Assembly (NCBI GenBank): GCA_016778895.1 | Contig: JADHOR010000018.1 | Location: 1 to 35,285 of the forward strand | Direction: 5' to 3' | DNA length: 35,285 nt | From: Candidatus Puniceispirillum sp. | GTDB taxonomy: Bacteria; Pseudomonadota; Alphaproteobacteria; Puniceispirillales; Puniceispirillaceae | Shown here: positions 1-35,285 of the stretch, in pieces | Layout: each line of letters begins with the position of its first letter | How positions within the stretch are numbered: the stretch's first letter is position 1 | Notes under the pieces: generated by a model | Told to the model about the DNA's origin: nothing | What the model saw: the letters and a program-made list of their open reading frames with translations, nothing else | The model's database searches: none | Position numbers and translations under genes: made by a program

Positions 1-1098
1 AGCAATACCGATATTGGCTTGGTTAGCGGCGCCTATTTTGTTGGCTACCTCTTAGCAACGCCGGTTCTGGTTGGGTTAACCGACCGGGTTGATGCCCGGC
101 TAGTATTTTTGGGTGGCTGTGCTTTTGGTGGGGTTGGCTGTCTCGGCTTTGGTCTATTGGCCGATGGTTTTTGGTCTGCATCAATAACATGGGCCTTGGT
201 AGGGGCTGGTCTCGCTGGCACCTATATGCCCGGTTTGCAAATTCTAAACGCCCGGCTGGATGATGCGGCGCGGGTGCGATCGGTGCCGTGGTATACGGCC
301 TGTTTTGGCATTGGAACTGGCACATCATTCGCTGTAATGGGAACGCTTCTGGCCTATGCTGACTGGCAGATTGCGGCCTATCTTGGGGCTGGCGGGTCGG
401 GGCTTGCGGCGATGCTTGTGCTGTTTCAGGTTCGGCCCTGCCCAGCAACGCTATTCCCTGCCAGCCAGAAAAAACGCCACCCACTAGATTTGCGTCCGGC
501 ATTTCGCAAGCCCGTCGCGCTTGGCTATATCCTTGCCTATGGCACCCATACCTATGAGCTGTTCGCCTTTCGGACATGGAGCTTTGCACTGCTGGTATTT
601 CTGGCTAGCCGTGCCGATGGTGGCTTTGGGATTGGTGCTGTGACCACAATCGTCAGCCTGATCACGGTTACCGGCATGTTGGCGTCATTGCTTGGTGCCC
701 GAATATGCCTCGCCTTTGGACGGCATAGGGTGATCGCGCTGATCGGGGCGGCAAGCGCACTGGTCAGCCTGCTTGTGGCATTTAGCCTTACGGGGCCGAT
801 CTGGTTGGTGGTAATGGGATTATGGGTTTACAATGGCTTTATCATGCTGGATTCGGGGGCGCTGACAACGGGAACAGTCGAGGCGGGTGATTCACATGAT
901 CGCGGCGCGCTGCTGGCAGTGCATTCGATGATCGGCTTTGGCGGCGGCGCACTTGGTGGGCCAGCCGTTGGCTATGTGCTTGATCAGGCTGGCGGCGCGA
1001 ATATTCTCGGCGCATGGTTTTATGCGTTGTTGGCAATGGGCGCGGGCTCGGCGATTGTTTTTATCGTCCAGCGACATTTCTGGCGCCAGGCCGCCTAA
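1..1098 (+). CDS. MFS transporter, 5' truncated by window edge
   Basis: The reading frame is open from base 1, so the gene begins upstream and only the last 365 residues are visible; the in-frame TTG at 19 is probably not the start. The visible part is a chain of hydrophobic segments rich in Gly, Ala, Leu and Val. A short basic loop between two half-domains (around QKKRHPLDLRP) fits the central cytoplasmic loop of a 12-helix major facilitator permease. A loop after the second visible helix (LTDRVDARL) resembles the family's cytoplasmic loop 2-3 motif. The C terminus is a short basic tail. It should be an inner-membrane secondary transporter; the substrate cannot be told from sequence. It ends 54 nt from the convergent helicase gene. 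The family call is good and the substrate unknown. Confidence 0.8.
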   Translation, partial: SNTDIGLVSGAYFVGYLLATPVLVGLTDRVDARLVFLGGCAFGGVGCLGFGLLADGFWSASITWALVGAGLAGTYMPGLQILNARLDDAARVRSVPWYTACFGIGTGTSFAVMGTLLAYADWQIAAYLGAGGSGLAAMLVLFQVRPCPATLFPASQKKRHPLDLRPAFRKPVALGYILAYGTHTYELFAFRTWSFALLVFLASRADGGFGIGAVTTIVSLITVTGMLASLLGARICLAFGRHRVIALIGAASALVSLLVAFSLTGPIWLVVMGLWVYNGFIMLDSGALTTGTVEAGDSHDRGALLAVHSMIGFGGGALGGPAVGYVLDQAGGANILGAWFYALLAMGAGSAIVFIVQRHFWRQAA

Positions 1099-1152
1099 AG
1101 GACCTGTTGCTTTATTCGTAATATTCCCGCCCCGCAATTATTAGAACGGGGG

Positions 1153-3144
1153 CTACCGGCGCCGTTTTAAGGTGCCCTGACCCCCTTGTGGGGTAGCGCT
1201 TTTGTTACGCCGCGGTGGGCCGACTTTGCGGGATTTTGGTGCTGGTGACGTGGTGCGGCCTGCAGGTTTGCCGCGATCAGATGCGGGTTTCTGTGCTGCT
1301 GGCTTATCACCAAAATTAGGCCGTTTGTTGAAACTGGGCTTGCTGCCGAAAGGCTTTTTGCCGCGTGTCGGCGTATCACTAAAAGACGGCTTTTTGTTAC
1401 GCCCCGGCTTTTGGGCACGGCTTGCTGGGCCGGCCTGATCGGATGTGCGATCATGCCCTCTAAACCGGCTATCACTCTTCTCAAAACTATCACGCCGATC
1501 ATCACGCCTTGGGTGGCTGGCAGCATCTTCGCGCTTGCCAAATGGCCGTGACTGGCGGCGTTCGCCATCAAACGGCCTGCTTTCACGGGCTGGCTTGTCG
1601 GCCGGACGACCCGCAGCCGGACGACCATCTTGGCGCCGATCATCACGCCAGTCCTCACGCCTTGGGCGGCTGGCAGCATCTGCGCGCTTGGCAAATGGCC
1701 GTGACTGGCGGCGTTCGCCAGCAAGCGGCTTGCTGGCACGGGCTGGCTTGTCGGCCGGACGACCATCGTGGCGCTGATCATCACGCCGATCATCTCGCCG
1801 CCGGTCAGATGCATCATATCTTGCTCGATTATCACGTCGGTCATCGCGCCGGTTTGGGCGTCCGCGTTCAATGGCGGGGCGGTCACTTTGGCTGCGACTA
1901 CGTGCCCCCTGCGGAGGCCGTCTCCGACTGCGTGAAGCACCGCCACTTGCTTTAAAATCAGTAACAGCTGTGCCGTCCAATTCATAAAGCTCAACCCGCG
2001 CACCAACAGCGGCGATGATGGCGGCAAGCTTGTTGCGCTCGTCTGGCGCGCAAAATGAGAGGGCAAGCCCGCCAAGGCCAGCGCGGCCAGTACGCCCGAT
2101 ACGGTGAACATAGGCCTCGGGCGTGTCGGTAAGGTCGAAATTGATAACGTGGCTAAGGCCAGCAACATCAATACCGCGCGCCGCAACGTCGGTTGCAATT
2201 AATGCGCGTAACTGGCCGCTACGAAAATTGCGAAGCACTTTTTGACGCAGGGTCTGGCGCATATCGCCGTGCAACGCATCGACTGCAAAACCGCGCACTT
2301 CCATAAATTTTGCCAAGGCATCGGCGCGGCGTTTGGTGCGCACAAAAATGAGGCTTTGGCCGGTATCATGTTGGTTCAGGATGTCACATAGCCGGTCACG
2401 CTTGTCGCCCTCGCTCAACAAGGTCACACGCTGAGTTACTTTATCGGCGGTGATGCCGGCTTGGGGAGCTTTGACATGCGCCGGATCGGTCAGAAACTGT
2501 TTGGCAAGTTTTTCAATTTCTGGCGGCATGGTTGCTGAAAACAGCATGGTTTGCCGGATGCGTGGCAGGCTGGCGGCGATACGCTTGATCGGTGGATAGA
2601 AACCCAGATCAAGCATATGGTCAGCCTCATCAAGCACAAAATGGGTAATGCCGCTGGGGTCAAAGGCGCCTCGATCCATCAAATCTTCAAGTCGACCTGG
2701 TGTCGCCACAACAATATCAACACCGCGGCGTAAGCCACGAATTTGTGCATCATAGCGGGCGCCGCCAAATACAGCGAGATGCCGGATATTCAGATCAGCT
2801 GACAATTTGCTGACATTCTGTTCAATCTGGTTGGCGAGTTCGCGTGTTGGCGCAAGGATCAATGCCTTTGGAGGCTGTCCTGCGCGAACCGCGGCACTGT
2901 AGCCAAGATGTGTCATCAACGGCAGCAAAAATGCAGCGGTTTTGCCAGTGCCGGTTTGGGCAAGCCCGATTAGGTCGCGGCCTTCTAGCAAAAGTGGTAT
3001 AGACATGGCTTGAATAGGCGTTGGCGCAACCAGGCCTTCACGGGCTAAAGTTGCCAGCATCAATTCGGGAAGGTCAAAACTGTCAAAGCTGACATGCGGT
3101 GATTGGGCCGAAATTTCGGCAGAGTCTTGATTCATATCTGACAT
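1153..3144 (-). CDS. DEAD-box ATP-dependent RNA helicase (RhlE-like) with repetitive basic tail
   Basis: ATP-dependent RNA helicase, 663 aa from the ATG at 3144; a longer open frame reaches 3270 but lacks helicase-like sequence there. The core shows all the family motifs in order: Q motif (PTPIQ), Walker A (AQTGTGKT), PTRELA, TPGR, DEAD, SAT, then in the second RecA domain a FVRTKR segment, DVAARGID and HRIGRTGRAG. After about residue 400 comes a low-complexity tail rich in Arg, Asp, Gly and Ser, ending in Lys/Pro-rich sequence. It holds two imperfect copies of a roughly 51-residue unit, including GERRQSRPF and ADKPAR. Such tails bind RNA non-specifically in RhlE/CsdA-type helicases, which act in ribosome assembly and RNA decay. 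The start has only a weak ribosome site. The exact subfamily is uncertain. Confidence 0.92.
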   Translation of the reverse strand: MSDMNQDSAEISAQSPHVSFDSFDLPELMLATLAREGLVAPTPIQAMSIPLLLEGRDLIGLAQTGTGKTAAFLLPLMTHLGYSAAVRAGQPPKALILAPTRELANQIEQNVSKLSADLNIRHLAVFGGARYDAQIRGLRRGVDIVVATPGRLEDLMDRGAFDPSGITHFVLDEADHMLDLGFYPPIKRIAASLPRIRQTMLFSATMPPEIEKLAKQFLTDPAHVKAPQAGITADKVTQRVTLLSEGDKRDRLCDILNQHDTGQSLIFVRTKRRADALAKFMEVRGFAVDALHGDMRQTLRQKVLRNFRSGQLRALIATDVAARGIDVAGLSHVINFDLTDTPEAYVHRIGRTGRAGLGGLALSFCAPDERNKLAAIIAAVGARVELYELDGTAVTDFKASGGASRSRRRPPQGARSRSQSDRPAIERGRPNRRDDRRDNRARYDASDRRRDDRRDDQRHDGRPADKPARASKPLAGERRQSRPFAKRADAASRPRREDWRDDRRQDGRPAAGRPADKPARESRPFDGERRQSRPFGKREDAASHPRRDDRRDSFEKSDSRFRGHDRTSDQAGPASRAQKPGRNKKPSFSDTPTRGKKPFGSKPSFNKRPNFGDKPAAQKPASDRGKPAGRTTSPAPKSRKVGPPRRNKSATPQGGQGTLKRRR
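1503..1808 (-). repeat. Tandem in-frame repeat (about 153 nt, two copies) in helicase tail
   Basis: Two direct copies of a unit about 153 nt long lie in the helicase C-terminal coding region, the first starting near 1503 and the second near 1656. The period is 51 codons, so the frame is kept. The copies are nearly identical over about 110 nt, and the first has an extra short internal duplication around 1608-1630 (GCCGGACGACC). The GC-rich repeat also keeps other frames open, which explains several long spurious reading frames here. Confidence 0.8.
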
Positions 3145-3378
3145 AGGTTTGTTTTCTAGCGCATGGCTTTTCGCGAAGGTAGCATCGCCCCTAGCGCGCC
3201 ACATCTTTGGCGGTCTTATGCGCCCTGGGGCAGCATTTGTCAATGAAAGGAACTTTGAATATATAATCAAGCGTCATGGGTGCAGGGTAAAAACAGCCAT
3301 CGTTGCAGTTTTCTGATTGTTGAATGCTGGTGGCTGGCCACTGGCATTCCAAGATAAATTCGGGCATAAGGGATTTGT

Positions 3379-3455
3379 GGTCCCGTAGCTCATCAGGATA
3401 GAGCGACAGATTCCTAATCTGTAGGTAGCAAGTTCGAGTCTTGCCGGGATCACCA
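3379..3455 (+). tRNA. tRNA-Arg (anticodon CCT)
   Basis: The cloverleaf folds by eye. Acceptor GGTCCCG pairs with CGGGATC (one G-U pair), the D stem is GCTC/GAGC, and the anticodon stem ACAGA/TCTGT encloses the loop TTCCTAA with anticodon CCT. The variable loop is AGGTA, and the T arm GCAAG-TTCGAGT-CTTGC is intact. The discriminator is A and the 3' CCA is encoded. It reads AGG arginine codons. It stands alone between the helicase and the accessory block containing the ferredoxin and lig genes. Confidence 0.96.
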
Positions 3456-3554
3456 CAAGATCAAAATATGGCCTCAAATGTGGCCATGGAGAGAGGTGTA
3501 AGTGCCCAGCTGTTACTTATCGCTTGGATTTAGGATGGGGAAAGAGGCTTAAAA

Positions 3555-3875
3555 TTGAATGCTTTTGAGAAAATATTGACCGTATGTCGCAAGGATGAAG
3601 TTGTTGAGGGAACAGTAATACAAATAAAAAAAGGTGACCTTGATCTGGCAGTTTATTGTGTCGAGTCAATATACTACGTCACGGATAATTTGTGCACCCA
3701 TGGTGCGGGGTACATGAATGAGGGATATTTAGACGGGCACATAATTGAATGTGACTTCCATGGTGGCGCATTTGACATTCGTACTGGTGAAGTTGTGTCG
3801 CCGCCTTGTATGACACCCCTAAAAACATATCCGGTTTTAGATGATGTTGCTGAGGTTAAGATAAAAATTTCTTGA
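3555..3875 (+). CDS. Rieske [2Fe-2S] ferredoxin, oxygenase-component type
   Basis: Small soluble electron carrier of 106 aa. The Rieske cluster motif is complete: C47-T-H49 and, 16 residues later, C66-D-F-H69, followed by GGAFD. The length and the absence of a signal or membrane segment match the ferredoxins of ring-hydroxylating dioxygenases and some O-demethylases, not respiratory Rieske proteins. No oxygenase alpha subunit or reductase is adjacent, so the partner must be encoded elsewhere. Neighbours are tRNA-Arg upstream and ligK, convergent, downstream. The gene is clearly more AT-rich than the helicase and gcv genes, which may mean later acquisition. The start ATG has no strong ribosome site (GGGGAAAGAGG lies about 12 nt upstream). 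The family is confident; the link to the lig genes is inference. Confidence 0.85.
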   Translation: MNAFEKILTVCRKDEVVEGTVIQIKKGDLDLAVYCVESIYYVTDNLCTHGAGYMNEGYLDGHIIECDFHGGAFDIRTGEVVSPPCMTPLKTYPVLDDVAEVKIKIS

Positions 3876-4223
3876 TATGAGCTGCCTGGGAGGTTCTCAT
3901 CATTTGAGCTTTTTTCAATTTGAATATTGCTTTTGTTATCAAACGTAAAGATTGTGTCGTAGATTAGGTTAACTGAGGCGCTTTTTTGGATAAAGCTCCT
4001 GCATTGGTCTGCAGATTAACCGAAGCCTGCTCAGCGATGCTAGTCGGATCACCTACAAGTGAATTGTTCTTGGTCAATCTTTTGAAAAAGACGTTTTTGG
4101 CCTCCGCACAATCAGGGGCACAGCCAAGCGGTATCCCCGTTGGTGCCGCCCCAACAACAGTTTGTGAAAGTTTTACTTCAACCTATTTACTTTCACCGTA
4201 ACGGAGCTACGTAAACTTTTTTA
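3876..4223. other. Gene-free AT-rich gap with possible gene remnant
   Basis: This 348-nt gap separates the convergent ferredoxin and ligK genes. No convincing gene is present. On the minus strand a 70-codon frame with protein-like composition stays open from about 4177 to its stop near 3968, but it has an upstream stop and no start codon, so it may be a decayed gene end. On the plus strand only a TTG-started frame exists. No T-tracted terminator hairpin was found. Confidence 0.35.
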
Positions 4224-4958
4224 CTACCCCCGGTCCCGGTTTCGACAGTCAATTCCGTTGAACTCGACAAGGTCTTCAAGTGTATCGACATAGGTAAAAC
4301 CTGCGGCAGCCAACGCAGGGCGCATTTCATACAGATCAATGCCGAGCTCACCTGAGGCTAGTTTTATCCGCTTGCTATTTTCGTTTTCAATCCGCTCATT
4401 TGCATTAATCAGAACTGTACCAGCCTGTTTACGGCTAACAACGCAGACGCCATCATCATCAGCGACAATCACATCACCCGGAAATACCAATTGGCCAGCG
4501 CATATCACCGGCACATTCACCGCACCGAGGGTGTTTTTGACGGTGCCTTTTGATGAGATTGATCGAGACCAGACTGGAAAATCCATTGACTTTAAATCGG
4601 CTGCATCGCGTGTTCCACCGTCAATCACAAGCCCAAGAACACCATGCGCTTGCGCCGAGGTGGCAAGTAAGTCTCCAAAGAAACCGTCAGTATTGTCGGT
4701 CGTACAGGCTACCACCAAAACATCGCCCGGTTGACACATTTCAATTGCCACATGGATCATCCAATTATCGCCGGGCTGAGCTAACACAGTTACGGCGGTG
4801 CCGCCAATCCGTGCACCGGGGTAAACTGGACGGATATAGGGTTTAAGTAGGCCAATACGGCCTTGCGCCTCATGCACGGTTGAGACGCCGGCAATTCCAA
4901 GCCCGACGGCTGTTGCTGTATCGGTGCGGCTGATATTACGGACAGCGACAGTTTTCAT
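4224..4958 (-). CDS. ligK: 4-carboxy-4-hydroxy-2-oxoadipate aldolase (RraA-like fold)
   Basis: Class II, divalent-metal-dependent aldolase that splits 4-carboxy-4-hydroxy-2-oxoadipate into pyruvate and oxaloacetate, the last step of protocatechuate 4,5-cleavage; the family also cleaves 4-hydroxy-4-methyl-2-oxoglutarate. The 244-aa protein has the expected VHEAQGR near residue 28, [10 protein letters not shown] near 62, the GFFGDLLA segment near 92, and the R117-D118-x-x-D121 signature of the aldolase branch, followed by [14 protein letters not shown]. True RraA RNase E regulators and menaquinone methyltransferases are alternatives that the metal-site signature and the ligI/ligJ neighbours argue against. 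The ATG at 4958 has an AAGGATAAGG ribosome site just upstream. It is divergent from the cysQ-like gene across a 504-nt AT-rich gap. Cytoplasmic, normally a homohexamer. Confidence 0.88.
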
Positions 4959-5462
4959 TACCTTATCCTTATTTTTTTAGAGTTCTAGGTCATTGCCCTT
5001 TCATTATCGCGTCCATGAGACATGATGGCCAAAGTGAGCTAAACTCTCATCCCGCGGAAATTTACTTCAGCAAATATGTTTGCACAACAATCCATTTCAT
5101 TTGATGATAAGATAGGGCCACAAAATGTCATTTGCTCCCCAAAATGTTAACTTGACACAGTGTTTGGGCAGTTGATTGGACTAAGGAGACAGACCTGTAA
5201 GTCTAGGAATAAAAAATTATTTCAACTTAACTGAATATACTTTTTTGTGACCTTGAACGCGGCTCTTAGCGCTCTTTCCTTGTCACTCACTAACCCAATC
5301 GTATTTGAGTTCCGGCTGTGTGCCGTCAGAACATTTTGTTTCTGCGATACTTTGGGCTATCATAGTTTAATAATCTACTAACTATAGTTCATCGGTGTAG
5401 AACAAGCTTGAGGTAATCCCGATGTCAGTGGGTGATTAAAAACACGGAGATAATCATTCGCG
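4959..5462. other. Long divergent intergenic region, AT-rich
   Basis: This 504-nt gap lies between the divergent ligK and cysQ-like genes and should hold both promoters. No gene was found. Visible items are a TTGACA hexamer at 5152-5157 without a good -10 at the right distance, an AAGGAG at 5183-5188 not followed by a usable start, and the dyad described separately at 5362-5389. It is much more AT-rich than neighbouring coding DNA. Confidence 0.6.
5362..5389. promoter_or_regulatory. Candidate operator: ATAGTT-N12-AACTAT dyad
   Basis: ATAGTT at 5362-5367 and AACTAT at 5380-5385 form a perfect inverted repeat. The right arm extends into a perfect ten-base palindrome, AACTATAGTT, at 5380-5389. 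Three half-sites are thus packed within 28 bases, starting about 100 nt and ending 73 nt before the cysQ-like start. The layout fits a dimeric regulator of the divergent ligK/cysQ-like region. No regulator gene lies in the window, so function is inferred from symmetry and position only. Confidence 0.35.
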
Positions 5463-6251
5463 GTGACCAACAACTTGAGACAGAATGAAATGGATTACTC
5501 ACATCTTGCGAGGCAACTAATACGTCCGGTCGAAGAGGCTGGCCGAGTGATTATGAATATTTATTGCGGGCCTTCAACAATCAAGTTCAAGCCTGATGGC
5601 AGCCCAGTCACTGAGGCTGATCGGGCAGCTGAATCAATATTATTGCCGGCAATTGCTGCAGCTGCGCCAGCGATCTCAATTGTCTCTGAAGAAAACCCGG
5701 CGAGCCATGAATTCGTTGCGGGGTGTCAATTCTTCCTAGTGGATCCTCTTGATGGCACCAAGGAATTCATCAGAGCTGGTGGAGATGGTGCCTTCACTGT
5801 TAATATTGGTTTGGTGACCAAGGGCGTCCCAGTCATGGGCATTGTTTTTGCACCCGCATTAAACCGGTTGTTTTTTGGCAGCGCCAGTGGTGGAGCCTTT
5901 GAAATTTCTTCGGGGAACTGCCGGCCTATTGCGGTTCGTAAACCAGAACCTCGAGGTATTGTTGCTGTCGCCAGCGCATCCCATCGTGATTTAGCAACAA
6001 ATCAGTGGCTGGAAGATCGCGGAATTAAACAGATTGTCTCAATTGGTTCCTCCTTGAAATTTTGTCTGATTGCGGCGGGGGAGGCAGATGTTTACCCGAG
6101 ATACGGGCCAACTATGGAATGGGATACTGCAGCTGGTGATGCTATACTCCGCGCTGCTGGTGGCAATGTTTTGGCTGAAGATGGCTCGCCGTTACGCTAT
6201 GGGAAAAGTAATTATCGCAACGGACCTTTCTTTGCGTTTGGCGGCGGTTAA
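5463..6251 (+). CDS. Inositol-phosphatase family protein, CysQ-like 3'(2'),5'-bisphosphate nucleotidase
   Basis: Mg2+-dependent phosphatase of the inositol monophosphatase superfamily, 262 aa from a GTG. The metal-site motifs are all present: SEEN near residue 78, DPLDGTKEF near 97-105, and EWDTAAGDAILRAAGG near 220. DGTKEF is typical of CysQ, which hydrolyses 3'-phosphoadenosine 5'-phosphate in sulfur assimilation. No sulfur genes are nearby. Instead it lies between ligK and ligI, so a role on another phosphorylated substrate is possible. GGAG sits 13 nt before the GTG, which is rather far; an ATG at 5490 is an alternative start that would lose nine residues. No signal peptide. The family is confident, the substrate is not. 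Confidence 0.85.
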   Translation: MTNNLRQNEMDYSHLARQLIRPVEEAGRVIMNIYCGPSTIKFKPDGSPVTEADRAAESILLPAIAAAAPAISIVSEENPASHEFVAGCQFFLVDPLDGTKEFIRAGGDGAFTVNIGLVTKGVPVMGIVFAPALNRLFFGSASGGAFEISSGNCRPIAVRKPEPRGIVAVASASHRDLATNQWLEDRGIKQIVSIGSSLKFCLIAAGEADVYPRYGPTMEWDTAAGDAILRAAGGNVLAEDGSPLRYGKSNYRNGPFFAFGGG

Positions 6252-6320
6252 CAGGTTAACAAAAGAAATACTCAATTGCTCCTTGCTCAAAAAATCTAAG
6301 TATCAGCAACGTACATTTTG

Positions 6321-6345
6321 ATTGTTCTGAAACAATGTGTTTTTT
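6321..6345 (+). terminator. Possible intrinsic terminator after cysQ-like gene
   Basis: ATTGTT (6321-6326) and AACAAT (6331-6336) form a 6-bp stem with a CTGA loop, followed by GTG and a run of six T. The stem is AT-rich and so weak. Its position 70 nt after the stop suggests the cysQ-like gene and ligI are transcribed separately. Confidence 0.4.
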
Positions 6346-6473
6346 CTAATGTTAAAGGCTCGAAAACCAACAAAATCACAAAAGCATGATTTACATATTT
6401 GCCCATTCAACGGGCTCAATTGCGCCACATGAAAAAGGTCGCCTCAAGACGTTTTCGCCAGATTGGTATTGCT

Positions 6474-7379
6474 ATGACTGAATATATCCACCCTGTCATC
6501 GGTATGAAAAGTTGCATGGCGCCCGATCCGGATACGCGAATACCAGCCTTTAAGGCGCCAAAGGGCGCTTGCAACAGCCATTGTCATATCTTTGGGCCGC
6601 ATGAGATTTTTCCCTATCACCCGAAATCGACCTATCATCCGCCCGATGGTCCAAAAGAAAGTTTGGCCGCTCTTCACGTCAAGCTGGGCATTGATCGTGC
6701 GGTGATTGTGCAGGCAAGCTGTCATGGCCCCGATAATCGTGCGATGCTTGACGCGATTGCCGGGCGACCTGATGATTATCGTGGTGTGTGCATTGCCGAT
6801 GACAGTTTTTCCGACGAGGATTTTGCCGATCTCGATGCTGGCGGGGTACGCGGAATTAGGTTTAACTTTGTTACCCATCTTGGTGGCACGCCTGATTTGG
6901 CGATGATGCAGCGAGTGTTAGAGCGGATAAGGCCGCTGGGTTGGCATTTGGTGATCCATGTGAACGCCGAGGATATTTTGAGTTTTCAGGACTTCTTCCT
7001 GAAGTTTGACATGAACATAATTGTTGATCATATGGGCCGCGTACCAACAGCCGACGGCGTGCATCAACCGGCCTTCAAGATTTTGAAATCCTTTCTTGAG
7101 CGTGAGAATTGGTGGGTAAAAATTTGTGGTTGCGAACGTATTTCTTCAGCGGGGCCGCCATTCTATGATGCGGTTCCTTATGCGCAGGAACTCGTCGAAA
7201 TTGCCCCTGACCGTGTTTTATGGGGAACCGACTGGCCGCACCCAAACATCAAACGCCATATGCCAAATGATGGTGATTTGTTGGATCTGGTTCCGTTATT
7301 GGCGCGTGATGCGGCGTTACAGAAAAAAATTCTGGTGGATAATCCGGCCCGGCTTTATGGATTTACGCCGGTTGAGTAA
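6474..7379 (+). CDS. ligI: 2-pyrone-4,6-dicarboxylate lactonase
   Basis: Amidohydrolase-superfamily enzyme that opens 2-pyrone-4,6-dicarboxylate to 4-oxalomesaconate / 4-carboxy-2-hydroxymuconate in protocatechuate 4,5-cleavage. It has the H36-x-H38 pair in SHCHIFGP, VIVQASCHGPDN near 80, GGVRGIRFNF near 122, a His in HLVIHVNAE, IVDHMGR near 184, and the C-terminal WGTDWPHPN with the catalytic Asp. These are the LigI signatures, and the barrel has the expected size of 301 aa. The start is uncertain: the frame is open to a TTG at 6399, with ATGs at 6429 and 6474. The 6474 ATG is chosen because it gives family-like length; none has a good ribosome site. ligJ follows 157 nt downstream on the same strand. 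Confidence 0.9.
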   Translation: MTEYIHPVIGMKSCMAPDPDTRIPAFKAPKGACNSHCHIFGPHEIFPYHPKSTYHPPDGPKESLAALHVKLGIDRAVIVQASCHGPDNRAMLDAIAGRPDDYRGVCIADDSFSDEDFADLDAGGVRGIRFNFVTHLGGTPDLAMMQRVLERIRPLGWHLVIHVNAEDILSFQDFFLKFDMNIIVDHMGRVPTADGVHQPAFKILKSFLERENWWVKICGCERISSAGPPFYDAVPYAQELVEIAPDRVLWGTDWPHPNIKRHMPNDGDLLDLVPLLARDAALQKKILVDNPARLYGFTPVE

Positions 7380-7536
7380 TGGGGCGAGCAGCCGCGATGA
7401 AACAGGCCGTTTGCAGCGGTGGTTTTTTATTTTGGCTATTGGTTTCGCGCATTTGTTGTCCTAGGCCAACATTCTAACGTCTTAGGTCAGCGGACATGAC
7501 CAATATTTCGATATTTTTATTAGGGAAGATGCAACG

Positions 7537-8547
7537 ATGATTATTGATTGTCATGGCCATTACACAACTACGCCGCCACAGGTCGAGGCCTATCGTAACG
7601 AGCAGCGGGCATTGCTGGCGCATGACCCAAACCATCTTTTTACCAAGGGCGATGTGAAAATCTCGGATGATGAAATCCGCGAATCAATCGTCAATAATCA
7701 GCTTAAATTGCAACAGGATCGCGGGACTGATCTAACGATCTTTTCGCCGCGGGCTAGTTGGATGGGGCATGATCTTGGCAATGCCAGCACGTCGCAAGCA
7801 TGGACTGAGCTTTGTAATGATCTAATCCGGCGCGTCTGTGATCTGTTTCCAGATAATTTTGTTCCGGTTTGCCAATTGCCGCAAAGCCCCGAGACCTCGC
7901 TTGAAAATAGCATTGCCGAACTGTCGCGCTGTGTCGAGGAGATGGGCTTCATTGGTTGTAATCTCAACCCTGATCCCTCGGGTGGTTTTTGGAAGGATCC
8001 GCGTCTTGGTGACCGTTACTGGTATCCGTTTTATGAAAAAATGATCGAGCTGGATGTGCCCGCGATGATCCATGTGTCGGGGGCGTGCCAACATTCGCTT
8101 GATACGACATCGAGCTATTATCTTGGGGCTGACACAACCGCCTTTACCCAGCTGTTATTTTCTGACGTCTTCACGGATTTCCCTGAATTAAAGCTGATTA
8201 TCCCGCATGGCGGCGGTGCAGTTCCTTATCATTGGGGCAGGTTCCGCGGGATTGCACAGGATAGGGGCCTTGGTGATTTGGATGAACGGGTGCTTGGCAA
8301 TCTCTATTTTGACACGTGCGTCTATCACCAGCGCGGTATCGATCTGCTGCTGGATGTCATCCCGACGAAAAATATTCTGTTTGCCTCAGAAATGATCGGT
8401 GCGGTTCGCGGTATTGATCCCAGAACTGACCACCACTACGACGACACCAAGCGATATATCGATGGTAACAAGGCGCTGGATGCGGCGGCAAAGCAGGCTA
8501 TTTTTGAGGGAAATGCCCGGCGCGTCTTTAGCCGGCTCCAAATATGA
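7537..8547 (+). CDS. ligJ: 4-oxalomesaconate hydratase
   Basis: Zn-dependent amidohydrolase-fold hydratase that adds water to 4-oxalomesaconate, giving 4-carboxy-4-hydroxy-2-oxoadipate, the substrate of LigK. The 336-aa protein starts MIIDCHGHY, placing metal ligands at H6 and H8. H179 (in MIHVSGA) and E285 (in FASEM) fall within one residue of the metal and catalytic positions known for Sphingobium LigJ. Other family segments are PRASWMGHD, NPDPSGG and PHGGGAVPYHWGR. The ATG follows AGGGAAG by 8 nt. Related family members include amidohydrolase-type decarboxylases (gamma-resorcylate, ACMSD), but the ligI and ligK neighbours support the hydratase call. It forms the end of the accessory block; the next gene is convergent. 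Confidence 0.9.
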   Translation: MIIDCHGHYTTTPPQVEAYRNEQRALLAHDPNHLFTKGDVKISDDEIRESIVNNQLKLQQDRGTDLTIFSPRASWMGHDLGNASTSQAWTELCNDLIRRVCDLFPDNFVPVCQLPQSPETSLENSIAELSRCVEEMGFIGCNLNPDPSGGFWKDPRLGDRYWYPFYEKMIELDVPAMIHVSGACQHSLDTTSSYYLGADTTAFTQLLFSDVFTDFPELKLIIPHGGGAVPYHWGRFRGIAQDRGLGDLDERVLGNLYFDTCVYHQRGIDLLLDVIPTKNILFASEMIGAVRGIDPRTDHHYDDTKRYIDGNKALDAAAKQAIFEGNARRVFSRLQI

Positions 8548-8588
8548 TGATAAAAGCCTGATCATCAAAACGTGATTATAAAGGTTTG

Positions 8589-8607
8589 AGCCTAATTCGG
8601 TTAGGCT
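8589..8607. terminator. Hairpin between convergent ligJ and SIS gene
   Basis: AGCCTAA (8589-8595) and TTAGGCT (8601-8607) form a perfect 7-bp stem around a five-base loop, overlapping the stop codon of the minus-strand SIS gene. Neither strand has a clean T run, but the minus strand continues CAAACCTTTATAA. It may act as a weak terminator between the two convergent genes. Confidence 0.35.
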
Positions 8608-9218
8608 TTGAAATAATGCGCCTCAAGCTGCCTGCAAATCTCGTGATAGATTGGCAAATGCAGTTCTTGAATGCGGGCAACATTGTCTGACGGCACGTCA
8701 ATCAGTACATCACATAATGGTGCCAGCTGGCCGCCACCAGCACCAGTTAGCCCAATCACCACCATGTTTCTGGCGCGTGCCGCCTTGGCACCAAGCAAAA
8801 CATTGCGCGAATTTCCAGATGTGGATATCGCCAATAAAACGTCACCAGCCTTGCCCAATGCCCAAATCTGCTGGGCAAAAATCAAATCACCATCAAGGTC
8901 ATTTGCAATTGCCGTGATCAGCGCGCTGTGGCTGACCAGCGACAATGCAGGCAATCCATATTGCAGCTTGTCCCCAAGAAGGGTGGCATCATCACCGCTA
9001 ACGGCGGCCAGTTTGTTCCTGTCATCGGCTGTTAAGGGGCGGCCAAGGCAAAACCCCTTCATCAATTCGCCGACGATATGCTCGCAATCCGCCGCACTGC
9101 CCCCATTGCCGCAAATCAGCAAAGTGCCGCTGGCATCATAGCTGGTAATCAGCTTTTCAACCGCTGCTTTCAGGCTGTCATGCTGGCTATTACCGTTATT
9201 TAGATCTGGCTGCTGCAT
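8601..9218 (-). CDS. gmhA: SIS-domain isomerase, GmhA-like (sedoheptulose 7-phosphate isomerase)
   Basis: Sugar isomerase of the GmhA/DiaA group, 205 aa from the ATG at 9218. GmhA converts sedoheptulose 7-phosphate to heptose 7-phosphate for lipopolysaccharide inner core. The SIS motifs are CGNGGSAADCEHIVGEL near residue 36, a middle AIANDLDGD segment, ISTSGNSRNVL near 132, and the C-terminal PSDNVARIQELHLPIYHEIC with the conserved Gln-Glu and His. An ATG four codons upstream (9230) exists, but the GGAG at 9225-9228 sits six bases before the 9218 ATG and favours the shorter form. DiaA, a DnaA-binding paralogue, is the main alternative. No other heptose genes are adjacent, so the specific substrate rests on sequence alone. 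Confidence 0.8.
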   Translation of the reverse strand: MQQPDLNNGNSQHDSLKAAVEKLITSYDASGTLLICGNGGSAADCEHIVGELMKGFCLGRPLTADDRNKLAAVSGDDATLLGDKLQYGLPALSLVSHSALITAIANDLDGDLIFAQQIWALGKAGDVLLAISTSGNSRNVLLGAKAARARNMVVIGLTGAGGGQLAPLCDVLIDVPSDNVARIQELHLPIYHEICRQLEAHYFKA

Positions 9219-9322
9219 CAGGCGCTCCATTATTTACTGGCACATATTTGTTGGCATAGTGACTGTGCAATGCCCCATTATCGAGTGGCGAGACGGAAAG
9301 CACAAATGATAAAATGGCTGCC

Positions 9323-10156
9323 CTAGAGGGGGTGATTATCAATTAGCCGCGTTGACCCAAGCCAGACGGCCGCAAAAATCCGGCTATGTGGGGCAGCGAA
9401 GCGGCAAATCTGCAAATCATCAGCGCGGCGAAGGTCAAAATAATCAATGGCACCAAACCCTGCTTCGGTCAGGCGGTTTCTTGCTTTTTCCAATGCCGCC
9501 TCAACCGGTGCGCCGTCTTTGATCTGGGTGGCAGTTACCTGCATTTCAGCATAGAGAAGTGGCGCCAGCTTTCGATCAGCGGGGCTGAGGTAATGGTTGC
9601 GCGATGAGAGCGCCAGCCCATCTGCTTCACGGATTGTCGAATGCGCCAGGATTTGAACCGGCAAATCTAGATCCCGAACCATCTGCCGGATGACTTCAAG
9701 CTGCTGAAAATCCTTTTCACCAAAAATCGCAAAATCAGCGGGTATATGGGTAAACAGCTTCAATACCACTGTCGCAACGCCGGTAAAAAAATGCGGCCGT
9801 GCCTCGCCCTCCATAGGTGTCGCAACCCCGCCCGGCACAATGCTGGTCGCATGACCATCTTCATACATACTGGCCGGGGTATAGATGGCATCACAGCCAC
9901 CACTGGCCTCGATTGCCGCACAATCACTGTCAAGAGTGCGCGGATAATGGTCGAAATCCTCGCCAGCACCAAATTGGGTAGGGTTTACATAGATGCTGAC
10001 AATGACACGAGATGCGGTTTGCCGCGCCTTGGCAATTAGCGCAAGATGGCCGGAATGAATATTGCCCATCGTTGGCACAAGACAGACCGTTTCACCTGCC
10101 TGCTGCCATTTCTTTGTGTTGGCGGTGATGTCAGTTTTTTGATGCAGAATATTCAT
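9323..10156 (-). CDS. panC: Pantothenate synthetase (pantoate-beta-alanine ligase)
   Basis: ATP-dependent condensation of pantoate with beta-alanine to give pantothenate, the coenzyme A precursor; cytoplasmic. The 277-aa protein has the nucleotidyl-transferase signatures PTMGNIHSGH near residue 28 (HIGH-type), VNPTQFG near 57, the HFFTGVATVV segment near 121, FGEKDFQQL near 144, and ALSSRN near 181 (KMSKS-type). The length matches the family. It lies 18 nt downstream of panB on the same strand, so the pair is an operon for the last steps of pantothenate synthesis. The ATG at 10156 has no strong ribosome site, consistent with coupling to panB. Identification is secure. Confidence 0.96.
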   Translation of the reverse strand: MNILHQKTDITANTKKWQQAGETVCLVPTMGNIHSGHLALIAKARQTASRVIVSIYVNPTQFGAGEDFDHYPRTLDSDCAAIEASGGCDAIYTPASMYEDGHATSIVPGGVATPMEGEARPHFFTGVATVVLKLFTHIPADFAIFGEKDFQQLEVIRQMVRDLDLPVQILAHSTIREADGLALSSRNHYLSPADRKLAPLLYAEMQVTATQIKDGAPVEAALEKARNRLTEAGFGAIDYFDLRRADDLQICRFAAPHSRIFAAVWLGSTRLIDNHPL

Positions 10157-10174
10157 CCAGATACCATGTTACTA

Positions 10175-10984
10175 TCAGGGTTTTTTGGGCCAGAAAAGAT
10201 GATCCTTGGTCGGAAAGCTACCATCGATGACAGCGGCGCGATAGCCACTTGCAGCAGCGCTGATATCATCCTGAAGATTGGCAAATTTGCGGACGAATTT
10301 TGGTGTAAAAGCGTCATATAGACCAAGCACATCTTCAGTAACAAGAATTTGCCCGTCACAGGCTGCTGAGGCGCCAATACCAATGGTTGGCACCGCGCAC
10401 CCCATCGCAATCGACGCTGCAACCGGTTCGATGATACCCTCCATAACGATTCCGAAAACACCGGCGTCGACAAGGGCATTAGCATCGATATGAAGCTGGC
10501 TTGCTTCTTCCTCGCTGCGACCGGTAATGCGAAACGCCGTCCCTGCCACAGCGTGCTGAGGCAGCAGGCCGATGTGACCAAGAACCGGAATGCCCGAATC
10601 CACAAGGCATTTGACATGCGGGGCAAGATCGGTGCCGCCCTCAAGCTTGACCGCGTCAGCGCCGGTTTTTGCCATAATTTCGCTGGCGCTTGCCAATGCC
10701 TGCGCCGGGCTGTTTTCATAGCTGCCAGCAGGAAGGTCAATCACCACAAGCGATGATTTGCGCCGCCGCATGACCGCCTGACCATGCCGGATCATCATAT
10801 TAAGATCAGCATTTTGCGTCGTGTCCATCCCGTAGATCACCATCGCCACGGAATCGCCGACAAGAAGCATATCACAATGCGGGTCAAGGGCATGTGCCAT
10901 CGGCGCGCTATAGGCGGTCAGGCAAACAATTTTACGCTGGCCTTTTAGAGCCATAAAATCAGCAATTTGAGGTTTTTTAGGCAT
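10175..10984 (-). CDS. panB: 3-methyl-2-oxobutanoate hydroxymethyltransferase (ketopantoate hydroxymethyltransferase)
   Basis: Transfers a hydroxymethyl group from methylenetetrahydrofolate to 2-oxoisovalerate to form ketopantoate, the first committed step to pantothenate. The 269-aa protein shows CLTAYSAPMA near residue 21, LVGDSVAMVIYG near 41 with the metal-binding Asp, DLPAGSYE near 83, KLEGG near 113, GHIGLLPQ near 136, a Glu-containing VMEGI near 179, and PTIGIGAS near 198. The frame is open to 11095, but the ATG at 10984 begins the homologous sequence (MPKKPQIADF). It precedes panC by 18 nt. The one-carbon donor links it biochemically to the gcv operon nearby, though the two are separate units. 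Identification is secure. Confidence 0.96.
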   Translation of the reverse strand: MPKKPQIADFMALKGQRKIVCLTAYSAPMAHALDPHCDMLLVGDSVAMVIYGMDTTQNADLNMMIRHGQAVMRRRKSSLVVIDLPAGSYENSPAQALASASEIMAKTGADAVKLEGGTDLAPHVKCLVDSGIPVLGHIGLLPQHAVAGTAFRITGRSEEEASQLHIDANALVDAGVFGIVMEGIIEPVAASIAMGCAVPTIGIGASAACDGQILVTEDVLGLYDAFTPKFVRKFANLQDDISAAASGYRAAVIDGSFPTKDHLFWPKKP

Positions 10985-11247
10985 GGCGGTCGGTCTCGTT
11001 GCAGGCGGCGTGCATAATATATCGACAAAAGCGCCCAAGTTAGGGATAGGTAACTGGGACGAACCCAACGCAAAATAATGCGAAAGAACTAGCACATATT
11101 TGCCGGACGGGCGATAGCTTTTTAAAGGGATGCCGACACGGCTAGTCGCTTGACCTGTCTATTGTCGATGCCTAGATTGAGCGCTGCATTATCGTCCTGT
11201 TGCGCTTAATCAGGCGCTGCTTTTTTTGTCTCTTTTCGAGGATAACG

Positions 11248-12054
11248 ATGACCCGACCCACAATCATCATGGCGGCACCGAACGGCGCACGCAAAGTGAA
11301 AATTGATCATCCCGCGGTGCCGGTGACGATTGACGAGACCATTGCCACTGCCAAGGAATGCCATGCAGCTGGTGCCAGCATCCTTCATGCTCATGTGCGC
11401 GATGATGCGGGCAAGCATCTGCTTGATGTGGCACGCTATCGCAAACTGCTTGATGGTTTGCGCCAAGAAGTGCCGGAAATGCTGGTGCAGATTACCACCG
11501 AAGCTGTGGGTATCTACACGCCGGATCAGCAGGCCGATCTGGTATTTGAGTTGAAACCTGATTTTGTCTCGGTCGGTTTTCGCGAAATGATCGGCGATAA
11601 TGGTGAGGCGGCGCGTGCGCTGGCCACAAATTTTTATCACCAAAGCCTGGCCGAGCAGATCTGTGTTCAGCATATTCTTTATGATGTTGATGATCTGGTT
11701 CGGTTCCGTGCTGCGATTGCCGACGGTATTTTGCCAGATGCGCGCCCGCACGTGCTTTTGGTATTGGGCCGTTATAGTGGAAATTTCCAGTCTGATCCGG
11801 CCGAGATGAAACCATTTATCGCTGATGGGCTGCCGGATATGGCAAGCTGGTCAATCTGTGCATTTGGTCACCGTGAATTTGATGTGATGACGGATGCGAT
11901 TGCGAATGGCGGTCATTGTCGGGTTGGGTTTGAAAATAACCTTTATTTGAAGGATGGCAGCCTTGCGTCGAGCAATGCCGATCTGGTGCGCCAGCTGGCC
12001 GAAACCTGTCAGCCAGCCAGCCGCGCCGATACTTTGGCACTATTCGCGCTCTAA
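11248..12054 (+). CDS. BKACE-family enzyme (DUF849, 3-keto-5-aminohexanoate cleavage enzyme type)
   Basis: Zn-dependent TIM-barrel enzyme of 268 aa. Members condense acetyl-CoA with a beta-keto acid and cleave it to acetoacetate plus a new CoA ester. Visible signatures are IIMAAPNGAR at the N terminus, the metal pair H47-x-H49 in ILHAHVRDDAG, and E229 in VGFENNLYLKDG; these correspond to the His, His and Glu metal ligands of the lysine-fermentation enzyme Kce. The N-terminal NGAR replaces the more common TGA/TP pattern, so this is a divergent subgroup whose keto-acid substrate cannot be predicted. The ATG at 11248 is preceded by CGAGGATAACG; an upstream frame to 11200 is likely not translated. 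It stands alone between divergent panB and convergent gcvP. Family secure, substrate unknown. Confidence 0.85.
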   Translation: MTRPTIIMAAPNGARKVKIDHPAVPVTIDETIATAKECHAAGASILHAHVRDDAGKHLLDVARYRKLLDGLRQEVPEMLVQITTEAVGIYTPDQQADLVFELKPDFVSVGFREMIGDNGEAARALATNFYHQSLAEQICVQHILYDVDDLVRFRAAIADGILPDARPHVLLVLGRYSGNFQSDPAEMKPFIADGLPDMASWSICAFGHREFDVMTDAIANGGHCRVGFENNLYLKDGSLASSNADLVRQLAETCQPASRADTLALFAL

Positions 12055-12076
12055 CGGTAATTTCCCTGTCAGCTGG

Positions 12077-14905
12077 TTATTCCGCAGCCTGCTGCTCCCA
12101 AAATTCCATTGGCGGGCACGCACAAATTAAGGCACGGTCGCCAAGGGCATTATCAACGCGGTTTACCGGTGGCCAGTATTTATTAGCCTGGTAATTGCCG
12201 TCGGGATCACCGGCTTGCCTACGGCTGTAAGGATGCGTCCAGTCATCCACCATAATGTCGGTGGCGGTATGTGGGGCATTAACCAGCGGATTATCATTTT
12301 TAGGCCAGGCGCCATCGGCAACGGCACTGATTTCCGAGGCAATTGCAATCATCGCATCACAAAACCGGTCAATTTCGGCGCGTGATTCAGACTCGGTTGG
12401 TTCAATCATCAACGTGCCAGCAACCGGAAACGACATGGTTGGAGCATGAAACCCATAGTCAATCAGTCGTTTTGCGATGTCTTCATTGCTAATGCCGGTG
12501 GCATCCTGAATTTGCCGGATATCAATGATACATTCATGCGCAACGCGGCCATGGCGGCCGGTATATAGCAATGGATAGCTATCATTCAGCCGCGTGGCGA
12601 TATAATTAGCCGATAGAATGGCTGTTGCGGTGGCATCGAACAGCCCATTTGGTCCCATCATGCGGATATAGGCATAGGTAATCGGCAAAATGCCTGCCGA
12701 GCCAAACGGGGTAGCACTGACCGCACCGATCCCCCCAATTGGTGACCCTGGCAGAAATGGTGCCAAATGTGCTGCAACCCCGATCGGGCCAATGCCCGGG
12801 CCACCGCCACCATGCGGGATGCAAAAGGTTTTATGCAGGTTCAAATGGCTGACATCCGCGCCAAATTCCGGTGGCGCGCAATGCCCGACAAGCGCATTTA
12901 GGTTTGCACCATCGACATAAACCTGCCCGCCGGCAGCATGGATGATCGCACAAATATCGGCAATTGCCTCTTCAAACACGCCATGGGTCGACGGATAGGT
13001 CACCATCAAAGCGGCCAGATTTTTTGCATATTGGGCGGCCTTGGCACGCAGATCATCAAGATCAACATCCCCTGATGCGTCGCATTTCACCACAATAACC
13101 TTCATGCCGGCCATTGCCGCTGATGCTGGGTTGGTGCCATGTGCAGATGAGGGGATCAGGCAGATATTGCGATGATCATCGCCGCGCGACCGGTGATAGC
13201 GCGAAATCGCCAGCAAGCCGGCAAATTCGCCTTGCGCACCGGAATTTGGCTGTAGTGACATCGCTGCATAGCCGGTACATTGGCATAGCATCTCCTCCAG
13301 CCGTTCAATCATTTCGTGATAGCCAACAGTCTGATCATCTGGTGCAAAGGGATGGATATTGGCAAATTCCGGCCATGTAATCGGCATCATCTCGGCGGTG
13401 GCGTTCAGCTTCATTGTGCAAGACCCAAGCGGAATCATGCAGCGGTCCAGCGCCAGATCACGATCTGATAATCGGCGCATATAGCGCAGCATTTCAGTTT
13501 CTGAACGGTAGTTGTGAAACACTTCATGCGTCAGAAAACGGCTTGTCCGGCCAAGCTCGGCAGGCAGGCTATTCAGCTGATCATCGCCAAGGCTACCGCC
13601 AAGCGCAGTGATGATTCCCTTCAAAGCTGCATCGTCGATGGTCTCATCAAAACTTGCGGCTATGGCGCCATCAAGCGGGCGCAGATTAAACCCGGCGGCA
13701 ACGGCTGCAGCCATCAATTTATCGCGGTCCTGTGCCGCCTCAATGACCACAGTGTCAAAGAATGCCTGATGCCGCAGACTGCGGCCCGCATTAACCAAGG
13801 CAGCGGCAAAGCGGCGCGCCTGGCGGTTACTGTGCGCCGCAATATTCTGCAGACCTTCTGGTCCGTGCCAGACCGCATAAAAGCTTGACATAATCGCTAG
13901 CAATGCCTGTGCGGTGCAAATATTGGAAGTGGCCTTTTCGCGGCGAATATGCTGTTCACGCGTTTGCAGGGCGAGCCGATATGCTGGCCTGCCTCGTGCG
14001 TCGCGTGAGACTCCGACAAGCCGACCGGGGATCGCGCGTTGTAAAGGCTGGCTGCAGGCAAAATAGGCAGCATGAGGTCCGCCAAACCCAAACGGAACAC
14101 CAAAACGCTGGGCGCTGCCAACCACGATATCGGCACCCATTTCACCGGGCGGGGTCAGCAGGGTTAATGCCAACAAATCGGCAGAGACAACGACGAGCCC
14201 GCCACCTTCATGGATCGCGTCAATATCGTCGGTAAGGTCACGGATTGCACCGGTGCTGCTAGGATAGCTCAGGAGGCCACCAAAGCAATCTGCGGCGACT
14301 GGACGGTCAATCGCGCTGATATCAATGATGATGCCAAGCGGCTCGGCGCGGGTTTGCAAAATTGCAATGGTTTGCGGGTGTGTATCAGGGTCTACGATAA
14401 AACGGTTGCCCTTGGGTTTGTGCATCCGGTGCGCCAGCGCCATACCCTCGGCGGCAGCAGTGGCCTCATCAAGCAGTGATCCATTGGCAATATCCATTCC
14501 GGTCAGATCTATAATCATTGTCTGAAAATTCAAAATGGCTTCGAGCCGCCCTTGCGATATTTCCGGCTGATAGGGCGTATAGGCCGTATACCATGCCGGG
14601 TTTTCCAGAATATTACGCTGGATTACTGGCGGCGTGTGGCAATTGTAATAGCCCATCCCAATCAACGAGGTTTTGATTTGATTCTTGCTGGCAAACCCCT
14701 TCAACTCGTCCAGAGTTTCATGTTCCGATAATGCCGGTTGCAACGCCATTTTGCTCTGACGCCGGATATTTTGGGGGATCACCATATCCAGTAATTCGGT
14801 CAATGACGAGACACCGACGGTATCAATCATCGCGTCAATATCAGCGTCATCAAGGCCGATGTGACGGCTGGAAAAGGCAGCTTGCGGGGGAGGTAGTGGT
14901 AACAT
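12077..14905 (-). CDS. gcvP: Glycine dehydrogenase (aminomethyl-transferring), P protein
   Basis: PLP enzyme that decarboxylates glycine and loads the aminomethyl group on the lipoyl arm of GcvH. At 942 aa it is the long, fused form with both N and C halves, not the split gcvPA/gcvPB. The N terminus carries FSSRHIG and the C-terminal half carries [17 protein letters not shown], with the PLP lysine at residue 692. The [10 protein letters not shown] and PNSGAQGE segments are also present. The ATG at 14905 follows AAAGGA by 6 nt; an in-frame TTG at 14920 is less likely. It is the last gene of gcvT-gcvH-gcvP, 118 nt after gcvH, and under the upstream glycine riboswitch. No L protein (lpd) is in the window. 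Identification is secure. Confidence 0.98.
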
Positions 14906-15023
14906 GATGCGTCCTTTCAAAAATAATAACCGGTCAGAAATACCGTCGGCCAGAGGTAACAGGTGGCGTTCTCATCAATGCCATTATGCGGCGAATAGCG
15001 GCGCGGCGATTATGCGTTGCCGT

Positions 15024-15386
15024 CTAGCCAATCAATGCGTTATACGCGTCCTCATCCATCAGTGATTCGAGATCGCCAACATCGCTGACCTTGATCTTGA
15101 ACAGCCAGTTTTGCATGGCTTTTTCAGGAGTGATTGCGGTCAGATCATCCAGCAATGCGCTATTCACCTCGGTAACATCACCGCCAGCAGGGCTGTAGAT
15201 ATCTGATGCCGCCTTCACTGATTCAAACACCGCCACCGCATCACCCTTGCTGACGCTGGTACCAGTATCGGGCAGTTCGACAAAAACAATATCGCCCAGT
15301 TGTTCAACCGCATGGGGTGAAATACCAACTGTGCAGATGTCATCGTCTAGCTTGGCCCATTCGTGATCTTCAGAAAATTTCAACAT
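15024..15386 (-). CDS. gcvH: Glycine cleavage system H protein
   Basis: Lipoyl carrier of the glycine cleavage system, 120 aa, shuttling the aminomethyl group between P, T and L proteins. It has the HEW near residue 8, the lipoylation site K58 in FESVKAASD, and a C-terminal LFKIK segment, all standard. An AAGGAGG ribosome site lies 6 nt upstream of the ATG and is the strongest in the operon, fitting the need for excess H protein. It sits between gcvT (30 nt upstream) and gcvP. Identification is secure. Confidence 0.98.
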   Translation of the reverse strand: MLKFSEDHEWAKLDDDICTVGISPHAVEQLGDIVFVELPDTGTSVSKGDAVAVFESVKAASDIYSPAGGDVTEVNSALLDDLTAITPEKAMQNWLFKIKVSDVGDLESLMDEDAYNALIG

Positions 15387-15416
15387 GATTTGCCTCCTTG
15401 TGGCTGGGATCGTTAT

Positions 15417-16511
15417 TTAACCGCGAAAATAGCGATGGGGAACGAGTGGCAAACTAGCCACTGTCATGGGTGTTTCACTGCCCCTTGTGGCGGCTGTGAT
15501 GACGGTGCCAGTGTCGGCAAGTTTGGCATCAACCAGACCCAGTGCGGCTGGCCGGTCGAGGCTTGGCGAAAAGCCGCCAGATGTGACGACGCCGACCTCA
15601 GCACCGTCATGTAACAGTATAGTGCCGTCACGCACCGGCCGTGCGCCAGTCGCCAACAGGCCAACAAGGCACCGCTTTGGCCCATGGGCGAACTCGTCAA
15701 GAATGACATCGGCACCGGGAAAATCGGCCGCTTCACGCCGTTTTTTGGACAGCGCGAATTTCAGTCCGGCCATTGTCGGGGTAATGGTCTCGTCCAACTC
15801 ATGCCCCCAAAGTGGCAGCCCGGCCTCAAGCCGTAACGTGTCACGGGCGCCAAGACCGGCAAGTGTGACCTCGTTTGTTGCCAATAGTGTCTTGGCGATC
15901 TCTACGACGGCGGTGGCCAGCATTGAAATTTCAAAACCGTCCTCGCCAGTATAGCCTGATCGCGTTATCACAAGCGGGATTGAATTAAGTTCAAAGCGCC
16001 GGATATCCATAAATCGTAAACCGTCCAGATCAAGGCCTAGGCTGCTCATTACAGCGGCAGCCTGGGGACCTTGAAGAGCCAGCAAGGCTTTATCGTGATG
16101 CACCTCTATTCTGGTTTCAGCGTCTAGATTCTGGCGCAAGTGATTAATATCATGCTGCGCCCGGCCCGCATTAACGACGAGGTGTAGATGACCATCGAGG
16201 CGTGCCACCATCAGATCATCAAGCACCCCGCCCGCATCGTTTAAAAACAGTGAATAGCGCACCCGCCCTTCGGCAACCGCGCCAATATCGGTTGGTGTTA
16301 ACCGCTCAAAAAAGGTGTCTGCACCTGATCCTGATAATTCGATCTGAACCATGTGCGACACGTCAAACAACCCGGCGCCATTGCGCGTCGCAAGATGTTC
16401 GGCCTTAATACCATGCGTATATTGAACAGGCATATTCCAGCCGGCAAACGGCACCATTCTGGCCCCGTTGGCACGGTGAAAATCGTAAAGTGGGGTTTGT
16501 TTTATATCCAC
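15417..16511 (-). CDS. gcvT: Aminomethyltransferase, glycine cleavage T protein
   Basis: Transfers the aminomethyl carbon from GcvH to tetrahydrofolate, releasing ammonia and making methylenetetrahydrofolate. The 364-aa protein begins TPLYDFHRANGARMVPFAGW, and has SHMVQIELSG, TRSGYTGEDGFEI near 185, LRLEAGLPLWGHELD near 230 and a C-terminal beta-barrel. The start is GTG at 16511, with AAGGGA eleven bases upstream. It is the first gene of the operon, with a leader of about 49 nt after the tandem glycine riboswitch. A second GcvT-fold gene in the window (28744-29703) is a YgfZ-type protein, not a duplicate. Identification is secure. Confidence 0.97.
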   Translation of the reverse strand: MDIKQTPLYDFHRANGARMVPFAGWNMPVQYTHGIKAEHLATRNGAGLFDVSHMVQIELSGSGADTFFERLTPTDIGAVAEGRVRYSLFLNDAGGVLDDLMVARLDGHLHLVVNAGRAQHDINHLRQNLDAETRIEVHHDKALLALQGPQAAAVMSSLGLDLDGLRFMDIRRFELNSIPLVITRSGYTGEDGFEISMLATAVVEIAKTLLATNEVTLAGLGARDTLRLEAGLPLWGHELDETITPTMAGLKFALSKKRREAADFPGADVILDEFAHGPKRCLVGLLATGARPVRDGTILLHDGAEVGVVTSGGFSPSLDRPAALGLVDAKLADTGTVITAATRGSETPMTVASLPLVPHRYFRG

Positions 16512-16560
16512 TGTTCTAATCCCTTGCTCACGCGTTAAAAAGATGAATACCCGTCTATGG

Positions 16561-16822
16561 TATTCGCCCCTTCTGTCGCGGAACCTGAGAGATTAGCTGT
16601 TTCCGATAACCGGTCATATTGACCTGATCGGCTGATCATCTGATACTTTTGCCGTTGCCGACTAGCTCAAAAGATCACCAGTTTTCCCCTTCGGTGGACA
16701 CTGCCGTGTCGCTTTCCAGAGTGCTCACATGAAAGTGTACTTTTACCTGAGAGTTTCTCGGGGTTTGCTCCTTCGGTGTTGCTGTCACCGCGTCGCTGCG
16801 GCAAGCAATCTCTCCCCTCTCA
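16561..16822 (-). promoter_or_regulatory. Tandem glycine riboswitch upstream of gcvT
   Basis: Read on the minus strand, the leader contains two glycine aptamers in series. Aptamer 1 (about 16820-16736) has GGGGAGAG, the core CACCGAAGG at 16771-16779 and closing CTCTCAGGTAAAAG. Aptamer 2 (about 16721-16561) has CTCTGGAAAG, the same CACCGAAGG at 16688-16696, closing ATCTCTCAGGTTCC and the trailing GACAGAAGGGG. The arrangement is the known tandem class that turns on gcv genes when glycine is plentiful. Aptamer 2 has an unusually long arm between its core and closing strand, about 80 nt, containing the hairpin GGTCA-ATA-TGACC. Switch mechanism (termination or translation) is not evident. Confidence 0.95.
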
Positions 16823-16850
16823 TGTATCGAGCAAGGTCACGCTAACGCAT

Positions 16851-16856
16851 TTTATA
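16851..16856 (-). promoter_or_regulatory. Candidate -10 element of the gcv operon
   Basis: The minus strand reads TATAAA, about 30 nt before the first riboswitch base, at a suitable distance for transcription start just ahead of the aptamer. The hexamer at the -35 position (AATTCA) is poor, so the call rests on the -10 and its position. Confidence 0.3.
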
Positions 16857-17033
16857 TTTTTCGGCAAGTGGGATGAATTTCAAACTGGTTGAAGTCAAAA
16901 AGGGTTCATTTGCTGCGGTAATTTATCCAAAAAGGTTGCAAAAACGCACTTGAGAATGTTTCTGCCCATGCTCATATAACAGAAGGCATTAAATGCCCGT
17001 GCCCCTATGCTGTTCGAAAAGTGAAGTTTTGCA

Positions 17034-18812
17034 ATGCCTGATTCCTGTCCGATTTGGAGCCTGAGTGACCTCTATGATGGCGTTAAGGCGCCAGCATTAC
17101 AGACCGATATTGCGGCTTGCCGTGCGGCGGCTAGTACGCTGGCGAAAGACTGGCAGGGCAAGCTTGGCACAATTTCAGCTGCGCAATTGGCTGAGGTGAT
17201 TATCGCCTATGAGGCGGTGCTTGAACGTCTTGGCAAAGTGCAAAGTCATGCGCAGCTGTTATTTGCCGCCAATACGAATGATCCGGCGATTGCCAAACAC
17301 CACCAGTCGATCCGTGAAGTTGGTGCGGAAATTGGCGCGTCACTTCTGTTTGTGGAGCTCGAGCTTGCGCGCCTTGATGAAGGCCATGTCCAGAAATTAC
17401 TGGGTGATGAGGGGCTTGGCCGGTTTGCGCCATGGTTACGGCGGGTTCGTGCAATGGCGCCTTACCAGTTATCGGATGAGGCCGAAAAAATGATTGCCGA
17501 ACGCGCGCCAACCGGCACCGGGGCATGGGTGCGTCTGTTTGACGAGACAACAACTGCAATGCGCTTTGCCTTTCAGGGCGGCGATGTGACCGAAGCCGAA
17601 ATTCTGGATGCGCTATCCAGCCCAGACGCGGCCAAACGCAAAGAAGCCGGCCAATCATTGTCTGCCACCTTAAAAGACCATCAACGGATGTTATCGCTGG
17701 TGATCAATACCATCGCCAAGGATAAGCAGATTGAGGACGGCTGGCGCGGTTTTTCGCGGCCAGTATCATCGCGTAATCTGGCAAATGACGTTGATGATGT
17801 TGTTGTTGATGCGCTGGTGCAGGCAGTGAATGACCGCAATGCTGATCTATCGCATCGTTATTACCGCCTCAAAGCTGGCTGGATGGGTAAGAAACAGATC
17901 GACTGGTGGGATCGAAATGCGCCGCTGCCGGGCGATGATGACCGGCATTATGACTGGGGTGATGCCAAGCAAATTGTGCTTGATGCCTTTCATGGGTTTG
18001 ATCCAGAGATGGCTGAGATTGCGATGCCATTTTTTACCCATAACTGGATTGATGCGGCGCCAAGGGCCGGCAAGACGTCGGGTGCGTTCTCGCATCCGGT
18101 CGTGCCATCTGCGCACCCATATATTCTGATGAATTTTGCCGGTAAATCACGTGATGTAATGACGTTGGCGCATGAGATGGGGCATGGCATTCATCAGGTG
18201 ATGGCAGCAAATCAGGGCTATCTTATGTCTGATACGCCGCTGACGCTTGCTGAAACCGCGTCGGTATTTGCCGAAATGCTAGCTTTCCGCCAGCTTGTGG
18301 ATCGTCAAAGTGATCCCAAGGCGCGGCGGCTTTTGCTGGCTGGCAAGGTTGAGGATATGCTGAACACGGTTGTCCGGCAGATCGCGTTTCATAATTTTGA
18401 AACCGAATTGCATAATGCCCGCGCCAAGGCGGAATTGACGGCTGAAGAGATTTCCGACATTTGGATGGAAACCCAGCGCGCTGCCCTCGGGCCAGCGATC
18501 AAAACCGGCGATGATTATCGGCCGATTTGGGGCTATGTTCCGCATTTCATTCATACGCCGTTTTACGTTTACGCCTACGCCTTTGGTGATTGTCTGGTTA
18601 ATGCGCTCTGGCAGAAATATCAATTGGCACAGACCAATAATGACGGCGATGTGTTTATTCAGAATTACAAGCATTTGTTAAAGGCTGGTGGCACTGAGCG
18701 TTATGATGTGGCGCTGCAAAGGTTTGATCTGGATGCTAGCAAATCAGAGTTTTGGTCGCTTGGTCTTGATATGATCAGCGGGATGATTGATGAATTGGAA
18801 GGGCTGGCATAA
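17034..18812 (+). CDS. pepF: M3-family oligoendopeptidase (PepF-like)
   Basis: Cytoplasmic zinc metallopeptidase of 592 aa that degrades short peptides. The thimet-oligopeptidase fold is shown by the zinc motif H380-E381-x-x-H384 in LAHEMGHGIHQ and the third ligand E407 in LAETASVFAEM. A C-terminal YVPHFIHTPFYVYAYAFG segment contains the family's substrate-binding His/Tyr residues. Length matches PepF/M3B enzymes (about 600 aa), and no signal peptide is seen. The ATG at 17034 has only a weak ribosome site (GTGAAG). Its stop codon overlaps the start of the following UbiB-like gene by one base (TAATG), so translation of the two is probably coupled. Family certain, physiological peptides unknown. 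Confidence 0.93.
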   Translation: MPDSCPIWSLSDLYDGVKAPALQTDIAACRAAASTLAKDWQGKLGTISAAQLAEVIIAYEAVLERLGKVQSHAQLLFAANTNDPAIAKHHQSIREVGAEIGASLLFVELELARLDEGHVQKLLGDEGLGRFAPWLRRVRAMAPYQLSDEAEKMIAERAPTGTGAWVRLFDETTTAMRFAFQGGDVTEAEILDALSSPDAAKRKEAGQSLSATLKDHQRMLSLVINTIAKDKQIEDGWRGFSRPVSSRNLANDVDDVVVDALVQAVNDRNADLSHRYYRLKAGWMGKKQIDWWDRNAPLPGDDDRHYDWGDAKQIVLDAFHGFDPEMAEIAMPFFTHNWIDAAPRAGKTSGAFSHPVVPSAHPYILMNFAGKSRDVMTLAHEMGHGIHQVMAANQGYLMSDTPLTLAETASVFAEMLAFRQLVDRQSDPKARRLLLAGKVEDMLNTVVRQIAFHNFETELHNARAKAELTAEEISDIWMETQRAALGPAIKTGDDYRPIWGYVPHFIHTPFYVYAYAFGDCLVNALWQKYQLAQTNNDGDVFIQNYKHLLKAGGTERYDVALQRFDLDASKSEFWSLGLDMISGMIDELEGLA

Positions 18813-20200
18813 TGGCGGGCAACAGCACGCGGGACGCGGCGAGTACACGCCAATTCGGTGGCCGTATCCGCCGTTACGCAAAAGTAACCACAACAATGGG
18901 CGGACTGGCGGCGCGGGTTGCTGGTGAACGCTATCTTGGATGGGATATTGATCGCAGCAAACACGCGGCTGATTTGCGCGAGGCGCTTGGCGGGCTGAAG
19001 GGTCCGATCATGAAAGTGGCACAGATTTTATCAACTATTCCCGATGCGTTACCGCCAGAATATGCTGAAGAGCTGGCCGGGTTGCAGGCTGATGCGCCGT
19101 CAATGGGCTGGCTGTTTACCAAACGCCGGATGGCGGCCGAATTGGGGCCGGATTGGCAACAGAAATTCACCAGCTTTAGCCGGGATGCAGTATCAGCGGC
19201 GTCGCTGGGGCAGGTGCATCAAGCGGTGGCTATTGACGGCGCGCCGCTGGCGGTAAAATTGCAATATCCTGATATGCATTCAGCCATCGAAGCTGACCTC
19301 AAACAGCTGAAACTATTGTTCCAGCTCTATGAGCGTTATGACTCGGCTATTTCGACGTCAGATGTTTACGATGAATTGTCTGAACGTCTGTTGGAAGAGC
19401 TGGATTACCGGCGTGAAGCGATGAATATGCAGCTTTACCGTCATATGCTGGCAGATGAGGCAAAAGTACAGGTGCCCACCCATATCGACGAGCTGTCAAC
19501 CGACCGGCTGTTGACGATGAACTGGCTTGAAGGCCAGCGGCTGATGGCGTTTCTTGAGACCAGCCCCGATCAGGAAACGCGGAATGAAATTGCCAAAACA
19601 ATGTTTCGCGTCTGGTATGTGCCCTTCTACTATTATGGCGTGATCCATGGTGACCCGCATCTGGGCAATTATTCGATCGCCAAGGACCATAGTATCAATT
19701 TGATGGATTTTGGCTCCATTCGATTGTTTAGGCCGCAATTTGTCGCCGGTGTTATCGAGCTTTATAAGGCGCTTCGGGACAATAATCGTGATCAGGCGGT
19801 TGATGCCTATGGACGCTGGGGGTTTGTAGGGCTGGATAATGAAGCGATTGATGTATTGAATATGTGGGCCGAATTTATCTATGCGCCGCTTCTTGAAAAC
19901 CGGGTACGTCCTATACAGCAAATGCGTGGTGGTAAGGCTGGACGTGACCTTGCTGGCAAGGTTCATTCCGAATTGAAACGCATTGGCGGTATTAAACCGC
20001 CGCGTGAATTTGTGCTGACCGATCGGGCGGCTGTCGGGCTTGGTTCAGTTTTCATGCATCTTGGTGCCGAGGTGAACTGGCATGAATTGTTCCATGAATT
20101 GATTGATGATTTCTCGGTCGACGCATTGGCTGAACGGCAACGTAGCGCCGCTGCCGGGGTTGGCCTGCCGGATAGTCTGATTGCCGCTAACCATTATTAA
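18812..20200 (+). CDS. AarF/ABC1/UbiB-family kinase-like protein
   Basis: Atypical kinase-like protein of 462 aa. Family members (UbiB, COQ8/ADCK) support ubiquinone synthesis. The N-terminal KxGQ-type helix is present as GPIMKVAQILS near residue 65, the Ala-rich loop as SAASLGQVHQA near 129, the catalytic lysine as AVKLQYP near 147, EELDYRREA near 194, the catalytic loop as HGDPHLGNY near 281 and the DFG as MDFGSIR near 298. The canonical KxGQ Gly is replaced by Ala (KVAQ), a common variant. Unlike E. coli UbiB, no C-terminal membrane helices are visible, so it matches the broader ABC1 group. It overlaps the peptidase stop by one base. The COQ9-like gene nearby supports a quinone link, but the client is inferred. 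Confidence 0.87.
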   Translation: MAGNSTRDAASTRQFGGRIRRYAKVTTTMGGLAARVAGERYLGWDIDRSKHAADLREALGGLKGPIMKVAQILSTIPDALPPEYAEELAGLQADAPSMGWLFTKRRMAAELGPDWQQKFTSFSRDAVSAASLGQVHQAVAIDGAPLAVKLQYPDMHSAIEADLKQLKLLFQLYERYDSAISTSDVYDELSERLLEELDYRREAMNMQLYRHMLADEAKVQVPTHIDELSTDRLLTMNWLEGQRLMAFLETSPDQETRNEIAKTMFRVWYVPFYYYGVIHGDPHLGNYSIAKDHSINLMDFGSIRLFRPQFVAGVIELYKALRDNNRDQAVDAYGRWGFVGLDNEAIDVLNMWAEFIYAPLLENRVRPIQQMRGGKAGRDLAGKVHSELKRIGGIKPPREFVLTDRAAVGLGSVFMHLGAEVNWHELFHELIDDFSVDALAERQRSAAAGVGLPDSLIAANHY

Positions 20201-20248
20201 CCCAACGCTTGAGTCACAGCGAACGCGTGATGTTGGGTCAGCCATGAA

Positions 20249-20275
20249 ACGATGCATGGTCAAATACTGCATCGT
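20249..20275. terminator. Hairpin between convergent UbiB-like gene and pntB
   Basis: ACGATGCA (20249-20256) and TGCATCGT (20268-20275) form a perfect 8-bp stem with an 11-nt loop. It lies in the 164-nt gap between two convergent genes. On the plus strand it is followed by seven A; on the minus strand by TTTCATGG. It may help stop pntB transcription on the minus strand, but the T run is short. Confidence 0.3.
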
Positions 20276-20364
20276 AAAAAAAGACACAAGTAAGCTGCAG
20301 CCGATAATGGCAGCGTCACGCAAAGGCCTGCATCTTGCGTGCTGTTCAGATGATCAACGGCGAA

Positions 20365-21804
20365 TTAGCTGCTGGAGATAAGCGTCAAAAGCTGATCGAG
20401 TGACGCCTTGGCATCACCATAGAACATACGTGTGTTTTCCTTGAAAAACAGCGGATTTTCAATACCCGAATATCCGGTGCCCTGGCCCCGCTTTGACACA
20501 AATACCTGCTTTGCTTTCCAGCATTCCAGAACCGGCATACCGGCGATTGGGCTGTTGGGGTCATCCTGTGCTGCTGGATTTACAATATCGTTCGAGCCAA
20601 TCACGATGGCAACGTCAGTGCTTGGGAAATCATCGTTGATTTCATCCATTTCGAGGACGATGTCATACGGTACTTTTGCCTCGGCTAGTAGCACATTCAT
20701 ATGCCCCGGAAGCCGGCCAGCAACAGGATGTATTGCAAAGCGTACTGTCTTACCCTTTGCGCGAAGCCGTCGGGTAAGTTCTGCAACATTTTGCTGAGCC
20801 TGTGCCACCGCCATGCCATAACCCGGAATGATAACGATGCTTTCGGCATCATCAAGTGCGGCAGCAACACCGTCTGCATCAATGGCAATCTGCTCGCCTT
20901 CAACTTCCATCTGCGGGCCAGCCGTGCCGCCAAATCCGCCAAGGATAACGCTGACGAATGATCGGTTCATTGCCTTGCACATGATATAGGACAGGATTGC
21001 GCCTGACGAGCCAACCAGTGCACCAACAACGATTAACAGATCATTGCCAAGGCTAAAGCCAATCGCTGCGGCTGCCCAGCCTGAATATGAGTTCAGCATC
21101 GATACAACCACCGGCATATCGGCGCCGCCGATGCCCATGATCAAGTGATAGCCAATGAAAAGCGCCAGGATCGTCAGAATAACGAGCGGCAATAATGCGC
21201 CAGACGTCAGGTACCAAACCAGACAAGCCACCGATGATATCGCCGCCGTTGCGTTCAGCAAATGTCCACCGGGAAGTTTGGTTGCAGCTGACGTAACTTT
21301 GCCGGACAATTTACCATAGGCAATCACCGAGCCGGTGAAGGTTACGGCACCAATCCAGATGCCAAGCGAAGCCTCAACACGTAAAATATTAATCTCGGCA
21401 CCAGATTTCTTCGCCAGCAATGCGGCGAATCCGTCAAGTGCCTTCTTTGCCGTGTCATCCATCGTCAGGACGTTGGCAAGCTCGAAATGCGCGTTAAACC
21501 CGACAAAAACAGCAGCCAGGCCAACCAGTGCGTGCATCCCGGCAACCAGTTCCGGCATCTGGGTCATTTCAACTTTTGATGCAAGCTGATAGCCAATAAG
21601 CCCGCCAATAGCTACCAATACAGCCGTTAGCTGCCATAAGCCGGCACCCGGTCCAATGACGGTCGCCAAGACCGCCAGCCCCATGCCAAAAATACCATAC
21701 CATACCGCGCGCTTTGCACTTTCCTGCCCGGATAGCCCGCCAAGTGACAGAATGAACAATATAGCAGCGACAACATAAACAGCTGTGGTGAAGCCTAAAT
21801 CCAT
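20365..21804 (-). CDS. pntB: NAD(P) transhydrogenase, beta subunit
   Basis: Inner-membrane subunit of the proton-translocating nicotinamide nucleotide transhydrogenase, 479 aa. It has an N-terminal membrane region of several helices (from [19 protein letters not shown]) with the [19 protein letters not shown]-type segment (here [18 protein letters not shown] near 222), and a C-terminal NADP-binding dIII domain with [13 protein letters not shown] near 301, [21 protein letters not shown] near 335 and [15 protein letters not shown] near 376. The ATG at 21804 follows AAGGGG by 8 nt; the frame runs on upstream into pntA. The gap to pntA is 13 nt. The complex uses the proton gradient to make NADPH from NADH. 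Identification is secure. Confidence 0.97.
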
Positions 21805-21817
21805 CGTTCTGGCCCCC

Positions 21818-23389
21818 TTAAGATTTCTGGAACATGGCAAGCATGCGACGTGTTACAAGGAAGCCGCCGAAAATATTAATTCCGGCAAAGAATACGGAAA
21901 TTGCTGCAAGCACGGTCACCAGAAAGCTGCTTGAGCCGATCTGCAGGATAGCGCCAAGAATGATAATCGATGAAATCGCATTGGTGACCGCCATCAACGG
22001 TGTGTGCAGCGAGTGACTGACATTCCAGATTACTTGGAACCCGACAAATACTGATAAAACAAAAACAATGAAATGCTGCATGAAGCTGGCGGGTGCATAA
22101 GCCCCGACCGCTAGCAACAGCGCGCCACCAATGGTTAAAAGTAAAACCTGATTTTTCGTCGCTTGCTTGAACGCCGCAATCTCATCAGCGCGAATTTCCT
22201 CGGCGCTACGCTCTGGCACTTTTTCCTTTGGCTTTGCGGCAATCGCCTGCACTTTTGGAGCAGGTGGCGGGAATGTAACTGATCCGCCATGGGTCACTGT
22301 CGCACCGCGAATAACATCATCTTCCATGTTATGGAAAGTTTGACCGTTCTTATCGGGTGTCAGATCTGCCATCATATGGCGAATATTTGTTGCATAAAGG
22401 GTCGAGGATTGTGCGGCCATACGGCTTGGAAAATCCGTGTAACCAACAACGGTGACGCCGTTCTCGGTGATGGTTTTCTCATTCGGAACAGTAAGGTCGC
22501 AATTGCCGCCCCGCTCGGCCGCCAGATCAACAACAACAGAACCAGGCTTCATCGCCGCGACCATGTCAGCAAGCCACAGCTTTGGTGCGTCTCTGCCCGG
22601 GATCAGCGCGGTGGTGATAACAATATCAATCTCCGGCGCTAATTCACGAAACTTCTCCAGCTGCTTTTCACGAAACTCAGGGCTTGATGGTGCTGCATAT
22701 CCGCCCGTTGCCGCACCATCCTGCTGTGCCTCTTCAAAATCCAGATAGACAAATTCTGCGCCCATGGACTCAATTTGCTCAGCAACTTCAGGCCGCACAT
22801 CAAACGCATAGGTTATCGCGCCAAGCGAGGTGGCAGTACCGATCGCGGCCAAGCCTGCCACGCCAGCACCAACAACCAGAACCTTGGCCGGCGGCACTTT
22901 GCCAGCGGCAGTAATCTGTCCGGTGAAAAAGCGGCCGAAATTATTACCAGCCTCGATCACCGCGCGGTAGCCGGCAATATTTGCCATCGACGATAACGCG
23001 TCCATTTTCTGCGCGCGGCTGATCCTTGGCACCATGTCCATTGCAATGACGTCGGCGTTTTGTTTCGCGATTAACGCCATCTGGTCAGTATTTTGCGCCG
23101 GATAAAAGAACGATATGAGCAGCTTGCCTTTTGTCAGCAGCTTAACCTCAGTTGCTTCTGGCGGCCGAACCTTGGTGATGATGTCAGAAGCCCTCCACAA
23201 TTCTTCTACTGTTTTGGCAATTTTGACGCCAGCCTGTTCATAGGCCGCATCAGAAAAACCGGCATCAACACCAGCTCCGGACTGGACGAGACAATCATAT
23301 CCAAGTTTTTGCAATTGTGTGGCACTGTCAGGCGTCATGGCAACGCGCTTTTCATCAACAGCGATTTCCTTCGGAGCACCAATTATCAT
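21818..23389 (-). CDS. pntA: NAD(P) transhydrogenase, alpha subunit (unsplit)
   Basis: NAD-binding (dI) subunit of the transhydrogenase, 523 aa. It starts [19 protein letters not shown], has the Rossmann NAD site [13 protein letters not shown] near residue 168, [10 protein letters not shown] near 266 and [12 protein letters not shown] near 290, then a Pro/Lys-rich linker near 380 and four C-terminal membrane helices with [13 protein letters not shown]. Many alphaproteobacteria split this into pntAA and pntAB; here the two parts are fused as in E. coli. The frame is open to a GTG at 23410, but the ATG at 23389 begins the homologous sequence, with GGA nine bases upstream. It precedes pntB by 13 nt. 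Identification is secure. Confidence 0.97.
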
Positions 23390-23518
23390 CTTGTAGGTTC
23401 CATCATGCACATAAAACGGTAATTCAGCCTCATTGTTTTGGCTGATCGGCGGTGACTATGCAAGCCAAAACCGAGGCTTTTTAAATTGCTGGCAAGGCTA
23501 GTTTGCCGGCTACATATG

Positions 23519-23542
23519 AAAAAACCGCCAACTGGTTGGCGG
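23519..23542 (-). terminator. Intrinsic terminator after rpsU
   Basis: On the minus strand CCGCCAA pairs with TTGGCGG (23536-23542 and 23525-23531) around a four-base loop, followed directly by six T (23524-23519). The stem is GC-rich and the T run immediate, the classical Rho-independent form. It lies 38 nt past the rpsU stop and isolates rpsU from pntA. Confidence 0.85.
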
Positions 23543-23579
23543 CTTTTATGTTGTAAGGCTTAACCAAGCAACGCTTGAT

Positions 23580-23783
23580 CTAATAGCCCTCGCGTTCCAA
23601 ACGTTTGCGCATTAATTTACGCACTCGACGGGTTGATTCGGCAGCCTCGCGCGCGCGGCGCTCGGATGGCTTTTCATAGGACCGGCGATTTTTCATTTCG
23701 CGGAACACACCTTCGCGCTGCATTTTCTTTTTCAGAACACGCAGTGCCTGGTCAACATTATTGTCTCTAACGGTGACGTACAC
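23580..23783 (-). CDS. rpsU: 30S ribosomal protein bS21
   Basis: Small-subunit ribosomal protein bS21, 67 aa. Sequence after the start is [23 protein letters not shown], then [21 protein letters not shown] and a strongly basic C terminus, as in alphaproteobacterial bS21. The start is placed at the GTG at 23783: AGGGA lies ten bases upstream and the homologous sequence begins here. The longer frame to 23846 has no family-like sequence. It ends in a strong intrinsic terminator. It is divergent from the COQ9-like gene, a common alphaproteobacterial arrangement. Identification is secure, the start probable. Confidence 0.95.
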
Positions 23784-24038
23784 GTCTTTCACATCCCTTC
23801 TAAAGATTGCTGATAATCCGTTTTGAGTAGGCGCGTTGTGTATCATAGCCGATCATAAGTTGCAAACATTAAACAGCCATCATCCGTCGCCGGGGTGGCA
23901 ATACGCCATAATATGCCTATATATTGGGAAAGGGATCCAAAGACGGGCCTTAGGTGTAATCGGCCGGGCAAGGGCTAACCTCTGGTCCGACAGCTTTCGG
24001 CGTAAATCTCTTATCAAAGAAACTCAAGGGAACCATCC

Positions 24039-24701
24039 ATGCAAGATGATTATTTCCAGCCTAACCCTGACGCGGTTGCGATTTTGCGTGCATCAATGCT
24101 GCATGTGCCATTTGACGGATGGGGCGAGGCAGCGCTGCTTGCTGGTGCCGCCGATTCGGGATATGGCGCCGATGCAATGCATGCAGCGTTTCCGCGCGGC
24201 GCGATTGACGCAATCGCCCTGCATTCCCGACTTGCCGATCACGCCATGGTTGAGGCGTTTTTGGCGCTTCCGCAACGTCCGGATAAGGTTCATCTGACAA
24301 TCCGTGCGCTGGTGCTTTTGCGGCTTGAGATTGCCCAGCCGGAAAAGGATGCGGTGCGTCGCGCGCTTAGCATTCTGGCAATGCCGGTCAATACGAAATT
24401 ATCGGCCAAGCTGTTATATGAGACAGTTGATGCGATGTGGCGTGCTGCGGGGCAGCGTGATACCAGCTTTTCTTTCTACACAAAGCGTGGGTCGCTAGCT
24501 GCTGTCTATAGCGCTACTCTGCTCGCATGGCTGGCAGATAACAGTGGTAATTTAGACGGGACTGCGGCGTTTCTTGATCGGCGGCTTGCCGATATTGCTC
24601 GCATCCCCAAAATCACCAAGCCGGTGCGCACAATCATTGCGGCTGGTGAGCGCTTTGCCAGCGGCATAATCCAAGGCTTGGGCCGGCGACATTCACGCTA
24701 G
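24039..24701 (+). CDS. COQ9-family protein (ubiquinone biosynthesis)
   Basis: Protein of 220 aa resembling bacterial COQ9, a lipid-binding accessory factor of ubiquinone synthesis with a TetR-like helical fold. Supporting segments are the N-terminal ILRASMLHVPFDGWGEAALLAGA, with its helix-turn-helix-like layout, VHLTIRALVLLRLE near 86, the ETVDAMWRAAGQRDTSFSFYTKR stretch near 128 (the family's most conserved part, with Trp and Tyr), and a C-terminal amphipathic helix near 200. AAGGGA lies 7 nt before the ATG. It is divergent from rpsU, as in many alphaproteobacteria, and the UbiB-like gene upstream fits a shared ubiquinone role. A TetR-type regulator is the main alternative, made unlikely by the conserved central segment. 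Confidence 0.85.
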   Translation: MQDDYFQPNPDAVAILRASMLHVPFDGWGEAALLAGAADSGYGADAMHAAFPRGAIDAIALHSRLADHAMVEAFLALPQRPDKVHLTIRALVLLRLEIAQPEKDAVRRALSILAMPVNTKLSAKLLYETVDAMWRAAGQRDTSFSFYTKRGSLAAVYSATLLAWLADNSGNLDGTAAFLDRRLADIARIPKITKPVRTIIAAGERFASGIIQGLGRRHSR

Positions 24702-24863
24702 CCCGCCATTATTCCATAAGTTCAATAAATTTCGGGACATCATCACTAGCTACCACAGCCCTGCCAGCGTAATGGTTGACCTCGTTTCGCCGCATTGGAC
24801 ATTGGCCAGAAAACAGTTATAACGCGGTGGTATGTGCGGGTTGGGCCGCGATCAGATTTGTAG

Positions 24864-24885
24864 ATCATCATCACCGGATGATGAT
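24864..24885 (+). promoter_or_regulatory. Strong leader hairpin just before metA ribosome site
   Basis: ATCATCATC (24864-24872) and GATGATGAT (24877-24885) form a perfect 9-bp stem with an ACCG loop. It ends four bases before AAAAGGAG, the metA ribosome site. The GGCC at 24886-24889 can also pair with GGCC at 24844-24847, closing a larger structure. It may gate translation of metA. The conserved bases of the SAM-II riboswitch, common before alphaproteobacterial met genes, are not seen. Confidence 0.45.
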
Positions 24886-24902
24886 GGCCAAAAGGAGCCT
24901 CT

Positions 24903-25820
24903 ATGCCGATTAGAGTACCTGATAATTTGCCGGCGCTCGAAGCGCTGCATGCCGAATTCGTAGATATCATGCCGCAGCAACAGGCGGTTAGTCAGGATAT
25001 CCGGCCATTACGGTTGCTTTTGCTCAATCTGATGCCGAAAAAGCGCGATACTGAAATCCAGTTTGCACGGTTGTTTGGCAACTCGCCGTTACAGGTTGAA
25101 ATGATCCTGATGACCACTGCTAGCTATACGCCGCGCAATACCGAGCCCGGCTATTTGCGCCGGTTTTATCGGCATCTGGATGATGTGCGTGACGATTATT
25201 TTGACGCTTTGATCGTAACGGGGGCCCCGGTTGAAACCCTGCCTTTTGAAAAGGTCACTTACTGGCCGGAATTAACTGAAATAATGGAATGGTCGCGCAC
25301 ACACTGTTTCCGCCGGCTTGGCATTTGCTGGGGGGCACAGGCATTGTTGTGGCATTTCCATAACGTGCCAAAATATGAGCTTGGGGCAAAACTTTTTGGC
25401 ATTTTCGAACATGGGCTAAGCGATGTCTCGGGCCGGTTAATGAATGGCTTTACCGACAGATTTCCAATGCCGGCATCGCGTTATACGATGAATCGCAGTG
25501 AAGATCTGGCGGCAGCTGGTCTGGATGTGCTGGCCGAAGGCGGTGCGTGTGGTGCGGGAATGGTTCGTGATCCGGCCAATGGTGATCTGTTCGTCTTCAA
25601 CCATCTTGAATATGACGCTACAACGCTTGGTGATGAATATCAGCGCGATGTCGCTGGGGGTCTTAATACGGCCTTGCCGCAGAACTATTATCCGCAGGAC
25701 GATCCCTCACAGCCGCCGATTAACAACTGGCGGCCATTTGCCTTTTTGCTGATGGCAAACTGGATCAATGATCTCTATCAGGCAACACCGTTTGACCTGA
25801 CCAGCCTTGACAAAAAATAG
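24903..25820 (+). CDS. metA: Homoserine O-acyltransferase, MetA type, probably acetyl-CoA specific
   Basis: Activates homoserine for methionine synthesis, 305 aa, cytoplasmic. The start MPIRVPDNLPA is characteristic. The catalytic Cys is C142 in GICWGAQ; the His-Glu pair is in FNHLEYD near residue 236. Residue 111 in GAPVETLPFE is Glu. Work on Bacillus MetA showed that Glu at this position gives acetyl-CoA preference whereas Gly gives succinyl-CoA, so O-acetylhomoserine is the likely product although annotations often say succinyltransferase. AAAAGGAG lies 5 nt before the ATG, behind a 9-bp hairpin. It is convergent with purK. Family secure, acyl donor inferred. Confidence 0.95.
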   Translation: MPIRVPDNLPALEALHAEFVDIMPQQQAVSQDIRPLRLLLLNLMPKKRDTEIQFARLFGNSPLQVEMILMTTASYTPRNTEPGYLRRFYRHLDDVRDDYFDALIVTGAPVETLPFEKVTYWPELTEIMEWSRTHCFRRLGICWGAQALLWHFHNVPKYELGAKLFGIFEHGLSDVSGRLMNGFTDRFPMPASRYTMNRSEDLAAAGLDVLAEGGACGAGMVRDPANGDLFVFNHLEYDATTLGDEYQRDVAGGLNTALPQNYYPQDDPSQPPINNWRPFAFLLMANWINDLYQATPFDLTSLDKK

Positions 25821-25828
25821 CTGTCATC

Positions 25829-25844
25829 ACCGGTTTATGCCGGT
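25829..25844. terminator. Weak hairpin between convergent metA and purK
   Basis: ACCGG and CCGGT enclose a six-base loop in the 14-nt gap and purK end. The stem is only 5 bp and no clear T run follows on either strand. It could be a minor bidirectional stop signal. Confidence 0.2.
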
Positions 25845-26935
25845 TTGATCTGTTGATTTGTGTGGCCCATTTTGCGGCCAGTTTTGGCCTCGGCCTTGCC
25901 GTAAAGATGCAGATGTAGACCGTTGATTTGGGTGAGCGCATCAAGCCGGGTTATATCTTCGCCAAGTAAATTATCCATCTGCCATTGTCCATAGCAATTG
26001 GTGCTACCAAGCTGCATCCCGGCAACTGCCCGGATTAACTGGGTAAATTGGGAACTGGCGCAGCCTTCAATCGTCCAGTGAAATGAATTATGCGGCCGCG
26101 GGGCGATTTCATTGAAAAGCAATCGGTTATCTTCAGTAATAAAGGTCTCCAACGTTAAAAGCCCGATAACATCCAATGCCTCGGCAAGCTTCCGCACGGC
26201 ATTCTGACCTGCGGCAACAACGGCATCAGGCAAATCGGCAGGGGCCACGGATGTCGCCAGAATGCCGTTTTTGTGTTCATTCAAGCTGGCTGGAAATAGC
26301 GAAATACTGGCATCGGCAGCGCGCGCTACAAGAAAGCTGGCCTCGGCGGTAAACGGGACCATTTCTTCGAGGATTGCGTCATCACTGGCAAGTGCGGCAA
26401 ACGCGGCGTCAAGATCATCACCTTGCCGGAGCCGGATCTGCCCCTTGCCATCATAGCCAAGCTGGCAGGTTTTTAACACCCCGTCGCCATTCAGTTTTGC
26501 CATTGCGTCCGCAAGATCACTAGCAGTGGTGATATGCCAAAAGGCAGGGGTTTCAATACCAAGATCGCGTGCCAGAGTCTTTTCCCGAATGCGATGCTGC
26601 GCGGTATGAAGAGCCGCTTCGCCCGGGCTAGCGAGGCAATGTTTGGCCAGAAACGTCATTGTGCTGGCGGGTACATTTTCAAATTCACTGGTGACAGCAT
26701 CAATGTGGCGGGCAAATACCGCAAGCGCGTCCAAATCGTCATACGCCGCCGCGGTGAAACTATGTGCGATGTCACCAGCTGGACTGTCTTTTGCATCGGG
26801 GGCATAGACATGCGTGCGAAACCCGAGCTGGCTGGCTGCGATAACCAGCATCCGGCCAAGCTGTCCACTACCAAGAATACCGATGGTCTTTTGCGGCGAA
26901 TAGATCAATGGATTATTCCGGTGCTTCGGCGACAT
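25835..26935 (-). CDS. purK: N5-carboxyaminoimidazole ribonucleotide synthase
   Basis: ATP-grasp enzyme of purine synthesis, converting AIR plus bicarbonate and ATP to N5-CAIR, the substrate of PurE. The 366-aa protein has [12 protein letters not shown] near residue 19, the SEFENVP near 83, the ATP-grasp [13 protein letters not shown] near 150 with its Lys and Gly-rich loop, EEMVPF near 186, LLTLETF near 260, [17 protein letters not shown] near 272 with metal-binding Glu and Asn, and a C-terminal [13 protein letters not shown]. Its ATG overlaps the end of purE by 23 nt, so translation is likely coupled; no ribosome site is evident. The operon is DUF1013, DUF465, purE, purK. Identification is secure. 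Confidence 0.97.
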
Positions 26936-27404
26936 TATTGGTCTGGCTCTGTCGCCATTCGACTAGCTTGTTGCCAAGCGCCGGATCGGACAATGCCAGT
27001 ATTTGCACTGCCAGTAGGGCGGCGTTTTTGGCGCCGGCAACGCCAATGGCGAGGGTGCCAACAGGAACACCAGCAGGCATTTGTACAATTGATAATAGCG
27101 AGTCCATGCCTTTTAACGAGGCTGACTCAATCGGCACGCCAAGCACCGGAAGATGAGTATGAGCGGCAATCATTCCGGGCAAATGCGCCGCCCCGCCAGC
27201 GCCAGCAATGATCACGCCAAAGCCATTTTCATGGGCGGTTTCGGCAAAACTGGCAAGGCGGGTCGGGGTCCGGTGTGCGGAAATGATTTTGACCTCATGC
27301 GCCGCGTCAAATTCAGCCAGAATATCAGCCGCCGCCTTCATCGTCGGCCAGTCTGATTGGCTGCCCATACAAATTGCAATGCGGGAAGAAGATTTAGCGG
27401 TCAT
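26913..27404 (-). CDS. purE: N5-carboxyaminoimidazole ribonucleotide mutase
   Basis: Interconverts N5-CAIR and CAIR in purine synthesis, 163 aa, class I PurE. Visible signatures are [11 protein letters not shown] near residue 12, [10 protein letters not shown] near 41 with the catalytic His, [14 protein letters not shown] near 64, and [34 protein letters not shown] near 88. The length and order match bacterial PurE octamers. The ATG at 27404 has a modest GAGAC site. It overlaps purK by 23 nt, and a 110-nt gap separates it from the upstream DUF465 gene. Identification is secure. Confidence 0.97.
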
Positions 27405-27514
27405 AAAAGTCTCAATTCACATTTTGGGATGGTCGGAACAGAATTAATGATGCGATATTGGTATTGGGGAGCGGGTCTGTGCCACCTGTCGATAGCTTGC
27501 GCGATTTATCGCTA

Positions 27515-27730
27515 TCAGGCAATGATATCCGGCAAAATCCGGCTCCGTAACCGTGCCATCTCGTCCTTTAATATAAGTTTCCGTTTTTTAAGCCGTTGCA
27601 GTTTCAACTGATCAAAAGGCAAAACCTCGCCTAGCTGTTCAATCACCGAGTCAAGATCACGGTGCTCGCTTTCCATCGCCGCAAGCTGATGCTGGATATG
27701 GCGCTGCATATCTTCGGTGTCTTGGTCCAC
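27515..27730 (-). CDS. DUF465 (YdcH-family) small helical protein
   Basis: Small protein of 71 aa, mostly charged and helical, matching DUF465/YdcH. Recognisable features are a first helix with HQLAAMESEHRDLD, then QLKLQRLKKRKLILKDEMARL, and the C-terminal IxPDIIA that closes many alphaproteobacterial members. It is probably a coiled-coil hairpin. The family has no established biochemical function. The start is GTG at 27730, with AAGGAG six bases upstream; a nearby ATG is out of frame. It lies 36 nt after the DUF1013 gene and ahead of purE, a conserved alphaproteobacterial arrangement. The family call is good. Confidence 0.85.
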   Translation of the reverse strand: MDQDTEDMQRHIQHQLAAMESEHRDLDSVIEQLGEVLPFDQLKLQRLKKRKLILKDEMARLRSRILPDIIA

Positions 27731-27766
27731 ATACCGCTCCTTCGCGTCATGTGCAGGATTTTCTGC

Positions 27767-28330
27767 CTATGGCAATTCCGATATATTCGAGACTTGCTCT
27801 TCAGTCTGGGTCGATCCACCAGCCTTTTCGATCGCGGCGTCCAGATCATCCTGCCGGCAAAGACCCAGCATGGCTGGATGTTTTGCGGTGATGTTGGCGA
27901 TATTCCAATGCGACCGGTTGCGAATTTTCGCAATAGTTTCCTTGGTTGTGCCTATTAGTTTGATGATCTGTGAATCTTTCAATTCTGCATGGTGTTTAAC
28001 CAGCCACATGATCGCATCAGGTTTATCACCGCGCCGTGCCACCGGAACATAGCGCGGGCCTTTGGTCCGCCGATTCGGTGTTGGCAGATTTGACGTTGCA
28101 AGCGCCAGAACAGCAGTGGGATCAGCCTCGCAACGGTCGAGCTCCTGGCGGGTAAGCTGACCGTTCAAAATCGGGTCATAGCCTTGAATACCAACGCCGG
28201 CTTCGCCATCGGCGATTGACTGAACTTCAAGCGGATGAAGGTTGCAAAAGGCGCCAATCTGGTCAAAAGACAACGCGGTGTTATCAATCAGCCATACGGC
28301 AGTTGCTTTCGGCATTAATAATTGTGTCAT
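27767..28330 (-). CDS. DUF1013 protein, TrcR-type cell-cycle regulator
   Basis: Protein of 187 aa of the alphaproteobacterial DUF1013 family. It begins LLMPKATAVWLIDNTALSFDQIGAFC and continues HPLEVQSIADGEAG, GIQGYDPILNGQLTR near 48, TKGPRYVPVARRGDKPDAIMWLVKHH near 89, and an HTH-like IIKLIGTTKETIAKIRNRSHWN near 122. Family members are annotated as the cell-cycle transcription regulator TrcR; DNA binding fits the two HTH-like stretches (SFDQIGAFCNLHPLEV and the latter). The C terminus is acidic. It is first of the DUF1013, DUF465, purE, purK string. The ATG at 28330 has AGGTAAG upstream. Family confident; regulatory targets unknown. Confidence 0.82.
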   Translation of the reverse strand: MTQLLMPKATAVWLIDNTALSFDQIGAFCNLHPLEVQSIADGEAGVGIQGYDPILNGQLTRQELDRCEADPTAVLALATSNLPTPNRRTKGPRYVPVARRGDKPDAIMWLVKHHAELKDSQIIKLIGTTKETIAKIRNRSHWNIANITAKHPAMLGLCRQDDLDAAIEKAGGSTQTEEQVSNISELP

Positions 28331-28537
28331 ATGTCTTACCTATTGCCGCCCTAGCCGGCGCCGCGATAGAAATGGGCTAGCCAGGTGCGTTTCATTCATT
28401 GTGATTAGTTGAAAACGTCGGGTTACTATAGGCGTGATTGCGCTATATTGCAAAGCCTGCCTTCCCCGAAGGGGATAAAAAGTGCAAATTGACAGAAAAA
28501 CAACCTCAAAAATGGCGTTAAATTCGAGGAGCAGGTG

Positions 28538-28723
28538 ATGGATGATGAACTGGATCGGTTGAAACCATCTGGATTACCAGCTGATATGCAGCGTTGGAAT
28601 ATTGAAGATTTGGAATCGTATGTTGCGGCAATGCAGGCCGAGATCAGCCATGTTAAAACGCTGATTGATGAAAAGACAAAGGTTCAGTCAGCGGCAAATG
28701 CCCTTTTTGGCGGCGGTAATTAG
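28538..28723 (+). CDS. DUF1192 small protein
   Basis: Small protein of 61 aa matching DUF1192, which is widespread in alphaproteobacteria and of unknown function. It has an acidic N terminus (MDDELDRL), then IEDLESYVAAMQAEISHVKTLIDEK as a heptad-like helix, and a short C terminus ending with ANALFGGGN, as family members do. GAGGAG lies six bases before the ATG at 28538; a GTG one codon upstream is less well placed. A small hairpin, CCCCGAAGGGG, lies near 28465 in its leader. It is divergent from the DUF1013 gene and convergent with ygfZ. Confidence 0.82.
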   Translation: MDDELDRLKPSGLPADMQRWNIEDLESYVAAMQAEISHVKTLIDEKTKVQSAANALFGGGN

Positions 28724-28743
28724 CCCGGTATCATATGCGGAAA

Positions 28744-29703
28744 CTAGGCCTTGGCAGGGCGCGGCAATGGCAGCATCCAATTGGGTAAGGCCAGTTTAGC
28801 CGCCTCGCCATTAACGGTCAGGCCGTTGTTCGCATCATTGTCTAGGACAGTTTGAAGGTCGCTTAGCTTTAACAGTGCCAAGCAAATCGAAGATGGCAGA
28901 TCAGTTAAAGACCGGCCGCTAAGATTAGGCGCGGCAGACGCCGTGCTGTTGTATGGTGCTGCAGTTTTGCTGTTGCCGATAGGGGTCCCATGCAACATGA
29001 TCTCACTATTAACCGGCGGCGGCGCGCCCCGCACAATCAGTGGCACAAGGCGGCGTTTTACTAGGCCGCGATAGTGAGTTCGGGCGGTTACCTCTTGCCC
29101 GACATAACAGCCCTTGTCGAAATCAACCGCACCAAGTTGGTCTAGTCCGGCCTCAAGCAACAAAGCCCGTTCTGGGGTCAGATCAACCGGTCCTTCGGGA
29201 ACGGCCGCGGCAATTCGTTTGGTGTGCCAGATATCAATCCTGCCGCTTTCTGGTGGCAAATTGGGCCCCTCCACAAGGCAATGTGTGCCAAGGCTGGGAC
29301 TGCGTGGATCGGGGCAGGCCATAATTGGGTTGATGCTGCCCAAAACCCCATCCATATCCGGCGTTGGCTCGTTCGGCATTAGCAGTAACCGGATATCAGG
29401 TTCCACCACCAGATCAATTGGACGCCGTAGCCGGTAACGCCGCAGCCGGGTAAATAGATCATCGCGCCGCGCCGCATCACTGCGCAACAGGAACTGGCTC
29501 TCGCCAAGCCGGTAAACCATCATGTCGATCAAAACGCGCCCTTGCGGGGTTAGCAATGCACTAGGGCGGCACGCACCCACTGCCAGCGTTTCAACATTTG
29601 CCGTGATGATGGATTGTAAAAAGGCACAGGCCTCATCACCAGCTACCGTGATGAAACCGGTGTCAGGATGACAAATGAGGGCGTCTTCAGGCGTCGGTGT
29701 CAT
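28744..29703 (-). CDS. ygfZ: YgfZ/GcvT-fold folate-binding protein
   Basis: Folate-dependent helper of iron-sulfur cluster assembly or repair, 319 aa. The diagnostic motif K-G-C-Y-x-G-Q-E is present as KGCYVGQEVTAR, with the key Cys at residue 199. The N terminus (ITVAGDEACAFLQSIITANV) and LLTPQGRVLIDMMVY near 50 match the GcvT-fold domain. The C terminus is Ala/Ser-rich and longer than in E. coli, with little family likeness around residues 240-270. It follows the six-cysteine exported protein by 34 nt and the MFS gene on the same strand, so three genes may form one operon. The ribosome site is weak. Family call secure. Confidence 0.9.
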   Translation of the reverse strand: MTPTPEDALICHPDTGFITVAGDEACAFLQSIITANVETLAVGACRPSALLTPQGRVLIDMMVYRLGESQFLLRSDAARRDDLFTRLRRYRLRRPIDLVVEPDIRLLLMPNEPTPDMDGVLGSINPIMACPDPRSPSLGTHCLVEGPNLPPESGRIDIWHTKRIAAAVPEGPVDLTPERALLLEAGLDQLGAVDFDKGCYVGQEVTARTHYRGLVKRRLVPLIVRGAPPPVNSEIMLHGTPIGNSKTAAPYNSTASAAPNLSGRSLTDLPSSICLALLKLSDLQTVLDNDANNGLTVNGEAAKLALPNWMLPLPRPAKA

Positions 29704-29737
29704 TGATCTGGCTCGCTTGAAAATGGCGGTAAGGCAC

Positions 29738-30241
29738 TTATTCGATGATCGTTACTTTGCCATGATAGGGGGCGATATAAAAGCGTCGTTTACTTGCCCA
29801 AAAACAGCGTTTTTCGTCGGGCCAGATTTCACGGTAATTCGGCGTATCAGTAAAGTAATAAGTCTGTGAGCAGCCAAAATAACGAACCTTGAACAGCTTG
29901 TCACCAAGGCTCAATTTGCCGCGGTCGGTTCGCGAAATGCGGATTGCCGGCAGGATAGATGAAAAACACTGACCTTTTTTGTTACTGCGGCATGCAGTTT
30001 CTGTCGAACCATGCATTCTGATATAACGCAACCTGCCGTCAGCAAGCTGAAAGCCCTCATCATCAAACATTTTGCATTCATCATCCGGGGCGCGTTGTCG
30101 CTGGGCAAATTCACAAATAAACCAAAAGCCGGGCCAGTCATCGCCATCAACGGCAAAACCCTTGATGGTGGCAGATGCCAACTGCGGTGGCAACAGACCG
30201 GTAAGCAGCAAGGCAATAATGAACAGGCGACGAAAATCCAT
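29738..30241 (-). CDS. Uncharacterised exported protein with six cysteines
   Basis: I do not recognise this 167-aa protein. It begins MDFRRLFIIALLLTGLLPP, a clear Sec signal peptide, with likely cleavage after LASA at residue 24. The mature part has six Cys, at 43, 56, 84, 92, 124 and 146, which could form three disulfides in the periplasm, plus many aromatic residues. No lipobox, membrane segment or enzyme motif was seen. The ATG at 30241 has a weak AGG site. It lies 10 nt after the MFS permease stop and 34 nt before ygfZ, all on the same strand, suggesting cotranscription. Gene reality is supported by the signal peptide, tight spacing and composition; function is unknown. Confidence 0.75.
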   Translation of the reverse strand: MDFRRLFIIALLLTGLLPPQLASATIKGFAVDGDDWPGFWFICEFAQRQRAPDDECKMFDDEGFQLADGRLRYIRMHGSTETACRSNKKGQCFSSILPAIRISRTDRGKLSLGDKLFKVRYFGCSQTYYFTDTPNYREIWPDEKRCFWASKRRFYIAPYHGKVTIIE

Positions 30242-30251
30242 AGCCTATCAT

Positions 30252-31568
30252 TCACAAAGGTTTTCGATAATGCAAGACAAGCATCGCCATAATCTGGGCG
30301 CCAGCCGCCAGCGCGATATTCATCCCCAAAACGGCGCCAAGCCCCAGACCTGCATCAATTATCCAGCCCATAAACATTGGCGATAGGGCTGATGCGAATA
30401 CCGCAACCGGCAAAAGCATCGCTTTAATCTCACCCATATAGCGCGTGCCATAAATCTCAGCCGTAAGGGCCGCGTTGGTTGCGTGTGGCATGCCAATCGC
30501 CAAGCCGAACAGAATAAAGAATAGCGGCACGCCAATCTCCGCCGAACCCAACCATAAGGTAAGACAGGCAAGGCTGTTCGGCAACAGCGTATGCGCCGCA
30601 ACCAGGCGCGCTGAAAATCGGTCGATCAATTGACCAATGCTTAAGCTGCCGACAACCGCAAAAATCGCATAAAGCACATAGCTTGCCGTCCATGTGGATA
30701 AGGCAACGCCTTTTGTGTCGGCTAAATAAATCTGGTGAAATAACAGGCCGGTCAGCACAAAAGACGGCACTGCCGCCAGCCATATAAACGCTAGCCAGAA
30801 AGCCGGATCGCGAATAACCTCGGCGCGGCGCCACTGCTTTTTTTTTGGGTGAGCCTGGTCGGTGCCGGATAGGCCGGTAACAGATGCGCTGGCCCCAGGC
30901 GGGACTACGCCAACGCCGTAAAGACCCTCGCCATCTTGCAACCTTGTGCGCTGCGTTAAGTGACGCAGGAACGGTGCGAGCGTCACAAAGGCGATAACAG
31001 GCAGGCCAATCCATAGGCTGCGCCAGTCAAAATAGGCCTGTAGTGCGACAATGCTTGCCGGGCCGATTGACTCGCTAAGCGTATGACCAAGCTGGGCAAT
31101 CGAAATGGCGCGCCCGCGGGTAACCACATAGCGCCGCGCCATCGCCGTCGTGTAGACATGGGTCATCATGCCCTGGCCGAACATGCGCAGCAGATACAGC
31201 CCCCCGACCAGCATCCAGATTGATGATATCTGACTGAACAGGATTGCCGCGCAACACAGGCTGGTCAGGATGAAAAAGGCCAGTTTTTCGAGCCGCATCG
31301 TATCGGCAAGCTTGCCAAGCCAGATCAGGCTGATTGCACTGGCGGTAGTTGCGGCTGCGTAATAGCTGCCAAAATCACCGTGACTTAGCTCAAGCGTTTC
31401 GCGGATCTGAGCGGAAAATAGCGAGATAAAAAATGTTTGTCCCAATGACGACCAAAAGGCCATTAAAAGCCCGAACAGTAAAAACCGCCATTCGGTCACG
31501 GCAAATTCGCGGTTGCCGATTTGCCGTGCTGGCGGGTGTGTTGTAAATGATGTCGGGTTGGGCGCCAT
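30252..31568 (-). CDS. MFS transporter
   Basis: Major facilitator permease, 438 aa from the ATG at 31568. About twelve hydrophobic segments are visible in two groups of six, divided by a hydrophilic loop around residues 225-260 that ends in HPKKKQWRRAEVIRD. Between helices 2 and 3 is WLGKLADTMRLEK, the family's cytoplasmic motif, and a helix 4 RMFGQGMMTHVYTTAMARR stretch. The second half opens with DPAFWLAFIWLAAVPSF, seen in monocarboxylate/oxalate-type (OFA/MCP) permeases. Upstream in-frame starts at 31583 and 31700 exist but none has a good ribosome site, so the N terminus is uncertain. Substrate unknown. It is 10 nt from the exported six-Cys gene. Confidence 0.87.
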   Translation of the reverse strand: MAPNPTSFTTHPPARQIGNREFAVTEWRFLLFGLLMAFWSSLGQTFFISLFSAQIRETLELSHGDFGSYYAAATTASAISLIWLGKLADTMRLEKLAFFILTSLCCAAILFSQISSIWMLVGGLYLLRMFGQGMMTHVYTTAMARRYVVTRGRAISIAQLGHTLSESIGPASIVALQAYFDWRSLWIGLPVIAFVTLAPFLRHLTQRTRLQDGEGLYGVGVVPPGASASVTGLSGTDQAHPKKKQWRRAEVIRDPAFWLAFIWLAAVPSFVLTGLLFHQIYLADTKGVALSTWTASYVLYAIFAVVGSLSIGQLIDRFSARLVAAHTLLPNSLACLTLWLGSAEIGVPLFFILFGLAIGMPHATNAALTAEIYGTRYMGEIKAMLLPVAVFASALSPMFMGWIIDAGLGLGAVLGMNIALAAGAQIMAMLVLHYRKPL

Positions 31569-31915
31569 GCCGCAGTTCAGCATGATGACGCGGTGCTGAC
31601 AAGCGGCAAGATCATTTGTCTGTTTGAGGGCTCGGCAATGGTTCAGTGATGACTGATTATTTTTGCTGTAAAACTTGAAATCATATTTAGCTGCTCCCAC
31701 ATCAACTGCATACCAATGATCCTGAAATTCAGTGACAAGCCGACCGGTGTTCCGGTGCCTGCTGGGCTGCGCAATGACGAAAATATTTCGTGGACACGCC
31801 GAATTCAGGCTAGGCTAATGGGGGGCGGGCAATGCCTTTGGCGCGGTCGTTCCGCGTTGGGGTATAGATTTGAATATTTGCTAATATTTCGGTGATCTGT
31901 CGGGGAATTGATGTG

Positions 31916-34519
31916 ATGCAAAGTGAAAAATTTACCGCCTTGGTGCGGAATGCTATTGGTGCGGCGCAATCGGCGGCATTGGCGGCTAATCATCAGAAAT
32001 TGACGCCCGAGCATGTTCTGTCAGCGCTGCTGAGCGACGATAATATGACGGTTAAAATGCTGCTGGCAAAATCTGGTGCTGACAGCATGTCCCTGTCGGC
32101 ACAGCTGAAAGCCGCATTGGACAAGCTACCACAAGTCACCGGCAGCGGTGCGGGTCAACTGCAACTTGATGCTGATCTGGCGCGAATTTTTGCGTCTGTT
32201 GAGAGCGAGGCTAAGGCACGCCATGACCAGTTTATCGCGGTTGATCTTTTGCTTCTTGCAATGGCAAAATCAACCGGTTCGGTTGGAAAAATTCTCAAAA
32301 AAGCTGGGGTTGAACCGGCGCCGTTATCTGCTGCGATTGACGAAATGCGGAAAGGGCGCACCGCCGACAGTGATGCCGCCGAAGATAGTTATGATGCGCT
32401 ATCACGCTATACTAGCGACCTTACCGAAGCAGCCCGCAATGGCAAGCTTGATCCGGTGATCGGACGCGATGCCGAAGTGCGCCGTGCGATCCAGATTTTG
32501 GCACGCAGAACAAAGAATAATCCAGTTCTGATTGGCCAGCCCGGTGTTGGAAAAACCGCCATTGCCGAGGGGCTGGCACAACGTATTATCAATGCTGATG
32601 TGCCTGAGGCACTGGCAAATAAAACCCTGCTGTCGCTGGATATGGGGGCATTGGTTGCCGGGGCAAAATATCGTGGTGAGTTTGAGGAACGGTTGAAATC
32701 CGTTTTAAAAGAGGTGCAGGATCGCGACGGCGAGATCATCCTGTTTATCGACGAAATGCACCAACTGGTAGGTGCCGGCAAAACCGATGGTGCAATGGAT
32801 GCGTCGAATTTGCTGAAACCAGCACTGGCACGGGGTGAACTGCGCTGTATAGGCGCAACGACGCTGGATGAATATCGGAAATATGTCGAAAAAGACGCTG
32901 CGCTTACGCGCCGGTTTCAGCCGGTTTTTGTTGATGAGCCATCGGTTGATGACACAATCTTCGTACTGCGTGGGCTTAAAGAGAAATATGAGCTTCATCA
33001 CGGGGTGCGTATTACCGATGAGGCGCTGGTGGCGGCGGCGCGTCTGTCGCACCGCTATATCAATGAACGGTTTTTACCCGATAAAGCGATTGACGTTATG
33101 GATGAAGCGGCCAGCCATTTGCGGATCGAGGCTGATAGTAAACCCGCCGACCTTGATCGGACGGATCGCCAGATCATGCAGTTGAAAATTGAGCAGGCGG
33201 CCTTGCAAAAGGATGCGCATAAGCCCGATCTGAAGCGGCTAGAGGCGATTGTAAAAGAATTAACCGCGCTTGAGCAGCAGTCTGAAACGCTCGGTGCAGC
33301 GTGGAATGCGATGAAGGCCAAAACCGCTGAAGTGGTTAGCCTGCAACAGGCTATTGAAGATGCGCGTCATGCGCTTGAAGTGGCGCAGCGACAAGGCAAC
33401 CTCGAGTCTGCGGCTGAACTGACCTATGGAAAATTACCGGCCTTAACCCAGCAATTGGCCGCGGCCGAGGCGGCGGTTTCTGAGTCTGAATTGCTGCATG
33501 AGGAGGTTACCAGCCAGCATATTGCGTCAGTGATCAGTAACTGGACCGGCGTTCCGGTTGATAAGATGCTGGAGGGTGAGCGCGACAAATTGCTGGCAAT
33601 GGAAAGCTATATCGGCAAACGCATTATTGGACAGGCGGACGCGGTTAAGGCGGTTGCGAATGCAACAAGGCGCGCGCGCGCTGGTCTGGCTGATCCAAAT
33701 CAGCCGATGGGCAGTTTCTTGATGCTTGGTCCAACTGGTGTTGGTAAAACCGAGCTAGCGAAAGCGCTTGCTGAGTTTCTGTTTGATGATGACACGGCAA
33801 TATTGCGTATTGATATGTCCGAATATATGGAAAAACATGCGGTCGCCCGTCTGATCGGCGCCCCGCCAGGCTATGTTGGTTATGAGGAGGGCGGGGCCCT
33901 AACCGAGGCGGTGCGGCGGCGGCCCTATCAGGTGGTGCTCTTTGACGAGATTGAAAAGGCGCATCCCGATTTGTTTAATATCTTGCTGCAGGTGCTGGAC
34001 GAAGGCCGGTTGACCGATGGCAAGGGGCGCCATGTTGATTTCCGAAATACGATGATCTTGCTGACCTCGAACATTGGCGCAGACCATCTTTTGTCACTTG
34101 ACGATAGTCAGCCAGCCGAGGCGGCGCGGGATGAGATTATGGCTGATATGCAACAGATATTCCGGCCGGAATTTCTTAACCGGCTTGATGAGGTTTTGCT
34201 GTTCCGGCGGTTATCGCGCGATGATATGGGGGCGATTGTCTCTATTCAGATGGCACGGTTGCAGAAGCGACTTGACGAGCGGAGGATCAAACTTGTGCTT
34301 GATGAGGCGGCGCAGAACTGGCTGGCAATGAAGGGTTATGATCCCCAATTTGGGGCGCGCCCGCTACAACGGGTGATCCAGGCCAAGCTGCAAAACCCGC
34401 TTGCTGAGGCCTTGTTGGATGGCAGTTTTAATGAAGGTGATGTGGTTGCTGTTGGCTTGGATAAAGATGGCGACCGGCTGGTTTTCAATTGCACAACAAG
34501 GCTGGTCGATGCCGAATAG
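31916..34519 (+). CDS. clpB: ATP-dependent disaggregase ClpB
   Basis: Hsp100 chaperone that, with DnaK, pulls apart protein aggregates; cytoplasmic hexamer, 867 aa. Domains in order: N-terminal Clp domain ([18 protein letters not shown] to about 145), first AAA+ with Walker A G207-T214 (GQPGVGKT) and Walker B LFIDEMH near 279, a coiled-coil M domain (about 400-520) that is complete, second AAA+ with Walker A from G605 (GPTGVGKT) and LFDEIEKAH near 678, and the C-terminal FGARPLQR region. The start is ATG at 31916, with GGGGA nine bases upstream; the frame is open upstream to 31892. No ClpP-binding loop was noticed, as expected for ClpB. No convincing heat-shock promoter was found in the 200 nt upstream. 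Confidence 0.98.
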
Positions 34520-34783
34520 CCATATTTGTTACCTGCACAAAATTTGACAGGCATTATCAAATATAAGGGGGTGGTGGGACGGTTATGAACAGGTTCAAAG
34601 ACGCTTGCTTTCGTTAGGTGATGTCCTTCATCAACAAATATTGCAGAAATTCCCGATGTATGCGTGGGATGCAATGGGTAACTAGACCCAGATGCCCACA
34701 AACATAACAACCTCCGGATAAACACGCCAAAGAGCTTGAATACCACCTGCAATCCCCCCACATCAGCTTTGCTGGAGGTGACG

Positions 34784-35002
34784 ATGGAATTTCTACTTCT
34801 TTGGGTGCTCGGCGGAAACGTATTAGATAGTGGTCTCCGCTATGAAAATGCGGGCAGTTGCTATGCTGCAGCACAAAATAGTGGCAAAGACCTGCAAGAG
34901 GTTGGTCTTGCGCCACCAAAATTTACTTGTGTCCCGGTAGCTGAAGGCAAAGAGCTGCAACTACTTGTTCCTGAACAGCACGGTTCACGGTTCCCATTCT
35001 AG
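34784..35002 (+). CDS. Small hypothetical protein with hydrophobic N terminus
   Basis: A 72-aa protein I do not recognise. The start is supported by GGAGG five bases before the ATG at 34784, the best ribosome site in this part of the window. The N terminus MEFLLLWVLGGNVLDSG is hydrophobic and could be a short signal or anchor. There are two Cys: C27 in NAGSCYAAAQ and C46 in KFTCVPV. The SC-Y-A followed about 20 residues later by C-V-P resembles a pattern in small proteins of marine bacteria and phages, but no function follows. It lies 264 nt after clpB on the same strand. A frame from 34736 lacks the ribosome site. Confidence 0.6.
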   Translation: MEFLLLWVLGGNVLDSGLRYENAGSCYAAAQNSGKDLQEVGLAPPKFTCVPVAEGKELQLLVPEQHGSRFPF

Positions 35003-35285
35003 GTTACCTCAATCTCGCCGATCCTCTTAGCAAACACTGCTGATGGAGAGCTAATGCCATACCCACCCCATCGGCAATTCAAAAGAGCCATTTAGAATCA
35101 ATAGAATAGTTTTATATTGGTATAGAGGATGTTGCTGCCAGCGAGTAGTTCTGCGCTACTTTGATGCACCATTACCAATGGAAATGCGCTGCTACAGCCA
35201 GTTTATATATCGCAGATTCACTGTCAATCCACGTAGATGTTTCTCAGTTTGTTTCACAGTGATGAGAAATCTTCGGGTAATGGAA
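35003..35285. other. 3' end of window without recognised gene
   Basis: This 283-nt stretch holds no frame of convincing length. A 13-codon reading frame at 35054 has GGAGAG three bases ahead but is too short to call. The DNA is AT-rich. The next gene probably lies beyond the window. Confidence 0.5.

Follow-up and report, generated by a model that had tools for sequence, protein, structure and literature searches.

A lower protocatechuate 4,5-cleavage pathway beside tRNA-Arg in a Candidatus Puniceispirillum genome is probably a deletion remnant of a larger catabolic locus

Introduction

How does a member of the SAR116 group, the Puniceispirillum-like alphaproteobacteria, come to carry the last genes of an aromatic degradation pathway next to a tRNA gene, and what could these genes do when the ring-cleaving ones are missing? 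In the protocatechuate 4,5-cleavage pathway, LigAB opens the ring, LigC leads to 2-pyrone-4,6-dicarboxylate (PDC), and LigI, a tautomerase, LigJ and LigK act in turn to give pyruvate and oxaloacetate. The stretch of DNA analysed here, referred to as the window, comprises 35,285 nt of contig JADHOR010000018.1 of a Candidatus Puniceispirillum assembly. An initial annotation, made from the sequence alone, had proposed that its tRNA-proximal block is either an acquired or rearranged pathway or a route for scavenging PDC-type intermediates.

Results

The block was compared with the corresponding site in other genomes of the genus, above all G020 and G026, in which a fuller locus is present. The features of the site are as follows.

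3379-3455, plus strand: tRNA-Arg, anticodon CCT (ARAGORN), left border of the variable site
3555-3875, plus strand: Rieske-type ferredoxin gene (profile matches; homologue at G020 L187:13346-13646, 78% DNA identity), probably a relic of an island's upstream section
3994-4201, minus strand: 5' fragment and leader of pobA, for 4-hydroxybenzoate 3-monooxygenase (comparison with G020)
4224-4958, minus strand: intact ligK, for 4-carboxy-4-hydroxy-2-oxoadipate aldolase (NCBIfam and best solved relative)
4985-5002, minus strand: 3'-terminal scrap of ligC (comparison with G020)
5013-5132, ends approximate, minus strand: former ligA leader/promoter region, now upstream of ligK (comparison with G020)
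5463-6251, plus strand: cysQ, for 3'(2'),5'-bisphosphate nucleotidase (NCBIfam), between ligK and ligI
6474-7379, plus strand: ligI, for PDC hydrolase (start by homology at 6474; reading frame open from 6399)
7537-8547, plus strand: ligJ, for 4-oxalomesaconate (KCH) hydratase (best solved relatives)
8601-9230, minus strand: SIS-domain gene (domain matches), conserved and bounding the variable site on the right

Family and structure matches confirmed that ligK, ligI and ligJ, placed next to tRNA-Arg by the initial annotation, are all intact. LigK belongs to NCBIfam TIGR02798 (342.3 bits against a cut-off of 304.5), with 3noj as its best solved relative. The nearest solved structures of LigJ are 4-oxalomesaconate hydratases (1.6e-137, residues 1-335) and those of LigI are 2-pyrone-4,6-dicarboxylate hydrolase entries (4.4e-64); the only NCBIfam match of LigI is a sub-threshold one to 4-sulfomuconolactone hydrolase (258 of 500 bits). 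The block also holds the Rieske ferredoxin gene directly after the tRNA and a CysQ-type phosphatase gene (TIGR01331, 257.5 bits against 228.8), neither of which had been listed before; cysQ adjoins ligJ in several members of the genus. The SIS-domain gene is phosphoheptose isomerase-like, with scores below the NCBIfam cut-offs.

LigI agrees with the enzyme of Sphingobium SYK-6 at 12 of 14 compared positions and differs at the other two, 130 and 156. Both changes are common to all 34 aligned rows of at least 60% identity (20 distinct sequences; the window's own gene accounts for two of the rows), including genes in full lig clusters, so the idea that they mark a different enzyme found no support. 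In the band of 40-49% identity, both positions match the SYK-6 enzyme in 45 of 48 rows.

The absence of ring-cleavage genes, noted earlier for the window, extends to the whole genome (99.6% complete), in which neither PF02900, the LigB-type dioxygenase family (no match at E <= 1), nor PF00775, the intradiol dioxygenase family, was found; the same PF02900 search was positive in four of 14 named genomes. PF02900 is the family of the gallate and protocatechuate 4,5-dioxygenases known to us. When the 10,057-base pobA-ligK-ligC-ligB-ligA-aroE stretch of G020 was used as a DNA query, the only match in the window genome at E <= 1e-5 lay at window positions 3994-5003 (40 of 47 first-look candidates scored), and beyond the tip contained there ligC was not found at the DNA level. 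As judged from its sequence, the genome thus appears to fall short of a complete 4,5-cleavage pathway in LigAB and LigC.

The lower pathway, on the other hand, is predicted to be complete from PDC to pyruvate and oxaloacetate. LigI, LigJ and LigK are joined by an oxalomesaconate tautomerase encoded on another contig (G000:C61:6099-7178; NF033377, 462.8 bits against a cut-off of 440), and all four steps are therefore encoded in the genome. Two MFS transporter genes adjoin the tautomerase gene, and the genome has four matches to TctA; we regard MFS and tricarboxylate transporters as no more than candidates for an importer of PDC or oxalomesaconate. When the tautomerase locus of the window genome was searched for traces of ligK, the best match was 41 bases of the spacer beside the ligK of G029, not ligK itself.

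G020, G026, G029, G017 and G027 each have a tRNA-Arg(cct) gene at the equivalent position, and what follows it varies. The site between tRNA-Arg and the SIS gene holds 57.8 kb in G020 and 48.7 kb in G026, as against 5.1 kb in the window genome. In both, LigK, LigB, CysQ, LigI and LigJ follow the order of the genes in the window; further genes intervene in G020, full-length PobA, LigC, LigA and AroE being named there, and G026 likewise has PobA and LigA. In other members of the genus, which have no island, this site is taken by CysQ and LigJ.

Scraps of the missing genes remain at two cuts. The pobA piece covers about 60 of 391 codons, having lost its start codon and one further codon, and shares 44% amino acid and 66.5% DNA identity with G020. 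Its dN/dS against G020 is 0.40 (dN 0.45), compared with 0.05 (dN 0.06) for the same stretch between G020 and G026. Since its frame is open over 72 codons with no internal stop, the piece need not have drifted for long. The ligC scrap consists of five sense codons followed by a stop where G020 has its last codon. It abuts the leader of ligA, now situated upstream of ligK. The core of this leader (5062-5110) is 84% identical to that of G020. The window shows no convincing repeat of the element before other genes, and among the compared loci its sole matches are the leaders of ligA in G020 and G026. The cut in pobA may differ in age from that in ligABC, and may be the older.

Pairwise dN/dS between the window genome and G020 is 0.086 for ligK, 0.069 for ligI and 0.018 for ligJ (dN 0.060, 0.029 and 0.007), values that mix the time before and after the loss of the ring genes. 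Between G020 and G026, which both keep the pathway, the ratios are 0.143, 0.061 and 0.039, that of ligI being slightly lower than in the window comparison. These ratios point to purifying selection on all three genes, and the remnant looks functional. Synonymous divergence from G020 is uneven along the site. At ligI and ligJ it is 0.42 and 0.37, compared with 0.22 at SIS and 0.42 at panC in the flank, and it rises to 0.70-1.44 at ligK, cysQ and the ferredoxin gene. Because ligI and ligJ thus stand near 0.4 and the other three at about 0.7-1.4, the locus appears to be a mosaic, and simple vertical loss would not be its whole history. G020 and G026 have all but identical genes in the island (dS 0.03-0.24) and flanks that differ at a dS of about 1.0, a pattern that argues for exchange of the locus within the genus.

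Base composition departs only mildly from that of the genome. The AT-rich start seen in the initial annotation is real (GC 0.456 for 3456-6455) but mild rather than clear, as 8.4% of 190 3-kb windows from the same genome are as low. For the whole 5.1 kb block, 8.7% of 92 own-genome windows have equal or lower GC and 13% are as distant in tetranucleotides (7.3% for 3456-6355 alone), and foreign composition was dropped as evidence of acquisition. These comparisons used half-overlapping windows over 325,842 of 2,173,558 bases, taken at the beginning of 20 of the 61 contigs. The ligK, ligI and ligJ genes have a genome-like GC of 0.504-0.516. As had been stated before, neither a duplicate of the tRNA end nor a phage integrase was found in the window (26 proteins, short ORFs excluded, scanned against Pfam). 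In G020 this tRNA gene is an integration target, with an integrase and a copy of a tRNA fragment about 9 kb downstream, and G027 has a second tRNA-Arg(cct).

LigJ without PF02900 is common in the genus, occurring in eight of its 10 LigJ-positive genomes; several of these genomes are incomplete, while the window genome, G025 and G029, which are among the eight, are 98-99.6% complete. In a sample of the class, 14 of 15 LigJ-positive genomes have PF02900, the window genome being the exception. LigJ and the tautomerase persist in several genomes of the genus that have no LigB. Where the genus keeps LigJ but not the island, no close LigI was found, nor was a close LigK in G025 and G017, so a single shared "PDC route" would not describe all of them.

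Discussion

We propose, with a probability of roughly 0.7, that the block is a deletion remnant of a SAR116 locus for 4-hydroxybenzoate and protocatechuate 4,5-cleavage, of which the lower route was kept for scavenging ring-opened acids. In the ancestor, tRNA-Arg(CCT) and the SIS gene would have enclosed a catabolic island similar to those of G026 and G020, and about five deletions would have cut it to 5.1 kb. One of these would have taken ligA, ligB and almost the whole of ligC out of a ligABCK run and brought the leader of ligA up against ligK, which therefore probably still has a promoter; that ligK is expressed from this old leader is our guess. For the cuts other than those in pobA and ligABC, we infer the direction. 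The cell would then take up, as a carbon source, PDC or oxalomesaconate that other microbes release. Of the two origins put forward initially, rearrangement is borne out by the fuller locus of G020 and G026, while acquisition finds no support for this block, given the genome-like GC of the lig genes and the flank-like dS of ligI and ligJ; its history seems to have been mainly one of deletion. The scavenging function proposed at the same time still seems the most likely one, in view of a complete predicted PDC-to-pyruvate gene set without a ring opener. It is conceivable, though we hold this more doubtful than otherwise, that a ring-cleavage-free lower pathway is a dedicated scavenging module throughout the genus (tautomerase and LigJ, with LigK and LigI in some species) for ring-opened tricarboxylates that aromatic degraders leak, and that the switch from degrader to scavenger was fixed here by the deletion that put ligK behind the ligA leader.

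The remaining genes might instead be on their way out, having lost their function with the ring genes and being intact only through recency. The eroded scraps, the still open pobA frame, which would allow a loss that is not old, and the lack of a close LigK in some LigJ-keeping relatives fit such decay. It is nevertheless rather unlikely, as the pobA piece has reached a dN of 0.45 while the three lig genes stay at 0.060 or below, and as several genomes without LigB retain LigJ and the tautomerase. We also consider it unlikely that the enzymes serve another pathway, in which an unrecognised dioxygenase or some other source makes oxalomesaconate inside the cell. Relatives without LigB or close LigI, and partly without close LigK, do keep LigJ and the tautomerase, and LigI does depart from the SYK-6 enzyme at two positions; both changes, however, recur in close relatives within full lig clusters, and PF02900 was not found in this genome.

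The insertion of a foreign block beside tRNA-Arg by a mobile element is quite improbable here, even though the tRNA is an integration target, as the integrase and tRNA fragment of G020 and the second tRNA-Arg(cct) of G027 indicate, and the near-identical islands of G020 and G026 lie in diverged flanks. Against it stand the lack of an integrase among the 26 proteins scanned and of a tRNA-end copy in the window, the composition of the lig genes, the agreement of ligI and ligJ with the flanks in dS, and the presence of CysQ and LigJ at the same site in islandless members. That the ring-cleaving genes were merely lost in assembly is hardly credible. The assembly has 61 contigs, but the window is a single one, diverged scraps such as the pobA piece are unlike a misassembly, and no PF02900 was found at 99.6% completeness. 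Deletion followed by scavenging is thus the reading that we prefer.

Should the predicted route operate, PDC and the ring-opened acids related to it would be shared goods in seawater, and this bacterium would have turned from degrading aromatics to using intermediates that leak out. The scraps reveal how the ring genes were lost, with G020 as a natural control that has the full pathway, and they carry a warning for genome annotation: LigI, LigJ and LigK do not prove aromatic ring cleavage. Among the matches listed in literature on LigU, LigI, PDC transport and SAR116 islands, we saw nothing on a ring-cleavage-free lower pathway, and the consulted part of a paper on SAR116/Puniceispirillum and protocatechuate (PMC8125074) describes no such locus. 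The names and functions of the 4,5-cleavage genes used here match the consulted parts of PMC12997858 and PMC8431788.

The block shares its site, its borders and the order of its remaining genes with the aromatic catabolic islands of G020 and G026, but is far shorter and has only scraps of pobA and ligC. A tRNA-borne integrative island, as in G020, has an integrase and a duplicated tRNA end, unlike the window as scanned. The tautomerase locus is the same as the LigK-MFS-MFS-tautomerase locus of G029 and G016, except that its LigK is missing and sits in the tRNA-Arg block instead. Although LigA, LigB and LigC were not found in the window genome, its tautomerase gene lies on another contig and its ligK stands behind a former ligA leader, it has LigI, LigJ, LigK and a LigU/GalD-type tautomerase in common with the known 4,5-cleavage clusters, namely ligABCIUJK of Sphingobium SYK-6, pmd of Comamonas and the fld/pcm/pca clusters.

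Gene content of the block and loss of ring cleavage

The window corresponds to contig C52, part of a 2.17-Mb genome (completeness 99.63%, contamination 0.41%), and LigK, LigI, and LigJ lie beside tRNA-Arg as the initial annotation had stated; the ferredoxin gene and cysQ are additional to its list.

Features of the block in the window
3379-3455, tRNA-Arg(cct)
3555-3875, + strand, Rieske ferredoxin
4224-4958, - strand, ligK
5463-6251, + strand, cysQ
6474-7379, + strand, ligI
7537-8547, + strand, ligJ

The organism is assigned to the SAR116/Puniceispirillum group because, among the best 80 of 585 matches, the nearest named relative by LigJ (96%) is an uncultured Candidatus Puniceispirillum MAG; closer records may fall outside these 80. 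Between panB and gcvP, a BKACE enzyme (PF05853; 11200-12054) scores 141 of 350 bits for 3-oxoadipate:acetyl-CoA acetyltransferase, under the cut-off.

The initial annotation had also reported ring-cleavage genes to be missing, and genome-wide searches agree: the window's own genome gave no match to PF02900 (LigB-type ring-cleaving dioxygenases) at E <= 1 and none to PF00775 (intradiol dioxygenases) at E <= 0.001. When the 10,057-base pobA-to-aroE stretch of the relative G020 was compared with this genome, the sole match was window 3994-5003 (E <= 1e-5). Within the reach of these searches, ring cleavage has been lost.

The same site in relatives

The distance from tRNA-Arg to the SIS gene is 57.8 kb in G020, which carries lig genes, 48.7 kb in G026, 5.1 kb in the window, 2.2 kb in G029, and 2.0 kb in G017, the last two with CysQ and LigJ. 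G027, also with CysQ and LigJ, has two tRNA-Arg(cct) genes at this site; its 1.9 kb is the part covered, which starts at the second of them. Synteny between G029 and the window ends within gcvP (L194:5922; window 12236), only the 3′ end of which was found in G029.

In G020 (stretch L188), the order is TctC, TctA, PobA(-), LigK(-), LigC(-), LigB(-), LigA(-), a ThDP enzyme(-), a binding-protein-like gene, two class II aldolases, AroE, CysQ, a second binding-protein-like gene(-), LigI, and LigJ. PobA (TIGR02360, 589 bits), LigA (TIGR02792, 119 bits), LigB (NF009903, 415 bits), and AroE (NF001312, 330 bits) score above cut-off; TctC, TctA, the ThDP enzyme, and the aldolases were named via Pfam, and LigC from domains PF01408 and PF19858 plus its position.

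The G020 stretch includes what seems to be a mobile element: a partial copy of tRNA-Arg, its 3′ part, adjoins an integrase gene (PF00589, 33 bits, cut-off 27; L208:7278-8701, G020:1794278-1795701), and 38 bases from the tRNA 5′ half sit on the opposite side. The element seems to bring its own tRNA-Arg(cct), interrupting the original tRNA gene. We infer from its stretch length and intact tRNA that G026 lacks this element.

Deletion scars and mosaic history

The 5′ end of pobA and its leader persist at window 3994-4201 (66.5% DNA identity across 194 aligned bases). This scrap spans about 60 of 391 codons, lacks the start codon and one further codon, and is open across 72 codons with no internal stop; it shares 44% amino acid identity with G020, compared with 89% between G020 and G026 over the same stretch. 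Upstream of ligK, the end of ligC survives as five sense codons closed by a stop (4985-5002), followed by the ligA leader (about 5013-5132; core 5062-5110 at 84%). Thus, ligA, ligB, and almost all of ligC are lost, and ligK now stands behind what was the ligA leader. Because the window side holds scraps of the interrupted genes, the cuts at pobA and at ligABC represent deletions in the window lineage. Further cuts separate tRNA from ferredoxin, ferredoxin from the pobA scrap, the ligA leader from cysQ (5.8 kb in G020), and cysQ from ligI (1.3 kb in G020); for these we infer deletion in the window.

Between G020 and G026, dS is 0.03-0.24 for the five island genes compared and about 1.0 for the flanking SIS and panC, indicating that the island, whole or in large parts, was transferred between these lineages; the pobA 5′ stretch (1.13) departs from the low island values. 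Against G020, the window genome shows dS of 0.22-0.42 for SIS, panC, ligI, and ligJ, but 0.70 for ligK, 0.90 for cysQ, and 1.44 for ferredoxin. These higher values suggest that, for the left part of the island, the window genome has an older version than G020 has. On a contig labelled Acidimicrobiaceae (L003, NZNH01000055.1), ligI-ligK-ligJ match this alphaproteobacterium at 73-81%; the label is possibly a binning error.

Block GC is 0.474. A 326-kb sample of the same genome, cut into 92 windows of 5.1 kb, gives 0.504 (sd 0.027), and 8.7% of these windows are equally low. GC is 0.504-0.516 in ligK, ligI, and ligJ, 0.498 in cysQ, 0.405 in the ferredoxin gene, and 0.369-0.465 in spacers.

Probable retained function

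PDC (2-pyrone-4,6-dicarboxylate) is converted to pyruvate and oxaloacetate by LigI, a tautomerase, LigJ, and LigK in turn. An oxalomesaconate tautomerase gene (462.8 bits, cut-off 440), adjoined by two MFS transporter genes, is present on contig C61, so that all four steps are encoded in the window genome. The tautomerase locus includes LigK in G029, G016, and G023 and lacks it in the window genome, G020, G025, and G017. The window genome also encodes another PrpF-family protein, which shares 41% identity with the tautomerase and adjoins a TctA transporter gene (G000:C29:10762-13531).

When the window genome is paired with G020, dN/dS is 0.086 for ligK, 0.069 for ligI, and 0.018 for ligJ; relative to the G020-G026 pair (0.143, 0.061, and 0.039), it is lower in ligK and ligJ and slightly higher in ligI. 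For the pobA scrap against G020, dN/dS is 0.40 and dN 0.45, versus 0.05 and 0.06 for the intact G020-G026 pair; against G026 it is 0.23, with dS saturated at 2.1.

Distribution in the genus and class

Within the genus, LigJ occurs in 10/16 genomes (E <= 1e-40), counting G019, where it is split across contig ends. Two of the ten, G020 and G026, have PF02900; the window genome (G000), G016, G017, G018, G019, G025, G027, and G029 have LigJ without it. The firm cases are G000, G025, and G029, since the others are incomplete (G016, G017, G018, and G027, 72-81%) or broken by a contig end near ligK (G019). PF02900 matches weakly in G024 (89 bits), which lacks LigJ. In G025, LigJ (L200:10398-11408) is flanked on one side by XdhC/CoxI- and MobA-like genes and on the other by a MatE transporter gene, and a search of that genome found no close LigI, close LigK, or PF02900.

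Across the class, 15/290 sampled genomes of at least 95% completeness have LigJ (E <= 1e-100), a set that does not include G025 and G029. PF02900, a family broader than protocatechuate dioxygenases, matches in 14 of the 15 (in G136 at 127 bits only), the sole exception being the window genome.

Gene names and functions of the known pathway are as given in PMC8431788 and PMC12997858. The scavenging route proposed in the initial annotation is, on sequence evidence, the most likely reading: because its genes remain constrained and the tautomerase completes it, the remaining route would serve PDC or oxalomesaconate produced by other organisms.
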